Source of the DNA: Labrenzia sp. 011
Lineage (GTDB): Bacteria; Pseudomonadota; Alphaproteobacteria; Rhizobiales; Stappiaceae
Direction of reading: 5' to 3'
Length of the DNA stretch: 64,000 nt
Assembly (NCBI RefSeq): GCF_003075075.1
Contig: NZ_QCYM01000063.1
Coordinates: 1 to 64,000 of the forward strand
Position numbers and translations under genes: made by a program. Positions within the stretch are counted from its first letter, which is position 1. Every line of letters begins with the position of its first letter. The notes beneath the pieces were generated by a model. It did no database searches, was not told where the DNA came from, and saw only the letters and a program-made list of their open reading frames with translations. This document shows positions 1 to 64,000 of this stretch, one piece after another.

Positions 1-125
1 GACGTAGGTGGTAAATTTAACGGCTTGGAAAGCTCTCTTTCCTAGGGTGAGGCATGTCCAATTGGACCCGAAAAAGATCCGGCGGACTTGAAGCTGTCAA
101 TTCAGTGGTACTTGGAGCACACAAC

Positions 126-302
126 ATGAAAAATCTTCTGAAGCGTTTCGCCAACGATGAATCCGGCGCAACTGCAATCGAATACGGCCTGATCGCAGGC
201 CTGCTGTCCATCGTCATCATCGGTGCCGTAGCCACGATGGGTACGTCGCTGACTGGCCTGTTCGAACGCATTACGGACGAGCTTGACGACGTCGCTAACT
301 GA
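126..302 (+). CDS. flp: Flp/Fap-type pilin (major Tad pilin)
   Basis: A 58-residue type IVb pilin subunit. The basic N-terminus (MKNLLKRFANDESGATAIEYGL) is a short leader ending in Gly, followed by A-T-A-I-E-Y-G: prepilin cleavage falls after that Gly, and the Glu at mature +5 and adjacent Tyr are the Flp signature. A single hydrophobic helix (GLLSIVIIGAVATMG) and a short acidic tail follow. The start at 126 is preceded by GGAG at 115-118; an in-frame upstream ATG at 54 would add a non-pilin extension and is disfavoured. It lies ahead of its peptidase cpaA, with a strong terminator between them, so pilin mRNA can be made in excess over the assembly machinery. Confidence 0.95.
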   Translation: MKNLLKRFANDESGATAIEYGLIAGLLSIVIIGAVATMGTSLTGLFERITDELDDVAN

Positions 303-350
303 TCTTGGCTCATTGGGCAGGGTATGACCCTGCCCATGTCATAGAAAAAA

Positions 351-376
351 GCGGGCAGCTTTCTGCCCGTTTTTTT
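351..376 (+). terminator. Rho-independent terminator after flp pilin
   Basis: GCGGGCAG and CTGCCCG arms separated by a very short loop, preceded by a run of A and followed by eight T (369-376 region). It sits 49 nt after the pilin stop codon and separates the pilin from cpaA. Confidence 0.9.
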
Positions 377-514
377 GTTTCGATCCGATTTCGATATACT
401 CTTTTGAAAGAGGATGCGCGCCTGGAGCCGAAGTTCCTCACTCCGCGCATCGGTAAAAAATTAACAATCGGCCGATAAAATTCCGCGCGATGATGAAGAC
501 TGAGCGGTAGTCCG

Positions 515-1030
515 ATGATTGAAGCGGCCATTCTTGTGATTTTCCCGATGCTCGTCGCCTACGGTGGTGCGTCGGACCTGTTGACGATGACAATCCGCAA
601 CAGGGTGTCGATTCTCCTTGTCGCCGGTTTTGCCGGCCTTGCGCTCGCCACGGGTCTTCCCCTGAGCGGCTGGGGCCTGCACGCCATGGGCCTGCTGGTG
701 GTCTTTCCTGTCTGCTTCGGATTTTTCGCGGCTGGCTGGATGGGGGGCGGTGACGTCAAATTCATCAGTGCCATTGCCCTTTGGGTCGGGTTCTCACCGG
801 AACTCACCGCATTCGTCCTCCTCGTCGGCGTATACGGTATGCTGCTGACCTTTGCGCTCCTGTTCTTTCGGAAATTCGAAATCGTGCCCGTGGCCCTTGC
901 GACTCAGGACTGGTTTTTGCGGCTGCACGACAGGAGGGGCGGTATACCCTACGGCATCGCGATCGCGGCCGCCGGTCTGACGATTTATCCCTCGACCGAA
1001 TGGTTCCAACTCGCCATTCAGGGCATCTAG
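515..1030 (+). CDS. cpaA: Prepilin peptidase CpaA/TadV (A24 aspartic peptidase)
   Basis: A 171-residue polytopic inner-membrane aspartyl peptidase that removes the leader from Flp prepilin and TadE/F pseudopilins. Seen: an early Asp in G-G-A-S-D-L-L-T-M and the second catalytic Asp in the diagnostic G-G-G-D-V-K-F motif near residue 77. Several hydrophobic helices and a C-terminal segment G-G-I-P-Y-G-I-A-I-A-A typical of the A24A/TadV group are present. Length fits the short TadV form, which lacks the methylase domain of PilD. It is separated from cpaB by about 310 bases, so cpaB and the following genes probably have their own promoter. Confidence 0.93.
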   Translation: MIEAAILVIFPMLVAYGGASDLLTMTIRNRVSILLVAGFAGLALATGLPLSGWGLHAMGLLVVFPVCFGFFAAGWMGGGDVKFISAIALWVGFSPELTAFVLLVGVYGMLLTFALLFFRKFEIVPVALATQDWFLRLHDRRGGIPYGIAIAAAGLTIYPSTEWFQLAIQGI

Positions 1031-1071
1031 AACGTTTCGCGGTTAAACGGATTCATGGCTTCAGGCAGACG

Positions 1072-1116
1072 CCCGAGGCCGCCTTTGCACCGCAAATGCG
1101 TTCGGGTGATTTCCTG
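1072..1116. repeat. Dispersed imperfect repeat, copy 1 (upstream of cpaB)
   Basis: Shares the blocks CCCGAGGC, TTTGCA, GCAAATGCGTTCGGG and ATTTCCTG, in the same order and near-identical spacing, with 9389-9434. 37 of 45 positions belong to identical blocks. Neither copy is coding. Confidence 0.7.
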
Positions 1117-1221
1117 AATTCAATGCAACGCGACATGCTCTGGATTACATCCCGACATTCAAGTTTTCGGCCAATCTGCGGTCGGAATTTTCGCGAAATG
1201 CAATGGAATTAAGAAGTTATT

Positions 1222-1271
1222 TAGTAAAGTTAATGAATGTTAACCAAAAACATCTACCTCTGATTAACCAT
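1222..1271 (+). promoter_or_regulatory. Candidate CtrA-type sites upstream of cpaB
   Basis: The AT-rich stretch holds TTAATGAATGTTAAC (TTAA-N6-TTAAC, around 1229-1243) and the octamer TTAACCAT at 1264-1271. CtrA of alphaproteobacteria binds TTAA-N7-TTAA and half sites TTAACCAT, and controls pilus genes in Caulobacter. The spacing of the first pair is one base short, so only the octamer is a clean match. Regulation is inference. Confidence 0.35.
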
Positions 1272-1341
1272 GTTTTGACGAATTACCCTTCATTCTGAGC
1301 TTGAATGGCGCATGTGCGCTTGGGAATATTGGGTAACGGTC

Positions 1342-2112
1342 ATGAAATTCGCTCGACTTTTAGTACTGGCAGTGGCGGTGGCGGCAGGTTTTCTGGCGTT
1401 TCGCATGGTCATGATGTCCGGCGGAAGCGAACAGGAACCGCAATCCGCTCAGGCGCCGTCCGAGGAACGGAAACAGGCTCAAGTGCTTGTGGCCGCCAAG
1501 GATATTCCGCTTGGTGGAAAACTGGCGGCCGGCGACATGACCTGGGCATCATGGCCGGAGGATGTGATTCCCAAGGGCGCGGTCACGCAGAAAGCCGCCC
1601 CGGCAGCGAACAAGGAGCATGTGGGCCAGATCGCCCGTGCCCCGATTTTCGCGGGAGAACCGATTCGCCCGGAACGTCTGATCACCACCGACAAGGGGTT
1701 CATGTCCGCCATCCTGCCCAAGGGCAAACGCGCCAGCGCCGTAAGCGTTGAAGCGGAAACCACGGCCGGTGGCTTCATTCTGCCCGGCGACAAGGTCGAC
1801 CTGATCCTGACGCGCGAATCCGACAGCGGCGCCACCAGCGAGACCATTCTCGAAAACATCCGCGTGCTGGCGATCGACACCACGACCGCCGGTGAACAGG
1901 ACAAGAAAAGCCTGTCACCCAAAAAAACCGCGACCCTGGAACTGACGCTGCCGCAATCGGAGATCGTCGCACAGGCACAGCAGATCGGCACGATCTCCCT
2001 GGCCCTGCGCAGCGCCCAGGATTCAGCCGACGATGCCGAACCTGAAACCAGTCAGCGGCGCGGCGTGAGCTACGTGAAATACGGCGTGACCAGCAAATCG
2101 GGTGTGCGATGA
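1342..2112 (+). CDS. cpaB: Flp pilus assembly protein CpaB/RcpC
   Basis: A 256-residue periplasmic protein anchored by an N-terminal signal/anchor (M-K-F-A-R-L-L-V-L-A-V-A-V-A-A-G-F). An SAF domain (V-L-V-A-A-K-D-I-P-L-G-G-K-L, then P-I-F-A-G-E-P-I) and the RcpC domain with G-F-I-L-P-G-D-K-V-D-L-I-L-T follow. It stabilises the CpaC secretin in the Tad secretion channel. The start at 1342 is chosen because the signal sequence begins there; an earlier in-frame ATG at 1312 adds ten residues. The stop overlaps the ATG of cpaC (ATGA), indicating translational coupling. Confidence 0.93.
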   Translation: MKFARLLVLAVAVAAGFLAFRMVMMSGGSEQEPQSAQAPSEERKQAQVLVAAKDIPLGGKLAAGDMTWASWPEDVIPKGAVTQKAAPAANKEHVGQIARAPIFAGEPIRPERLITTDKGFMSAILPKGKRASAVSVEAETTAGGFILPGDKVDLILTRESDSGATSETILENIRVLAIDTTTAGEQDKKSLSPKKTATLELTLPQSEIVAQAQQIGTISLALRSAQDSADDAEPETSQRRGVSYVKYGVTSKSGVR

Positions 2113-3560
2113 CACCGGCAGTGACAAGAAAGTCCAGCGCGAGGGGCGCAATGAAAAACCAGCTTAGAACGTTCATGGCAGCCGTAGCGGTGTTTGCCGT
2201 GGCACTGACCGTTCCGGCGCAATTCGCCGCGGCCGAGGGAAATTTCCCGAGCCAGGTCCATATCGCCGCCGGTGAGCGGGCGAGCGGACGGATCCTGAAT
2301 GTCGGGGTTGGCCGCTCTGTCGTCGTCAATCTGGCGGAAGATGCCGCCGACGTGCTCGTGTCGAATCCCGAGATCGCCGATGCCGTCCTCAGAACGCCCC
2401 GGCGGATCTTCGTCATCGGCAATACGGCAGGTCAGTCCCGGCTTGTTCTTTTCAGCCGCAGCGGCCGTGAACTGGCGAGTTTCGATCTCAGGGTCGAAAG
2501 AGACACTTCCGACATGACCCGGATCATCCGAAGGCTGATACCCGGATCCAACATTTCCGCCGAGTCGGTCAATGGAAATGTGATCTTGAGCGGAACCGCG
2601 AAAAGCACGATCGAGGCCCAGCAGGCCGCGGATATAGCTGCAAAGTTCCAGGGGGACGAAAGTGGGCAGGACGTCATCAACCTGATTGCCGTCGAAGGCA
2701 AGGATCAGGTGCACCTGAAGGTAACTGTCGCGGAAGTCGAACGCTCGATCATCAAGCAGCTGGGGGTCCAGTTCTCTGGATCGATCGGTGTGGGAAATTT
2801 CACGCCCTTCGGAGAGAACACGCCGAATTTTCCGGTGAACCCGAACATCGTCAACCAGGCGATCGCCGGTATCGGTTTCACCAGTGGCGCCACCAGTCTG
2901 GCCGCCCAGGTGGAGGCCCTGCAGAGGGATGGGGTCATCAGGACCCTGGCGGAACCGACCCTGACCGCCATATCCGGCGAGAACGCGAGTTTCCTCGCCG
3001 GGGGTGAGTTTCCGATCCCGATTGCCCAGGACGATGGAGAGGTTACCGTCGAGTTCAAGAAATTCGGTGTGGGCCTCGACTTCACGCCTGTCGTGCTCTC
3101 CGGTGGACGGATCAGCCTCCGGGTGAAGACGGAAGTCAGCGAACTCAGCAATGAAGGCGCCGTCTCCGCGGGCGGAATCACGATTTCCGCGCTGAAGGTC
3201 CGGCGCGCTGAATCGACCATGGAACTGCCCTCCGGCGGCACGCTGGTGATGGCCGGCCTCCTGAAGGAATCCTATCAGCAGGCGGTCGATGGAGTTCCCG
3301 GCCTGATGCAGATCCCGATTCTCGGTGCCCTGTTCAAAAGCCGGGATTTTCTGCGCAAGCAAACGGAACTCACGGTCTTCGTGACGCCCTATGTCGTGCA
3401 GCCGGTGGCGGCTCAGAAACTGGTCCGGCCCGACAAGAACTTCATGCCGCCATCCGATGCGGAGACGGTGTTCCTGAACCGGCTGAACCAGATCTTCAGC
3501 CCGGCCGGTGATGTGGCCGAAGGCACCTATCACGGCCAGGTCGGCTTTATCTACAAGTGA
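2109..3560 (+). CDS. cpaC: Tad secretin CpaC/RcpA
   Basis: Outer-membrane secretin of the Tad pilus, 483 residues. After a basic leader and signal peptide (M-K-N-Q-L-R-T-F-M-A-A-V-A-V-F, ending near A-A-A-E-G) come an N-terminal pilus/BON-like region (residues about 60-200) and a secretin domain. The latter has V-E-A-L-Q-R-D-G-V-I-R-T-L-A-E-P-T-L-T and the C-terminal G-G-T-L-V-M-A-G-L-L signature. The ATG at 2109 overlaps the cpaB stop; a second ATG at 2151 directly precedes the signal peptide and is a real alternative. It forms the pore through which the Flp pilus leaves the cell, with CpaB and CpaD. Confidence 0.93.
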   Translation: MTPAVTRKSSARGAMKNQLRTFMAAVAVFAVALTVPAQFAAAEGNFPSQVHIAAGERASGRILNVGVGRSVVVNLAEDAADVLVSNPEIADAVLRTPRRIFVIGNTAGQSRLVLFSRSGRELASFDLRVERDTSDMTRIIRRLIPGSNISAESVNGNVILSGTAKSTIEAQQAADIAAKFQGDESGQDVINLIAVEGKDQVHLKVTVAEVERSIIKQLGVQFSGSIGVGNFTPFGENTPNFPVNPNIVNQAIAGIGFTSGATSLAAQVEALQRDGVIRTLAEPTLTAISGENASFLAGGEFPIPIAQDDGEVTVEFKKFGVGLDFTPVVLSGGRISLRVKTEVSELSNEGAVSAGGITISALKVRRAESTMELPSGGTLVMAGLLKESYQQAVDGVPGLMQIPILGALFKSRDFLRKQTELTVFVTPYVVQPVAAQKLVRPDKNFMPPSDAETVFLNRLNQIFSPAGDVAEGTYHGQVGFIYK

Positions 3561-3570
3561 GGACGGACGG

Positions 3571-4281
3571 ATGAATACCAACAATACGGTCCGGGTTGCC
3601 GCGGCATCCAGATCCGCCCTTGTACTTCTGGGATGTCTGGCCGTGGCCGGCTGCCAGGGCGGACAATCGCAAAGCCAGATACTGGCGTCCAACGACTACC
3701 GGCTGCGGCATCCGATCGTCATCACGGAGGAACCGGAAACCCTCGACCTGCCGATCGGCCGCAACACACGCCGGCTCTATGGGCCGGTGGAAGGCACGAT
3801 CACCGCTTTTGCAATGAATAGCCGGCGCCACGGCGATGGTGGGGTCGAGATTCTGGTTCCCTCCGGCGGCGCGAACGAATCCGCCGTTCATGCGGTGACG
3901 GGGGATATCCGCAAGGCGTTGCAGCGCGGCGGTCTGAACCGCTCCCATATCAGCACACGCACCTATGCGGTCAACGACCCCTCCGCGGACGCTCCGATCA
4001 GGCTCTCCTATGCACGGATGCAAGCGACCGCCGGTCCTTGCGGCGACTGGCCCAAAAACATCGGCGGCGGGGTCGGCCCGAACGTCGATTATGAGAATTT
4101 CGGTTGCGCGACCCAGTCCAATCTGGCCGCGATGGTTGAAAATCCGTCCGATCTCCTGACACCGAGAGCCATGACTCCTGCCGACCAGGCACGGCGGGCA
4201 GTTGTCATCGAAAACTACAGAAAAGGCGAGGTGACATCCGGGAAATTCGACGAAGGCGTCGGCGCCGAGGTCTCTGAATAG
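3571..4281 (+). CDS. cpaD: Pilus assembly lipoprotein CpaD
   Basis: A 236-residue lipoprotein: signal sequence with lipobox L-A-V-A-G-C (Cys about residue 27), then the CpaD domain with Y-R-L-R-H-P-I-V-I near the N-terminus. The C-terminal C-G-D-W-P and N-F-G-C-A-T-Q-S-N-L-A-A-M segment is diagnostic for the family. It probably acts as the secretin pilotin or stabiliser. Start 3571 is preceded by a GGACGGACGG Shine-Dalgarno-like stretch ten bases after the cpaC stop. The gene lies eight bases ahead of cpaE. Confidence 0.92.
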   Translation: MNTNNTVRVAAASRSALVLLGCLAVAGCQGGQSQSQILASNDYRLRHPIVITEEPETLDLPIGRNTRRLYGPVEGTITAFAMNSRRHGDGGVEILVPSGGANESAVHAVTGDIRKALQRGGLNRSHISTRTYAVNDPSADAPIRLSYARMQATAGPCGDWPKNIGGGVGPNVDYENFGCATQSNLAAMVENPSDLLTPRAMTPADQARRAVVIENYRKGEVTSGKFDEGVGAEVSE

Positions 4282-4289
4282 GTGAAGAT

Positions 4290-5597
4290 ATGAGTGCGAA
4301 CCCAGACTTGAGAGAAATGTCCGGCCAGATGGGCACGATGTCGGTGCCTGATGAACAGCAGTTTGCTGTCAACGACGAGGCAATCCAGATCGGCCCGATT
4401 CCGCGCATCACGATTCACGGATTTTTCCTGAGCGAAGCGTCCATGCGTGTTGCTGAAGCCGCGTTGGAAGACCGCCGGCTGTCCAAGACCCATCTCAAGC
4501 TCGATACGGGCGGGATCCCGGCGGCGATCGAGACGTTCTCGCAAGCGCCGACACCGAACCTGATCATCGTGGAATCGGCCGGCCAGAAGGAAGATCTCGT
4601 CGCCAGCCTCGAAAATCTGGCGGAATACTGCGACGCGGGGACCAAGGTCATTGTCATCGGTGATGTGAATGACGTTTCACTCTACCGCGATCTGATTTCC
4701 CGGGGCGTGAGCGATTACCTGATCACTCCGATCAGCGTGCTTCAGCTGATCGCCTCCGTCGGAAACCTCTACGCCAGTCCCGAGGCGGAACCGCTCGGCC
4801 GGGTGATCGCCTTTTACGGCGTGAAGGGCGGCTGCGGTGCCTCGACGATCGCGCACAACGGCGCCTGGTCCCTTGCTCGCATTTTCGAAAGCGAAGTCGT
4901 TGTCACCGATCTCGATCTGCCCTTCGGCACGGCGGGGCTGGATTACAATCAGGACCCGCTGCAGGGGGTCTTCGAAGCCGTCTCCTCGCCCGAAAGGCTG
5001 GATGAGACCTATCTGGACCGCATCCTGACCAAATGCAGCGAGCATCTCAGTCTGCTTGCCGCGCCGGCAACCCTGGAGCGGACTTACGACCAGGGCGAAA
5101 AATCCTTCGAGCTGCTCCTGGAAACCATGCGGGCAAGCATGCCCCACGTGGTGCTGGACCTGCCCCATGCCTGGAATGGCTGGATCAGGAACACGCTGCT
5201 GAATGTCGACGAGATCGTTCTGGTCGCGGAACCGGACCTGGCCAACCTGCGCAATGCGAAGAACGCTGCCGACATGCTGAAGCAGATGCGGCCGAACGAC
5301 CGTCCGCCGCATCTGATCATGAACAAGGTCAACATGCCCAAAAGACCGGAAATCAAGCCGGATGAATTCGCCGGAGCGCTCGGACTGACGGTTCAGGCGT
5401 CGATTCCCTTCGAGCCGCAGCTCTTTGGCACTGCGGCGAACAACGGGCAGATGATCGCCGAGCTGGATGGCAAGCATGCCATTACGGGCATGTTCGACGA
5501 TCTGGCCCAGTCCGTCTCGGGCAAGGCGCAGCCGACCAGGTCCCACAGATCGGGCCTCGGTGGCTTGTTGTCGAAGCTGAAACGTAAGGCCGGCTGA
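4290..5597 (+). CDS. cpaE: CpaE, MinD/ParA-like pilus localisation ATPase
   Basis: 435 residues: an N-terminal receiver-like domain (about 35-165) followed by a MinD/ParA ATPase domain starting at V-I-A-F-Y-G-V-K-G-G-C-G-A-S-T. This is the deviant Walker A of the family, then the D-L-D-L-P-F-G-T Walker B-like strand. In Caulobacter CpaE places the Tad machine at the pole. The receiver domain should be checked for its phospho-acceptor, which I could not identify confidently (pseudo-receiver likely). It lies inside the cpa operon with a 30-base gap to cpaF. Confidence 0.92.
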   Translation: MSANPDLREMSGQMGTMSVPDEQQFAVNDEAIQIGPIPRITIHGFFLSEASMRVAEAALEDRRLSKTHLKLDTGGIPAAIETFSQAPTPNLIIVESAGQKEDLVASLENLAEYCDAGTKVIVIGDVNDVSLYRDLISRGVSDYLITPISVLQLIASVGNLYASPEAEPLGRVIAFYGVKGGCGASTIAHNGAWSLARIFESEVVVTDLDLPFGTAGLDYNQDPLQGVFEAVSSPERLDETYLDRILTKCSEHLSLLAAPATLERTYDQGEKSFELLLETMRASMPHVVLDLPHAWNGWIRNTLLNVDEIVLVAEPDLANLRNAKNAADMLKQMRPNDRPPHLIMNKVNMPKRPEIKPDEFAGALGLTVQASIPFEPQLFGTAANNGQMIAELDGKHAITGMFDDLAQSVSGKAQPTRSHRSGLGGLLSKLKRKAG

Positions 5598-5627
5598 CCG
5601 GTTCTCAAACGGAGCAGATAGTTCGTT

Positions 5628-7151
5628 ATGTTTGGAAGACGTGGCAGTTCATCATCCGGAAACCGGACGGTCCGGCCGGCAGATATGCCGGAGCTGCAGG
5701 ATGCGTCGGCGCCGGCCGAGGGCCTCGGCCGGGCGGAGGCTTCCGTGCCGCCGCCGTCCGTTCAGACCGAACCCGAAAAACCGGCGGCGACCGCTCCCGC
5801 ACCGGTGCAGGAAAGCCCTCGGGACGCGGCGCCGTCGCCCGCACCGCAGCGCAAGAAGAACAGCGACTATTACGAGACCAAGGCGCAGATCTTCAGTGCG
5901 CTTGTGGAAGCGATCGACCTGTCGCAGCTCGCCCGTCTCGACACGGAAGACGCCCGTGACGAGATCCGCGATGTCGTCAATGACATCATCGCGCTGAAAA
6001 ACGTCGTCATGTCGATTTCCGAGCAGGAAGACCTGCTTGAGGACATCTGCAACGATGTGCTCGGCTATGGTCCGCTGGAGCCTCTGCTGGCGCGCGACGA
6101 CATCGCCGACATCATGGTGAATGGCGCCCAGACGGTCTATATCGAGACCCAGGGCAAGGTCGAACAGACCGCCGTGTCCTTCCGCGACAATGCGCAGTTG
6201 ATGAACATCTGCCAGCGCATCGTCAGCCAGGTCGGCCGGCGGGTCGATGAATCCAGCCCGATCTGCGACGCGCGCCTGCCTGACGGTTCGCGCGTCAACG
6301 TCATCACGCCGCCTCTGGCCATCGACGGGCCGGCACTGACCATCCGTAAGTTCAAACGGGACAAGCTGACCCTCGATCAGCTGGTGAGATACGGATCGAT
6401 CACCCCGGAAGGGGCGACGATTCTCCAGATCATCGGGCGCTCGCGCTGCAACGTGCTGATTTCCGGCGGTACCGGCTCGGGCAAGACGACGCTTCTGAAC
6501 TGCCTGACGGCCTATATCGATGCCGACGAGCGCATCATCACCTGCGAGGATTCCGCGGAACTTCAGCTTCAGCAGCCGCACGTGGTCCGGCTGGAGACAC
6601 GCCCGCCCAACCTTGAAGGTGAGGGCGAGATCACCATGCGAGATCTGGTGAAGAACTGCCTGCGCATGCGTCCTGAACGGATCATCGTGGGCGAAGTGCG
6701 CGGACCGGAAGCCTTCGACCTGCTGCAGGCGATGAACACCGGCCATGACGGCTCCATGGGCACGCTGCACGCCAACTCGCCGCGCGAGGCCCTTTCAAGG
6801 CTTGAATCGATGATCACCATGGGTGGTTTCTCGCTGCCCTCGCGCACCCTCCGGGAGATGATCGTCTCCTCCATCGACGTGGTCGTCCAGGCGGCACGCC
6901 TGCGCGACGGTTCCCGGCGCATTACCCATGTCACCGAGGTGATGGGCATGGAAGGCGATGTCATCACCACCCAGGATGTCTTCCTTTACGACATGGTCGG
7001 CGAAGACGCGAACGGCCGTATCATCGGACGTCACCGCTCCACCGGCATCGGCCGCCCGAGATTCTGGGAGCGTGCACGTTACTTCGGCGAGGAAACCCGC
7101 CTGGCGGAAGCACTGGATGCTTCGGAGATGTCCGAATTTGCAGCGGATTGA
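5628..7151 (+). CDS. cpaF: Tad secretion ATPase CpaF/TadA
   Basis: A 507-residue secretion ATPase that powers Flp pilus assembly on the cytoplasmic face. A low-complexity Pro/Ala/Glu-rich N-terminus (about 80 residues) precedes the conserved core. Walker A is [14 protein letters not shown]; the Asp box and Walker B region is [15 protein letters not shown]; the His box is [12 protein letters not shown]. Spacing in the operon (30 bases before, 7 bases after) indicates cotranscription with tadB and tadC. Confidence 0.95.
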
Positions 7152-7158
7152 GGCATAG

Positions 7159-8178
7159 ATGTCCGGATTAGACCAATTTCTCACCCCGCAGGTCACAGGC
7201 ATCGCCGTCGCGGCGCTGGTGATGCTTGCTGTCGGAGGGGTCATTTTCAGTCTCTTCCAGCCGATGCTGTCCGGAAGCAAGCGGCGTGACCAGAGACTTC
7301 TGGCTGTGGCCGAGCGCCCCCAGAGTGAAAAACAGCGGAAGAATTTGCGCGACAACGATCGCCGCCGACGGTCCGTCCAGGATCAGCTGAAGGAATTCGA
7401 GGAACGGCAGAAGGTCAAGCAGAACAAGCAGCAGAAAATCTCGTTGAAGGTCCGCATGGAACAGGCGGGATTGAGCTGGGACCTCAAGCATTTCATCATC
7501 TTCAGCGTCCTGTCCGGCCTCGTCTTTATGGTCCTTGCCTTTTTTCTCACCGGCAACCTGCTGATCATCGCGGCCATCGCGTTCGCCGGCGCCTTCGGAT
7601 TTCCGCGCTGGTATGTGTCCAGCAAGCGCAAGCGCCGCTTCAATGCCTTTCTGAACGAGCTTCCCAACGGTGTGGACATTATCGTGCGCGGCGTAAAGGC
7701 CGGATTGCCTCTCGGCGACTGCATCAAGGTGGTTGCGCGGGAGGCCCGGGAGCCGGTCGCCACCGAATTCCGCAAGATCACGGAAACCCAGGTGATGGGC
7801 ATATCGCTGGCCGAAGCGGTCGCGAAAATGCCGGAACGGGTGCCCGTTGCCGAAGCCAACTTTTTCGCCATTGTCGTTTCCATCCAGCAGAAGGCCGGTG
7901 GCGGTCTTGCGGAAGCCCTCGGCAATCTGTCCAGGGTGCTGCGCGGCAGAAAGGCCATGAAGGGCAAGATCAAGGCCCTGAGTTCGGAGGCCAAGTCCTC
8001 CGCGGCGATCATCGGCGCGTTGCCCTTCGCCGTTGGCGGGATCATCTTCCTGATCTCCCCCGACTACATCATGCTGCTGTTCACGACCACTGCCGGAAAC
8101 ATCATCATCGCCGGATGCCTGTTCTGGATGTTCATCGGCATCATGGTCATGCGCGCCATGATCAACTTCGATTTCTGA
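7159..8178 (+). CDS. tadB: Tad inner-membrane platform protein TadB
   Basis: 339 residues with a T2SS protein F (GspF) domain: N-terminal membrane helix, a charged cytoplasmic stretch rich in K/R/E/Q (about residues 40-95, likely coiled), two central helices, then L-P-N-G-V-D-I-I-V-R-G-V-K-A-G-L-P-L typical of TadB and C-terminal membrane helices. With TadC it forms the inner-membrane platform driven by CpaF. Confidence 0.93.
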   Translation: MSGLDQFLTPQVTGIAVAALVMLAVGGVIFSLFQPMLSGSKRRDQRLLAVAERPQSEKQRKNLRDNDRRRRSVQDQLKEFEERQKVKQNKQQKISLKVRMEQAGLSWDLKHFIIFSVLSGLVFMVLAFFLTGNLLIIAAIAFAGAFGFPRWYVSSKRKRRFNAFLNELPNGVDIIVRGVKAGLPLGDCIKVVAREAREPVATEFRKITETQVMGISLAEAVAKMPERVPVAEANFFAIVVSIQQKAGGGLAEALGNLSRVLRGRKAMKGKIKALSSEAKSSAAIIGALPFAVGGIIFLISPDYIMLLFTTTAGNIIIAGCLFWMFIGIMVMRAMINFDF

Positions 8179-8189
8179 AGAGGGACGGC

Positions 8190-9170
8190 ATGAATCTCGA
8201 TACCATCGCCTCAACCCAGTTCCTGGCGGCCGTGCTTGCAATGGTCGCGGTTACGGGCACGATATTCTCCCTGGTGTGGCCGATGCTGTCGCGCAACACC
8301 CTGAAGACGCGGATGAAGTCGGTCGCCCTGGAGCGTGACGCGCTGCGGGCGAAGGAAAGGGCGCGTCTTCTGGAGAGCCAGACAAATGCAAGGGCGTCCC
8401 TGCGCAATCAGCCGAAGGAGAAGATGAAGAATTTCGTCGACCGGCTGAACCTGAAGGAAATGCTGTCGGACGAAAATACGGTCGACCGCCTGCGCATGGC
8501 GGGATACCGCGGGTCCGCGCCGCTGTATTACTTTCTCACCGCCCGTATCGCCTTGCCCGGGTTCATCTTTGTTTTCGCCATCTCCTATGCATTTCTGGTC
8601 CTGCCCGCGACGTTGCCGGCGATCTCGAAGGTCTGTTTCTGCATCGCGATTGCAGGACTGGGTGCCTTCGTGCCGAACGTCTATCTGAAAAACAGGATCG
8701 ACAAGCGCAAGATGTCGATCCAGAGGGCCTGGCCCGATGCCCTGGATCTCATGCTGATCTGCGTTGAATCGGGCATGTCGATAGAAGGCGCATTCCAGCG
8801 GGTCGCGGAAGAGGTGGGCATGCAGTCCATCGATCTGGCGGAGGAAATGTCGCTTACGACCGCCGAACTCTCCTATCTGAGCGAGCGGCGGCAGGCATAT
8901 GAAAACCTTTCCAGGCGCACGGGCGTGGACGGCGTCAGGAACGTCATGATGGCTCTGATCCAGGCGGAGCGGTACGGGACGCCGGTGGGATCGGCCATTC
9001 GCACGATGGCGGACGATACGCGCGAGCAGCGCATGCTCATGGCCGAGCACAAGGCCGCTTCGCTGCCGCCGAAACTCACCGTGCCGATGATCGTGTTCTT
9101 CCTGCCCGTGCTGTTTTTCATCATCATGTCGCCTGCCGTGATGCAGGTCATGGAAATGCAGGCGTTCTGA
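8190..9170 (+). CDS. tadC: Tad inner-membrane platform protein TadC
   Basis: 326 residues, second GspF-domain protein of the pair. W-P-D-A-L-D-L-M-L-I-C-V-E-S-G-M-S-I-E-G is the TadC version of the motif seen in TadB, and R-Y-G-T-P-V-G-S-A-I-R follows. Four membrane segments. Start 8190 is preceded by GAAGAGGGACGG, a good ribosome site; an in-frame ATG at 8115 lies inside tadB and is unlikely. This is the last plus-strand gene of the tad run. Confidence 0.93.
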   Translation: MNLDTIASTQFLAAVLAMVAVTGTIFSLVWPMLSRNTLKTRMKSVALERDALRAKERARLLESQTNARASLRNQPKEKMKNFVDRLNLKEMLSDENTVDRLRMAGYRGSAPLYYFLTARIALPGFIFVFAISYAFLVLPATLPAISKVCFCIAIAGLGAFVPNVYLKNRIDKRKMSIQRAWPDALDLMLICVESGMSIEGAFQRVAEEVGMQSIDLAEEMSLTTAELSYLSERRQAYENLSRRTGVDGVRNVMMALIQAERYGTPVGSAIRTMADDTREQRMLMAEHKAASLPPKLTVPMIVFFLPVLFFIIMSPAVMQVMEMQAF

Positions 9171-9388
9171 ACGTTTTCTCGCCGTCGGATGGATCCCATG
9201 ACCTGACGGCCGGGCGGATGCCGCGGATCTCCATGTCGATGCGCATCATGCGACGCAGGTGCAGCCTGCACACGGCTGAACGCCGCGTGTTGCGATGTAT
9301 CGCTATGAAACCGGGGAAGTTCCGGGCGCCGCCGCTTCGGGGTGAAAGCCTGGCGGGGCCTGTCGCGCGTATGCGGCTGTGGAGGAGA

Positions 9389-9434
9389 CCCGAGGCAGGG
9401 TTTGCAATTGCAAATGCGTTCGGGCCATTTCCTG
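9389..9434. repeat. Dispersed imperfect repeat, copy 2 (tadC-tadD gap)
   Basis: Same ordered blocks as 1072-1116 (CCCGAGGC, TTTGCA, GCAAATGCGTTCGGG, ATTTCCTG) with one extra base. It lies between the convergent ends of tadC and tadD; the rest of 9171-9457 shows nothing recognisable. Confidence 0.7.
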
Positions 9435-9457
9435 CGTTCGGCTTGACGCAATAAGCG

Positions 9458-10246
9458 TTAGCCCTGGCGGTTCTGCATCATGGAGCGCAGATAGGCGATA
9501 TTGGCTTTTGCCTGGCGGGGGTCGAGTTCGGCCTGGGCCACCTGAATGGCTTCGTCATATTTGCCCTGAATGCCGAGAACCAGGGCCAGGTTCTGGCGCA
9601 CGCGGCTGTCCGCGCCGGGCAGTGCAGCGGCGCGCCGGAGCGTGTATTCCGCATCGGGAAGTTCATTGGACAGGAGATAGGACAGGCCGAGATTGTTGAG
9701 CAGGCTCGGATCGTCCGGAGCGATCTTGAGGGCCTGCTTGTAGAGGCTGCGCGCCTTGCCGTGTTCGCCCATCTGGTCGTAGATCGCAGCCTCGGCCGAC
9801 ATCAGTTTCCAGTCCGGCATGTCCGCCTGCTGGGCTCTTTGCAGCACGTTGAGAGCTTCCTCGAAACGGCCGTTCATTGCCAGGACCTTGCCGTAGGCCG
9901 AGGCGATTTCCCGGTCCTTGGGGTGGTTGATCACGCCCGAACGGAGGACCGCCATGGCCTGAGGCATCTGGCCATTCTGGCTCAGCGCGTTGGAATAACC
10001 GAGAATCGCCGCCCGGTTCTTGCGGTCCTTCTGATAGGCCTTCGACCATTTGGAAACCGCGGTAATGGCTTCCCGCGAGCCGGGGGAGGTGTAGTGGCTT
10101 CCATAGGCCGGCGAGTGGGTGCCGGTATTGGATTTGTTGGAGGCGCAGCCGGTCACCAGGACAAGCGCGGTCATCGCCATCAGGGTCGAGACGAGACGGG
10201 TGCGTCTTGGAAAGGGACTGGTCACGGGCGCATGCATCTTCAACAT
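9458..10246 (-). CDS. tadD: Tad TPR lipoprotein TadD
   Basis: 262 residues with a lipoprotein signal (hydrophobic M-A-M-T-A-L-V-L-V-T-G-C, Cys about residue 33) and at least five tetratricopeptide units. These include N-A-L-S-Q-N-G-Q-M-P-Q-A-M-A-V and N-L-G-L-S-Y-L-L-S-N-E-L-P-D-A. TadD-type proteins support assembly of the Tad apparatus at the outer membrane. It faces the tad operon instead of following it, so it must have its own promoter upstream of 10246. The first ATG is taken; a second is three codons in. Confidence 0.88.
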   Translation of the reverse strand: MLKMHAPVTSPFPRRTRLVSTLMAMTALVLVTGCASNKSNTGTHSPAYGSHYTSPGSREAITAVSKWSKAYQKDRKNRAAILGYSNALSQNGQMPQAMAVLRSGVINHPKDREIASAYGKVLAMNGRFEEALNVLQRAQQADMPDWKLMSAEAAIYDQMGEHGKARSLYKQALKIAPDDPSLLNNLGLSYLLSNELPDAEYTLRRAAALPGADSRVRQNLALVLGIQGKYDEAIQVAQAELDPRQAKANIAYLRSMMQNRQG

Positions 10247-10285
10247 CCTCGTTGTCCGCAGCTTTTATGGTTCCCCTAGAGCAAT

Positions 10286-10316
10286 AGATAATTAACCCTA
10301 ATGCTTGGTTAAGCTG
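10286..10316. promoter_or_regulatory. Candidate CtrA-type half sites upstream of tadD
   Basis: ATTAACCCTAATGCTTGGTTAAG carries TTAACC on one strand and TTAACCAA on the other, about 50-70 bases upstream of the tadD start. Similar elements lie ahead of cpaB. Match to the TTAACC half site is seen; CtrA control is inference. Confidence 0.3.
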
Positions 10317-10432
10317 TCTTGCGATTTGCGAAACGACGGTGGATTTCCGCGATCGGACCGGGGCGTGTTGCGTCCTGCGGTCGTGGGGCTAATCTGCTCG
10401 GGAACGATTCTTGAATATTCGGAGTATCTGCC

Positions 10433-11827
10433 GTGCGTGAATGCCTTGTGCGTAAAAGCGACGTTTCCCGGTCAACCCCCATCATTGCCGTGACCGAGGC
10501 CGGTCTCCCGGCGATACTCGACGAACTCGGAGACGCGGCGAAGGCCTGGTGCGGCGTGAATGACTTCACGGGAAAAGCCTCGACCTTCCAGCTTGTACCG
10601 GGCTTGAACGGCGAGGGGGCATCGGTGCTTTTCGCCGTCGAGGAAACCGGTCTGCCGCATCCTTTCGCGCTCGGCAGCCTGGCGAATGCCCTGCCTGCGG
10701 GTGACTACCATCTTGCTGACGGCTTCCCCGACGAGGAACAGGCCGCGCTCGGCTTCGCCCTGTCCGCCTATTCCTTCGCACGCTACCTTGCGGCTCCGGG
10801 CAAGAAGAGACGGCTTGCGGTTGGCGCCGGTGTGGACCTCGACCGGCTGCGCATCCTGCTGGACGGGGTGCAGCTGGCCCGGGACCTGATCAACACTCCG
10901 GCGAACGATCTGGGACCGGAGGAACTTGCGGCGGCCATCGAAAGCCTGTTCGACGGCCATGGCGGCAGCGGCCGGATCATTTCCGGTGACGATCTGCTGG
11001 AGGAAAATTTCCCCATGGTTCACGCGGTCGGCCGGGCAAGTTCGCGCGCGCCGCGCCTGGCGGATTTCTCCTGGGGCCGGGAAGGGGACCCGAAGGTGAC
11101 GCTGGTCGGCAAGGGCGTCATTTTCGACACCGGCGGCCTGAACCTGAAGCCGGGGTCTTCCATGGGCCTCATGAAAAAGGACATGGGCGGGGCGGCCAAT
11201 GTGCTGGGCCTTGCCTCCATGATCATGGCGGCCAATCTTGCCGTGCGCCTGAGGGTGATTGTGCCCTGCGTCGAGAATTCCGTTTCCGGCAGTGCCTTCC
11301 GGCCGGGGGACGTCCTGTCCAGCCGCAAGGGGCTCAGCGTCGAGATCGGCAACACCGACGCCGAAGGCCGCCTGGTGCTGGCCGATGCGCTTGCGCTGGC
11401 GGACGAGGAAACCCCCGATCTGCTGGTCGACATGGCGACCCTGACCGGCGCGGCGCGCGTGGCACTCGGCCCCGATCTGCCGCCCTACTACACCCATGAC
11501 GAGGATCTGGCCGAAGATATCGCCGTGATGGCGGAAGCGGCCAATGATCCGCTGTGGCGCATGCCCCTCTGGCAGCCTTACATGAAATATCTCGACAGCA
11601 AGATCGCCGACATCAACCACATCAACACCTCCGGTGCCGGATTTGCAGGCTCGGTGACGGCGGCCCTGTTCCTGTCCCGCTTCGTCGAAAACACCGGCAG
11701 CTGGGTTCATTTCGATATTTTCGGCTGGACGCCCATCGAAAAACCGGGAAAACCGGCCGGCGGCGAGGCGCAGGGGATCCGGTGCCTGTTCGACCTGATT
11801 TCGGAGCGTTTTGCGGGCGCACAATAA
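10433..11827 (+). CDS. Leucyl aminopeptidase family M17
   Basis: 464-residue cytosolic dizinc aminopeptidase. The M17 signature N-T-D-A-E-G-R-L-V-L-A-D-A-L is intact. The metal ligand segments G-K-G-V-I-F-D-T-G-G-L-N-L-K-P and M-K-K-D-M-G-G-A-A-N precede it. It releases N-terminal residues from peptides. The start is GTG, supported by GGAG eight bases before it. The gene is followed by a MarR regulator and an NlpC/P60 hydrolase in the same direction, a block often found together in this order of bacteria. Assigning it to pepA or pepB proper is not attempted. Confidence 0.92.
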   Translation: MRECLVRKSDVSRSTPIIAVTEAGLPAILDELGDAAKAWCGVNDFTGKASTFQLVPGLNGEGASVLFAVEETGLPHPFALGSLANALPAGDYHLADGFPDEEQAALGFALSAYSFARYLAAPGKKRRLAVGAGVDLDRLRILLDGVQLARDLINTPANDLGPEELAAAIESLFDGHGGSGRIISGDDLLEENFPMVHAVGRASSRAPRLADFSWGREGDPKVTLVGKGVIFDTGGLNLKPGSSMGLMKKDMGGAANVLGLASMIMAANLAVRLRVIVPCVENSVSGSAFRPGDVLSSRKGLSVEIGNTDAEGRLVLADALALADEETPDLLVDMATLTGAARVALGPDLPPYYTHDEDLAEDIAVMAEAANDPLWRMPLWQPYMKYLDSKIADINHINTSGAGFAGSVTAALFLSRFVENTGSWVHFDIFGWTPIEKPGKPAGGEAQGIRCLFDLISERFAGAQ

Positions 11828-11886
11828 CGGCTCCGAAACGTTTTTGTGTTTCGATGGCCATGAGTTGGATGGGAAGCTGACAATCC

Positions 11887-12237
11887 ATGGCTGTCGAAAT
11901 ACGCGCCTCACAGGCGTTGAAATTGCTGCATGAGGTCAATCTGGCGCTGGTGCGTGACAGCGAACAGGACCTGTCCGCGCGCCAGCTGACGATCCTCCTG
12001 ACTGTCTATCTCGAACCGCCGCCGCATACGGTCCGTGGCCTGGCTGCCAAGCTGAACGTCACCAAACCCGCCATTACCCGCGCTCTCGACACGCTCGGCG
12101 GCATGCGGCTCCTGTCCCGCAAGCGCGACGAAGCCGACAAGCGCAACGTGATCATCACCCGTACGGTTGAAGGAGCGCTCTATCTGGAGCACCTGGGCGA
12201 TCTGGTCGTCGAAAAGGCCCTGGAACTGCCGCGCTGA
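11887..12237 (+). CDS. MarR-family transcriptional regulator
   Basis: A 116-residue winged-helix protein: L-S-A-R-Q-L-T-I-L-L-T-V-Y, then the recognition region T-V-R-G-L-A-A-K-L-N-V-T-K-P-A-I-T-R-A-L-D and wing R-K-R-D-E-A-D-K-R-N-V. It is shorter than most MarR proteins (about 140) because the C-terminal dimer helix is brief. Sixty bases separate it from the aminopeptidase, and the following hydrolase gene starts about 100 bases on, so it may control this small group. Ligand unknown. Confidence 0.85.
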   Translation: MAVEIRASQALKLLHEVNLALVRDSEQDLSARQLTILLTVYLEPPPHTVRGLAAKLNVTKPAITRALDTLGGMRLLSRKRDEADKRNVIITRTVEGALYLEHLGDLVVEKALELPR

Positions 12238-12340
12238 TCCTCTGGCTTGCAGGGAGGATCGCTCATATGAGACCATTGCGCCCGCCTTGGAACGACCGCC
12301 ATCCCGTCCCTTCAGGGATCGCCTCAACATCCGGAACCGA

Positions 12341-13231
12341 ATGTCCACCATGACCCAGAACTTCGACCGCCGCCGCCATCCGGTTCGTCCGGACCTTGCC
12401 GCCAGCGATTATGAAGGGCTGGTGGAGGCCGGGCGCTTCGTCGAGGGGGATGTCTTTCAGGTGATCGCCGATCGTGTCGCGCTGCGCCCGGAGCCGCGTC
12501 CAGACCGGCCGATCGACACCGAAGCCCTGCGCGGCGAATGGCTGACCGTCTATGAGACGACACCGGAAGGCTGGGCCTGGGGACAGCTGGATACGGACGG
12601 TTATGTCGGCTGGTTTTCCTCCGATGCCCTGGGCCCCGTGACAGCGGCGACGCACCGGGTCAGGGCGCTGCGCACCTACCGCTATCCGGGACCGGATCTG
12701 AAATTTCCGCCGCTCGGGCTTTTGTCCCTCGGATCGAAGGTGACCGTGATCGGGGAGGCGGAGACCCGCGGTCTGACCTACGCGCTGCTCGCTGACGGAT
12801 CGGCCGTGGTGGCAAAGCACCTCGTGCCGCTGGACGCGCGGGAACAGGACTGGGTGCGCGTTGCCGAGGAACTGCTCGGCACGCCCTATCTCTGGGGCGG
12901 GCGCTCCAGTCTCGGGCTGGATTGCTCGGCTCTTGTGCAGCTGGCCGCCCAGGCCGGCGGTCACGACCTGCCGCGCGACAGCGACATGCAGGAGGCCGAA
13001 GCCGGCACGCAAATCCCCCATGACGATCCGGCGGCCCTGGTCCGCGGCGATCTGCTGTTCTGGAAGGGCCATGTCGGCATCATTGCCGGTCCCGGCACGC
13101 TGCTGCACGCCAACGGCCACACCATGACCGTGGCCTGCGAACCGCTTGACCAGGCCATCGACCGTATTGCGGCCACGGAATGGGGCGAGATCACACGCGC
13201 CCGGCGCCTGCCAGCGGCGGACAATTCCTGA
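12341..13231 (+). CDS. NlpC/P60 (C40) peptidase with SH3-like domains
   Basis: 296 residues, family of gamma-D-glutamyl-diamino acid endopeptidases that cut peptidoglycan peptides. The N-terminal half (about 60-165) has bacterial SH3-like segments (W-L-T-V-Y-E-T, D-G-Y-V-G-W-F). The catalytic domain has the nucleophile in G-L-D-C-S-A-L-V-Q and the His in G-H-V-G-I-I. No signal peptide is visible, as is common for this alphaproteobacterial subgroup. ATG 12341 is used; ATG 12350 is an alternative. The stem-loop at 13244-13260 follows. Confidence 0.9.
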   Translation: MSTMTQNFDRRRHPVRPDLAASDYEGLVEAGRFVEGDVFQVIADRVALRPEPRPDRPIDTEALRGEWLTVYETTPEGWAWGQLDTDGYVGWFSSDALGPVTAATHRVRALRTYRYPGPDLKFPPLGLLSLGSKVTVIGEAETRGLTYALLADGSAVVAKHLVPLDAREQDWVRVAEELLGTPYLWGGRSSLGLDCSALVQLAAQAGGHDLPRDSDMQEAEAGTQIPHDDPAALVRGDLLFWKGHVGIIAGPGTLLHANGHTMTVACEPLDQAIDRIAATEWGEITRARRLPAADNS

Positions 13232-13243
13232 AGCGGACGTTCC

Positions 13244-13260
13244 ACCGGGCCCGTCCCGGT
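13244..13260. terminator. Short stem-loop between convergent genes
   Basis: ACCGGG-CCCGT-CCCGGT, a six-base-pair hairpin in the 31-base gap between the NlpC/P60 gene and the opposing hypothetical gene. No T-run, so termination is only plausible. Confidence 0.35.
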
Positions 13261-13262
13261 CA

Positions 13263-13562
13263 TCAGATCGAGGCGGCGATGTCCTGCCACAGCGTCTCGG
13301 CATCGCGGGCCCCGGCGGGTTTTCCCGCGCGCCGGAACCAGTAGGCGGCGTTGCCGGGGTCGTTTTCGATCAGATGGCACAGGGCATGGATCCAGTCGTG
13401 CGCCATGTCGCCTTCCCTGCTCTGACAGATCTCATGGGCCGTTTCCCATTCGGGCCCGAGTTTCAGACCGCCCTTTTTCAGCCACCACAAGGCCTGTTCC
13501 GGTGGTGACAGTTCTGCCGGCGGCTCGGCAGCGGAAAAATCCGTAAGTGACTGGATGGACAT
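13263..13562 (-). CDS. Hypothetical protein, 99 residues
   Basis: Not recognised. The protein contains P-P-E-Q-A-L-W-W-L-K-K-G-G and H-D-W-I-H-A-L-C-H-L-I-E-N-D-P-G-N-A-A-Y-W-F, the second resembling a helix-turn-helix repeat of the TPR/Sel1 kind, but only one unit is visible. It is probably soluble, with no signal peptide. The start at 13562 is chosen because GGGAG stands six to ten bases upstream on the minus strand; the reading frame stays open 69 bases further upstream. Confidence 0.7.
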   Translation of the reverse strand: MSIQSLTDFSAAEPPAELSPPEQALWWLKKGGLKLGPEWETAHEICQSREGDMAHDWIHALCHLIENDPGNAAYWFRRAGKPAGARDAETLWQDIAASI

Positions 13563-13744
13563 GAAGGGCTCCCTTTTCAGCTGCAATTTAATATCGGGTT
13601 GGAAAAGGGAAAAGCCCCGAAGGGGAAACAAGACACCGGACAGTCTAGGGACGGTGGGAAAATAAAGATGACGCAGTGGTAGTATTGTAATAAATTGAAT
13701 TTTATAGATAAATAATTTTATTTGGTGAATTTAAGGATATTAAA

Positions 13745-13891
13745 ATGAAGAATGTAATATCGATTATGGTAATTTTTACTGTCTTTATTGGAGGGGTTGT
13801 TCCTGCTTATTCTCATGGCGGTGGTTGCCGGAAAGACAGTCCGAGAGGTCAATGCTGTCATGCGGGGAGTAAACCGTATCATTGCCATTGA
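13745..13891 (+). CDS. Small exported YHYH-type Cys/His peptide (48 residues)
   Basis: A short gene. It encodes a hydrophobic signal sequence (M-K-N-V-I-S-I-M-V-I-F-T-V-F-I-G-G-V-V-P-A-Y-S) and then a 25-residue mature peptide. The mature part starts H-G-G-G-C and ends C-C-H-A-G-S-K-P-Y-H-C-H. The ending C-H-x-G-S-K-P-Y-H-C-H is the hallmark of the YHYH / excalibur-like small domain that is often membrane-exported and may bind metal. AAGGA lies seven bases before the ATG. Base composition is markedly lower in GC than its neighbours and the 85 bases upstream are very AT-rich, which suggests recent acquisition. Function unknown. Confidence 0.8.
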   Translation: MKNVISIMVIFTVFIGGVVPAYSHGGGCRKDSPRGQCCHAGSKPYHCH

Positions 13892-13986
13892 CGGGACCGG
13901 ACGTGAGCCGGCCTCTCCAGTCTTGAGAGCAGCTTTCGTCTGAACCGGCAGAGACAGGCCGGTGTTTCGTGCGAAAGCGGCCAAGA

Positions 13987-15174
13987 TTACGTTTCCGGTG
14001 AAATGGTGAATTGCGGGTCCGGCTGGGAGGTGTCTTCCTGGTCCTCCCGGATGTCGCCCAGTTCCAGATCCTCGATCCTGCGACTGCGTTTGCTGATCTT
14101 GTCGGTGGAAATCAGGATCTGGTCGATATCCCTGTTCGCCTGGGAAAAATGTGACTGCAGCTTGCCGACCCGGTCGTTCAGACGGCTGACATCCGCGATC
14201 AGATGTCCGACCTCCGCCTGGATCAGATGCGCCTGCTCGCGCATCTTGGCATCGCGCAGGACCGACTGGATGACCTGGATGGAGAGCATGAGCAGGGACG
14301 GGGAGACGATCACCACCCGCGCCCGGTGCGATTTCTGCACCAGGTCCTCGAAGTTTTCATTGAGCTCCGCGAAGACGCTTTCCGAGGGCACGAAGAGGAA
14401 CGCCGTGTCCTGGGTCTCTCCGGGCAGCAGGTATTTTTCGCTGATGTCCTGAATGTGCTTCGTGAAGTCCTTGCGGAACTGGGCCTGGGCGTATTTCAGC
14501 TGGTCGTCGCTTTCCGAATTGCGCAGCAGGTTGAAGGCCTCCAGGGGAAACTTGGCGTCGATGGCAAGGGGAGGCGCGCCGTTGGGCATGTGGATGAGAC
14601 AGTCCGGACGGCTGTTGTTGGACAGCACCGCCTGGAACGAATAGGTGCTCGGCGCCATCTGGTCCTGGATGATCGCCTCCATCCGGCCCTGTCCGAAGGC
14701 GCCCCGGGTCTGCTTGTTGGACAGGATCGCCTGGAGCTGCCCCACTTGTCCGGACAGATCGGTAATCGTGCGCTGGGCCCGGTCGATCACGGCGAGCCGT
14801 TCGTGCAGGTGCCGCAGCCCGTCCTGGGTGCGCTTGCTGGTGTCGGCCATGGACAGGCCCAGCTTGTGGCCCATGCCGTCCAGGCGTTCGTTGACGGCGC
14901 GCATCATGTCCGAATGCCGCGAGCCGAAGACTTCGGCCATGGTCTGCATGCGGCCGGTCATCTCGCCCTGGGACTTCAGAAGCTGCGACAGATGGCTTTC
15001 CAGCTCGTGAATGCGCTCGGTGGCGGCGGTGTCGGCCTCCGCGCGCAGCCGGATCTCGCGAATGGTCTTCAGACCCAGCCAGACGATCAGGGCAAGCAAC
15101 AGCAATCCGCCCGCAATTGCGGTTTCCAGCACCGTCACCGGACGGCCACTCAGCACAAACAGGATCTCGTTCAT
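13987..15174 (-). CDS. rmuC: DNA recombination protein RmuC
   Basis: 395 residues: N-terminal membrane anchor (V-L-E-T-A-I-A-G-G-L-L-L-L-A-L-I-V-W-L-G-L), a long coiled-coil stretch (about 45-150), then the RmuC nuclease-like domain with P-L-A-I-D-A-K-F-P-L-E-A-F and the later F-V-P-S-E-S-V-F-A-E-L. RmuC limits rearrangements at inverted repeats. The ATG at 15174 immediately precedes the anchor; an upstream in-frame start exists but overlaps the def region. It is divergent from def, the usual arrangement in Hyphomicrobiales. Confidence 0.93.
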   Translation of the reverse strand: MNEILFVLSGRPVTVLETAIAGGLLLLALIVWLGLKTIREIRLRAEADTAATERIHELESHLSQLLKSQGEMTGRMQTMAEVFGSRHSDMMRAVNERLDGMGHKLGLSMADTSKRTQDGLRHLHERLAVIDRAQRTITDLSGQVGQLQAILSNKQTRGAFGQGRMEAIIQDQMAPSTYSFQAVLSNNSRPDCLIHMPNGAPPLAIDAKFPLEAFNLLRNSESDDQLKYAQAQFRKDFTKHIQDISEKYLLPGETQDTAFLFVPSESVFAELNENFEDLVQKSHRARVVIVSPSLLMLSIQVIQSVLRDAKMREQAHLIQAEVGHLIADVSRLNDRVGKLQSHFSQANRDIDQILISTDKISKRSRRIEDLELGDIREDQEDTSQPDPQFTISPET

Positions 15175-15299
15175 GAAACAAACATAGAACGATTCGCCCT
15201 TCGTGCGCATCCGGCGGAACGCTCCCGGCCGTTGAAAACGCAGGGCATACCGGCGTTTTCCGCGTTGACCGGCGCCAAATGATTCCCTATGTGAAGCGC

Positions 15300-15818
15300 A
15301 TGACAACACGTCCGATCATCACCATTCCCGATCCGGTCCTGCGCGAGGTCTGTGCTCCGGTCGAGACAATCGACGACGAGATCCGCGCGCTGGCGGACGA
15401 TATGCTTGATTCCATGTATGAGGCGCCCGGCATCGGCCTGGCCGCCAGCCAGATCGGTATCCTGAAGCGCATCTTCGTGCTGGATGTTTCCAAGGACGAA
15501 GCGCCGAAGGAACCGATGGTCTTCATCAATCCGCAAATCGTCTGGACCAGCGAGGACACGTCCGTCTACCAGGAAGGCTGCCTGTCGATCCCGGAATATT
15601 TCGAGGATGTCGAACGGCCTGCGGAAGTCACCGTCCAGTTCCTGAACCGGGAAGGCGCCGAGCAGGAAATCAAGGCCGAGGGACTTCTGGCAACCTGCAT
15701 CCAGCACGAGCTTGATCATCTCAACGGCAAACTGTTCATCGACTACCTGTCGAAACTGAAGCGCGACCGGGTGGTGAAGAAATTCACGAAACAGGCGAAA
15801 CTGGCCGGACGACTCTAG
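15300..15818 (+). CDS. def: Peptide deformylase
   Basis: 172 residues, removes the formyl group from nascent N-terminal methionine. All three motifs are intact: [17 protein letters not shown] (metal-binding Cys) and Q-H-E-L-D-H-L-N-G (metal His pair and catalytic Glu). ATG 15300 gives the typical [10 protein letters not shown] start; an in-frame ATG at 15279 would add seven residues. It pairs functionally with fmt downstream. Confidence 0.96.
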
Positions 15819-16083
15819 GAATATGTCCGGAGCGCTGTGCGTCTTACAAATCTGCTGCGCCGTGCCATGAGGACCGACCGTGAGGCGGCTTTTCGGATCC
15901 GGTTGATCATTTGTTTCACCGGTCCGGCTCCCGGGCTCCCCCGGTCCCGGCTGTCGGGTCAGCCACGAGGGTTTTCTGCAGAAGCGTGAGCGGTGATCTC
16001 GGCAACAACTGACGCCGCACTCTTGCAAGCCATGGCCCGAGACGCAATAAGGGGCCGAATGTCTCGAACCGCTCAGGAGCCGC

Positions 16084-17022
16084 ATGTCTCTTCGCGTCGT
16101 TTTTATGGGTACCCCGGAATTCTCGGTGCCGACTCTCATGGAGATCGTCGGCCACGGGCATGAAGTCGTTGCCTGCTACAGCCAGCCGCCGCGTCCTGCC
16201 GGCCGCGGCATGGATCTCAAGAAGTCGCCGGTGCATGAGGCGGCCGAGTCCTTCGCGATTCCCGTCTTCACGCCGAAGAGTCTCAAGGGCGCGGACGAAC
16301 AGGCGGCGTTCGCGGCGCTGGATGCCGATGTTGCGGTCGTCGTCGCCTACGGTCTTTTGCTGCCCAGGGAAATTCTCGACGCCCCCCGTTACGGTTGCCT
16401 CAATCTTCATGCCTCCCTTCTGCCCCGCTGGCGTGGCGCAGCGCCGATCAACAGGGCGATCATGGCGGGCGACAGGGAAACGGCGATTCAGGTCATGCGC
16501 ATGGAGGAGGGGCTGGATACCGGGCCGGTCTGCATGTCGGAAACCGTCGCCATCGGCGACGACATGACCGCCGGCGACCTTCACGACCGGCTGTCGGCCC
16601 TTGGCGGCGATCTGATGGTTCGCGCCCTGGCCGCCCTGTCCCGTGGCGCTCTCGGTGAGCAGCCGCAGGCCGGGGAAGGGGTCACCTATGCTGCGAAGCT
16701 CTCCAAGCAGGAAACCCGCATCGACTGGGCGCAGCCCGCGCGTGACGTGCACAACCACATCCGCGGCCTTTCCCCGTTTCCCGGCGCCTGGTGCGAAATG
16801 ACGCTCGGCGGCAAGCCGGAGCGGGTGAAAATCCTCCGCAGTTCCATGGCCGAGGGACAGGGCGCTCCGGGGACAGTACTGGAAACGGATAACGGTCCGG
16901 TCATCGCCTGCGGGGCAGGGGCGATCCGTCTCGATCAGGTCCAGCGGGCCGGCCGGAAGCCGATGAGCGGTACGGATTTCCTGCGCGGTGCATCCCTTCC
17001 TGACGGTACTGTTCTGGACTAG
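16084..17022 (+). CDS. fmt: Methionyl-tRNA formyltransferase
   Basis: 312 residues. The N-terminal formyl-transfer domain has [10 protein letters not shown] and the [14 protein letters not shown] catalytic loop with its Asn-His-Asp set ([14 protein letters not shown]). A C-terminal OB-like domain follows. It uses 10-formyl-tetrahydrofolate to charge initiator Met-tRNA. The 265 bases between def and fmt are non-coding, so fmt may have its own promoter. Confidence 0.96.
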
Positions 17023-17043
17023 GGTGTGAGGCAGGAGAAAGCG

Positions 17044-17583
17044 ATGACCAATGCAGCCGGCCCTTCCAGTCTGACCTTCCGGGATGTGACCTCCGCGGAT
17101 GAAACTGTCGTGAAGAAGCTTCTGGAAGCGGCATTCCCGTCCGACATGGAGGCGCGCCTGGTGCACAAGCTGCGCCACTGCGGGGCGCTGGTGCTCGAGC
17201 AGGTTGCCGTGGACGGTGAGGGGCAGATACTGGGACATGTCGCCTACAGCCGCGTGACACCGGCGGCCATCGGCCGGGCACAGGGTCTCCAGGTCGCGTG
17301 CCTGGCGCCGGTCGCCGTCTGGCCGGACCGGCAGCGCACCGGAATCGGCTCGGCCCTCATCAGGGCCTCGCTGGAAAAGCTGAAGGCCATGGGCGAGGAT
17401 CTGGTGCTGGTGCTCGGTCACCCGGCCTATTATCCGCGCTTCGGTTTCGACCCGGTTCTGGCGCGCAAGGTTCAGGGCCCCTATGCGGGCGACGCCTTCA
17501 TGGCGCTGGCCCTGACGGACGCGGGTACTCGCGACCTGCCGATCGAGGTGGCCTTCGCGACCCCGTTTGAAGAATTCGAATAA
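17044..17583 (+). CDS. GNAT N-acetyltransferase (YhbS-like)
   Basis: 179 residues. Acetyl-CoA binding motif A is L-A-P-V-A-V-W-P-D-R-Q-R-T-G-I-G-S-A-L-I, followed by V-L-G-H-P-A-Y-Y-P-R-F-G-F, typical of the YhbS group. Substrate unknown. ATG 17044 is chosen because GGAG lies six to nine bases upstream; the GTG at 17026 lacks such a site. It lies between fmt and truA, 21 bases after fmt, so it is probably cotranscribed with both. Confidence 0.88.
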   Translation: MTNAAGPSSLTFRDVTSADETVVKKLLEAAFPSDMEARLVHKLRHCGALVLEQVAVDGEGQILGHVAYSRVTPAAIGRAQGLQVACLAPVAVWPDRQRTGIGSALIRASLEKLKAMGEDLVLVLGHPAYYPRFGFDPVLARKVQGPYAGDAFMALALTDAGTRDLPIEVAFATPFEEFE

Positions 17584-17663
17584 CACCGAAGACCGTTGAT
17601 CATGACCCATCTGATGCACCATTTCCGTCTGCCGGACGGCCGTAAGCAACGGTCTGTGGTCTG

Positions 17664-18485
17664 ATGCCGCGATACAAGCTGACGGTGGAATATGACGGCC
17701 GGCCGTTCTGCGGCTGGCAGCGACAGGCCAACGGCCCGTCCGTCCAGGCGGTAATCGAGCGCGCCCTCAAATCCTTCTGCGGCGAGGAGGTCTCCATTGG
17801 CGGGGCCGGGCGCACGGATGCCGGCGTTCACGCGACCGGACAGGTTTGCCATGCGGATCTGTCAAGGTCCTGGCCGGCCAGGACGGTCATGGGCGCGGTG
17901 AATTTCCATTGCCAGCCCGATCCGGTCGTCGTTCTGGATGTCGAGGAAATGCATGAGGGCTTCGACGCGCGCTTTTCCGCAATCCGCCGCTCTTACCGCT
18001 ACCGAATCCACAACCGTATAGCGCCGCTGACCCACCAGCGCGGCCTTGCCTGGCATGTGAAAGCGGAACTGGACGCCGAGGCCATGCACGCAGCCGCGCA
18101 GGAATTTGTCGGCCATCACGATTTCACCACCTTCCGCCATACCCGCTGCCAGGCGAAAAGCCCGGAAAAGACGCTGGAACATTTTTCCGTTCACAGGGAC
18201 GGAGAATTCGTCATTGCGGAATGCTCCTCCCGCTCCTTCCTGCACAATCAGGTCCGTTCCATGGTGGGCTCCCTGCGCCTCGTCGGTGAAGGGAAATGGG
18301 GGGCAGGTGACATCACGAGGGCCCTGCAGGCCCGTGACCGCGCTGCCTGCGGCCCGGTTGCCCCGTCTGACGGGCTTTATCTCACCCGCGTCGATTATCG
18401 ACCGGTGGAGATCGATATGTCGGAGTGGAAAGACAAGCAGGCGCGAAAGGCCGTGCCTGTGTGTGAAGAGGATGGGGCGCCTTAA
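17664..18485 (+). CDS. truA: tRNA pseudouridine(38-40) synthase TruA
   Basis: 273 residues; converts U38-U40 of many tRNAs to pseudouridine. Motifs: [12 protein letters not shown] near the N-terminus, the catalytic Asp in G-R-T-D-A-G-V-H-A, and the C-terminal [13 protein letters not shown]. Last gene of the def-fmt-truA backbone block; in related genomes dapE usually comes next, but here it is 7 kb away. Confidence 0.95.
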
Positions 18486-19291
18486 TCAGCCCTCCTCGGG
18501 AAAGGCTCCACCATTCCCCGTCCAAGGCGTTCCCGGCAGCCGTAGGGCAAAGCCCCCTGTGCTCTCTCTCTGTGGTTGAGATGGTCTTGGCACTTCTGAA
18601 TGCATGAATTTTCAGCTGGCAGTCTCAATTGGCAATGCCGGCGGGTTCCATCGACAATTTGGCGAATGCATGAGTTGCAGCCCACGGTGAAAACCTAGGT
18701 CCGCACGCCCGAGTGTGTTTGGCTCTCATCGCAAGCCGCGTGCGGAAGCGCTCAAGGGGAGACAGTTCCCGGACATGGCGAGGCCGCAGTGGCCTGACAC
18801 GCTTCCTCATGGCTTTCAAAGGAATGGTTCCCTGCGATGCGGGTGCAGCACAAACTAGACATTTGTACAAATGGACTTGTTGACAAAAAGAGCCTTTGAG
18901 TCTAATTGCACATAACCGTCCGTTTTCTCCTTCGAACGGAAGGGTCTGACCACCGCCATGGGTACCAGTGCATGAGCTGAAGTAAAAACGAATTCATCCA
19001 AGTAAGTGAACTGTTTCGACTCCGGGGCTTTAGTCGTTGCCCCGAGCGCTCATTGCTGTGAAAACTCAATAAAAACAATGTGTTGTAAAAATACTACGCT
19101 GAAATTCATTGTAGTCGACGGATGCGTGAAAGGGTTGCTTGTCAGGGTAAAAATTGGAAGAACATAAGCAAGCAAGAAGTTGCGCCAAGATTAAAACGAA
19201 AAAATCGCAGATTAGATGATTCTTGTCTGTGGTTAAGGTGAGTAGTTTTGCCTTCTTTGTTGCTTATGTGAATGTAAACTGGAGAATGACA
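18486..19291. other. Long intergenic region and leader ahead of porin
   Basis: About 800 bases with no supportable gene. Seen: a repeated decamer GAATGCATGA (18598 and 18664, 66 bases apart), a perfect 14-base palindrome with an adjacent TTGACA (18860-18885), and a 6-bp stem-loop CGGGGC/GCCCCG near 19024-19044. The last 200 bases are AT-rich. The region probably carries the porin promoter with a long untranslated leader. Confidence 0.5.
18860..18908 (+). promoter_or_regulatory. Palindromic operator plus -35-like element
   Basis: CATTTGTACAAATG (18860-18873) is a perfect palindrome; six bases later TTGACA (18880-18885) gives a full -35 match, with TCTAAT 15 bases and TAATTG 17 bases further. 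A second looser copy of the half-sites (CTTGT..ACAAA) overlaps the -35. The arrangement fits a repressor operator on a plus-strand promoter, perhaps of the porin. The regulator is unknown; the TetR gene at 20603-21163 is a nearby candidate. Confidence 0.4.
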
Positions 19292-20455
19292 ATGAAACTC
19301 AAGAGCTTGATGCTCGGCGTTGCAGCAGCTGCTGCCGCTACCACCGCCCAGGCAGCCGATCTTCCGGTTGCTCCGGAGCCCGTCGATTACGTTCGCGTCT
19401 GTGACGCCTATGGTGCGCGCTTCTACTACATCCCGGGCACCGAAACCTGCCTGCGCGTTGGTGGCCGTGTTCGTACCCAGGTCATAGCCAACAACGTTCT
19501 GGAAGACGGCAACTGGTCCGACCGTGATTCTGACGGCTATTCCTGGCTGGCTCGTGGTTACCTGTATCTCGACGCCCGTACGGCGACCGAATTCGGTACG
19601 CTGCGGACCTATGTTTCCATATACGGCGACTCCTCCAATGGCGATACGTCCGGCTTCACGCTCGACGAAGCCTACATCCAGTGGGGCGGTCTGACAGCTG
19701 GTCGTCTGATATCCAACTTCGACATCTTCACCGGTCAGGCATTCATCGGTGTTGTCGATCGTGACTGGTCCGACCAGAACACAAACCAGGTTGCCTATAC
19801 GGCTGCTTTCGGCAACGGCTTCTCCGCAACCATCGCTCTTGAAGATCGCTCCAGCCGTGAAACGACCGGTTCAACGGACGGCGGCGGTGTCGTGAACTAC
19901 GGCGGCACGCGTGCTCCGGACGTTGTTGCAGCTCTCGCCATCTCCCAGGGTTGGGGGTCCGCACAGCTGTCCGGTGCTCTGCATCAGGTCTATCCGGATG
20001 CAGCTTCCAACGCCAGCAACAGCGGCGGCGAAGACGAAATGGGCTTTGCAGTCGGCGGTGGTGTTGTCGTCAACCTGCCGATGGTTACTCCCGGTTCCAA
20101 CATCTTCTTCCAGGGTTTCTACGGCGACGGCGCATTGGCCTATATCTCCACCTTCGGTGGTGTGGCAGACAGCAACGGCTCGGGTGACACTTCTACCGGT
20201 TACTCCCTGTCCGCTGGTGCCTACATCCAGGCAACGTCCACCATCGGTCTCGCACTCGACGGTTCTTACCTCGATGTTGACGCCGCTGCTGGCCTGAACG
20301 ACGTGACCCGTTATGCAATCGACGGTTCCGTACAGTGGGAGCCGGTCTCCGGCTTCGTCATGGGTGCTGACGTCGGTTACGCCAACACCGACTACGATGT
20401 CACTGGCGACACCGACGAACTCCTCTTCGGTGTTCGTATGCAGCGGACATTCTGA
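19292..20455 (+). CDS. Major outer-membrane porin (Omp2b-like)
   Basis: 387 residues with a classic signal peptide (M-K-L-K-S-L-M-L-G-V-A-A-A-A-A-A-T-T-A-Q-A, cut before A-D-L-P). The mature start A-D-L-P-V-A-P-E-P-V-D-Y-V-R-V-C-D-A-Y-G with F-Y-Y-I-P-G-T-E-T-C-L-R is the Omp2/porin_2 signature of Hyphomicrobiales, and the chain ends in R-M-Q-R-T-F, an aromatic beta-barrel terminus. It forms a trimeric general diffusion channel. Codon use is strongly biased (few rare codons), as expected of an abundant protein. GGAG lies seven bases before the chosen ATG. Confidence 0.95.
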   Translation: MKLKSLMLGVAAAAAATTAQAADLPVAPEPVDYVRVCDAYGARFYYIPGTETCLRVGGRVRTQVIANNVLEDGNWSDRDSDGYSWLARGYLYLDARTATEFGTLRTYVSIYGDSSNGDTSGFTLDEAYIQWGGLTAGRLISNFDIFTGQAFIGVVDRDWSDQNTNQVAYTAAFGNGFSATIALEDRSSRETTGSTDGGGVVNYGGTRAPDVVAALAISQGWGSAQLSGALHQVYPDAASNASNSGGEDEMGFAVGGGVVVNLPMVTPGSNIFFQGFYGDGALAYISTFGGVADSNGSGDTSTGYSLSAGAYIQATSTIGLALDGSYLDVDAAAGLNDVTRYAIDGSVQWEPVSGFVMGADVGYANTDYDVTGDTDELLFGVRMQRTF

Positions 20456-20512
20456 TCCGTAACAAACCAACTGACTGAGGTCACTGACCTCCTTGACCTC
20501 CAGTCGGTCAGC

Positions 20513-20541
20513 GGTCCGGCAGTTTCCAAAGCTGCCGGACC
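20513..20541 (+). terminator. Strong hairpin after porin
   Basis: GGTCCGGCAG and CTGCCGGACC arms (10 perfect base pairs) around a nine-base loop, 57 bases after the porin stop. No T-run follows, so it is either a weak terminator or a 3' stabilising hairpin. Confidence 0.6.
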
Positions 20542-20602
20542 GTCCCCATGACGGACCAGTGCCTTCCGGATCCGAGAGAAACGGTCGAACGGGGATGGAG
20601 GT

Positions 20603-21163
20603 TCAAGAAACGACGCTGTTCACGACCAGTTGCCGAAGCGCTCGATAGGAGCGGTGGACATGATCAATGTTCACCGCATACCTCTTCAGTTTTTCGAAGG
20701 AAAATCTGATAAAGTCGCAAAGATCGTCAAATTCCACAGCGTCAAGGCGCAGGCGGTCCCTGTATGGCTCGAGAAGTTCCGCAATGGTGTTGTTGTAAAT
20801 ATTTATGATCTTGTTTTTCTTGTCTTGAGACATTTCTTCCGTGGCTTGAAGAAATTCTTCCCGGTGGGGAATCGTCATGATTATCTTGCAGGGCTCAAGC
20901 GTAAGGTAATTAAAGGCTACATCCAGACGCGCCCCGAGATCATCGAGACCGGCGCATTCCCTTGAGATTATGCATGCCGACTGTCGGGCGCGATGTTCCA
21001 GAGCGCCGTAAATCAGTTCTTCCTTGCCATCATAGGCATTGTAGATCGATTGCCGCGCAACGCCTGCAGCGGTCGCAATTTCACTCATGGTGGTTTTCTT
21101 CACACCATAGTGAGCAAAAAGCTCCAAAGCTGTTTCAACGATCTTGATATTGCGCTCGTTCAT
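20603..21163 (-). CDS. TetR/AcrR-family regulator
   Basis: 186 residues: N-terminal TetR helix-turn-helix with A-L-E-L-F-A-H-Y-G-V-K-K-T-T-M-S-E-I-A-T and A-G-V-A-R-Q-S-I-Y-N-A-Y-D-G-K-E-E-L. The C-terminal ligand domain is unfamiliar. Base use is more AT-rich than in the neighbours (Asn/Lys/Ile-rich stretch). It sits back to back with no target gene: porin lies on its 3' side, and a membrane protein on its 5' side. A palindrome 7 bases upstream of the ATG suggests autoregulation. Confidence 0.88.
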   Translation of the reverse strand: MNERNIKIVETALELFAHYGVKKTTMSEIATAAGVARQSIYNAYDGKEELIYGALEHRARQSACIISRECAGLDDLGARLDVAFNYLTLEPCKIIMTIPHREEFLQATEEMSQDKKNKIINIYNNTIAELLEPYRDRLRLDAVEFDDLCDFIRFSFEKLKRYAVNIDHVHRSYRALRQLVVNSVVS

Positions 21164-21169
21164 CCCTAT

Positions 21170-21188
21170 TTGATACGGCCGCTATCAA
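21170..21188. promoter_or_regulatory. Candidate TetR operator (autoregulation)
   Basis: TTGATA-CGGCCGC-TATCAA: six-base inverted arms around a seven-base GC-rich core, seven bases upstream of the TetR start codon. It would overlap the ribosome site or initiation region of that gene. Operator role is inference. Confidence 0.45.
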
Positions 21189-21406
21189 TCATTGTCAATT
21201 TCTGGTTACAATTTCAGGCCTGTCAATATTCAGGAAAAGACAGGTCTGCGAACTTCGTTCGGCGGCGAAGCTGAATTCAGCTTTCGCCCAGTTGTCTGGC
21301 AGGAAATGAAACGCCGGCGACCACTGGATTTATTGTTCCGGACCTGGGAATGAATCCTGTGTGTCCGGCCAAGCTTATGGACTGTATTCTTCCAGGTGTT
21401 CGCGCT

Positions 21407-22237
21407 CTACCTTTGATCTTGCGCCGGTATCACCACGCACTTCCTGTAAAGGTGCCAGGTGGTGTGGCCGAGAATGGGCAGGGTGACGACAAGTCCGATA
21501 AAGGCCGGGACCATCGAGACGATCAGCAGCGCCGTGACAACGAAGGCCCAGCCGATCATCGGCACCGGAGATTTCGCCACGGCGCGGACACTTGTGATCA
21601 TCGCGGTGATGAAGTCGCGGTCCTCTTCCAGCAGCAGCGGGAAGGAGATCACCGTCAGCGAAAACAGGATCAGCGACAGCACCGCCCCGACCACATGGCC
21701 TATGGCAAGGAACATCAGCCCCTCCGGTGTCGAGATGACCTGGTTGAGGAATTCCCCGAAAGACGCGAAGGAGCGGAACCCGAGAAAGAGGGCGAGCAGC
21801 AGACGGACCTGATACATCCACATGATCTGGATGAACAGCACTACAAAGGCCATCCAGGACAGTTCCCGGCTCTTCTGCGCCCACATGGTTCCGAAGATGC
21901 TCGACCAGGACAGCGTCTCGCCCGCATTCAGCCGCCGGCTGACCTCATAGAGGCCCACGGCGGCGAACGGACCGATCAGCACGAAGCCGGCCGCGGCCGG
22001 ATAGGACAGATAGCTCATGTTGAGTGCGGCGGCGCTCAGGACCACGAACAGGCCGCCGAGCGCGAATAGCGCGCCGATGCACAATCCGTAGACCGGTGCA
22101 CGGCGAAAATCGGCAAGGCCGGCGGCCAGCGCGTCGATGACGTCGTTGACGCCGATCGTGTTGACCTGCGGCATGGGCCGCAATTCTTCCCTGGCCGGAC
22201 CGGCCGTGTCTGTCGGTGCCGAATTGTTTTCGCTCAT
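21407..22237 (-). CDS. DUF2189 multi-pass membrane protein
   Basis: 276 residues. The N-terminal L-A-A-G-L-A-D-F-R-R-A-P-V-Y-G-L and following helices match the DUF2189 family of six-TM inner-membrane proteins: G-L-C-I-G-A-L-F-A-L-G-G-L-F-V-V-L, G-P-F-A-A-V-G-L-Y-E-V-S-R-R-L-N, and the C-terminal H-T-T-W-H-L-Y-R-K. Function unknown; often near respiratory genes. It stands alone here, 169 bases beyond the TetR regulator's intergenic region. Confidence 0.85.
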   Translation of the reverse strand: MSENNSAPTDTAGPAREELRPMPQVNTIGVNDVIDALAAGLADFRRAPVYGLCIGALFALGGLFVVLSAAALNMSYLSYPAAAGFVLIGPFAAVGLYEVSRRLNAGETLSWSSIFGTMWAQKSRELSWMAFVVLFIQIMWMYQVRLLLALFLGFRSFASFGEFLNQVISTPEGLMFLAIGHVVGAVLSLILFSLTVISFPLLLEEDRDFITAMITSVRAVAKSPVPMIGWAFVVTALLIVSMVPAFIGLVVTLPILGHTTWHLYRKCVVIPAQDQR

Positions 22238-22472
22238 CCGTCAGCTTCCTCCCAAAAGCATCCTGCCTCCCGCAGTCAGGCAATCTTAACTGCCGAATAC
22301 GCGGGAGCTCAATGCGCAGAAGGACTTATATTGCCGCGGATCGCTCTGATTTCCCTGGAAAACGGCCTCGGCAGCGCAAGACCGGACAGCGCCCGGCGAT
22401 CTGCTCTCGTGCCGGCAGACGGCACCCGTCGCGCAGGCGCGAGGGGCAGGGATCGCTCCGCCGGACGGAAGA

Positions 22473-24716
22473 CTATCCTGCCGCCGGTTTCGGCTCGATT
22501 GCCGATGCTGCTGCGGCTGCTGCGATCTGTTCCTTCTGCTCATTGTCGAGCTTGGCGTTTTCGGGAATATGCACGCGGACTTCCTTGCGGGCGAACTGGA
22601 TGCCGTTCTCCTCGAAAGCCTGCTGGACGCGTTTGTAGATTTCCTTGCGCATGCCGAATTGCTTGCCCGGCTTGGTGGTGAACTTGCCGCGCACCACGAT
22701 GCCGACATCGTCGACATCCGCAACGCCCTGCCCCTTGAAGGGAGCCAGAATGTCGTCCTTGAACTCTTCCATCTCCATGATTTCCTGGCCGATCTTCTTG
22801 AAGAGCTTGCGGACCTTCTCGACATCCGTATCGAAAGGCACCGTGAACTTCAGCTTCATGATCACCCAGTCGCGGGAGAGATTGGTGAGCTTGGGGATCT
22901 CGCCATAGGGCACGATGTGAACGGCGCCCCGCGTGCCGCGCAGCTGCAGGGAGCGGATCGAGATCTTCTCGATGGAGCCCATGGTTCCGTCGGCATCGAT
23001 GAACTCGCCCAGGCGGAAGGCGTCGTCCATCAGGAAGAAGATCCCCGAGACCACGTCGCGCACCAGGGTCTGCGCGCCGAATCCGACCGCCAGGCCGATG
23101 ACACCGGCCCCGGCCAGAAGCGGAGTGATGTTGACGCCGAGCTGACTGAGCGCCAGCAGCACGGTGAGTGTCAGTATGGTGATCTGCGAGACCATGCGGA
23201 TCAGCGGCAGGATCGTCGCCATGCGCGACTTGCCGGCGCCGCCCATTTCCGAATCGTCGTCCTGGTTGGCAACCGGCGGGGAATCCTTGGCGAGCTGATG
23301 GGCGACCCACAGATTGATGATTTCCCAGGCAAGATACCCGGCTGCCAGGATCAGGAGAAGGATGACGGTGTGCCGTGCAACGGCCGCTTCGCCGCTGCCG
23401 CCGATTGCCAGGAGGTTCAGGCCGTAGATGCGCCCCACTGCCAGGACCAGGAAGGCGATGAGGCCGACGCGGGCGATGCGGACATAGCTGTGCCGGGTCT
23501 GGTGATGGGCGGCTTCCGCCACCGGACCTTCCCCCTGCATCGGCGGAATGATATGCGCGACAATGCCGCGCACCATGGTGTCGAGGAACGGTGCGAAGAC
23601 AACCAGAACGATGACCCCGAGGGAGCGGCCTGCCGTCAGGGTTTCGATACCCATGCTCAGGGCGAATTGTACCAGGAACCAGTTGAAAACGATGAAGGCC
23701 ATGGAGAAATAGGGCCAGAAACCGGCCATGCGTTCCAGACCGCTGGTTACTTCCGTTTCATCGCCCAGAATGATTTTGGTCAGCCCGTTCCGTGCCTTCC
23801 AGATGATCGCAACGATCCATGCATTTACCGCGAAGCTCACGAAAAAGCGGAAACTCTCGCGGATGGCAATATCCGCATCGCGAAGGACAATGCTCAGGAA
23901 GAAGGAAATGCCGATGAAGACGAACAGCATCGTGAAATTGCGGTAGAGCGCCTTTGCGGTACTGTCGTCCGCCGTGACCAGACGCAGTTCGCTCCGGTGC
24001 GGTGCCAGCGCGAAACGCAGGAGGGCGGCGATCAGCCGTGGCAGGAACACGAGCCAGTATACGGACTGAAAGGCAAAGGTTCTGACCGCCGGATCGAAAT
24101 TGGCGAGACGGCCGACGACAAGGGCGACCAGCGCGAAAACGACCAGGCCGCCGAGATCGAGGCCGGCCCGGATGGAGACCATCTTCACGGTTTCGAACAG
24201 GCTGTCCGGGGAATGGCTCCGGATGCTGTCGCGTCTGGACGCTGCCAGGCGGTTCACCAGAAATTCCGCGATGAAACCTGCGGCAAGGAGAAGGGCAATC
24301 GCACTCAGGACAATGTGGAAGGGACCGGCGATCTTCCCGGCAAACAGCGCGCCGATGCTGACTGCCAGGCCGGTGAAAAGAGCCGGCAGATTGAGGAAAT
24401 AACCGGCGATCACCGAGACGAACCTGTCCAGGGTCGTGTCAATACTTTCGATGAAGCCCGTTTCGGTTTCGGCTGATGCCGCTGCCTGCCCTTTTGTTTC
24501 GGCGCCCTGCTGCAGCAGGGTCATGAAACCGGTCAGTGCCTTGACCTGGTCCGGGTCGAGGTCCGTAACGAGTTTCTCCATCGCCTCCTGCTGAAGGGGC
24601 GCTGGAAGCGTCGATGTGGTGCTCTGGGCGGAGGCTGGATCGGTCAGCAGGAAAAGCGGAATCAGGAGCAGGGAAACCAAACCTGCGAGTGTTGCGGTCT
24701 TCCAAACACCAGTCAT
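22473..24716 (-). CDS. Large MscS-family mechanosensitive channel
   Basis: 747 residues: signal peptide (V-S-L-L-L-I-P-L-F-L-L-T-D-P-A-S-A), a periplasmic helical part with Gln/Glu-rich stretch, about ten membrane helices, then the MscS core. The pore helix/core reads G-A-G-V-I-G-L-A-V-G-F-G-A-Q-T-L and is followed by R-D-V-V-S-G-I-F-F-L-M-D-D and the beta domain. It is expected to release osmolytes under hypo-osmotic shock. Length and signal peptide place it with the YbdG/MscM-like enlarged members rather than with 286-residue MscS. Confidence 0.9.
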   Translation of the reverse strand: MTGVWKTATLAGLVSLLLIPLFLLTDPASAQSTTSTLPAPLQQEAMEKLVTDLDPDQVKALTGFMTLLQQGAETKGQAAASAETETGFIESIDTTLDRFVSVIAGYFLNLPALFTGLAVSIGALFAGKIAGPFHIVLSAIALLLAAGFIAEFLVNRLAASRRDSIRSHSPDSLFETVKMVSIRAGLDLGGLVVFALVALVVGRLANFDPAVRTFAFQSVYWLVFLPRLIAALLRFALAPHRSELRLVTADDSTAKALYRNFTMLFVFIGISFFLSIVLRDADIAIRESFRFFVSFAVNAWIVAIIWKARNGLTKIILGDETEVTSGLERMAGFWPYFSMAFIVFNWFLVQFALSMGIETLTAGRSLGVIVLVVFAPFLDTMVRGIVAHIIPPMQGEGPVAEAAHHQTRHSYVRIARVGLIAFLVLAVGRIYGLNLLAIGGSGEAAVARHTVILLLILAAGYLAWEIINLWVAHQLAKDSPPVANQDDDSEMGGAGKSRMATILPLIRMVSQITILTLTVLLALSQLGVNITPLLAGAGVIGLAVGFGAQTLVRDVVSGIFFLMDDAFRLGEFIDADGTMGSIEKISIRSLQLRGTRGAVHIVPYGEIPKLTNLSRDWVIMKLKFTVPFDTDVEKVRKLFKKIGQEIMEMEEFKDDILAPFKGQGVADVDDVGIVVRGKFTTKPGKQFGMRKEIYKRVQQAFEENGIQFARKEVRVHIPENAKLDNEQKEQIAAAAAASAIEPKPAAG

Positions 24717-24950
24717 CAGCGATGCCCCTTCGTCGGCGTCGAATTCTATGCCGTCAGGTTAGACATGCCAATTGTGCAATTTTCATTAAAATTGCCAATG
24801 CTCTGGCGGTGCGCGCCTCCGGGGCCTGCGGGAGGGAGCCATTCCGGTGTGACGGGGGAATTGCTCCGGCGGGAATAGATGACAGAGCTTGATCAACGCC
24901 GCTTATGCGTCTACGTCCAAGCCAGACTGATCAAGAGCGAGCGGAATTGA

Positions 24951-25376
24951 ATGAGCACGCCCCCACGTAGCGCGAATATAACCCCGGGCATTTTCTGGGC
25001 CCTGCTGAGTCCGATCGGCCGCATGGGCAGGCTGCCCTACTGGCTGAGTTTTGCCTTCATGTGGGTGGTCATAGGCATCGCGATCCGGCTGTGGTGGTTG
25101 TCGCTCACGGAAATACCGACGCCCGAGGCCGTGAGCGTAAGCATCTTCGTCGGCTCCAATCCGCTGTTTCCGTTTCTTCTTCTGGTGCTCAACTGGTTCG
25201 AACTGGCGCTGGTCATCAAGCGTCTGCAGGATATCGGCCAGAGCGGGTTTCTCGCGCTGCTGATCTTTGTTCCGGTCCTGAACCTGCTGATGGTTCTCGT
25301 CCTGGGGTTCATCCCCGGCCAGGCGGAGGCCAACCGGCACGGTCCCCTGCCGAACAGCTACTGGCGCAGAAGCTGA
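24951..25376 (+). CDS. DUF805 small membrane protein
   Basis: 141 residues. L-S-P-I-G-R-M-G-R-L-P-Y-W-L is the DUF805 entry motif (G-R-x-x-R-x-x-Y/F-W), followed by V-I-K-R-L-Q-D-I-G-Q-S-G, the second DUF805 signature. It ends at P-G-Q-A-E-A-N-R-H-G-P, the typical C-terminus (normally G-x-x-x-x-N-x-(Y/F)-G). Three to four TM helices. Function unknown. It stands ahead of dapE (75 bases). Confidence 0.9.
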   Translation: MSTPPRSANITPGIFWALLSPIGRMGRLPYWLSFAFMWVVIGIAIRLWWLSLTEIPTPEAVSVSIFVGSNPLFPFLLLVLNWFELALVIKRLQDIGQSGFLALLIFVPVLNLLMVLVLGFIPGQAEANRHGPLPNSYWRRS

Positions 25377-25451
25377 CCGCCCGGTCCGCTGGCCGCAAGA
25401 CACGCCGGAGCCCAAACCGGCAGATGCAGATACAGAAGGAGAACCGCCCCG

Positions 25452-26609
25452 ATGCCGTCTTCCGCCGTCACCATTGCCCGCAACCTGATCCGCTGCCCGT
25501 CCGTCACACCGGCGGAGGGCGGTGCGCTGTCCTGTCTGCAGACGCTTCTGGCGGACGCGGGATTTTCCGTCTCCCGCGTCACCTTCCATGACGAAGACAC
25601 GCCGGATGTGGACAATCTTTTCGCCAGCATCGGCTCCGGAAAACCGCATTTCGTCTTCGCCGGCCACACCGATGTGGTCCCCGCCGGGGAGGCTGGCGAC
25701 TGGCGTCACGGCCCGTTCGACGGCACGATTTCCGATGGCTACCTCTTCGGCCGCGGCGCGGTCGACATGAAGGGCGGCATCGCTGCCTTTGCCGCCGCGG
25801 CGCTCGATTTCGTCGGTGAGGCGGGAGCGGACTTCGGCGGAACGATCTCCTTCCTGATCACCGGCGACGAGGAGGGGCCGGCGGTCAACGGCACAGTGAA
25901 GCTGCTTGAGTGGGCGAAGGAGCAGGGACACGAATTCGATGCCTGCATCGTCGGTGAACCGACCAACCCGGAAAAGCTCGGCGACGCGATCAAGGTGGGC
26001 CGGCGCGGCTCGCTTTCCGGCATCATCTCCGTCACCGGCGTCCAGGGACATGTGGCCTATCCCCATCTGGCCGACAATCCGGTCCCCGGGCTGGTCCGCC
26101 TGATCGCGGCGCTGGATGCCCTGGAACTCGACCAGGGCAACGAGCGTTTCCAGCCGTCCAATCTGGAAGTCGTCAACATCGAGGTCGGCAATGCGGCTTT
26201 CAATGTCATTCCCGCCCGCGCCGAAGCCCGTTTCAACATCCGCTTCAACGACGCATGGACGCTGGACAGCCTGAAGGCAAGGATCCGTGAAACGCTGCAG
26301 ACCGTCGATCTCGGCAACCTGAAGCTCGACATTGCCTTCCGGCGCGACGCCAGCGAGTCCTTCCTGACGAAGGATGCGGCGCTGATAGCCGCGCTGAGCA
26401 AGGCCGTCGAGGCGGAAACCAGCCGCGTTCCGGAGCTTTCCACCGGCGGGGGGACCTCCGACGCGCGCTTCATCAAGAACTATTGCCCGGTGGTGGAATT
26501 CGGCCTTGTGGGCCAGACCATGCACAAGGTCGATGAATGCGCCGCCGTGGAAGACCTTGACCGGCTGGCGGCGATCTATAAACGTTTCCTGACAAGCTAT
26601 TTCTCATGA
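25452..26609 (+). CDS. dapE: Succinyl-diaminopimelate desuccinylase
   Basis: 385 residues, M20A dimetal hydrolase of the succinylase lysine/DAP pathway; frees LL-diaminopimelate from its N-succinyl form. Metal/catalytic motifs: F-A-G-H-T-D-V-V-P, G-R-G-A-V-D-M-K-G-G, D-E-E-G-P-A, and T-G-G-G-T-S-D-A-R-F. Preceded by AGGAG about ten bases before the ATG. The partner dapD is convergent at 27725-28576, about 1.1 kb away. Confidence 0.96.
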   Translation: MPSSAVTIARNLIRCPSVTPAEGGALSCLQTLLADAGFSVSRVTFHDEDTPDVDNLFASIGSGKPHFVFAGHTDVVPAGEAGDWRHGPFDGTISDGYLFGRGAVDMKGGIAAFAAAALDFVGEAGADFGGTISFLITGDEEGPAVNGTVKLLEWAKEQGHEFDACIVGEPTNPEKLGDAIKVGRRGSLSGIISVTGVQGHVAYPHLADNPVPGLVRLIAALDALELDQGNERFQPSNLEVVNIEVGNAAFNVIPARAEARFNIRFNDAWTLDSLKARIRETLQTVDLGNLKLDIAFRRDASESFLTKDAALIAALSKAVEAETSRVPELSTGGGTSDARFIKNYCPVVEFGLVGQTMHKVDECAAVEDLDRLAAIYKRFLTSYFS

Positions 26610-26769
26610 GGGCACCCTGCCGCAGCATTGTCGCGGACGGATCGCTTTCACACTTTGTATTCGATCAACCGGCTTCCCTGTGATCGTCCGGGTCACGGAC
26701 CCGTAAACATCAAAGATCCGGACTGTCGGCATTGGAAATGGACCGGGTGGCGGGAGCGCATTGATCTTG

Positions 26770-27360
26770 ATGAGTTTGAACGAAATTCGGGCCGCGCTGG
26801 ACGGTTCCTGGCTGCTGTTGCGCAACCGGCCGGAGGGGATGACCTATTTCGATCTGTCCCTTCAGGGGTTCTGGCGCTCCTTCTCGGTGGTCTTTCTGCT
26901 GATCCCGGCCTTTCTGATCAGCGGCCTCGCCGAAAAGGAATTCTACTTTACGGAAAACATGTTCCAGCCGGAAACCTTTCCCGACAGTGCCTACTGGACG
27001 GCGCAGATGGTCGGATTGGTGGTCGACTGGCTCACGCTGCCGATCCTGCTGGCGGTCCTGGCAGTGCCGATCGGCATCTCGAAAAGCTATGTGCCGTTCA
27101 TTGTCGCGCGCAACTGGACCAGCCTGCTGGCCTCCGTGCCCTACATGATCACCTATGTGCTGTTTCTGCTCCGGATCATTCCTCCGGGCGTCGCGGTGCT
27201 TCTGTCGTTTTCTTCACTGCTCGTGGTTCTCTGGTACCGCTATCTGGTCGCCCGCATCGCACTCCAGGCCTCCATCAGCCTGGCGGCCGGCGTCGTCGTG
27301 CTCGACGTCGTCCTGACCCTGCTGATCTCGCAGATCGTCGGAAATCTCTGGGGCAGTTAG
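26770..27360 (+). CDS. Hypothetical inner-membrane protein
   Basis: 196 residues, not recognised. An N-terminal cytoplasmic stretch (S-L-N-E-I-R-A-A-L-D-G-S-W-L-L-L) is followed by about five TM helices. The start is ambiguous: ATG 26770 is given, but TTG 26761 (nine bases upstream) is closer to a GGGAG. It is 160 bases downstream of dapE in the same direction and lies at a position where related genomes also have a small membrane protein after dapE (from memory, unverified). Confidence 0.75.
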   Translation: MSLNEIRAALDGSWLLLRNRPEGMTYFDLSLQGFWRSFSVVFLLIPAFLISGLAEKEFYFTENMFQPETFPDSAYWTAQMVGLVVDWLTLPILLAVLAVPIGISKSYVPFIVARNWTSLLASVPYMITYVLFLLRIIPPGVAVLLSFSSLLVVLWYRYLVARIALQASISLAAGVVVLDVVLTLLISQIVGNLWGS

Positions 27361-27724
27361 AGCCCTGTCCGGCGGCCGCGCAAGACACGGCGTCCCGGAC
27401 CGCACACAGGGACCGCACGCCGCTTCTCCGCTTCGCTACGTCCGGGGAGTCACAGGGGTAACGGCGCGATATCGGGCAGGAACGTATCCGCCGGCACTTT
27501 CGCAGGAAGGCGTCTCCATCCGGAGTTTGCGGATAAAGCTTGCATGCGCATCCCCGCATGCCTCCCCGGCCAAGCGCAACGCCGAGCCGGGGTCCACTCG
27601 TTTGCAGAGAGTCTGTTGGGTGTCTCCGGGGCTCAAGTCACACGGTCACCCCCCGGCGCAGCGCGCCGGGGGGTGACGATTGAGGGTGCGGGCGGCCTGG
27701 TGTCGTGAGCCGTCCCGGCTGCGA
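27361..27724. other. Intergenic region between convergent ORF and dapD
   Basis: 364 bases without a gene. Contains two GC hairpins, CCCCGGC/GCCGGGG at 27564-27592 and a perfect 15-bp stem at 27645-27677. The sequence between looks like worn intergenic repeat material rather than a gene remnant. Confidence 0.5.
27645..27677. terminator. Perfect 15-bp GC-rich hairpin, bidirectional terminator candidate
   Basis: GTCACCCCCCGGCGC and GCGCCGGGGGGTGAC with a three-base loop. It sits 48 bases past the dapD stop on the convergent side, so it could stop transcripts from both directions. No T-run on either side. Confidence 0.6.
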
Positions 27725-28576
27725 TCAGTCCCGCAGCAGTTCGTTGATGCCGGTCTTGGAGCGGGTCTTCTCGTCGACGATCTTCACGATGACGGCGCAG
27801 TAGAGGTTAGGGGCCGGTTCGCCGTTGCCCATCTTGGTGGCGGTCGGCATGGAGCCGGCCACGACCACGGAGTAGGGCGGGATTTCGCCGTAGGTGATTT
27901 CGCCGGTCATGCGGTTGACGATGCGGGTCGACTGGCCGATGAACACGCCCATGCCCAGCACCGCGCCTTCGCGCACGATACAGCCTTCGACGACCTCCGA
28001 GCGGGCGCCGATGAAGCAGTTGTCCTCGATGATGACCGGTCCGGCCTGCAGCGGCTCCAGAACGCCGCCGATGCCGACGCCGCCGGACAGATGCACGTTC
28101 TTGCCGATCTGGGCACAGGAACCGACCGTCGCCCAGGTGTCGACCATCGTGCCTTCGTCCACATAGGCGCCGAGATTGACGAAGGACGGCATCAGCACCA
28201 CGCCCTTGCCGATGAAGGCCGAGCGGCGCACGGTGCAGTTCGGCACGGCGCGGAAGCCGGCTTCCTCGAAATCGACGCCGCGCCAGCTGTCGAACTTGGA
28301 CGGGACCTTGTCCCACCAGACCGCATCGCCCGGGCCGCCCTTGATGACCTCCATCGGGTTGAGGCGGAAAGACAGCAGCACGGCCTTCTTGGCCCACTGG
28401 TTGACCACCCAGTCCCCGTCCTTCTTTTCCGCAACGCGCAGCTTGCCGTGATCCAGAAGGGACATGGCGGTGTCCACCGCATCACGGATGTCTCCGGTCG
28501 TGGAGGTGCCGATGGACTCGCGGTCCTCGAAGGCGGCGTCGATGATTTTGGACAGGGCGGCGAGATCGTGGGTCAT
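27725..28576 (-). CDS. dapD: Tetrahydrodipicolinate N-succinyltransferase
   Basis: 283 residues. Left-handed beta-helix (hexapeptide) acyltransferase: repeats such as [14 protein letters not shown] and [17 protein letters not shown], with N-T-type N-terminal helical domain ([11 protein letters not shown]). It succinylates tetrahydrodipicolinate in lysine/DAP synthesis and feeds dapE. ATG 28576 is used; a TTG at 28582 has the better-spaced GGAG and is a credible alternative. Confidence 0.95.
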
Positions 28577-28937
28577 CAGCAAATAGGTCTCCGGCGGTGT
28601 CGAATTAAGCGCGGACCTAAGCCGCCGTGCCGCGCACTGTCAAGCGCTAGAGGCCGTCCGGGCGTCCCATTCGGCGGTTTGCTCCCCGTAATGACAATCC
28701 TCGGGGAAAATGCCATCTGCTGTTCCCGCCCGCATCTGCCGTCTTTTGCCGCCCCGGACCTGATCCAGGCGGCGAGAAGGAAGACCTGCCGGAGGCAGGG
28801 GCGGGAGCCGGGAGGGCATTCGCGGTCCTCGGAAACTTGAGCAAATCTAACCGGTAGGTTTCCCTTTCCCGGGATATTCAGCTTCGCGGGAAGGGGTATG
28901 ATCACGGCAGATCAACCTGCTTCGGAAAGCCGCTCCC
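28577..28937. other. Intergenic region between dapD and EamA gene
   Basis: About 360 bases without a gene. Holds a TCCCCG/CGGGGA inverted pair (28683-28707) and the hairpin CCTGCC-GGA-GGCAGG (28785-28799), with GCCCCGGACCTGATCCAGG just before it. The latter resembles worn palindromic repeats common in alphaproteobacterial intergenic DNA. Confidence 0.45.
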
Positions 28938-29843
28938 TTGGAACTCTGGATCCCCATCACGATTGCCGCAGCCTTCTGCCAGAACCTGCGCACGGCTTTG
29001 CAGAAACACCTCAAGGGACGGCTGGGAACCACGGGTGCGACCTTCATCCGCTTCGGCTACGGGGTCCCCTTCGCCGCGCTCTATGTGGCCTTCCTGCATT
29101 TCGGCCTGGGACATCCCCTGCCGGATCCCACTGTCACGATGCTGTTGGCCGGGGCCCTCGGCGGGCTGGCGCAGATCCTGGCGACCTTCCTGCTGATCCA
29201 TCTGTTCTCCTTCCGCAATTTCGCGGTCGGCACGGCCTATTCCAAGACGGAGCCGATCCAGGCGGCCCTTTTCGGCTTCGTGGTGCTCGGCGAACAGGTT
29301 TCGCTGACCGCGGCGGTCTGCATTCTCATCGGCATAACCGGCGTCATCGTCATCACGCTTGCCCGCGTGCCGATGACCCGCAGCGCCGTGCGTTCGTCAC
29401 TGATCGGTCGGCCCGCTCTCATCGGCCTGTCGTCCGCCGCCCTCTTCGGCGCGTCGGCGGTGGCCTATCGCACCGCCTCCCTGTCTCTCGACGGCACGAC
29501 GGTCGCCATGCAGGCCGCCTTCGCGCTGGTCTATGCGACCTCCTTGCAGACGTTCGTCATGGCTGCCTGGATGGCGTTGCGCGAACCGGACCAGCTGCGC
29601 GCCAGCCTGAGTGCCTGGCGCAGTGCCGTCTGGGTCGGTCTGGCGGGCGTTGCCGGATCGGTCGGCTGGTTCACCGCCATGACCCTGCAGAATGTCGCCT
29701 ACGTGCGCGCCCTCGCCCAGATCGAACTGGTCTTCACCTTCCTGGCCTCCTGGCTGTTCTTCAAGGAAGTGATCGCGAAGTCGGAAATTCTCGGCTGTGC
29801 ACTGATCGTGCTCGCGGTAATCGGGATAGTTCTGCTGGGGTGA
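28938..29843 (+). CDS. EamA/DMT-family transporter
   Basis: 301 residues with ten predicted TM helices arranged as two EamA repeats. These include F-A-A-L-Y-V-A-F-L-H-F-G-L-G, A-Q-I-L-A-T-F-L-L-I-H-L-F-S-F-R-N-F-A-V-G, L-S-S-A-A-L-F-G-A-S-A-V-A-Y-R-T and L-V-F-T-F-L-A-S-W-L-F-F-K-E, the last being the E-motif of the second repeat. Substrate unknown (export of metabolites likely). Start is TTG. It is isolated; the hairpin at 29890-29924 follows. Confidence 0.88.
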   Translation: MELWIPITIAAAFCQNLRTALQKHLKGRLGTTGATFIRFGYGVPFAALYVAFLHFGLGHPLPDPTVTMLLAGALGGLAQILATFLLIHLFSFRNFAVGTAYSKTEPIQAALFGFVVLGEQVSLTAAVCILIGITGVIVITLARVPMTRSAVRSSLIGRPALIGLSSAALFGASAVAYRTASLSLDGTTVAMQAAFALVYATSLQTFVMAAWMALREPDQLRASLSAWRSAVWVGLAGVAGSVGWFTAMTLQNVAYVRALAQIELVFTFLASWLFFKEVIAKSEILGCALIVLAVIGIVLLG

Positions 29844-29889
29844 GGGTAGGCGTGTTCCAGCCCAGGGATTGTCCGGGACCGCATTGCAG

Positions 29890-29924
29890 GCGGATGCGGC
29901 CGGCCTGACGGCAACCGCATCCGC
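29890..29924. terminator. Perfect 10-bp hairpin between convergent genes
   Basis: GCGGATGCGG and CCGCATCCGC around a 15-base loop, between the ends of the EamA gene and the Bcr/CflA gene. Bidirectional terminator candidate; no T-run. Confidence 0.55.
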
Positions 29925-29939
29925 AGTCGATCTTGTGGC

Positions 29940-31157
29940 CTAGGTTCCCGAATAGGATTCCTCGCCTCGCTCACCGGCCTGTTCGGTGAGGGACAGGAAC
30001 ATCGCAAGTGCACCGGGGAGCAGGATCCCGAGCGCCATTGGCAGCGGTGTCGCTGACCCGCCGAGCGCCACGCAGGTGGAGACGGTGAAGGCAATGCCGA
30101 ACTGGATGGCCCCGAGGAGTGCCGAGCCCATGCCCGCGCCTTCGCGCGCCTGTGCCATGGCCAGTGACATGGCATTTGCGGACAGGAGTCCGACCATTCC
30201 AATTGCCAACCAGAGGGGCAGCATGAACACCCAGATCGTCCGTGTATGCGCGACCAGGACCAGACACAGACCCGCCAGCACAAAGACAGGCAAGCCGCGT
30301 CGCAGGATCTGCGTGGAGGAGAACCGGTTGAGCAGCAGATGGTTGGCTTGGGCAAAGATCACAAGAGCAATTGCGGTCACCGCAAAGACCAGACCATATG
30401 CCAGCGCGTCGAGGCCGAAGGCGCCCTGAAACACACCCGAAGAGCCGGTAATGAAGGCAAACATGCCCCCCTGCACCAGTCCGGCGATCACCGCGGACCT
30501 GACGAATTGCGCTCGGCCAAGCAGTCTGCCCGCGGTCTTGAGCCCGGTGCTGAATGCGGCGCCGGCGCGTTTTTCCGGGGGCAGCGTTTCGGGGATCACC
30601 AGTTGGGACAGGATGATCGCAACTGCGCTCACCGCAGCCATGACAAGGAAGATTGAGCGCCAGCCGAAGTTGACAAGCAGCAGGCTGCCCAGTGTCGGCG
30701 AGATGATCGGTCCGATGGTCAGAAGCATGACAAGCACGGTCATCACCTTGGCGGCGCGCTGACCTTCGTAAAGATCGCTCACCACGGCCCGGCCCACCAC
30801 CATGCCGGCGCAGGCGCCGATGGCTTGCAGAAAACGCAGGCTGTTGAAAAGGGCGATGTTGTCGACAAGCGGCAGCACGATTGAAGTCAGCAGGAAAATT
30901 CCGGTGCCGATCAGAAGCGGGGTCTTGCGGCCGTAGCTCTCGATGAGCGGCCCCATCAGAAGCTGCCCGGCGCAAAGCCCCAGGAAGAAGAGGGACAGCG
31001 ACAGTTCTGCCGCCGAATGGGTGGCATTCATCGCCTCGGCGAGATCCCCCATCGCAGCCAGATACATATCGGTTGCAAGTGGAGGAAAGAGAGACAGCAG
31101 GCCGAGCACGGCAGTGATCGCGGCGGCATGTCTGGGGGACGGCGTTGTGGGGTGCAT
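29940..31157 (-). CDS. Bcr/CflA-type multidrug efflux MFS transporter
   Basis: 405 residues, 12 TM helices. Opening L-F-P-P-L-A-T-D-M-Y-L-A-A-M and the drug-efflux motif G-P-L-I-E-S-Y-G-R-K-T-P-L (motif A, residues about 80) mark the Bcr/CflA family; motif C-type G-P-I-I-S-P-T-L-G-S-L follows in helix 5. It exports drugs by proton antiport. Divergent from a TetR regulator 134 bases away, which very likely represses it. Confidence 0.93.
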   Translation of the reverse strand: MHPTTPSPRHAAAITAVLGLLSLFPPLATDMYLAAMGDLAEAMNATHSAAELSLSLFFLGLCAGQLLMGPLIESYGRKTPLLIGTGIFLLTSIVLPLVDNIALFNSLRFLQAIGACAGMVVGRAVVSDLYEGQRAAKVMTVLVMLLTIGPIISPTLGSLLLVNFGWRSIFLVMAAVSAVAIILSQLVIPETLPPEKRAGAAFSTGLKTAGRLLGRAQFVRSAVIAGLVQGGMFAFITGSSGVFQGAFGLDALAYGLVFAVTAIALVIFAQANHLLLNRFSSTQILRRGLPVFVLAGLCLVLVAHTRTIWVFMLPLWLAIGMVGLLSANAMSLAMAQAREGAGMGSALLGAIQFGIAFTVSTCVALGGSATPLPMALGILLPGALAMFLSLTEQAGERGEESYSGT

Positions 31158-31208
31158 CAGCAGGTTCCTGTGGGATGGATCTGGCCATCCGGCTGGTTTT
31201 GATTTATT

Positions 31209-31245
31209 GGACTAGGGTCTCGAAATAATTAGTAGACCAGAGTCT
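31209..31245. promoter_or_regulatory. Paired palindromic operator between bcr-like gene and TetR gene
   Basis: GGACTAGGGTCT (31209-31220) and AGACCAGAGTCT (31234-31245) are two 12-mers agreeing at 9 of 12 positions; each is close to the palindrome RGACYNGRGTCY, and together they also form an inverted repeat. Starts are 25 bases apart. The pair lies in the 134-base divergent intergenic region, the expected place for the TetR-family operator controlling both genes. Confidence 0.6.
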
Positions 31246-31291
31246 ATAAATCAATAAGACGGGATTGCTTGAATGCGCATGGGAGGTATGC

Positions 31292-31897
31292 ATGGATTGC
31301 AAGGCAAAGCCGGTGGGACGACCGCCGAACGAACGCGCGGGGACTGCGCTGAAGGCCGCCGCACTGCGGCTGGTGCGCGAGAAGGGGTATTCCAATGTCT
31401 CCATCGCCGACATCGCGAGCGCGGCGGGCGTCGCGCGCCAGACGCTCTACAATCGCTGGAACACGAAGGCCGATCTCATTCTTGATGCGGTGTTCGAGGA
31501 GACGGGACGCTATGCCGCCGAACCGCCGGAGGATGACGGCGCAAGCTCCCGGACCCGGCTCGAGACGTTTCTCGTTCAGGTCTTCACCCACCTGGCGGAG
31601 GACGGGGCGACCATGCGTGCCCTGATTGCTGCCGCGCAGGGGGATGAAACCTTTCGCGCGGCCTGGTATGAGCGCTTCGCATACCCGCGCGAGCTGATGG
31701 TGACGGATATTCTGCGGGAAGCCCAGGAACAGGGCGAACTTGCGAAAGATCGCGATCCGGAGTTGCTCTCGGCCTTCGTTCACGGTGCCTTCTGGTATCG
31801 GCTCCTGAACGGGCAACCGGTGGATGCCGACCTCGCACGCGCCATCGTAGCCGAGATTTTCGAGCGTCAGACACCCCTGTTGCCTGACCGGACATAA
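31292..31897 (+). CDS. TetR/AcrR-family repressor of the adjacent efflux pump
   Basis: 201 residues. DNA-binding domain: A-A-L-R-L-V-R-E-K-G-Y-S-N-V-S-I-A-D-I-A and A-G-V-A-R-Q-T-L-Y-N-R-W-N-T-K-A-D-L. The C-terminal ligand domain is of the TetR_C_33-like kind (W-Y-E-R-F-A, A-F-V-H-G-A-F-W-Y-R-L-L). ATG 31292 is chosen for the GGGAGG five bases upstream; an upstream in-frame TTG exists. Divergent from the MFS pump, with a palindromic pair between them. Confidence 0.92.
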   Translation: MDCKAKPVGRPPNERAGTALKAAALRLVREKGYSNVSIADIASAAGVARQTLYNRWNTKADLILDAVFEETGRYAAEPPEDDGASSRTRLETFLVQVFTHLAEDGATMRALIAAAQGDETFRAAWYERFAYPRELMVTDILREAQEQGELAKDRDPELLSAFVHGAFWYRLLNGQPVDADLARAIVAEIFERQTPLLPDRT

Positions 31898-32119
31898 CAA
31901 TGCCGGTCCTTTTGCGGCGGTTCTGCTGACTTCGGCCGCATATGGCGGGGCTCCACCTTCGGCTCCGACAACCAGGTGCACCGGTGGAGCGTCCCGGTTT
32001 TGGGCCTGCCGGTGCGTCGGGGGGCATGACTGGCGACAGCGAGATGGTCGCGGCCGGTGGCCATCCGTCGTGGGAGATCGGATACGACGACCACGGAAGG
32101 CCGCGCGGCCTCTTCCGAC

Positions 32120-32165
32120 CCCTGCGCGGTCATTCGCTTAAATCACCGTGAACGACCGCGCAGGG
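32120..32165. terminator. 12-bp hairpin between convergent genes
   Basis: CCCTGCGCGGTC and GACCGCGCAGGG separated by 22 bases, immediately beyond the stop of the minus-strand gene at 32173. Terminator candidate for that gene. Confidence 0.5.
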
Positions 32166-32172
32166 CTGATTC

Positions 32173-32739
32173 TCACTTCACCTCAGAAATGCTGTGCAGA
32201 TGCACATCGTGTCCCGAGTGCTTCTTGAGGATGTCCGTGGCGCGTTGTTCGTGGTCAGGGTTCCAGGTGCGCACCCACAGGAGCAGGCCGCCGCGCTCAA
32301 GCTGTTCCTGCAGACGCTGCGCGGAACGGTCACCGACAAGCTTGGCCAGAATGCCGCCGATGAGGCCGCCCGCGCCACCGGCGAGCGCTGCGCCGATGAT
32401 GGCGGCGGCCATGGTTCCGCCGGAGGCAAGGATCACGCCGGCCGCCGCGCTGGCTGCCACGTAAAGCGGGACGCCGATCAGCGCGCCTTCCGCGTCCCCG
32501 AGGGTCTCCGTGGAGACATAGGAACTGCGCGGGGCCTTGGGGTCGTCCTCCAGTTCTGTGACTTTCCTGTAGGCGTGACCGAGCTTTTCGTCCACCGCCT
32601 GTTCGCCCGCCAGCAGACTGAGTTCGGCACGGTTGAATCCGGAGGCCAGCAGCTCGTCGATGGCTGCCTGCAGTGTTTCCGCATTGTCGAAATAGCCGAC
32701 CGCCTCGCGGATCTGGTAAGTCTCTTGCGTTGAGGTCAT
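32173..32739 (-). CDS. YflT-like (general stress 17M) domain protein with glycine-rich helix
   Basis: 188 residues. N-terminal A-V-G-Y-F-D-N-A-E-T-L-Q-A-A-I-D-E-L-L and G-F-N-R-A-E-L-S-L-L match the heat-induced stress protein YflT / general stress 17M domain. A central Gly/Ala-rich double hydrophobic segment (S-A-A-A-G-V-I-L-A-S-G-G, A-A-L-A-G-G-A-G-G-L-I-G-G) follows, like glycine zipper membrane proteins. The C-terminal part again looks like a ferredoxin-like fold (G-G-L-L-L-W-V-R-T-W). Function unknown; a perfect FNR-type box lies 137-150 bases upstream, so low-oxygen induction is likely. Confidence 0.82.
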   Translation of the reverse strand: MTSTQETYQIREAVGYFDNAETLQAAIDELLASGFNRAELSLLAGEQAVDEKLGHAYRKVTELEDDPKAPRSSYVSTETLGDAEGALIGVPLYVAASAAAGVILASGGTMAAAIIGAALAGGAGGLIGGILAKLVGDRSAQRLQEQLERGGLLLWVRTWNPDHEQRATDILKKHSGHDVHLHSISEVK

Positions 32740-32875
32740 GGCAGTTTCGTCTCTCCCGGTGGCTGTCGCTGTTTTGCTGGAACGGCTGAGCCCTCCTGTG
32801 CGTCAGACTCGGAGCCGGGCGGAAAGGGGCCGTTCGTTCGTATCGTGATCAGAGCATCTGACGGACCTACATTCA

Positions 32876-32889
32876 TTGATGCGCATCAA
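32876..32889. promoter_or_regulatory. Perfect FNR/FnrL box
   Basis: TTGATGCGCATCAA: the complete TTGAT-N4-ATCAA consensus of FNR/FnrL. It lies in the 164-base intergenic region between the GFA gene (ends 32904) and the stress-protein gene (starts 32739), so only the latter is available as target. Confidence 0.7.
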
Positions 32890-32903
32890 ATCGCCCGCGC
32901 AGC

Positions 32904-33287
32904 TCAGAGCTTGCTGAACTGAGGTGCGTTGTCACCGATCTCGTAATAGCCGGCCTTGTCCTTGACGAAGATATGCTTGCCGGTGGTCAGCTCGTCAGCC
33001 GTGTCCAGGCAGCCGGCGGCGATAGCCAGGGTGTCGTCGCCATCCATCCGGTAGAACAGGCTGGAGCCGCAGACCTTGCAGAACCCCCGTTCCGCGAAAT
33101 CGGAGGACCGGTACCACGAAAGCCCCTCGTCGCAGGTGAAGCGTAGCGTGTCGGCGGGTGCCACGGTGCTGGCCCACAGGTGGCCGCTGGTGCGCCGGCA
33201 CTGGCTGCAATGACACACCGTCACCGTGTCCCGGACGGCATCCACCTCGAAGGCCACCTGGCCGCATTCGCATTGTCCTGTAATCAC
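32904..33287 (-). CDS. GFA-family (CENP-V/GFA domain) protein
   Basis: 127 residues with a zinc-binding GFA fold: C-E-C-G-Q-V-A-F-E, C-H-C-S-Q-C-R-R-T-S-G-H and F-C-K-V-C-G-S-S-L. The annotated activity (glutathione-dependent formaldehyde activation) is not proven for most members. GTG start with GGAG upstream. Followed on the minus strand by the FNR-linked stress gene; preceded by a LysR gene 31 bases away. Confidence 0.9.
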   Translation of the reverse strand: MITGQCECGQVAFEVDAVRDTVTVCHCSQCRRTSGHLWASTVAPADTLRFTCDEGLSWYRSSDFAERGFCKVCGSSLFYRMDGDDTLAIAAGCLDTADELTTGKHIFVKDKAGYYEIGDNAPQFSKL

Positions 33288-33318
33288 GTTTCAACTCCTC
33301 CTCGGTTCTTGAGGGCAT

Positions 33319-34182
33319 TCACACCGCCGTCAACAGCCAGTCCCGGAAGGCAGTGACGGGGCGGGTGAGCGTGCGGGCCGGCGAGCGGACGAACCAGTAG
33401 CCGGTGTCCAGTTCGACCCGGGGCCATTCCGGCATGACCAGATGACCGGCGTCGAGTTCCTGGGAGACGAAGCGCCGGTCGATGACGATGGCGCCCATGC
33501 CGGCGATGGCAGCCTGGATGGCCAGGTCGCGGCTCTGCAGAACCATGCCGGCTTTCGTGTCGCCGTGGTCCAGTCCGGCTTTCTCCAGCCAGACGGTCCA
33601 GTCGTTGCGCCGAGAGGCGCTGTGAAGCAGGCGGAATTCCTTCAGGATGGACGGATCCGCAGGGTCCTTGCCGCTCAGGAGACCGGGGGCGACGGCAACG
33701 GCCAGATGCTCCTGCCACAGAAGCCGGCTTTCCACGCCCGGCCAGTTGCCGGTGCCCAGGCGGATGGCGCAATCATAGTTTTCCCGGTCGAGGTCGATCA
33801 TCCGCGTCGAGGCCGACAGAAGCAGTTCCACGTCCGGCTGGAGGGCCTGGAACTGCGGCAGGCGCGGGATCAGCCAGCGGGTGGCGAAGGTCGACACCGT
33901 GCTGATGCGCAATTCCGTCCGTCCGCGCCGCTTGAAACTGTCGACGGCCTCCTCGATCCGGTCGAAGGCATCGCCCATGCTCAGGGCCAGCCGCTGGCCT
34001 TCCTCCGTCAGGCTCAGGCCCCGCCCGTCCCGGTTGACCAGCGTCGCGCCCAGCTCGCTCTCCAGCTTGCGCATCAGGTGGGACAGGGCCGAGGGCGAGA
34101 CGCCCAGTTTTTCGGCCGCCAGCGCCGCCCGGCCGTGGCGGGCCAGCAGGGAAAAGGCATGAAGTGCGCGCAGGGACGCCAT
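33319..34182 (-). CDS. LysR-family transcriptional regulator (GcvA-like)
   Basis: 287 residues. N-terminal winged helix: L-R-A-L-H-A-F-S-L-L-A-R, G-V-S-P-S-A-L-S-H-L-M-R-K-L-E and L-V-N-R-D-G-R-G-L-S-L-T. Substrate-binding half with L-I-P-R-L-P-Q-F-Q-A-L-Q-P-D-V resembles GcvA-type regulators. Target unknown; it could control the GFA gene behind it (31 bases, same direction) or the upstream DUF817 gene. Confidence 0.9.
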   Translation of the reverse strand: MASLRALHAFSLLARHGRAALAAEKLGVSPSALSHLMRKLESELGATLVNRDGRGLSLTEEGQRLALSMGDAFDRIEEAVDSFKRRGRTELRISTVSTFATRWLIPRLPQFQALQPDVELLLSASTRMIDLDRENYDCAIRLGTGNWPGVESRLLWQEHLAVAVAPGLLSGKDPADPSILKEFRLLHSASRRNDWTVWLEKAGLDHGDTKAGMVLQSRDLAIQAAIAGMGAIVIDRRFVSQELDAGHLVMPEWPRVELDTGYWFVRSPARTLTRPVTAFRDWLLTAV

Positions 34183-34262
34183 GGGCGAGTTCCGGATTGT
34201 TGAATTCGATTCAATAATGGATCGCGCCGGACCTGTCGAGCCGGACGCGCCGGGCTACCTGA

Positions 34263-35186
34263 TCATTCCCCCGGGGACGCCCGGTCTTTCCCGCCGGTGC
34301 CCGGTTCCTTCCCGGGTCTGTTGACCAGTGTGACCAGCACGAAGGAGATGATCATCAGCAGGACCCAGGCGTTCAGCTTCGACAGCGAGACGAGGGACCA
34401 TTCCTCGGCCTGATCGGGATAGTGCCAGGCGCGGGCGAAGGTTCCGATGTTTTCCGCGATCCAGATGAACAGCGCCACGAGGAAGAAGCCGAGCACGAGC
34501 GGCATCCTGTGACGGTACCGGTAGACCGAATAATACACCCAGGTTCTTCCGTAGAGCAGGAACAGCAGCGCGAACAGGCCGATCCGGATGTCGATGACGA
34601 AGTGATGCGCGAAGAAGTTCACGTAGATCGCCAGCGAGAACAGATAGGTCGTCCACAGGGGAGGATAGCGGCTGTAGGCGAAATGGAAGATCCGCGAGAC
34701 CCGGGCAAGATAGCTGCCCACGGAAGCATACATGAAGCCGGTGAACAGCGGGACGTTGCCGATCCGGAAGAAGCTCTCCTCCGGATAGACCCAGGAGCCG
34801 GCCGCGGTCTTGAAGATCTCCATGGCGGTGCCGACCACGTGGAAGATCAGGATGATTTTCGCTTCGTTGATGCTCTCCAGGCGGGTGGCCAGCATGCACA
34901 GCTGGACGGCCACGGCGAACAGGAACAGGAAGTCGTAGCGGGTCAGCACGGCATCGTCGGGATAGACGAAGCGAGTCAGCAGGATCGCCGCCAGCAGGGT
35001 GCCGCCGAAAATGCAGGCATAGGCCTGCTTGAGGCCGAAGGCGAGAAACTCGGTGACGGCAGTGCCGAACCGGCCGGTCCCCAGGACGCGGGCTGTCCGG
35101 GGCAGCAGCCGGTGGATGATCCGTTCGGTGCGCGAGCCGGAAGGGGGTGGCTCCTTGAGCCGGCGGAGGAGACTGGAGGGAAACAG
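34263..35186 (-). CDS. DUF817 multi-pass membrane protein, probable CTG start
   Basis: About 307 residues if begun at CTG 35186. The reading frame has no ATG. The GTG at 34949 begins at L-T-R-Y-D-F-L-F-L-F and would remove the first conserved helix (F-G-L-K-Q-A-Y-A-C-I-F-G-G-T-L-L-A-A-I, then T-R-F-V-Y-P-D-D-A), a hallmark of DUF817. CTG 35186 is preceded on the minus strand by GGGAG with six-base spacing and begins just inside the intergenic gap after the HAD gene (stop at 35206). The family marker H-V-V-G-T-A-M-E-I-F-K-T and F-F-A-H-H-F-V-I-D-I-R are intact. Function unknown. The last 25 residues are charged and variable. Confidence 0.82.
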   Translation of the reverse strand: MFPSSLLRRLKEPPPSGSRTERIIHRLLPRTARVLGTGRFGTAVTEFLAFGLKQAYACIFGGTLLAAILLTRFVYPDDAVLTRYDFLFLFAVAVQLCMLATRLESINEAKIILIFHVVGTAMEIFKTAAGSWVYPEESFFRIGNVPLFTGFMYASVGSYLARVSRIFHFAYSRYPPLWTTYLFSLAIYVNFFAHHFVIDIRIGLFALLFLLYGRTWVYYSVYRYRHRMPLVLGFFLVALFIWIAENIGTFARAWHYPDQAEEWSLVSLSKLNAWVLLMIISFVLVTLVNRPGKEPGTGGKDRASPGE

Positions 35187-35205
35187 GTCGTTCTCCCGTC
35201 CGCGA

Positions 35206-35901
35206 TCAGTCCAGGGACCCGAGAACCGCCTTCAGGAAGCCGGTCAGATCGTCGGTGACGAAATCCACATGCGGATAGGGATCGCCTTCCAGGTCCCAGG
35301 TTTCCGAGATGATCTCCCGCGACCCCTGCGGAACGATCAGGGTGGTGCACATGCCGAGCTGGTGCGGGACGGTAAGGTTCTTCGCCAGATCCTCGAACAT
35401 GGCCGAGCGCGCCGAGGAGATGCCGGTTCTGGCCAGGAACCGGTCATAGGTTTCCCGGTTGGGCTTGGGAATCAGATCCGCCTCGACGATGCCGAAAATG
35501 TCCTCGAAATGCTCCGAGATGCCGAGGGCTGCCGCGGTGCGCTCCGCATGCGGCCGGTCGCCGTTGGTGAAGATGAATTTCCGGCCCGGCAGCGCCTCGA
35601 TGGCCGCACCCAGATCCGGATTTGGCGCCAGGCTGGAATAGTCGATGTCGTGCACGAAGCGCAGATACTCGTCCGGATCGACCTCGTGCCGCTTCATCAG
35701 CCCGCTGAGGGTGGTGCCGAATTCGTGATAGAGCGCCTTCTGATGGGCTCTGGCCTCCTCGCGGGGCAGGTCCAGCATCTTCTCCACATAGCGCGAAATC
35801 TGTTCGTCGATCTGGGAAAACAGGTTCGCGTCATGAGGATAGAGCGTGTTGTCCAGGTCGAAGACCCAGGCTTCGATGCCCTTGAAGACCCTCAGGTCCA
35901 T
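35206..35901 (-). CDS. HAD-superfamily pyrimidine 5'-nucleotidase
   Basis: 231 residues. HAD motif I D-L-D-N-T-L-Y-P (nucleophile Asp about residue 16), motif II F-T-N-G-D-R, motif III K-P-N and motif IV F-E-D-L-A-K-N-L. The SSM1/Ppa-like arrangement with a long helical cap marks the pyrimidine 5'-nucleotidase group. It dephosphorylates UMP/CMP-like nucleotides. The gene follows argB with 44 bases between, a pairing conserved in Hyphomicrobiales. Start is the ATG of M-D-L-R-V-F-K-G. Confidence 0.92.
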   Translation of the reverse strand: MDLRVFKGIEAWVFDLDNTLYPHDANLFSQIDEQISRYVEKMLDLPREEARAHQKALYHEFGTTLSGLMKRHEVDPDEYLRFVHDIDYSSLAPNPDLGAAIEALPGRKFIFTNGDRPHAERTAAALGISEHFEDIFGIVEADLIPKPNRETYDRFLARTGISSARSAMFEDLAKNLTVPHQLGMCTTLIVPQGSREIISETWDLEGDPYPHVDFVTDDLTGFLKAVLGSLD

Positions 35902-35945
35902 GCGGTGCGCTTGCGGGCCCTCGTGGGGCAGGGGGCGTTTTCCTG

Positions 35946-36833
35946 TCACGGCCGGATAAGGGTTCCCGCACCGCCATCGGTGAACAGTTCCAGAAGAACC
36001 GCGTGAGACACCTTGCCGTTGAGGATGACGACCCCTTCCACGCCCTTGTCCAGGGCCTCGATGCAGGTCTCGACCTTGGGAATCATGCCGCCGGAAATCG
36101 TGCCGTCGGCCATCAGCTCGCGGGCCTTGGCGACGGTGAGCTGCTTGATGAGATTGCCGTCCTTGTCGAGGACGCCCGGCACGTCGGTCAGGAACAGCAG
36201 GCGCGTTGCATTGAGCGCGCCGGCGATCGCCCCGGCGCAGGTGTCGGCGTTGATATTGTAGGTTTCGCCGTCGCTCCCGGGTGCGACGGGCGCCACCACC
36301 GGGATGATGTCTTCCTTCAGGACCAGCTTGAGGACGGTCGGATCGACGGTTTCCGGTTCGCCGACGAAACCGAGATCGACTACGCTTTCGATATTGCTGT
36401 CCGGATCGACGACCCGGCGCTGCAGCTTGCGCGCGGTAACCAGATTGCCGTCCTTGCCGCACAGCCCGACCGCACGGCCACCCTCGGCGTTGATCAGCTG
36501 CACGATTTCCTTGTTGATCGACCCGGCCAGCACCATCTCCACAACTTCGACGGTGGCCTTGTCGGTGACCCGGAGGCCGCCCTTGAATTCGCTGACGATG
36601 TTCAGCCGCTGCAGCATCTTGCCGATCTGCGGTCCGCCGCCGTGCACCACCACCGGATTGACGCCGGACTGGCGCAGCAGCGTGATGTCCCGGGCGAAGG
36701 CCTGGCCAAGTTCCTGGTCGCCCATGGCATGGCCGCCGTATTTCACCACGACGGTCTTGTTGTCATAGCGCTGCATGTAGGGCAGGGCCTGGGCGATGAT
36801 ATGGGCGCGGCTGGTCATTTCAGGCGTGATCAT
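35946..36833 (-). CDS. argB: Acetylglutamate kinase
   Basis: 295 residues, second step of arginine synthesis (N-acetyl-L-glutamate to its 5-phosphate). Motifs [21 protein letters not shown], and the C-terminal [10 protein letters not shown]. The proximal N-terminal segment [17 protein letters not shown] supports the first ATG. Sits between engB and the HAD gene. Confidence 0.96.
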
Positions 36834-36931
36834 GGACTTCGGAATACTCTGCGTGGCTGAGGGACGTCTGGCGAAAGACCCCTGCTATAGCCGGTTTGAC
36901 GGGTCTTCACAATCGGCGGTGGGAGCGCGTG

Positions 36932-37579
36932 TCACTGGTTGGCCAGCAGGCAGAGCTCGGCGCGGAGTTCGTCGACCCCCCGGTTCTTCTCCGAGGAGGT
37001 GGCGATGATGTCCGGATGGGCGGCAATCCGTTTGGCGAGCAGCGCCCTTGTGTCCGTGATCAGGCGTTCCAGCTGGGGCGGCTTGATCTTGTCGGCCTTG
37101 GTCAGCACCACCTGATAGACGACGGCCGCCTTGTCGAGCAGTGCCATCGTCTCCAGGTCGTTGGGCTTGATCCCGTGGCGGCTGTCGATCAGCAGGATGA
37201 CACGGCGCAGGTTCGGGCGGCCGCGCAGGTAGGAAAACACCAGCCGGGTCCAGGCATCCACCAGCTCCTTCGGCGCCTGCGCATAGCCGTAGCCGGGCAT
37301 GTCGACGATGGTCAGCGGTGTCTCCGGCGCGACGAAGAAGTTCAGCATCTGCGTGCGGCCGGGCGTCGAGGAGGTCCGCGCCAGGCCCTTGCGGCCGGTC
37401 AGCGCATTGATCAGGCTGGACTTGCCCACATTCGAGCGGCCCGCGAAGGCGATCTCGGTGTCCGCCGCTTCCGGCAGATTGGCCATGTCGGTGACGCTGG
37501 TCAGGAACTCCCAGGGGCGGGCAAACAGCAGCCGGCCCGCTTCCAGGTCTTCCGGGGTATAGGTTTGATCTTCACTCAT
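36932..37579 (-). CDS. engB: Ribosome biogenesis GTPase EngB/YsxC
   Basis: 215 residues. G1 [11 protein letters not shown]2 around [10 protein letters not shown]3 D-M-P-G-Y-G, G4 T-K-A-D. Essential GTPase for late large-subunit assembly. It begins nine bases downstream of the acetyltransferase gene, which separates it from yidC. Confidence 0.95.
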
Positions 37580-37588
37580 GAACGCCTT

Positions 37589-38269
37589 CTACCTTGCCTT
37601 GCCGTCCGCGTCGAGATCGCAAACACCGGTCAGGCTTGCTGCTTCCAGCGCGTCGATATCCGCGCCGCGTATGGCGCCCAGGTGCCGGGTGATCTTTTCA
37701 GGTGGCCAGTCCCACCAGGCAACCGCCAGCAGCCGGTCGATGGTGTCTTCATCGAAGCGCAGCCGCATCACCCGTCCCGGATTGCCGGCGACAACCGCGT
37801 AAGGCGGTACGTCCGGGGCGACCACGGCGTGGGCGCCGATGATCGCGCCGGAACAGATGGTGACACCGGGCATCACCGTGGCGTTGCTGCCGAACCAGAC
37901 ATCGTGCTCCACGATGGTATCGCCGCGCAGATGATCCAATATCGTGGCCGGATCGAACCCATCGCGCCATTCGTCGGCGAAAATATTGAAGGGATAGGTC
38001 GAAACTCCGGTCATGGCGTGGTTCGCGCCGTTCATGATGAAGGTCGTGCCCTGGGCCAGGGCGCAGAATCTGCCGATCTTCAGCCGGTCGCCGACGAAGT
38101 CGAAATGATAGCGCACGTTGCGTTCTTCAAACGCGGTCGCGTTTTCCGCGTCGTGGTAATAGGTGAAATCGCCGACCTCGATGTTCGGACGGGTGATGAC
38201 GTTCTTCAGGAAAACCGTGTGCGGTTCGCCGTTGAGCGGATGGAGCGTGTCGGGAGAGGGGCCGTGCAT
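37589..38269 (-). CDS. CatB/Vat-like hexapeptide acetyltransferase
   Basis: 226 residues. Left-handed beta-helix acetyltransferase of the xenobiotic acyltransferase type: F-T-Y-Y-H-D, A-L-A-Q-G-T-T-F-I-M-N-G-A-N-H and I-V-E-H-D-V-W-F-G-S-N-A-T-V-M-P-G-V. N-H-x-M-x-G-x-S-T-Y-P-F matches the active-site region with the catalytic His. It could inactivate chloramphenicol or streptogramin-type drugs or act on a cell-envelope sugar. It splits the usual yidC-engB pair and has a good ribosome site (GGAGG). Resistance is not proven. Confidence 0.88.
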   Translation of the reverse strand: MHGPSPDTLHPLNGEPHTVFLKNVITRPNIEVGDFTYYHDAENATAFEERNVRYHFDFVGDRLKIGRFCALAQGTTFIMNGANHAMTGVSTYPFNIFADEWRDGFDPATILDHLRGDTIVEHDVWFGSNATVMPGVTICSGAIIGAHAVVAPDVPPYAVVAGNPGRVMRLRFDEDTIDRLLAVAWWDWPPEKITRHLGAIRGADIDALEAASLTGVCDLDADGKAR

Positions 38270-38621
38270 GGGACCTCCGGATAAGCAAGAACAAGGAAAA
38301 GGAACAACGCGCGCAATGCGCGGTCGACCTGCCGGTGAGCGGCTTCGCCTTGCGGAACAGGTCTTGCTTTATCGGGTCATCGGTCCGGGCACTCCTGAGG
38401 AAACGCGTCAAGAACGCCGCTTCATCCGGCGCTGAAGGTCAGATCCAATCATATACCCGGCCACCGGGTCAAGGCGCGCCTGCGGCGCGCAATGGGTCCG
38501 GATTCCGGATCGGCGCTCACCTTGCGTTTCCCTGGTGCGGAAGCACGAAATCCGGCCTGTCATGAAACTGGCCCCGCCTTGCAGCGGGGCCAGAGCATCT
38601 TCAGGGTCTTTTCCGGCTGCC
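38270..38621. other. Intergenic region between yidC and the acetyltransferase gene
   Basis: 352 bases, no gene found. It holds the yidC terminator hairpin (38569-38592) and presumably the acetyltransferase promoter. Confidence 0.5.
38569..38592 (-). terminator. Hairpin after yidC
   Basis: TGGCCCCGC and GCGGGGCCA (nine base pairs) with a six-base loop, about 30 bases past the yidC stop; on the minus strand it is followed by GTTTC, a weak U-stretch. Confidence 0.7.
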
Positions 38622-40448
38622 TCAGCTCTTGTCGCCGGCAGCGGGTTTCTTTCGCCGGAACATGCCCGACAGATTGTCCCACAGCTCCACCTTGACGCCC
38701 TGACGGCGCATGATGATGTACTGCTGGGTGACCGACAGCGTGTTGTTCCACGCCCAGTAGATCACCAGACCGGCCGGGAAGGAGGCCAGCATGAAGGTGA
38801 AGATCACCGGCATCCAGGTAAAGATCATCTGCTGGGTCGGGTCCGGCGGAGCCGGGTTCATCTTCATCTGCACGAACATGGTGATGCCCATGATCAGCGG
38901 CCAGACGCCCAGCATCAGCATCTGCGGCGGGTCCCAGGGGATCAGGCCGAACAGGTTGAAGAGGGTGGTCGGATCGGGCGCCGACAGATCCTGAATCCAG
39001 CCGAAGAACGGCGCGTGCCGCATTTCGATGGTGACGTAGAGAACCTTGTAGAGCGAGAAGAACACGGGGATCTGGACCACGATCGGCAGACAGCCGGCCA
39101 GCGGATTGATCTTCTCCTTCTTGTAGAGCTCCATCAGCGCCTGTTGCTGCTTCTGCTTGTCGTCCCCGTATTTCTCGCGGATTTCCGTCATCTGTGGCTG
39201 CACGAGCTTCATCTTGCTCATGGAGACATAGGACTTGTTGGCGAGGGGGAAGAAGATCAGCTTGACGAGCACCGTGACCAGAAGGATCGCGACACCGAAG
39301 TTGCCGGTCAGATGGAAGAACCAGTCGATGGCGAAAAACATCGGCTTGGTCAGGAAGTAGAACCAGCCCCAGTCGATCAGCAGCTCGAAGCGCTTGATGC
39401 CGAGGGATTCTTCATAGGCGTCCAGAAGCCTGGTTTCCTTGGCGCCGGCGAAGAGATAGGAGCTCGTTTCGCCGGTTGAGCCCGCCCCGACAGAAACGGC
39501 GCTGCCGAGATAGTCGGCCTGGAAATTGCCGGTCTGGGCGGAGTGGCTGAAGCCCGGCTGAAATTCCTGTCCCGGGAAGGGAATGAGTGTGGCCGCCCAG
39601 TACTTGTCGGTCATGCCGAGCCAGCCCTGGTCCACCTTGGGAGGCTGGATCGTGCCTTCCTCCTCGATGTCGGAATAATCGACCTCTTGCAGGCCTTCGT
39701 CACCGAAAACCCCGAGCAGGCCTTCATGCAGGATCCAGATGCCGTTGGTTTCGGGGATGTTGCGGCGGGCGATGAGGCCGTAGGGATAAAGCGTGAGCTC
39801 CTCGGCGGTGGTGTTCTCGACCGACTGTTCGACGGTGAACATGTAGTTCTCGTCGACGGAATAGACGCGCTTGAAGAGGAGGCCCGCGCCGTTGTCCCAG
39901 CTGAGCGTCAGCGGTGCTTCCGGAGTAAGCGTTGCCTCGCCTTCCAGGGTCCACTCCGTAGCGGGGCCGGGAAGGGCCACATCGGCACCCGGATCCGCCA
40001 CCCAGCCGTAGTCGGCATAATAGGGATTGGGGCTGCCGGAGGGCGAGAAGAGCACGATGGTCGGGCTGCTCTTGCTGACGGTCTCGTGATATTCCTTCAG
40101 CCGAAGGTCGTCGAGACGGCCGCCGGTCAGATTGACCGAGCCTTCCAGATGCGGCGTGTCGATCGTGACCCGCTTGGAGGCGGCCAGGGCCTGTTCCCGG
40201 CTCGCGAAGGTTGTCTGTCCGACGGCTGCCGGGGCAGGGGCGGCGGCGTCCGTGCCGGGCGCTGCGGACGGCTGCGGCGCGTTCGGATTGTCGGTGACTG
40301 TCTGGCTGGTCGCGGCGGCATCCTGCTGGGCCTGGAGCTCGGCCTGCTGGCGCTCCAGTTTCGGCCCGGCAATGAAATACTGCCAGCCAAGCAGTACGAT
40401 CAGGGACAGAACGATTGCAAGAATCGTGTTTCGGTTTTCAGAAATCAA
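38622..40448 (-). CDS. yidC: Membrane protein insertase YidC
   Basis: 608 residues. N-terminal TM ([18 protein letters not shown]), a large periplasmic beta-sandwich domain (about 90-370), then five TM helices with the family loop and conserved motif ([32 protein letters not shown]). It inserts inner-membrane proteins, alone or with SecYEG. It is immediately downstream of rnpA (six-base gap). Confidence 0.96.
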
Positions 40449-40454
40449 CTGGAG

Positions 40455-40856
40455 TTACCCCTGTTTCCTGCGCAAGTTCGTTTGATCCTGCCGGTTGCTC
40501 CGGCGCGGCTTTCCCCGTCCGCGCGTCGTGGCCGGATCCAGAACCTTGACAAGGCCAGACTTAAGGTCTGCGACGAGTTTTTGAAAGGGCAGAGTCAGCG
40601 CGCTGTCCCGTCCGATCAGGACGAAATCCGCATTTTGCGGGATATCGCCGCAATCCAGTTCGGCAACCGCAGCCCTCAGGCGGCGTTTTATGCGGCTGCG
40701 CACGACGGAATTGCCGGTCTTCTTGGTGACCGTATAGCCCACGCGCGCGGCACTGTCCGTGTCGCGCTTCAACCCCTGAACGACAAAAGCGCGCCGTCCC
40801 AGCCGGCCGCCTTTGGCGACCGCCAGGAATTCGGAGCGCTTTTTCAAAGTGTCCAT
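40455..40856 (-). CDS. rnpA: Ribonuclease P protein component
   Basis: 133 residues. The RNR motif N-S-V-V-R-S-R-I-K-R-R-L-R is intact, and L-K-K-R-S-E-F begins the fold. It helps the RNase P RNA process pre-tRNA 5' ends. The ATG at 40856 (M-D-T-L-K-K-R) is chosen because it matches the usual N-terminus; the frame is open to a TTG at 40910. The 60-base gap to rpmH would then be short and non-coding. Confidence 0.95.
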   Translation of the reverse strand: MDTLKKRSEFLAVAKGGRLGRRAFVVQGLKRDTDSAARVGYTVTKKTGNSVVRSRIKRRLRAAVAELDCGDIPQNADFVLIGRDSALTLPFQKLVADLKSGLVKVLDPATTRGRGKPRRSNRQDQTNLRRKQG

Positions 40857-40916
40857 GAGCGGCAGCTGGTTGTTGGCAGACGCCGCCAACCCGGCGTGCT
40901 GCGGGCTCAACGCCGG

Positions 40917-41051
40917 TTAGGCGCTTAGGCTGTTGCGGCCCTTGGCACGACGGCGAGCGAGCACCAGACGGCCGTTTTTGGTCGCCATACGTGCGCGGAA
41001 GCCGTGGCGGCGCTTGCGGACAAGACGGCTCGGTTGATACGTACGCTTCAT
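40917..41051 (-). CDS. rpmH: 50S ribosomal protein L34
   Basis: 44 residues, [19 protein letters not shown] then ending [12 protein letters not shown]. Identical in pattern to bacterial L34. First gene of rpmH-rnpA-yidC. A -35/-10 pair lies 129 bases upstream. Confidence 0.98.
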
Positions 41052-41446
41052 TGTTCTTCCCCGCGCGGCTTAATGCGCGGCCCTTGTTCATTTTAATTCT
41101 TTGGAGGAAGCACTCGAAGCGCTTGAAGCGCGCGGCTCTTAACAGCCTTGGGTCCGAATGCATGTCCCGGTCGAGCGCGCTTATAAGGGCCATGCCGCCT
41201 CAAGTCAACTTTGCCCGTGAAGAATCTCTGAAATCCTGTGTGTCCCGCAAACCCGCCGCTATACGGCTCCGGGAAAGTGCAGGGTCAGGCAGCGCGACCG
41301 GCAGGCAGGCGGATCACGCCGAGGTGAACCGAGGCCGGCCAAACGTCACTTCTCGGTGAAGCATGGTTCCTTTTACAGGATTTAAGATACATCTGCCACA
41401 CTATGACTTATGCACACCATCGGATGGAACAGGAACAGGACCGCAT
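41052..41446. other. Divergent intergenic region between rpmH and TVP38 gene
   Basis: 395 bases, no coding sequence supported. Contains the rpmH promoter (41180-41208, minus strand) with about 120 bases of leader. The plus-strand promoter for the TVP38 gene was not identified. Confidence 0.5.
41180..41208 (-). promoter_or_regulatory. Sigma-70-type promoter of rpmH-rnpA-yidC
   Basis: On the minus strand TTGACT (41208-41203), exactly 17 bases, then TATAAG (41185-41180). Five of six matches in each hexamer. About 128 bases upstream of the rpmH start. Confidence 0.75.
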
Positions 41447-42256
41447 ATGCCCGGTGACAAGGCCGACGCAATGAGCACGCCGAAGGAAACCGGGGAAGAG
41501 GCCGGCGAAGCGCGCGTGCGCACCGTTGCGGGCCGGTTCAGGACCTGGCTGCCGCTGATCGTGCTTGTCGTTCTGACGGGAATCGCGTTTTCGCTGGGGC
41601 TGCACAGGCAGCTGACACTCTCCAATCTCATCATGCGCCGCCAGGAACTGGCCGGTTATGTGGACAGCAATATTGCCCTGGCGCTTCTGGTCTATGCGGG
41701 TGTCTATACCGCGGCCGTGGCACTGTCCTTTCCCGGCGCCTCGCTGCTGACCATCGCCGGCGGTTTTCTCTTCGGCTGGGTTCTGGGCGGTTTCGCGACC
41801 GTTCTTGGCGCCACCCTTGGCGCCTGCGCGGTCTTTCTGGTGGCCCGCACCTCCCTGGGCGACGTGCTCACCCGGCGCGCCGGGCCGTTCCTGTCCCGGC
41901 TCGCCGACGGGTTCCGCAATGATGCCTTCAACTACCTGCTGTTCCTGCGGCTGACCCCGGTCTTTCCGTTCTGGCTGGTGAACATCGCTCCTGCCATTTT
42001 CGCAATGCCGCTGCCTTCTTATGCCCTGGCCACCTTTGTCGGCATCATTCCCGGAACCTTCGCCTTCACCTTCATCGGCTCGGGTCTGGACAGCGTCATC
42101 GCGGCGCAGGAAGCCGCCGACCCCGGGTGCGCGGCGGCCGGAACCTGCCGGATCGAGCTGTCCGCCCTGGTGACCCCCCAGCTTCTGGCCGCGTTTTTCG
42201 CGCTCGGCATCGTCAGCCTCATCCCCGTCATCCTGAAGAAGCTGCGGTCCCGCTGA
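41447..42256 (+). CDS. TVP38/TMEM64 (VTT domain) membrane protein
   Basis: 269 residues if begun at 41447. VTT/SNARE-associated domain: L-S-F-P-G-A-S-L-L-T-I-A-G-G-F-L-F-G, F-N-Y-L-L-F-L-R-L-T-P-V-F-P-F-W and V-G-I-I-P-G-T-F-A-F-T-F-I-G-S-G. Six or so TM helices. Possible lipid scramblase or transporter by homology; role in bacteria unclear. The start is chosen by AGGA six bases upstream; the frame is open to 41363. It is paired with the following flavoprotein, 32 bases on, as is common. Confidence 0.88.
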   Translation: MPGDKADAMSTPKETGEEAGEARVRTVAGRFRTWLPLIVLVVLTGIAFSLGLHRQLTLSNLIMRRQELAGYVDSNIALALLVYAGVYTAAVALSFPGASLLTIAGGFLFGWVLGGFATVLGATLGACAVFLVARTSLGDVLTRRAGPFLSRLADGFRNDAFNYLLFLRLTPVFPFWLVNIAPAIFAMPLPSYALATFVGIIPGTFAFTFIGSGLDSVIAAQEAADPGCAAAGTCRIELSALVTPQLLAAFFALGIVSLIPVILKKLRSR

Positions 42257-42288
42257 CACTGTTTCCCGTTCATTGATAGGAGCCACAG

Positions 42289-43719
42289 ATGGCACGCCTG
42301 CTGACCCCTGATATTTGCGTGATCGGCGCCGGTTCCGCCGGATTGTCCGTTGCCGCCGCCGCGGCGGCTTTCGGCGTTGACGTGGTTCTGATCGAAAAGG
42401 GCCTCATGGGCGGCGATTGCCTGAACTACGGCTGCGTGCCCTCCAAGGCGCTGCTGGCCGCAGCAAAGGCGGCATCCGGGGCGGCGAACGGCGGCCGGTT
42501 CGGTGTCGTCTGCGACGGACCGGCACTCGACTTCGCGGCAGCGAACGACCACGTCCGGCGGGTCATCGATGCCATTGCTCCGCATGATTCGCAGGAGCGC
42601 TTCGAAGGCCTTGGCGTTACCGTTCTGCGGGATGCCGCGACATTCACGGCGCCGGACCGGCTGGTGGCCGGAGATCACGAGATCAGGGCGCGCCGCTTCG
42701 TGATCGCGACCGGATCCTCGGCCATGGTTCCGCCGATCCCGGGACTGGACGGGGTTCCCTATCTCACCAATGAAACCCTGTTCGCCCTGCGGGAGCGGCC
42801 TGAGCATCTGGCGATCGTCGGCGGCGGTCCGATCGGCCTGGAAATGGCCCAGGCGCATCGCCGCCTCGGATCTAGGGTCACGGTGTTAGAGGCCCGGAAG
42901 GCGCTCGCCAAGGACGATCCGGATCTGGCGGCGACCGTTCTTGGCGCCTTGCGCGCCGAGGGAGTCGAGATTCTCGAGGATACGGGGGTCGAGGAGGTGC
43001 GGCAAAGCGATGGCGGCGTTCTTGTGGCCGCGAAGGCGGCGGACGGAGTGACGCTTGAGGTCTCCGCAACGCACCTGCTTGTCGCGACCGGGCGCGCGCC
43101 CAATGTGGCCGGTCTGGGGCTGGAGGCGGCGGGTGTCGCCTTCGACCGGAAGGGCATCCGTGTCGACAAGGGGCTGCGCACCTCCAACCGGAAGATATAT
43201 GCGATCGGCGATGTCGCGGGCGGACTGCAGTTCACCCATGTTGCCGGCCATCAGGCGGGCCTTGTCATCCGCTCCATCCTGTTCCGCCTGCCGGTGAAGA
43301 TGAATGCGGACCTTGTGCCCTGGGTCACCTACACCTCCCCGGAACTGGGGCACGTCGGCCTGTCCGAAGCCGCAGCACGGGAGAAATACGGCGACAGGGT
43401 AAGAGTGCTTGCCGCGGACTATTCCGGCAATGACAGGGCCCGCGCGGAAGACCTGACGGCCGGCAGGCTGAAGCTGGTTGCCGGGCCGGGCGGCAGGCTC
43501 CTGGGAGCCGACATCGTCGGCGCGCAGGCGGGAGAAATCATCAATCTTCTTTCGCTGGCCCTGTCCAAAAAGATGACCATGAAAGACCTTGCGGGATTCA
43601 TTTCACCTTATCCGACCCTTGGAGAACTGGTGCGCCGCGCCGCGATTTCCTACTATGGGGATGCGCCCGGAAATGTATGGGTGCGCCGGGCAATCGCTTT
43701 TCTGCGCAAATTCGGATGA
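42289..43719 (+). CDS. Mercuric reductase/LPD-like flavoprotein
   Basis: 476 residues: Rossmann FAD site V-I-G-A-G-S-A-G-L, redox disulfide G-G-D-C-L-N-Y-G-C-V-P-S-K (Cys44 and Cys49), NAD site I-V-G-G-G-P-I-G-L-E. Unusual: the C-terminal active-site motif H-P-T-x-x-E of dihydrolipoyl dehydrogenases reads Y-P-T-L-G-E here, with Tyr in place of the catalytic His. MerA also has Tyr in this region, but the MerA vicinal Cys pair is not present. It is paired with TVP38, an association seen widely, but its substrate is unknown. Confidence 0.9.
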   Translation: MARLLTPDICVIGAGSAGLSVAAAAAAFGVDVVLIEKGLMGGDCLNYGCVPSKALLAAAKAASGAANGGRFGVVCDGPALDFAAANDHVRRVIDAIAPHDSQERFEGLGVTVLRDAATFTAPDRLVAGDHEIRARRFVIATGSSAMVPPIPGLDGVPYLTNETLFALRERPEHLAIVGGGPIGLEMAQAHRRLGSRVTVLEARKALAKDDPDLAATVLGALRAEGVEILEDTGVEEVRQSDGGVLVAAKAADGVTLEVSATHLLVATGRAPNVAGLGLEAAGVAFDRKGIRVDKGLRTSNRKIYAIGDVAGGLQFTHVAGHQAGLVIRSILFRLPVKMNADLVPWVTYTSPELGHVGLSEAAAREKYGDRVRVLAADYSGNDRARAEDLTAGRLKLVAGPGGRLLGADIVGAQAGEIINLLSLALSKKMTMKDLAGFISPYPTLGELVRRAAISYYGDAPGNVWVRRAIAFLRKFG

Positions 43720-43799
43720 TCGAGCGCCGATCGGACCGCGCATGATGCCATGACCCGGTGTGTGAAAATCTGGCGTCGGGAACTTTGGGACGTGGTGAC

Positions 43800-45275
43800 A
43801 TGAAGCATGAAGGCGCGCCGCAAGGGGCCGAGGTCCCGCCGGCAGGCGAGGAAGACCCGCGCAAGCCGGGGGACAGTTTCGGCCGCTACCGATTCGGCGG
43901 ACTGTCCGGCAAGCTGCTGCTCCTGACCGCCGCCTTCGTGATGGTGGCCGAAATCTGCATCTACGTGCCGTCGATCGCCAATTTCCGCAACACCTGGCTG
44001 ATGGAACGGCTCACCACCGCCGGGGTCGCCGCCTCCGTTCTGGCGGAAACCAACACCATCGCTCCCAGGCTTCAGGAAGAGCTGCTGCGCACCACAGGCG
44101 CGCTCGCCATCTCGCTCGACCAGGGCAGCCGCCGCAGTCTGATCGCCATGAGCGATGTCCCCGACGAGGTCGATTTCGTCATCGACATGGCCGATGTCTC
44201 TCCCTGGTCCTCCGTGCGCGGCAGTTTTGCCATTCTCACCTATCGCGGCGACGGCGTGATGCGGGCCGTCGGCACCGGCCACATGGGCCACACGGAGCGG
44301 GTGGACGTGGTTCTTCCGGTCGCCCTGCTGCAGAAGGACATGCTGGCCTTTTCGGGGCGCATCCTGGCCCTGTCGCTGGTGATCTCGATCATCACCGCCA
44401 GTCTGGTCTATATCGCGCTCAGGGCCCTGTTCATCCGGCCGCTGCGCCAGCTGACCCGTTCCATGGAGCGTTTCGCCGAAAACCCGGAAGATGCCTCGCG
44501 CATCATGCCTGTCTCCGGCCGCCGGGACGAGCTGGGCGATGCGGAAATCCGCCTTGCCGGCATGGAGGAAGCCCTCTCCAGGGCCCTGCACCAGAAACAG
44601 CGCCTGGCGGATCTCGGTCTTGCGGTTTCCAAGATCAACCATGACCTGCGCAATCTTCTGGCCTCCGCGCAGCTGTTCCTGGAGCGTCTGGAGCATGTGC
44701 CGGATCCGACCGTCAGCCGGCTCGCGCCCAAGATCCTGGCGACGCTGGATAGGGCCGTCAGCTACACCCAGGCGGTCATGTCCTACGGTAAGGCGCAGGA
44801 AAGGGCTCCCCAGCGCCGTCTGCTGACCCTGCGGCGGGTGGGCGACGATGTCGCCGACGTTCTGGGACTGGTGGACCACGAGCTGGTGAGCTTCGAAAAC
44901 AGGGTGCCGGACGGGGTCGAGATCGATGCGGATCCCGAACAGATCTTCAGGATCCTTCTGAACCTGTGCCGCAACGCGCTCCAGGCCCTGGAAGCGGAAA
45001 AGGACGCGACCCTGGTCAGGCGGATCACCCTGGAGGCCGAACGCACCGGCTCCTGCGTGTGTATCAGTGTGACCGATACCGGGCCTGGCATTCCGGAGAA
45101 TACCCGCAAGGCCCTCTTCAAGGCCTTCCACAGCGGCTCCAAGCATGGCGGCATCGGTCTGGGCCTTGCCATCGTCGCGGAGCTCCTGAAGGCCCACGGC
45201 GGCCGCATCCGCCTGGACGATACCGGCGGGCCGGGCACCTGCTTCCGTCTCGAGGTGCCCGACCGCAGCCATTGA
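43800..45275 (+). CDS. Membrane sensor histidine kinase (HAMP)
   Basis: 491 residues. Short cytoplasmic tail, TM1 (about 37-57), periplasmic sensor domain (58-185), TM2 (186-210), HAMP (211-265), then the H box with K-I-N-H-D-L-R-N-L-L (His281) and N box N-L-C-R-N-A-L-Q-A-L. G1 D-T-G-P-G-I-P and G2 G-I-G-L-G-L-A-I-V. No response regulator is adjacent, so it is an orphan kinase. ATG 43800 is given; GTG 43758 is an alternative. Follows the flavoprotein by about 80 bases, weakly suggesting a shared function. Confidence 0.92.
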   Translation: MKHEGAPQGAEVPPAGEEDPRKPGDSFGRYRFGGLSGKLLLLTAAFVMVAEICIYVPSIANFRNTWLMERLTTAGVAASVLAETNTIAPRLQEELLRTTGALAISLDQGSRRSLIAMSDVPDEVDFVIDMADVSPWSSVRGSFAILTYRGDGVMRAVGTGHMGHTERVDVVLPVALLQKDMLAFSGRILALSLVISIITASLVYIALRALFIRPLRQLTRSMERFAENPEDASRIMPVSGRRDELGDAEIRLAGMEEALSRALHQKQRLADLGLAVSKINHDLRNLLASAQLFLERLEHVPDPTVSRLAPKILATLDRAVSYTQAVMSYGKAQERAPQRRLLTLRRVGDDVADVLGLVDHELVSFENRVPDGVEIDADPEQIFRILLNLCRNALQALEAEKDATLVRRITLEAERTGSCVCISVTDTGPGIPENTRKALFKAFHSGSKHGGIGLGLAIVAELLKAHGGRIRLDDTGGPGTCFRLEVPDRSH

Positions 45276-45623
45276 GCGCGCAGGCGCCGGAAAAGCCCGC
45301 CTGACAGGCGGCCGGAACCGGCAGACTCGGACCGTCCTGAAAACAGCCGCAACCACTGGTCAGCCGCGCCGGGAGGCGGTGCCTCCGCAACGGAAAAATC
45401 CGCCGGTTTCACGGGCCTGTCCGGTGGAGGCGGCCGAAACCGCGGGAATTCGGCGGCTTGCGAAGCTTTGTGACCGTTCCATGAAAAAAAGTTCGAAAAG
45501 TCCCTTGCATTCCCAGCCGGACCGAAGTAGTTAAGCGCCCTGTCCGGGGCACGCCCCCGCAGTGCCAAGACCGGTCAATCCGGGGTCCTCTGGAACCCGA
45601 TGACAAGTTCTTCGCCTCTATAA
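45276..45623. other. Intergenic region upstream of tRNA-Arg
   Basis: About 350 bases; no gene found. The tRNA promoter lies at its end (45505-45533). Confidence 0.5.
45505..45533 (+). promoter_or_regulatory. Candidate promoter of tRNA-Arg
   Basis: TTGCAT (45505-45510), 17 bases, TAGTTA (45528-45533), about 90 bases upstream of the tRNA. Weak matches but exact spacing. Confidence 0.45.
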
Positions 45624-45700
45624 GCACCGGTAGCTCAGCTGGATAGAGCACCAGACTACGAATCTGGGGGTCAGGGGTTCGAATCCTCTCCGGTGCGCCA
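45624..45700 (+). tRNA. tRNA-Arg, anticodon ACG
   Basis: 77-base cloverleaf: acceptor GCACCGG/CCGGTGC, D arm GCTC..GAGC, anticodon stem CCAGA/TCTGG with loop CTACGAA giving ACG, T-loop GTTCGAATC, encoded CCA. In bacteria the A34 becomes inosine and reads CGU/CGC/CGA. Confidence 0.97.
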
Positions 45701-46102
45701 TTTCCATTCAAAACTGCGAACACCAGCGGAAATATTTTCCGCTCCGACATGGTGTTTTCTGCGCTCCCTCCGCTGCCGATTGCCGGGCTTTGCGCGTCCG
45801 ATGTCGATGCCTGGGCACCGCTTGCGGGTCGACAGATTTCAAGGGTTCACAGCCCGTTCGGCGAGGCATTGGGCAGGCTGTGACTGGTCTCCATGGCTGA
45901 AGTGCTAGAGCGTCGGGATCTCCCTTGACGCAGCGGCGCGCCCCATTTTTTCGAAGCAAGTCCAAAACCGCTATGCTACGAATTTCGTTGAAGGCATCCG
46001 GCAATCCGCTTTTTTGACGGCGGAGAACAGGCGGGCGTCATTCCGGTTTTCCGCGTCGCATCGCGACCCTGGACAGTTCCCCGAATTGAATGGAGCCATG
46101 AA
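45701..46102. other. Region between tRNA-Arg and the PoxB-like gene
   Basis: About 400 bases with no gene. An 8-bp stem-loop (AGCGGAAA-TAT-TTTCCGCT, 45725-45743) follows the tRNA. No integrase or other mobile-element gene, so the tRNA does not visibly mark an island. Confidence 0.5.
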
Positions 46103-47842
46103 TTGACCACGACAACCTGCGCAGATTACATCGCCGAACTTCTTGCTGAAATCGGTGTGACAAGAATTTGGGGAGTGACCGGCGACAGTCTCAATGGCAT
46201 CAACGACAGTCTCCTTCGTCAGGGCAAGATCGAATTCATGCATGTCCGCCACGAGGAAACGGGGGCCTTTGCGGCGGGGGCCGAGGCGGCCACGACCGGC
46301 AGGATCGCCGTCTGCGCGGGAAGCTGCGGACCGGGCAACCTGCATCTGATCAACGGGCTTTACGATTGCCAGCGCAACCAGGTTCCCGTCCTGGCGATCG
46401 CCTCGCATATTCCCTCCACAGAGATCGGCACGCATTATTTTCAGGAAACCCACCCCCAGGAGCTCTTCCGCGAGTGTAGCCACTATGTCGAGCTGATTTC
46501 GGACCCGGCCCAATTGCCACGCGTCATGGAAACGGCGATTCGCACCGCCGTGGAACGTCGCGGCGTCGCCGTGATCGTGCTTCCGGGCAACACCTCCCTT
46601 GAGCCGGCTCCGGCGAAACCCGCCCCGATCACCTTCGCTCAGCCACCGCAAATCACCCCGGCCTCCGCCGATATCGATCGGCTCGCCGAGCTTCTGAACG
46701 GGTCGGACGCGGTGACCCTGCTGTGCGGCAGCGGCACGGCCGGCGCTCATGACGAGGTCGTCGCGCTGGCGGATGCGCTCGGCGCGCCCGTCGTGCATGC
46801 GCTGCGCGGCAAGGAGCATATCGAATGGGACAATCCCTTCGATGTCGGCATGACCGGGCTGATCGGGTTTTCCTCGGGCTACCATGCCATGGAGAACTGC
46901 GACACACTGCTCATGCTCGGGACGGATTTTCCCTATCGCCCATTCTACCCGGAAAAGGCGAAAGTGGCCCAGATCGATATCCGCCCGGAAGCGATCGGCC
47001 GCCGCAGGGCGGTCGATATCGGCCTGGTCGGCGATATTCGCTCGACCCTTGCCGCGCTTCTGCCGCGCCTGAAGCGTCAGGAAGACAGGCATTTTCTCCA
47101 GAGCGCCAGGGAACACTATGCTTTGGCCCGCAAGGGCCTGGATGACCTGTCGTTTCCCGCAAAATCCGACCACCGCATTCATCCCCAGCATCTGACACGC
47201 CTTCTGAGCGAACACGCCGACGAGGATGCGATCTTCACGGCCGATGTGGGGACCCCTACGGTCTGGGCCGCCCGTTATCTGAAGATGAATGGCAAACGGC
47301 GCCTGCTGGGGTCCTTCAACCACGGCTCCATGGCAAATGCCATGCCGCAGGCCATCGGCGCGCAGGCAGCCTTTCCCGGCCGGCAGGTGGTGTCCTTGTG
47401 CGGTGACGGCGGCTTCTCCATGTTGATGGGGGACATTCTGTCTCTGCGGCAGCTCAAGCTGCCGGTGAAACTGGTCGTCTTCAACAATGGTTCGCTCGGC
47501 TTTGTTGCCATGGAAATGAAGGCTTCAGGCTATCTCGATGCCAATACGGATCTCGACAATCCGAATTTCGCCGCCATGGCCGAGGCGATCGGTATCAAGG
47601 GCATCCGGGTGGAAGATCCGGACAGGCTTGACGAGGGCGTTTCGGATGCGCTGGCGCATGACGGGCCTGTCCTGCTGGACGTCAAGGTTGCCAAGCAGGA
47701 GCTTGCCATGCCGCCTTCGATCAAGCTGCAACAGGCCAAGGGATTCAGCCTGTTCATGATAAAGGCGATCATGAGCGGACGCGGCGATGAACTCGTGGAA
47801 CTCGCCCGCACCAATCTCAGGCCACGCGGACGGCGTGGCTGA
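46103..47842 (+). CDS. poxB: PoxB-like TPP-dependent pyruvate dehydrogenase (quinone)
   Basis: 579 residues in three domains. N-terminal TPP domain with the activating Glu in [13 protein letters not shown], central domain, C-terminal TPP-Mg site [11 protein letters not shown] and N-N-G-S-L-G-F. Closest to pyruvate:quinone oxidoreductases (pyruvate to acetate and CO2, electrons to ubiquinone); other TPP enzymes such as acetolactate synthase or sulfopyruvate decarboxylase are alternatives. The start is TTG: GGAG stands seven bases upstream, and a two-codon open frame (ATG AAT TGA) overlaps it. Confidence 0.85.
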
Positions 47843-47882
47843 GCCGCAGGGGGCCCGGTAATACCAAATGTCTTTGCTCTCC

Positions 47883-47926
47883 CCCTGACCTGAGTCCGGC
47901 CTCATGCGGTCCGGCTCAGGTCAGGG
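47883..47926. terminator. 12-bp palindromic hairpin between convergent genes
   Basis: CCCTGACCTGAG and CTCAGGTCAGGG, with an inner CCGG pair, in the 120-base gap between poxB and the opposing gene. Bidirectional terminator candidate; no T-run. Confidence 0.6.
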
Positions 47927-47962
47927 CCGGGGAGTGCTCGGCGGCGGATCAGCTGGCCTTCG

Positions 47963-48310
47963 TCATCTGACGATTCGCAGAAAAGAAGACCCGAGCGCCA
48001 TCGCGTGCTTTTCCAGCTCGCCCTGATGGTAGCCGTCCAGAGCCACGGCCATGGTCTTGAAGTCCTGGGCCTGTGTTTTCATGTCGAGCGTCCGCTCCCC
48101 GGGAAAAGCATCGGCGATCATCTGATGATGCTCTTTCACCAGGTCGGCGAGCCGAAGGGCGCTGCCGATCAGAAAGGCGCGATATTGCAGCCGCTTCACC
48201 TCCGAAATCCCGAGGGTTTCGGCGTCCTTCAGTATCTGCCCGAAACCGATGACATTGGTACAGACCATCCGCAGTTCACGGCCGCAGTCTTCGTCGTGTG
48301 AGCGGGACAT
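47963..48310 (-). CDS. Hypothetical protein, 115 residues
   Basis: Not recognised. Predicted to be mostly helical and cytosolic: D-A-E-T-L-G-I-S-E-V-K-R-L-Q-Y-R-A-F-L and L-A-D-L-V-K-E-H-H-Q-M. The start at 48310 is chosen as the first plausible ATG; the frame is open to 48520 but the extra part looks like shadow sequence. Convergent with the TPP enzyme. Confidence 0.6.
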   Translation of the reverse strand: MSRSHDEDCGRELRMVCTNVIGFGQILKDAETLGISEVKRLQYRAFLIGSALRLADLVKEHHQMIADAFPGERTLDMKTQAQDFKTMAVALDGYHQGELEKHAMALGSSFLRIVR

Positions 48311-48744
48311 TCCGGGCCTCGAAAGCTTGTTGCAAACGCCGAGGCTAACAGGCCGTTCGGCTATTGCAAGGAAGCAGGAGGGCCATCTTTCACGACATCG
48401 TTCGCCTGCGGGACGTTGCGCCAAAAAATGCCGTGTTTTCCGACGGCTTTCACCGATGAGCGGCCCTGCTTGACGGCAGGAGAGGGTGCACTCTCCAGGG
48501 CTGCATCCCGCTCTTTTCACAATTGATTCCTGTCAATTCCGGGCAGGAGTGCAGCGCCTATTGTGCAGCGCGTGACGAGTCTCGAAAGGGACGCACGAGA
48601 TGGCGGAGCCGGTGACACCTGCGGGAGCGGGTGCATTCGGCAAATCATCGGAGTCACGTGCCTGCCCTGGAAATCCGCCGCACACAGCAATGCAGTTTCA
48701 TGGTCGCAACCTCCCTTGCGACACGAACGAACAGGAGATCTGAC
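48311..48744. other. Divergent intergenic region upstream of acetoin reductase gene
   Basis: 434 bases without a gene. A 9-base direct repeat GTGCAGCGC occurs twice, five bases apart, near 48547-48570. Otherwise featureless. Confidence 0.45.
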
Positions 48745-49524
48745 ATGACAATCAATGGGAAAGTTGCCCTGGTGACCGGTGCCGGTCAGGGGATCGGACG
48801 CGGTATCGCCTTGCGGCTGGCAAAGGATGGCGCCGACATTGCGATTGTCGATATCAAGACGGACAAGATGGAAGCGGTGGCGGCCGAGATCAGGGCCCTG
48901 GGCCGCAATGCGACAACGTTCAAGGCGGATGTCGGCAATCGCGACGAGGTCTATGCGGCGGTCGACCATGCCGAAAAGGAACTCGGCGGCTTCGACATCA
49001 TGGTCAACAATGCCGGGATTGCACAGGTCAACCCGATCGCCGACGTGCAGCCCGAAGAGGTGTCGCGAATTCTGAAGATCAATCTGGAAGGTGTGCTTTG
49101 GGGAATCCAGGCGGCAGCGGCCAGATTCAAGGCTCTTGGCCGCAAGGGCAAAATCATCAACGCCGCGTCTGTCGCCGGCCATGAGGGTTTCGCCATGCTG
49201 GGCGTCTATTCGTCCACGAAGTTCGCAATTCGCGGGCTGACCCAGGCGGCCGCCAAGGAATATGCGAGCGACGGCATCACCGTGAACGCCTATTGCCCGG
49301 GCATTGTCGGCACGGACATGTGGGTGACCATCGATGAGCGCTTCGCGGAGCTGACCGGCACGCCGAAGGGCGAGACATACAAGAAATACGTCGACGGCAT
49401 CGCCCTCGGCCGGGCCGAGACCCCGGACGATGTCGCAGCCTTGGTGTCCTATCTCGCCGGCCCGGATTCCGACTATGTGACAGGGCAGGCCATCATCACG
49501 GATGGTGGGATAGTGTATCGCTGA
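48745..49524 (+). CDS. budC: Acetoin/diacetyl reductase (SDR)
   Basis: 259 residues. Cofactor motif [16 protein letters not shown], catalytic Y-S-S-T-K-F-A and C-terminal [22 protein letters not shown] and [11 protein letters not shown] are characteristic of (S)-acetoin forming diacetyl reductases / 2,3-butanediol dehydrogenases. It may use acetoin formed by side reactions of the neighbouring TPP enzyme, but that link is only inference. ATG 48745 follows AGGAG at good spacing. Confidence 0.88.
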
Positions 49525-49545
49525 TCTCCTGATCGGCAACGCAAG

Positions 49546-49584
49546 CCCGGTGAAGGCCGCTCCTGAAAACGCTCCTTCACCGGG
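49546..49584. terminator. 11-bp hairpin between convergent SDR gene and atpG
   Basis: CCCGGTGAAGG and CCTTCACCGGG around a 17-base loop, between the ends of the SDR gene and the ATPase operon. Terminator candidate for both. Confidence 0.55.
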
Positions 49585-49652
49585 ACACACGGACATGGTC
49601 CGCAGCTTCTCCCTGCGCCCGGAACCCTGCCGCAGCCGTCAGTCGCGCGTTC

Positions 49653-50489
49653 TTACACCCGATCCTGTGCGGCGACCGTCGAGAGTTCGATGATTTCCGT
49701 GGTCATCTGTTCCTGGCGCGCGCGCTGGAATGCGCCCTTGAGGTCGGCGGCGATCCGTTTGACGTTCGACTGGGCCCGGGACATGGCCGCCGCGCGGGCG
49801 GCATTTTCGGCGGAGAACCCCAGCATCAGGGCCTCGCAGACTTCGGTGAAGACATATTCCTCGACCAGCGCGCCGATCAGGTTTTCGGCGGAGAGCGTCG
49901 TCAGCGGCGGTGTGCCGGGGGCGGCGGGAAAGCGGCTGAAGTCGAAGGGAAACAGGGTACGGCGGACCGGGGCGCGGTCCGGCGTGGCCGGGTCGCCGAA
50001 GACAATATCGAGGGTCATGCCGGGGGTTTCCGCGAAGCGTTCGAAAAGCGTGTCCATCAGCCGGTTGGCCAGGCGGGGAACTTCGGCGGCATGTGGCGCC
50101 ATGTCCGTCCACCACACGGGGGAGACGCCGTGCTCCTCCAGCGTTCCCCTTGTGCGGCTGCCCACGACCATCAATGCGCGGCCTTCCGCTGCCAGGGCGA
50201 GACAGGTCTCGGCCATCCTGTCGCCAAAGGATCCTGAAAACCCCTGGGCGGCGCCGACGACGATCGCCAGTGCGGGCCCGTCCCTGGTGTCCTCCTGCCC
50301 GCCGGGGTCGCCGAGTGGCAGCGCGGTCGACAAGGCCCCGGCCACGGTCGCCTCATGCGTGCGGATCGCGTCCAGATGCGTTCGCGCCTCCATCTGGTGA
50401 GCCGTGGCCAGAGCCCTGAGGGTCGACACGACGCTGTCGATCTCGTGGATATTCGCGATCCGCTCCTGGATCTCTTCGGGCCGGTTCAT
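49653..50489 (-). CDS. atpG: N-ATPase gamma subunit
   Basis: 278 residues. N-terminal rotor coiled coil ([29 protein letters not shown]) and C-terminal coil ([20 protein letters not shown]). Divergent from typical gamma but with the same two-helix plan. Central stalk of an F-type ATPase; overlaps atpA by four bases. It ends the operon. Confidence 0.88.
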
Positions 50490-52015
50490 GACGGTGGTTC
50501 CGATTTGAGGCCGGACAGGCGGGCGGCAGCGGTGCGCACGCAGTCGACAAGGGCGGCACGCACTGCCTCCTCCAGCAGGTCCGCTCCAGCGCTCGCGGCC
50601 CCCGTGCCGGTCAGTTTCGGTTCCGCCGCCAGAATGGGAAGGAGCTCCGTTTTCAGTGCCGGTATGGCGTCAGGCGCAAGCGCGTCCAGAACCCCTTCCG
50701 CCAGGGCGGCGAGCAAGGCCACCTGGGCGACGATCGGCAAGGGAGAGAAACGGTTCTGCGCCAGGAGCGCACCGATCCTCTCGCCGCGTTCCAGGCGCGC
50801 CTTCATGCTTGCGTCGGCGAAGCCGCCGAAGCGGGAGAACATCTTCATTTCAAGATACTGGGAATAGTCCAGGCGCACCCGGCCGGCGACCGCCTTCAGC
50901 GCCGCCGATTGCGCCTTGCCGCCGACCCGGCTGACCGACAGGCCGATGTCGACCGCCGGGCGCTGGTTGCCGGCAAACAGCGCGGCGGAAGTGACGATCT
51001 GGCCGTCGGCGATGGAGATCAGGTTGGTCGGAATATAGGCCGACAGGTTGCCGGCCTCGATCTCGGCGATCGGCAGGGCGGTCAGCGAGCCGCCGCCCTT
51101 TTCCTTCGACAGTTTGGCGGAGCGCTCCAGCAGCCGGGCGTGCAGATAGAAGATATCGCCCGGATAGGCCTCGCGTCCCGGCGGCTGGCGCGCCAGCAGG
51201 GCGAGCTCGCGATGCACGGCGGCATGTTTGGTCAGGTCGTCGTAGACAATCAGGGCATGGCCGCCCCGGTCGCGAAACTCCTCGGCAATGGAAGTCGCCG
51301 AAAAGGGCGCCAGCCAGCGCAGACCCGGTTCCGCCGTTGCCGGGGCGACGACGAATATCGTCCGCTCGAAGGCGCCCTTTGCGCGAACCGCCTCGATCAC
51401 CCGGCGCACCGCGGTCGTGCGCTGGCCGATCGCCACATAGATGCAGACCATGTCGCTGGATTTCTGGTTCAGGATCGTGTCGACGGCAATCGACGTCTTG
51501 CCGGTTCCGCGTTCGCCGATGATCAGTTCCCGCTGGCCGCGCCCGATGGCAAACAGGGCGTCGACCACCAGCAGCCCGGTTTCCACCGGCTCGGTGACGA
51601 AATCACGCTCGATGATTTCCGGCGCCGGACGTTCGGTTTCCCGCATGCCGGCAGCTTCGATGGGGCCAAGATCGTCGAGCGGGCGTCCGAGCGGGTCCAC
51701 GACCCGGCCGAGCAGACCATCGCCGACGGGAACGGAAAGCAGCGTTCCTGTACGGGTGACGGAACTGCCGGCCTCGATCCCCGTCATCGGGTCGAGAAAC
51801 GCTGCCTGGAGGATTTCCTGGTCAAGGTTCAGGACAAACCCCCGGGCACCGGTGGAAAAGGCGATGATTTCGTCCAGGCGGGCACCGGGCAGGCCGGTGA
51901 CATGGGCCAGACCGTCGGCGATCTCGACCACCGTGCCGGTTTCCTCTGCTTCCGGGCCAAGGGGGGCGGCGGCCACGCGGGCCTTCAGGTCTTCAAGGCC
52001 GGGCGTCATGGTCAT
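50486..52015 (-). CDS. atpA: N-ATPase alpha subunit
   Basis: 509 residues. Walker [10 protein letters not shown] at about 167, then Y-D-D-L-T-K-H-A Walker B region and the catalytic-interface Arg region S-V-S-R-V-G-G. Non-catalytic nucleotide-binding subunit of the F1-like head. It overlaps the end of atpF by 23 bases, more than the 4-base overlaps elsewhere in the operon. Confidence 0.94.
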
Positions 52016-52733
52016 CCTTCAGAGCCTCCGAAATCCGCGCCAGGTCGTGAGCGAGAGAATTGTGAACCGTGCCGGTGGAAGACGACAGGTCGAGACCGGC
52101 GACAAGCGCCGGGTCGATTTCCACTTCAGGTGCGCTTATGCCGAATGGTTTCAGGGCCGCATCGATGATTTTCCTGTCGCCCCCGGACAGCGGATGGGGG
52201 GAAACGATCCTGAGGTTCTTTCCGTCCAGAAGACCGGCCCGGCGGTCCTCCGGCAAGGCGGCAATGGTGTCGGCAAGCCGGGCGGCATAGCCTTCGACAG
52301 TGGGGGGAGCGGGAAGCGCCGACAGGGCCCGCCCGGCGATGGTTTCGGCCAGATCCCGCGCATGCCGGAGTGTTTCGGCTTCCGCCTCCAGCACCGTTTT
52401 GCGTGCATCGGCGTGCGCCGCGGCCAGGATCGCTGCGGCCTCCTTGCGGGCTTCCTCCAGCAACTGCTTGCGCTGTTCTTCGGCCTCTTCCTGCGCGCGG
52501 GTCAGGACGTCGTGGCGCGCGGCAGCGGTTTTCTCCGCCTCCTGTTGCGCTCGGGCAGTGGCCTGCAGGGCGTCGGATCGGGCCTTTTCCGCCGCCTCCA
52601 TGGCCGCTCTGGTCTCCTCCTGACGGCGGGCGATGATCCTGGCCACGGGCCGGAACAGGAAATGCCGCAGGATCGCGAGCAGCACCAGCACATTGACGAT
52701 CTGAAGGGAGAAGGTGATCCAGTCGAACTGCAT
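51993..52733 (-). CDS. atpF: N-ATPase b subunit fused to delta-like domain
   Basis: 246 residues, against about 160 for a normal b subunit. A membrane helix ([18 protein letters not shown]) is followed by a long charged coiled coil (about 30-150, E/A/K/R-rich). The C-terminal 100 residues read [15 protein letters not shown] and [12 protein letters not shown], which fits the C-terminal domain of the delta/OSCP subunit. There is no separate delta gene in the operon, so this subunit probably supplies both functions. Confidence 0.88.
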
Positions 52734-52736
52734 GGC

Positions 52737-52982
52737 CTAATTCACGAACGGATTGGCGAACAGCAGCAGCAGCGCGACGACGAGGCAGTAGATCGCCATC
52801 GTTTCGATCATCGCGAGGCCGACGAACAGCGTTCGGGAAATGGTGCCGGAGGCCTCGGGCTGGCGGGCGATGGCCTCCATGGCGGCGGCAACCGCGCGGC
52901 CCTCGGCAAGGGCAGGGCCGATCGCTCCGAACGAAACCGCAAGCGCGGCGGCCAGAATACTGACGATTTCGATGTAGCTCAT
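52737..52982 (-). CDS. atpE: N-ATPase c subunit with Na+-type ligands
   Basis: 81 residues, two TM helices joined by the R-Q-P polar loop (Arg40-Gln41-Pro42). TM1 carries Glu27; TM2 carries the ion-binding Glu60 followed by Thr61, with Tyr65 five residues on. In the Na+-driven ring of Ilyobacter the ligand set is Gln32, Glu65, Ser66 and a stabilising Tyr70 (five after Glu65), so the E-T-x3-Y arrangement here fits Na+ coordination, with a carboxylate in TM1. Forms the rotor ring. Confidence 0.92.
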
Positions 52983-53668
52983 GCTGGTGGATCCTTTTTT
53001 CGGGGAGCGCCGTCCTCAACGGCCGAAGCAATGAAAACCAGGGCGAGGATGGCGAAGATATAGGCCTGGACGGCACCGGTCAGGAGGTCGAGCGCCATCA
53101 GCGGAATGGGCACGAGCAGCCCGGCCAGTGACAGGACGATGCCGATGACGAACACGCCGCTCATGACGTTGCCGAACAGGCGGACCATCAGCGAGAAGGA
53201 CCGGGTGACCTGTTCGATCAGGTTGAGCGGCAGCATCACCCAGGTCGGGCGGGCAAAGCTCTTCAGATAGCCCCAGGCACCCTGGGCCCGGATGCCATAG
53301 GAGATGGTGGCGACAAAAACGATCAGCGCCAGCGCCGCATCGGTTTCCAGATGGGCGGTCGGCGGTTCCACCCCGGGGATCAGCGAGGACCAGTTGGCGG
53401 CAAGAATGAACAGCAGCAATGTGCCGATGAGCGGGCGGAACCGTCCCGGATCTCCGGCGATCGTCGCCCTGATCTGTCCGTCGATGGCCGTGACCACCAG
53501 TTCCAGAACTTCCTGAACGGGCCCTGGCTTGACCGACAGCCGCAGGGTTGCCAGGAAGGACCCAACACCCAGAACGGCGAGAATGGCCCAGGTGGTGACC
53601 ACCGTCTGGCTGATGCCGACGGATCCGATGGAAAATACGGTGGTAACGGTGAACGGGGAATCGCTCAT
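52979..53668 (-). CDS. atpB: N-ATPase a subunit
   Basis: 229 residues. Polytopic stator with the essential arginine in [15 protein letters not shown] (Arg163) and the preceding L-N-L-I-E-Q. Provides the ion half-channels for the c-ring. Overlaps atpR and atpE by four bases each. The acidic segment L-E-T-D ahead of helix 3 may mark one half-channel. Confidence 0.92.
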
Positions 53669-53943
53669 GCTGTTTCCTTCCGGGCCTGCCGCAGGACAAG
53701 CGAACGGCCGACCCAGAGCCCCGCGGCGGCGGACAACAGCGCTGTGGCCCCCATCCGGGCGCAGACATAGAAGAACAGCCCGAGCGCGGCAAAGCGGACC
53801 ATCTGCAGGACCACCGCCTTCAGGTCACCGGCGGCAAGGCGCTCACTCACGTGCAGCAGACTGCGGAAGTGCAGCCAGCCGGCGGCAACACCTGCGGGCG
53901 CCGCGAGCGCGGCGATTGCCAGGATTGTAGGAATCTCGCTCAT
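53665..53943 (-). CDS. atpR: N-ATPase accessory membrane protein AtpR
   Basis: 92 residues, about three TM helices (I-P-T-I-L-A-I-A-A-L-A-A, V-V-L-Q-M-V-R-F-A-A-L-G-L-F-F-Y-V, A-T-A-L-L-S-A-A-A-G-L-W-V). Conserved basic residues include F-R-S-L and V-R-F. In N-ATPase operons AtpR stands exactly here, between AtpQ and the a subunit, and is thought to assist ring assembly or ion access. Its gene overlaps both neighbours by four bases. Confidence 0.85.
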   Translation of the reverse strand: MSEIPTILAIAALAAPAGVAAGWLHFRSLLHVSERLAAGDLKAVVLQMVRFAALGLFFYVCARMGATALLSAAAGLWVGRSLVLRQARKETA

Positions 53944-54226
53944 TGTTCATGCATCCAGCGCAAGGCCAGCCACAGGCCGAGTGCGGCACCCGCCATGGTG
54001 AGCGCGGCCGCGAGCATGATGCCGCTGCCGAGCAGCCGGTCGAGCCAGTTGCCGACCACGACACCCAGAAGGGTGGGGCCGACGATCACCCAGCCCAGCA
54101 CCCCGATCTGGCCGAACCGGCGGGCGAGGGACGGTTCCGGGTCCTCCTTCGCCGCTTCATCGCGCTCCTGTGTCCGGCGGGCCGCATTGGCCAGATGGCC
54201 GTCTTCATCAAATTCTTCGTGTCCGC

Positions 54227-54230
<4 letters not shown>
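53940..54230 (-). CDS. atpQ: N-ATPase accessory membrane protein AtpQ (AtpI-like)
   Basis: 96 residues. An acidic N-terminus (M-S-G-H-E-E-F-D-E-D-G) and then two TM helices (I-G-V-L-G-W-V-I-V-G-P-T-L-L-G-V-V-V-G and L-A-A-A-L-T-M-A-G-A-A-L-G-L-W-L) resemble the AtpI family of ATP-synthase assembly factors. The ATG at 54230 overlaps the atpC stop (ATGA); a longer upstream frame is shadow of atpC. Position and length fit AtpQ of N-ATPases. Confidence 0.85.
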
Positions 54231-56127
<1,897 letters not shown>

Positions 56128-56137
56128 TCAAACAAGT

Positions 56138-57304
56138 TCAGCGCGCGGCCGCCAGCGCCTGCCCTGACGAGTTGGCAGCGATCCATTTGCTGACTTCCGG
56201 CCAGGTCTCCCTGAGTGTTTTCGACCCCATGAACAGACCGATATGCCCACCCGGCACAAGCTTGCTGACAATCCGCTCCCGAGGGGTTCCAACCAGATTC
56301 TCTGCGGCAAAGACCTGTTCCGGGGTGGTGATGTCATCGGCCTTACCCGCTAGCAGGTAGAGCGGGCAGACAATCTGGCTGAGCGAAAGGGTCTTGCCCA
56401 GGGCGATGAATTCGCCCTTTGCGAAACGGTTTTCCTTGAAGAGCAGCTGGATCGCCTGGAGATAATACCGTCCCGGCAGGTCTATCGGGTTCTCGTACCA
56501 GCGCTCGAAATGTTCGGTGCGAGCGATGTAGCACTTGTCCTCGATATGCTCATAGAGGTCGATGAACTTGCCGAAGTACTGTTTGCCGGGATGCATGTCC
56601 TTCCATCCGGCCAGCATATACTGGCCCAGCATACGCCCGCCCCCGGCGGCGACCATTTCTTCGTAGAAGCTCAGCGGTAGTTCATGCGCCAGTTTCTTGA
56701 TGGGGCCATTGCCAGCATCGGTGTCGATGGGCGCGCCAGCCAGCACCAGGGCGGCGACCTTCTGCGGATACAGGCAAGCATACATGGCGGACAGCCAACC
56801 ACCTTGGCAAAGACCGACCAGAGCGACCCGTCCACCAAGGGCCTCTACCACGATGTCCAGATCGGCCAGATACTTGTCGATGCCGTAGTCGCGCATTTCA
56901 GCGGTGGCGGATTTCCAGTCTGTGGCTAGCACCCGCTGCAGCCCGGAGTTCAATAGTGTCTCGACCAAGCTCTGCCCCCTGGTGTAATCCGCGATTGTCG
57001 AGCTGTGGCCGGCGTAAGGGGCATCAACCACGACCGGTATGGTTGTCGGATCCGCATGCGGTGCGGAGAAGTCGCGCAACCGCATCGTGTCCAGGTCCTG
57101 TACGACCCGGTTTGCGGTGGCCCATTCAGGTGGTGGGGGAGCTTCTACCTCGCTGGCTTCGGCGAGGAACCGCATGTTGTTCTGGAAGAGTTGCAAACCT
57201 TCCTGTTCCATTTCGATGGCGGCGGCCATGGGCCAGAACCAGGGAACCGAATGCTCGTATCTAGGTGTCTTGAGATTTTTGTCCATGTCCATGTCCATGC
57301 CCAT
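56138..57304 (-). CDS. Class III PHA synthase-like alpha/beta hydrolase
   Basis: 388 residues. Cys nucleophile in the lipase-like box G-L-C-Q-G-G (Cys166), acidic partner near Asp323-Asp324 in G-K-A-D-D-I-T-T and His354 in P-G-G-H-I-G-L-F. This G-x-C-x-G / D / H-I-G set is the catalytic arrangement of polyhydroxyalkanoate synthases (PhaC; GICQGG in class III). Unlike PhaC the N-terminal domain is short and the sequence diverges, so it may be a relative of unknown activity. The N-terminus repeats M-G-M-D-M-D-M-D, giving four possible starts. Leads into the N-ATPase operon; an FNR-like box is about 150 bases upstream. Confidence 0.8.
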   Translation of the reverse strand: MGMDMDMDKNLKTPRYEHSVPWFWPMAAAIEMEQEGLQLFQNNMRFLAEASEVEAPPPPEWATANRVVQDLDTMRLRDFSAPHADPTTIPVVVDAPYAGHSSTIADYTRGQSLVETLLNSGLQRVLATDWKSATAEMRDYGIDKYLADLDIVVEALGGRVALVGLCQGGWLSAMYACLYPQKVAALVLAGAPIDTDAGNGPIKKLAHELPLSFYEEMVAAGGGRMLGQYMLAGWKDMHPGKQYFGKFIDLYEHIEDKCYIARTEHFERWYENPIDLPGRYYLQAIQLLFKENRFAKGEFIALGKTLSLSQIVCPLYLLAGKADDITTPEQVFAAENLVGTPRERIVSKLVPGGHIGLFMGSKTLRETWPEVSKWIAANSSGQALAAAR

Positions 57305-57834
57305 GCTTCACGCATAACTGCCGAGCTTTATCCCGGGGCTACAGCGAACCTTAGTGTGACCGAAGTGGGTTGGCATTGCCGATCCCGCAGGCACCGCATC
57401 ACACAACTCAAGGTGCCGTCGTCAAGGACAGCTCCTCATTGGCTAGGCGCGCATTGTTCCAGATCAAATGCCTGTGCTAATTGAGAGACAGGCGGGCCGG
57501 AACGGCTCTTCATGACCGGCCAGCGGTCTCTTGGACCGCGGTCGGGCGGCGGTCATCCGAAGAGGGCCTGGTCGGGATGCCCAAAGCCGATGGCAACTTC
57601 ATGGGAGGTCAGCGGATAGACGCCGGCTGAATTGCAGCCGCGATCCTTAGCTATGGGATGTGCAGGAATTCATTGATCCGGTCAATCGGCCGGGCCGCAT
57701 GGGCCGGGCAGTCTTTCCATCCGGAGTCTTCTGCGGAAGGGACTCGGCCCCTCGGCAGGGTGCGCTGCGCGGGTCGGCCGGGGTCGCCGCGCAACGCTAT
57801 CCGACGAGTCAGGGTGACCCAGTCGGCTGGGGCG
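57305..57834. other. Intergenic region upstream of the PhaC-like gene
   Basis: About 530 bases without a supportable gene. Holds the FNR-type box at 57454-57467 and a 15-base ATTGA-N5-TCAAT palindrome at 57672-57686. Open frames here lack any recognisable domain. Confidence 0.55.
57454..57467. promoter_or_regulatory. FNR-like box (one mismatch) upstream of PhaC-like/N-ATPase genes
   Basis: TTGTTCCAGATCAA differs from TTGAT-N4-ATCAA at a single base. Its centre lies about 156 bases upstream of the PhaC-like start. The spacing and the second, perfect box elsewhere in the window support it; regulation is inference. Confidence 0.55.
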
Positions 57835-58092
57835 TCAACTGCGAGCGGCGTTGCTCGCTCTGGAAGTGGAAGCTGCGGCTTTCTTCGGCTTCCGTGCCTT
57901 GACCGGTTTGGCGGCCGGCCGGTCGTCCTGCATCGCCATGCGCGCTGCGCGCAGTCTCATGGTCTTTGCATCACGCAGTTCGGATTCGGTCCGCAGCATT
58001 TCCTGCGAGATCCGCTTGGTTGTTTCCGCCTTTGATTCTGCAGTCTCGCGCCGTGTCCGGCTGAGTTTGCTGCCGTTGGTCTCGGTGGACAT
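57835..58092 (-). CDS. Small basic hypothetical protein, 85 residues
   Basis: Lys/Arg- and Ala-rich, with an N-terminal acidic/polar mix (T-E-T-N-G-S-K-L-S-R-T-R-R-E) and a C-terminal A-K-P-V-K-A-R-K-P-K-K-A-A-A-S tail like histone H1-type or nucleoid proteins. Not recognised. ATG 58092 is preceded by AAGGA at nine bases. Lies downstream of the cold-shock gene, beyond that gene's terminator. Confidence 0.65.
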   Translation of the reverse strand: MSTETNGSKLSRTRRETAESKAETTKRISQEMLRTESELRDAKTMRLRAARMAMQDDRPAAKPVKARKPKKAAASTSRASNAARS

Positions 58093-58121
58093 TATTTCCG
58101 ATCCTTTCAAAAGTGCAGAAC

Positions 58122-58149
58122 AAAAAAAAGGCCGGGAAATTTCCCGACC
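58122..58149 (-). terminator. Rho-independent terminator of the cold-shock gene
   Basis: On the minus strand GGTCGGGAAATTTCCCGGCC followed by eight T (58129-58122). 63 bases beyond the csp stop. Confidence 0.9.
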
Positions 58150-58211
58150 TCTCGTTTCACCTCATGGGTTCGTGCCAGTACATCCGTGGTCACAAACCCG
58201 GGATGAGGTAT

Positions 58212-58421
58212 TTAGACTGCCTGCAGGTTGTCAGCAGCGGACTTGCCGGAGCGACGATCCTGGACAACTTCAAAGCTGACCTTCTGGCCTTCGACCAGAG
58301 AGTGCATGCCAGCGCGTTCAACAGCGGAGATGTGAACGAACACGTCTGCAGCGCCATCTTCAGGCTGGATGAAGCCGAAGCCTTTGGTGGAATTGAAGAA
58401 CTTAACGGTGCCAATGGTCAT
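58212..58421 (-). CDS. Cold-shock protein (CspA family)
   Basis: 69 residues, single OB-fold. RNP1 K-G-F-G-F-I and RNP2 V-F-V-H-I-S intact, start [12 protein letters not shown] chaperone. AAGGAA lies six to seven bases before the ATG. Whether it is cold-induced or growth-phase-controlled cannot be told. Confidence 0.96.
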
Positions 58422-58923
58422 AACGATTTCCTTTCAATCGGTCATGAGAGTATACCTGCCCCGCAATTTTGCGAAACGGGCGATTAGGTCGACGTTGATA
58501 GGGAAGATCGTTCAGGCCGCGGCACGCCGCGCAGTCACAAAGTTCGTCAAACAATATCGATGAGCATTACATAGGCCGGATACGTGTCCAAAACAAGGCA
58601 TGTTTCGCAATATGGTGTTTTTTTCGATAAAAAAAGTTCCGGGCACGGCAGAAAAAGAAACCGCGTGTGAACGACTTGGCTGTTTTCCGCGCAATTCACT
58701 GATCCGGTGACGGGGCGGTCTTGAAAAGCGCGGAAAATCCGATGGCAACAGAAGGCCGTGCTGCCGGATTGGCGGGTGATGGGCAAACCGGAGCTCCGCA
58801 CATCCCGTGACAACATGGCGCGAGACAGGACCGTCAGGCGATCGTTTGTGAACCATCCGCGAAAATGCTAGATTGATCTGCGTTGCGAGAACGTCGTTTT
58901 CAAAAATATTTTTTTGGTGGCAT
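58422..58923. other. Divergent region between csp and the exported-protein gene
   Basis: About 500 bases without a gene. It should contain the csp promoter and 5' leader on the minus strand and the promoter of the plus-strand cluster; I could not place either reliably. An A/T tract (58616-58636) stands about 290 bases upstream of 58924. Confidence 0.5.
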
Positions 58924-59691
58924 ATGGCAGACCTGACCAGGCGCAAATTTGTGAATTTGCTTTCATTTATGCTGTCGTTAGTCATTTTCTGGCTGACGGG
59001 CGCAACAAGTTCGGCGAAGGGAAGCAGGCTGGATCTGGCCGACCCCGTCGAAACAGGTACCTGGAAGTTCAACACCCCCGGACGGATATCGCCCGCGGGC
59101 AGGGTATTGCCTGTCGAGGGAGTTGCTGGGGGAGAGCGGACTTCCGGCACGCTTGAAAGCGGCAGCGACAGTGCAAACACGGTCGTTGCCTATGGAGGCG
59201 AGTCTCCCGGCGCCAGGGCGGGGTCGGGAAGCGAGCCGATCAATCCCAATCAGTATGTTCCCGGAAAAACGGGGACGAACGCCCGACTGGAACGGGTGAC
59301 GCTACAGCGTTTTCTGAACACCCGGGCGCGAATAACCTCCGTGTCAAAGAGATGCGCAACGAAAATTCAGCGCGGTGAGGAGCCGCTCAGGTGCATTGAG
59401 AATGTGCTGAGGGAATTCGAGGCGCGCCTGGAACGGGAGGCCGGCCGCGGAAGCGGTGTTGCGAAATCGGCCTTGCCGATCGTCAGGCAGATGGTCAGAG
59501 ATGTCCGCGAGGCAAAAAGTGGCAAGGCGGGCCTTGCAATCGTGCGCAGGGGGATCGGCAAGGTTCAGCGCATTCGCCTCGTCAGATCACAGGATGCGGT
59601 GGTCGCGAAACTTCAGCAACAGCAGCGCGCCGTGCTGGTAGAGACATTGCAGGCTGTGGAGATCAACCTTGTGAAAGCGATCGCGATTTGA
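58924..59691 (+). CDS. Exported hypothetical protein with Tat-like signal
   Basis: 255 residues, not recognised. N-terminus T-R-R-K-F-V-N-L-L-S-F-M-L-S-L-V-I-F-W-L carries a twin-arginine motif (T-R-R-x-F) followed by a hydrophobic core and a likely cut near A-T-S-S-A-K. A low-complexity Gly/Ser/Thr/Pro part (about 35-120) leads to a basic helical C-terminal domain with two Cys (R-C-A-T-K, L-R-C-I-E). Start at ATG 58924, with GGTGG upstream. Twenty bases ahead of the caspase gene, same direction. Confidence 0.75.
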   Translation: MADLTRRKFVNLLSFMLSLVIFWLTGATSSAKGSRLDLADPVETGTWKFNTPGRISPAGRVLPVEGVAGGERTSGTLESGSDSANTVVAYGGESPGARAGSGSEPINPNQYVPGKTGTNARLERVTLQRFLNTRARITSVSKRCATKIQRGEEPLRCIENVLREFEARLEREAGRGSGVAKSALPIVRQMVRDVREAKSGKAGLAIVRRGIGKVQRIRLVRSQDAVVAKLQQQQRAVLVETLQAVEINLVKAIAI

Positions 59692-59711
59692 ATGGACGGC
59701 TTTTCCCGGTC

Positions 59712-61685
59712 ATGAACTGGCTCGTGGTCCGGCTGCTGCCGGCGAGAATGCCGGTCCTGGCCTGCGGGCTTCTTCTGGTTGCCTTGTGTTGCGGACCTGC
59801 GTCGGCCGAGGGCGAAGCCGCCGGCATCCGGATGGCGCTCGTCATCGGCAATTCCAATTATGTTTCCGAAAAGCTGCCGAATGCAGGCAACGATGCGCAG
59901 AGCATTGCCACCACACTGCAAACCCTCGACTTCGACGTCCGGCTGGTGCTGGATGCGACCCGCGATCGCTTCATCGGCGAAATAGAAGAATTCGCGGACG
60001 ATACGCTGCGCCGCAACGCAAGCGTCGTGCTCGTCTATTATGCCGGCCACGGGGTCCAGCTGGCCGGAAAGAACTACTTCATCCCGGTCGACGCGCATAT
60101 CAGCGATATCGACAGTCTCGTGGCGGAAAGCGTCCAGTTCGACCACCTCCTGAACCAGGTCGGGAAAAGCAGCTCGTTCAAGATGATCTTTCTCGACGCC
60201 TGCCAGAACAATCCGTTCCAGGACCGCATCGGCAGCGTCGGGGTCGGTCTCGCCCCGCCTCCGGACGTCAGCGGGTTCCTGATCGGTTTTGCGACACAGC
60301 CCGGAAAGGTCGCCTATGACGGGGCTGGCAACAACAGCCCCTATACATCTGCGCTCCTTGCCAACATGCATGTGCCGGGACAGGAGGTCCTGTCCGTGCT
60401 GGCGGAGGTGAACCGCCATGTACGCAAGGACACCGGGGGCGCCCAGGTTCCCTACGTTCAGTTTTCGGTCAAGCCGGAATTCTACTTTCTTCCGGGCGAG
60501 AAGGCCGACCAGGACGTCGAGGTCCGGCTCTGGAAGCTGGCTGCCCAACAAGCCGATCCCGAACTCATCAACCTGTATGTGGAGCGCTATCCGGAAGGCC
60601 GCTTTGCCGGCGAGGCACGCACCTTGCTGGACAAGGCGGAGGCTGATCTGGCCGGCAGGGGGACGCAAGATCCCGAGAACCGCGACAGGCTGGAAGAGGA
60701 AATCTGGACAAATGCCCTGGCGTCCCGCAACGGGTCCCTGCTCGAATATTACATAGAACGCTTCCCCAACGGGCGGAACCTGGAGCAGGCGAAGGAACTT
60801 GTCACCCAGCTTGCCCCCGGCGATGAGGCGAACATATCGCCCGCTGAACTCTGCCGGAAATATGCCACTCATCCCAATGATTCCACGGTTATCTACCGGG
60901 GTGTTTCGCTCGAGCGGCTGGCAAGAAATTCCGCGGCGGCCGTGAAGGCCTGCGAAGAATCCGTGAGGACCTATCCGGAAGATCCGCATTACAAGGCCCT
61001 GCTTGCCCGCGCTCTGGCCGCCGGCGGCGACACCGATCGCGCGGTAGATTTCTACAAGCAGGCCGCACTGGCAGGAAACACCCGGGCGCTGGTCAGCCTC
61101 GGCCTGTTCTACGAACTGGGCCAGAGCGTGCCGAAAAACCTGGTGACGGCAAGAGCTCTGTTCGAGGAGGCCTACAGTCACGGCAGCACGGACGGAGCGA
61201 TCAACCTGGCCGTTTCGCTCTACTCGGGAACCGGTGGGGAGCGGGACGTTCCGCGCGCGATCGCTCTGCTGGAGTTCGCCTCTTCGGAAGGGGCGGCCAG
61301 AGCGACGTATAATCTGGGCGTATTTGCCAAGGAGGGCGTCAACAAGTCGCCTGAAAACGCCGTGGCCTATTTCGAGCTTGCCGCCCGGCAAGGCTATGCG
61401 GAAGGGGCGCTCGCAGCCGCGGCGATCTACGACGAAGGCTTTCACACCGAGAGAGCACCGCAAAAGGCCTCGGAACTGCTTTTGTCGGCGCTGACCTCGG
61501 ACAATGGCGAGATACTTTCGAAGCTTGCTGCCGACGCCGACAGCTGGTCGCGCGAAACGATCCTCTCCCTCCAGTCGCAAATGAAAACGGCGGGATATTA
61601 CGAGGGGACCCTCGACGGCGTCCCCGGTCCGCAATTCAATCGCGGCCTTGAACTGTGGCGTCTCTACGGTGGATCGCCGTCCTGA
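59712..61685 (+). CDS. Exported caspase-fold (C14) protease with Sel1-like repeats
   Basis: 657 residues. Signal peptide (A-R-M-P-V-L-A-C-G-L-L-L-V-A-L-C-C, cut near A-S-A-E). Caspase domain (about 38-265): R-M-A-L-V-I-G-N-S-N-Y, the catalytic His in Y-Y-A-G-H-G-V-Q (His113) and Cys in F-L-D-A-C-Q-N-N-P-F (Cys164). A linker and TPR-like part precede Sel1-like repeats (about 430-610), e.g. A-L-V-S-L-G-L-F-Y-E-L-G and A-T-Y-N-L-G-V-F-A. The C-terminal segment G-Y-Y-E-G-T-L-D-G looks like a peptidoglycan-binding motif. Likely periplasmic or outer-surface; substrate unknown. Start 59712 is given; TTG 59688 is in frame. Confidence 0.88.
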   Translation: MNWLVVRLLPARMPVLACGLLLVALCCGPASAEGEAAGIRMALVIGNSNYVSEKLPNAGNDAQSIATTLQTLDFDVRLVLDATRDRFIGEIEEFADDTLRRNASVVLVYYAGHGVQLAGKNYFIPVDAHISDIDSLVAESVQFDHLLNQVGKSSSFKMIFLDACQNNPFQDRIGSVGVGLAPPPDVSGFLIGFATQPGKVAYDGAGNNSPYTSALLANMHVPGQEVLSVLAEVNRHVRKDTGGAQVPYVQFSVKPEFYFLPGEKADQDVEVRLWKLAAQQADPELINLYVERYPEGRFAGEARTLLDKAEADLAGRGTQDPENRDRLEEEIWTNALASRNGSLLEYYIERFPNGRNLEQAKELVTQLAPGDEANISPAELCRKYATHPNDSTVIYRGVSLERLARNSAAAVKACEESVRTYPEDPHYKALLARALAAGGDTDRAVDFYKQAALAGNTRALVSLGLFYELGQSVPKNLVTARALFEEAYSHGSTDGAINLAVSLYSGTGGERDVPRAIALLEFASSEGAARATYNLGVFAKEGVNKSPENAVAYFELAARQGYAEGALAAAAIYDEGFHTERAPQKASELLLSALTSDNGEILSKLAADADSWSRETILSLQSQMKTAGYYEGTLDGVPGPQFNRGLELWRLYGGSPS

Positions 61686-61731
61686 ACATCTCCGGACGGA
61701 CCGGAAACCGTTTTCTCGGCAAGGGCAGACT

Positions 61732-63921
61732 ATGGAACTGGACGTCCTTTATCTGGCAGACCTGCGCTTTCCGGGCGGTACGGCCACATCACTCAGATAC
61801 GACCTGAGAGCCTGCAGGCTGGCGGGGCTCAGGGCCGGGATTGTGCCGCTGTCATCACCCCTGTTTCCCAGAAGCCTCGTTCCGAATTCCGCGTTGCTCG
61901 CTGAAATTCAGGCGACCGGCACGGTGATCGTTCCGCAAAACGAACGACCGAGGGCCCGGGTCGCTCTTCTGTATCATCCCTCCCTGCTGGACAGGACGGT
62001 GCATGTGCATGCCGGATTCGACGCGGATGTTTTCTATGTTGTGGTCCATCAGCCGACGCGGGACCGCAGAGGACGTTCCTATTACCGGACGGGGACCTGG
62101 GCCGGACTGGCGGCCGACTGGTTCGCCCAGGACCTGCGGCTGCTGCCGGTCAGCGACGTCGTCCGCAGGGATCTTGCGCGGCAGGATCTTTCCCATGCGC
62201 TTCACCCCTGTAACTGGACCAACCTGATCGATCCGGCGGACTTTCCGCAAAAGCGGACGGGAGAGGTGAAGGGGCCGGTAACGATCGGCCGGCACAGTCG
62301 ACCGTCCCGGGACAAGTTTCCCTCTCCGCAGGTCACCCTGGCATGCTATCCGCGCGGCCCGGATTTCAACCATCTGATGATGGGCGTGCCCCAGGACTTT
62401 CTCGACGAATTCGAGACACTGCCGTCGAACTGGCAGATTTATCCCTTCTCGTCCTGGCCGGTGTCCGAGTTCCTGCGCAGCCTGGACATCTACAGCTATT
62501 TTCACTCGGACACCTGGATTGAAGCCTTCGGCTACAATGTGCTCGAAGCACTCGCGACCGGACTGCCCTGTGTGGTGCCGCATTACATGAACGAGACCTT
62601 CTCAGACGCCTGCTTTTACGCAGACCCTGAAGAGGCGCCGCAGCTCTACGACCGACTTCGCTCCGACCGGGCGCTCCGCGAAGAGGCGTCCTCAAGAGCG
62701 CGGGACCATGTCGTGTCCCGTTTCGCGCTGGATCAGTTCGCAAGGAAGTTTGAAAACGTTGCCGAAGCGCCCCGGGTTTCGTCACCCGCAAGTCCGGTGA
62801 AGCGCGAAACATCGGAGAAGCCTGTTGTACTGTCGGTGACCTCCAACGGCATCGGCCTGGGCCACCTGACCCGCCAGATTGCCATAGCCGAAGCGCTCGG
62901 ACCTGCCGTCAATGTGGTTTTCTTTTCGCTTTCGGAAGCGATCGAGGTCGCCCGGTCCATGGGGTATCTGGCCGAATTCCGCCCCTTCCATCGCAGGCTG
63001 CAGCTGGATGTCGAGGAGTGGAATGGCTTTTTCTTTCAGGAAATGCGCGAGGCGCTCAGTCACTACAGGCCGGCCCTGGTCCTGTTCGACGGCAACATGC
63101 CCTACAGCGGCTTCACCGATGCCCTGGATTCCTACGGCAAAAGCTATTGCGCCTGGATCCGGCGGGGGCTGTGGCGCACGCCGCAGCCCGAAAGCATCGC
63201 CCGGGAAGGGGCTTTCGATGTCATAATCGAGCCCGGAGAACTCTGTGAAGCTTTGGACCTCGGATATTCGAGCGTGAATCCGGACAATGTTGCCAGGGTA
63301 AACCCGGTCCTGATGACCCAGCCGCACCAGCTCCTCGACAAGACCGCTGCCAGGCGCGCGCTCGAACTGCCGGAGAACGCAACATTGTGTCTGGTGCAGC
63401 TCGGGGCGGAAGCCAATTTCGACATGTCCCTTCCCAGGGAACTTCTGTTCGACTTTCTTGACAGGCATCCGGAGGTGATTGCTGTCGATGTCAGGTCGCC
63501 GCTGCATGCGACCGGTCATGCCGATATTCATGAGCGTTTCCTTCTGCGTCGGCTTTTCCCGCTCGGCCGTTATCTGAAAGCGTTCGACTTCGCTGTCTGC
63601 GCTGCCGGATATAATACGTTTCATGAAAACATCGCCGCCGCGCTGCCGACGCTATTCATCCCCAACAGCAATCCCGAAACCGACGATCAGGACGCGAGAG
63701 CCCTGCATGGCGCGCGCGCCGGATGGAATCTGGCAAGCACGGCAGACGACCCCTACGAGATTGAAACACAGCTTCGAAAATTGCTCGATCCCGAGGTTCG
63801 GCAGACATTGTCGCTGGCCTGCGGACGAAAGACCGGTTGCTGGGACGGTGCCTCGCAAATCGCCCGCCAGTTGCGGATACAGGCCCGGCTTCCGGACTCC
63901 TTTCAGGTGCCTGAACGATGA
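61732..63921 (+). CDS. Two-domain glycosyltransferase (GT4-like + GT28-like)
   Basis: 729 residues. N-terminal half (about 1-345): G-G-T-A-T-S-L-R-Y-D-L and the donor-site E-A-F-G-Y-N-V-L-E-A-L-A-T-G-L-P of GT4 enzymes. C-terminal half from about 363: V-T-S-N-G-I-G-L-G-H-L-T-R-Q and A-A-G-Y-N-T-F-H-E-N-I-A-A-A-L-P, the hallmarks of GT28/MurG-like or UGT-like transferases. The two GT-B folds are joined by a linker at residues about 345-362. No signal or TM helix. Probably cytosolic and adds two sugars, or one domain may be regulatory. ATG 61732 follows AAGGG. Confidence 0.85.
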   Translation: MELDVLYLADLRFPGGTATSLRYDLRACRLAGLRAGIVPLSSPLFPRSLVPNSALLAEIQATGTVIVPQNERPRARVALLYHPSLLDRTVHVHAGFDADVFYVVVHQPTRDRRGRSYYRTGTWAGLAADWFAQDLRLLPVSDVVRRDLARQDLSHALHPCNWTNLIDPADFPQKRTGEVKGPVTIGRHSRPSRDKFPSPQVTLACYPRGPDFNHLMMGVPQDFLDEFETLPSNWQIYPFSSWPVSEFLRSLDIYSYFHSDTWIEAFGYNVLEALATGLPCVVPHYMNETFSDACFYADPEEAPQLYDRLRSDRALREEASSRARDHVVSRFALDQFARKFENVAEAPRVSSPASPVKRETSEKPVVLSVTSNGIGLGHLTRQIAIAEALGPAVNVVFFSLSEAIEVARSMGYLAEFRPFHRRLQLDVEEWNGFFFQEMREALSHYRPALVLFDGNMPYSGFTDALDSYGKSYCAWIRRGLWRTPQPESIAREGAFDVIIEPGELCEALDLGYSSVNPDNVARVNPVLMTQPHQLLDKTAARRALELPENATLCLVQLGAEANFDMSLPRELLFDFLDRHPEVIAVDVRSPLHATGHADIHERFLLRRLFPLGRYLKAFDFAVCAAGYNTFHENIAAALPTLFIPNSNPETDDQDARALHGARAGWNLASTADDPYEIETQLRKLLDPEVRQTLSLACGRKTGCWDGASQIARQLRIQARLPDSFQVPER

Positions 63922-64000
63922 GGCGGCATCTGCAAACCATCGGGCTCAGATATGCCCTGCGCGGTCTTCGTGTTCTCCGGCGCGCCGACAAACCCGATGC
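63918..64000 (+). CDS. Start of a following gene, cut by the window end
   Basis: ATG 63918 overlaps the glycosyltransferase stop (ATGA). 27 codons are visible: M-R-R-H-L-Q-T-I-G-L-R-Y-A-L-R-G-L-R-V-L-R-R-A-D-K. The basic N-terminus gives no family. The overlap shows that the cluster continues past the window. Confidence 0.6.
   Translation, partial: MRRHLQTIGLRYALRGLRVLRRADKPD

Follow-up and report, generated by a model that had tools for sequence, protein, structure and literature searches.

A Roseibium gene cassette in which a caspase family protein is paired with an exported two-cysteine tail protein beside a double glycosyltransferase

In the HMW1 and HxuA systems the C-terminus of the exported TpsA protein is kept in the periplasm, locked by a disulfide, and HMW1 has a glycosyltransferase partner, HMW1C (PMC5422565). 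The C-terminal prodomain of Bordetella FhaB is processed by periplasmic proteases (PMC8263021). Bacterial caspase homologues are common in Alphaproteobacteria, and Sel1, TPR and PG-binding additions are known among the prokaryotic caspase homologues of group C14B (PMC3501461). Caspase-type releasing peptidases occur in polymorphic toxins (PMC3482391), and the paracaspase MALT1 recognises P1-Arg through three acidic S1 residues (PMC4626109). Few targets of bacterial caspase homologues are known.

The cassette described here combines elements of these systems: an exported protein ending in a helical domain with two cysteines, a caspase family protein, and a double glycosyltransferase with a small partner. 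The tail of the exported protein gives one caspase clade a concrete candidate target.

The four genes and their products

The window, i.e. the whole stretch of DNA analysed, comprises bases 1-64000 of the 108,716-base contig G000:C63 of a Roseibium-type genome. Genes g1 to g4 form a plus-strand cassette spanning 58924-64373, with gaps of 20 bases between g1 and g2 and 46 bases between g2 and g3, and a 4-base overlap (ATGA) between g3 and g4. These coordinates, checked on the sequence, confirm the tight same-strand packing reported in a preliminary description of the window. What appeared there as a continuing gene, g4, proved on downstream extension to encode only 151 aa and to end at 64373; an unrelated class-III-type aminotransferase gene lies 3′ of it on the same strand. 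A promoter and terminator scan of the unit gave no pattern above chance. There is no TpsB among the ORFs neighbouring the window cassette, and no T6SS genes were recognised beside the Roseibium cassettes in the flanking stretches read.

Gene g1 (58924..59691, +) encodes a 255-aa exported protein composed of an N-terminal hydrophobic signal or anchor, a disordered linker and a helical tail domain, as judged from the ORF, the homologue alignment and an AlphaFold2 model. The model has an N-terminal helix, a linker at residues 27-115 with pLDDT under 50, and helices at 116-253 mostly at about 85-98. The tail domain (aa 116-255; 59269..59688, +), about 140 aa long and helical, is the domain also found at the C-terminus of TpsA exoproteins, both in further families and among Rhodobacterales. 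Its two cysteines, C144 and C157 in g1, are invariant in the alignment of all 19 tails and would be expected to form a disulfide. No part of g1, the tail included, belongs to any Pfam or NCBIfam family, and on sequence comparison we define the tail as a new protein domain. The best match in a fold search was pectin methylesterase inhibitor (Z 7.7, a score common for helical bundles, from which we draw no assignment), while the tail sequence compared with the PDB gave coiled-coil noise only.

The N-terminal hydrophobic stretch of g1 is as conserved as the tail (mean identity 0.72), and this favours a membrane anchor over a simple signal peptide. A Tat signal had been proposed for g1. The window protein has TRRKF, but the seven other Roseibium homologues have TKRK, and RR recurs only in the far homologue of genome G102. 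With the twin arginine not conserved and KR in 7/9 homologues, we rejected Tat export.

Gene g2 (59712..61685, +) encodes a 657-aa caspase family protein with a signal peptide, a caspase domain, TPR and Sel1 repeats and a PG-binding-like end, assigned from PF00656, PF08238 and the Roseibium orthologues. The caspase domain (59829..60485, +) matches PF00656 at 136.5 bits (cut-off 21.4). Both catalytic residues noted earlier are present, His113 (codon 60048-60050) and Cys164 (codon 60201-60203), and both are invariant in 19/19 members of the caspase clade; g2 thus has the p20 caspase fold and His/Cys dyad that characterise an orthocaspase. The closest solved structure by sequence is MALT1 (E 9e-10), whose acidic S1 residues D365, D462 and E500 align with D61, D162 and D203 of g2. 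Among the 19 caspases D61 and D162 are invariant and residue 203 is D or E. Since the MALT1 counterparts are acidic in g2, a basic specificity is predicted, and g2 is probably Arg/Lys-specific. We infer a periplasmic site for it.

The helical repeats (60921..61511, +; Pfam) had been described as a Sel1/TPR tail. The Sel1 part stands (PF08238, 55.3 bits over three stretches), while TPR remains sub-threshold. The PG-binding-like C-terminal end (61539..61682, +) is below Pfam detection in the window protein, but in relatives it matches PF01471 at 22.4 bits in one (cut-off 23) and 23.7 bits in another. The NCBIfam EACC1-caspase model scored 47.9 bits, far under its cut-off of 140, and PADLOC gave a match of 33.1 bits to the domain only. 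These being weak generic caspase matches, identity with a defence system was rejected.

Distribution of the cassette and of the tail-caspase pair

A full-length g2 orthologue (67-86% identity) is found in six of 36 congeners, and all six keep the order g1-g2-g3-g4. A genus-wide search with a g1 profile was positive in 8/45 Roseibium genomes, adding G061, which has all four genes. The gene order is therefore conserved in relatives, and with the invariant catalytic dyad both checks put forward in the preliminary description are passed. The whole cassette occurs in 8/45 genomes at three different genomic sites. At one, the window's neighbour genes are common to three further Roseibium genomes; the second, in G026, G002 and G061, is bordered by amidohydrolase and amino-acid ABC transporter genes; the third is occupied in G019 alone. 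The same four genes at three sites indicate that the cassette moves as a unit. Values of dN/dS across the four genes are 0.08-0.33; the cassette is under purifying selection, and its conservation is more than chance.

In G026, G002 and G019 the cassette is followed by a conserved, convergent sulfotransferase-like gene, and some of these genomes have radical-SAM and family-2 glycosyltransferase genes further on.

A class-wide search with the first g1 profile matched only in its own genome. The wider distribution was assembled from a sample made up of 249 genomes of the order and of targeted sets. In G102, which belongs to another family, g1 and g2 are present (53% identity) in the absence of g3 and g4, so g1 and g2 form the core pair. 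In G218 the g1 profile matches the C-terminal ~80 residues of a two-partner-secretion (TPS) exoprotein of 1624 aa with PF05860 and MBG repeats, at 26.3 bits against a best score of 14.2 in 5000 shuffles. The gene order there is TpsB, the tail-bearing TpsA, and directly downstream the g2 orthologue. A caspase search within the family of G218 added four genomes. Two of them (G834, G916) have short exported tail proteins directly upstream of the caspase; in G907 the tail is on a 1235-aa TpsA beside TpsB and a divergent caspase; in G868 a 181-aa tail protein and the caspase are on different contigs, so that the co-occurrence is not only linkage. The TPS domain PF05860 was found in the relatives L102 and L151 and in the G907 protein.

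Plasmids were searched with the G907 tail alone as query, without reference to caspases. Five records were found, from Sulfitobacter sp. S223, Pseudosulfitobacter sp. DSM 107133, Paracoccus alcaliphilus, P. zhejiangensis and P. methylovorus. Each of the five encodes an MBG/filamentous-hemagglutinin protein that ends in the tail, and the gene after it, at most 21 bases away or overlapping, is annotated 'caspase family protein'. An annotated TpsB precedes the tail protein in four of the five, and TssH adjoins the tail-caspase triad in four of the five. By tblastn, Roseibium g1 matched no plasmid; the more central G907 and G834 tails found the plasmid members.

All 19 tails coexist with one caspase clade, adjacent in 18 cases and on different contigs in the nineteenth (G868), and the 19 corresponding caspases form a single clade in the tree (support 99/98). 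Each tail-positive genome that was re-scanned has one tail. This comparative genomics strongly supports a pairing of the protease with its exported partner, which the preliminary description had suggested for the window.

Several weak tail matches were not counted. Those in G081, G257, G263, G168 and G238 (E 1e-5 to 7e-3) are partial, with neither an exported protein nor a caspase in the 1.5-kb flanks, and that in G188 (E 1.9e-4) lies inside a hydantoinase-like gene. Five tail-less TpsA loci of the genus Roseibium, in three cassette-bearing genomes, have neither tail nor caspase nearby. PF05860 is absent from five of the eight cassette-bearing Roseibium genomes, including that of the window (G000), and a role in adhesin release cannot apply there as such. 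In the open literature we found no paper joining the CHAT domain with filamentous hemagglutinin.

The glycosyltransferase module

Gene g3 (61732..63921, +) encodes a double glycosyltransferase, with a GT4-like N-terminal half and a GT28-like C-terminal half assigned from Pfam, family alignments and relatives in other families and on plasmids. Of the GT4+GT28 fusion described earlier, the GT28 C-terminal domain is detected at 25.6 bits (cut-off 22), while the GT4-like half, at 23.1 bits, is just under its cut-off of 25. Matches of g3 are to GT28 C-terminal and GT4/GT1 models, with none to the HMW1C model. Gene g4 (63918..64373, +; the window ends at 64000) encodes a 151-aa conserved partner of g3-type glycosyltransferases. 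Its predicted fold is an alpha/beta domain, half GT-B-like, with weak matches to GT-B glycosyltransferases; E90, P93, R114 and W122 are invariant in the family alignment. Relatives of g3 are spread across Hyphomicrobiales and Rhodobacterales, many on plasmids, and a g4-like partner is recognisable beside several of them (E 7e-4 to 5e-10). On these sequence comparisons we treat g3 and g4 as a second module, separable from g1 and g2.

The adjacency of protease and sugar-transfer enzyme, remarked on earlier for the window, is recurrent. In genomes having caspases, a caspase gene lies within 10 kb of the g3 relative in four of the six genome loci outside the cassette (G322, G270, G318 and a second locus of G019; not G139 or G202), for which a simple uniform model gives a chance of about 4e-7. 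The 6.4 Mb genome of G322 has a single caspase by PF00656 search. A caspase is also present in 14/16 plasmid regions with g3 relatives, several of these regions being closely related to each other. In the tree the glycosyltransferase-linked caspases outside the cassette are polyphyletic, with at least three to five origins. The glycosyltransferase module has therefore been joined to different caspases more than once, and descent from one ancestral pair was rejected. This particular double glycosyltransferase, then, repeatedly travels with caspases.

The other neighbours of g3 relatives vary, and include heparinase II/III or alginate-lyase-type proteins, methyltransferases and radical SAM proteins. 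T6SS-type genes are frequent neighbours: glycosyltransferase-caspase pairs lie in Rhizobium T6SS loci with VgrG, TssM and TagF, and in a Rhodobacter cluster with DUF2169/DUF4150 genes. Within the open literature, no paper was found that links these VgrG/glycosyltransferase loci of Rhizobium to caspase family proteins. The link of a glycan to the caspase system is thus real as gene linkage; its target is a matter of prediction, taken up below.

Proposed mechanism, alternatives and known systems

We propose, with a probability of about 0.5, a caspase that is periplasmic, associated with the wall and probably specific for Arg/Lys. It would dock on tail-bearing exported proteins and process them, in this cassette combined with a glycan-modifying module. 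The first module (g1 and g2) would pair an exported protein carrying the two-cysteine tail with a periplasmic caspase that is dedicated to it and belongs to one clade. As predicted from sequence, this caspase would dock on the tail and, after a basic residue, cleave the protein that carries it, while the TPR/Sel1 repeats and PG-binding-like end may hold g2 near the cell wall and feed it. In TpsA adhesins elsewhere, the small disulfide-locked tail would stay in the periplasm as in HMW1 and HxuA, and the caspase would decide whether the tail-bearing FHA-type adhesin stays attached or is released. A two-cysteine helical TpsA tail with an exported caspase encoded beside it fits a periplasmic anchor with a protease of its own. 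The short protein that carries this tail in Roseibium has a signal or anchor and a disordered linker, and there the caspase probably acts on g1 or is controlled by it. In the second module, a putatively cytoplasmic double glycosyltransferase and its small partner would build, modify or attach a surface glycan, its target perhaps being the same or a co-regulated surface protein.

The tail could instead be a subunit that inhibits or activates the caspase or anchors it to the membrane, and not its substrate. A TpsA tail would then carry the caspase to the secretion pore or silence it, the short g1 would regulate as a free protein, and what the caspase really cuts would be found elsewhere on the surface. 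No invariant basic cleavage site was found in the linker or tail of g1-type proteins, and the linker of the g1-type protein L131 has zero Lys and zero Arg; the tail may therefore regulate the caspase and not be cut by it. The same role would suit a short g1 with no large passenger and a conserved N-terminal hydrophobic stretch, and a tail conserved as a folded helical domain. We consider it unlikely all the same, given that the tail ends large exoproteins, which in known systems need processing or anchoring, and that fusion to every such TpsA would be needless for a mere regulator.

Clearly less probable is a system of antagonism or cell death (T6SS accessory, toxin processing or defence) whose caspase acts on attack or contact. 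Such a role is suggested by TssH beside the triads in 4/5 plasmid loci, by the Rhizobium T6SS loci and the Rhodobacter DUF2169/DUF4150 cluster, and by the known use of caspases as releasing peptidases of polymorphic toxins (PMC3482391). It is opposed by the Roseibium cassette itself, beside which no T6SS gene was recognised in the stretches read, by the generic PADLOC score (33.1 bits) and the EACC1 score (47.9 against 140), and by the signal peptide of g2, which argues against a cytoplasmic effector. That these genes are neighbours by accident, a caspase paralogue, a small exported protein and a glycosyltransferase having nothing in common but their transcription unit, is very improbable and largely refuted. 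Caspase genes are numerous in the genus Roseibium, so that some chance neighbours are expected, and the unit shows neither a promoter-like nor a terminator pattern above chance; but the order is kept at three sites in eight genomes, the glycosyltransferase-caspase linkage is far above chance (about 4e-7), and the tail and its clade-specific caspase go one to one even when unlinked.

Beyond the docking and processing proposed above, we suggest tentatively, at somewhat less than even odds, a so far undescribed type of envelope system in Alphaproteobacteria. In it a 'caspase-partner' domain at the C-terminus would mark exported proteins, whether giant TPS adhesins or short anchored ones, for an arginine-type caspase that is dedicated to them, is associated with the wall and controls whether they remain anchored or are released. 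Some lineages would add a glycosyltransferase pair, and others would have the genes in T6SS loci. If this is true, exported bacterial caspases would gain their first identified set of cognate targets. The preliminary interpretation was partly right, having missed the two-module make-up and the sharing of the g1 tail with giant adhesins. By genome comparison alone, a single clade of caspases is matched with a single candidate physical partner; the match holds in two orders or more and includes one unlinked case. A vague question (bacterial programmed death? signalling?) can thereby be narrowed to whether two proteins bind and one cleaves the other, and another role comes into view, the control of surface adhesins.

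The known systems each share a part of this arrangement. Like MALT1, g2 has a caspase domain in which the three S1 acids align; unlike it, g2 has no Ig domains, is bacterial and exported, and has different partners. Like the releasing peptidases of polymorphic toxins, g2 is a caspase-like peptidase linked to secreted proteins, but those act in cis, the caspase lying within the toxin, whereas g2, an exported protein in its own right, would act in trans; a toxin domain was not recognised. With the orthocaspases (C14B) g2 shares the caspase domain with its His/Cys dyad and the Sel1/TPR/PG-binding additions; its clade differs in having an obligate exported partner, and such a partner domain was not found described in the literature searched. 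As in HMW1ABC and HxuA, there is an exported protein whose C-terminal two-cysteine domain is expected to stay periplasmic, and as in HMW1ABC a glycosyltransferase is within the gene set and relatives have TpsB and an FHA-type TpsA. Unlike HMW1ABC and HxuA, the cassette has a dedicated caspase, and its tail is about 140 aa and helical; unlike HMW1ABC, g3 is a GT4+GT28 fusion and not of the HMW1C type, and the window cassette is without TpsA or TpsB. As with Bordetella FhaB and its proteases DegP, CtpA and SphB1, the C-terminal part of a TPS exoprotein would be handled by periplasmic proteolysis, but the protease proposed here is a clade-specific caspase whose gene adjoins that of the exoprotein, and its class is different from that of DegP, CtpA and SphB1.

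Conserved residues between the caspase and Sel1 parts of g2

Besides the His113/Cys164 dyad, residues C381 and C414 of the g2 caspase (window 59712-61685) are almost invariant in the alignment of its clade, the g2-type caspases of 19 tail-bearing members, and so is a Cys...T-H-P-x-D stretch (H387-P-x-D390). All of these are located between the caspase and Sel1 parts; they suggest an additional conserved functional site or a disulfide.

Surroundings of the cassette

On its upstream side the cassette (g1 to g4, contig positions 58924-64373, + strand, the last part of g4 lying past the end of the window) is adjoined by an Rfam match to ar35 (RF02346; 58121-58244, - strand; 50 bits versus a gathering score of 45), a small RNA of alphaproteobacteria. 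Also close to the cassette is an ORF that resembles an ATP synthase beta subunit (54664-56109, - strand); the genes around it have the look of an extra ATPase cluster.

At three cassette loci of other Roseibium genomes, g4, which encodes the 151-aa partner of the double glycosyltransferase g3, is adjoined by a convergent sulfotransferase-like gene (regions: G026, L037 3931-5885, + strand; G002, L038 11770-14668, - strand; G019, L039 5319-6149, + strand). Past this gene, G026 and G002 have radical-SAM and family-2 glycosyltransferase genes. Phage-like genes adjoin the G019 cassette (L039 11900-14548), where inspection by eye suggests ORFs of the lysozyme and tail types; they may be a mark of how the cassette moved.

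Related gene sets outside the cassette

In five Rhizobium-type T6SS (type VI secretion) loci (L106, L113, L119, L120 and L121), genes for a g3-type glycosyltransferase and a caspase adjoin VgrG and DUF6484 genes, forming a recurring set for which no description was found in the literature searched. In Sinorhizobium meliloti, an ORF annotated as SUMF1/EgtB/PvdO and bearing a caspase domain (L111 3018-4943, - strand) adjoins the glycosyltransferase pair and another caspase family protein, whose sequence has diverged strongly.

The T6SS gene tssH lies next to gene sets for a caspase and TpsA, the two-partner-secretion exoprotein, on four Rhodobacterales plasmids (L150-L153), with a Ser/Thr kinase gene standing between set and tssH in three of the four.

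Another cassette, the second to combine a glycosyltransferase with a caspase, has a gene for a small lipoprotein between these two genes and is common to different orders, occurring in G019 (L107 8262-13863) and Rhodobacter sp. CZR27 (L123 5848-11455); the two caspases are sisters in the tree (support 100/100).
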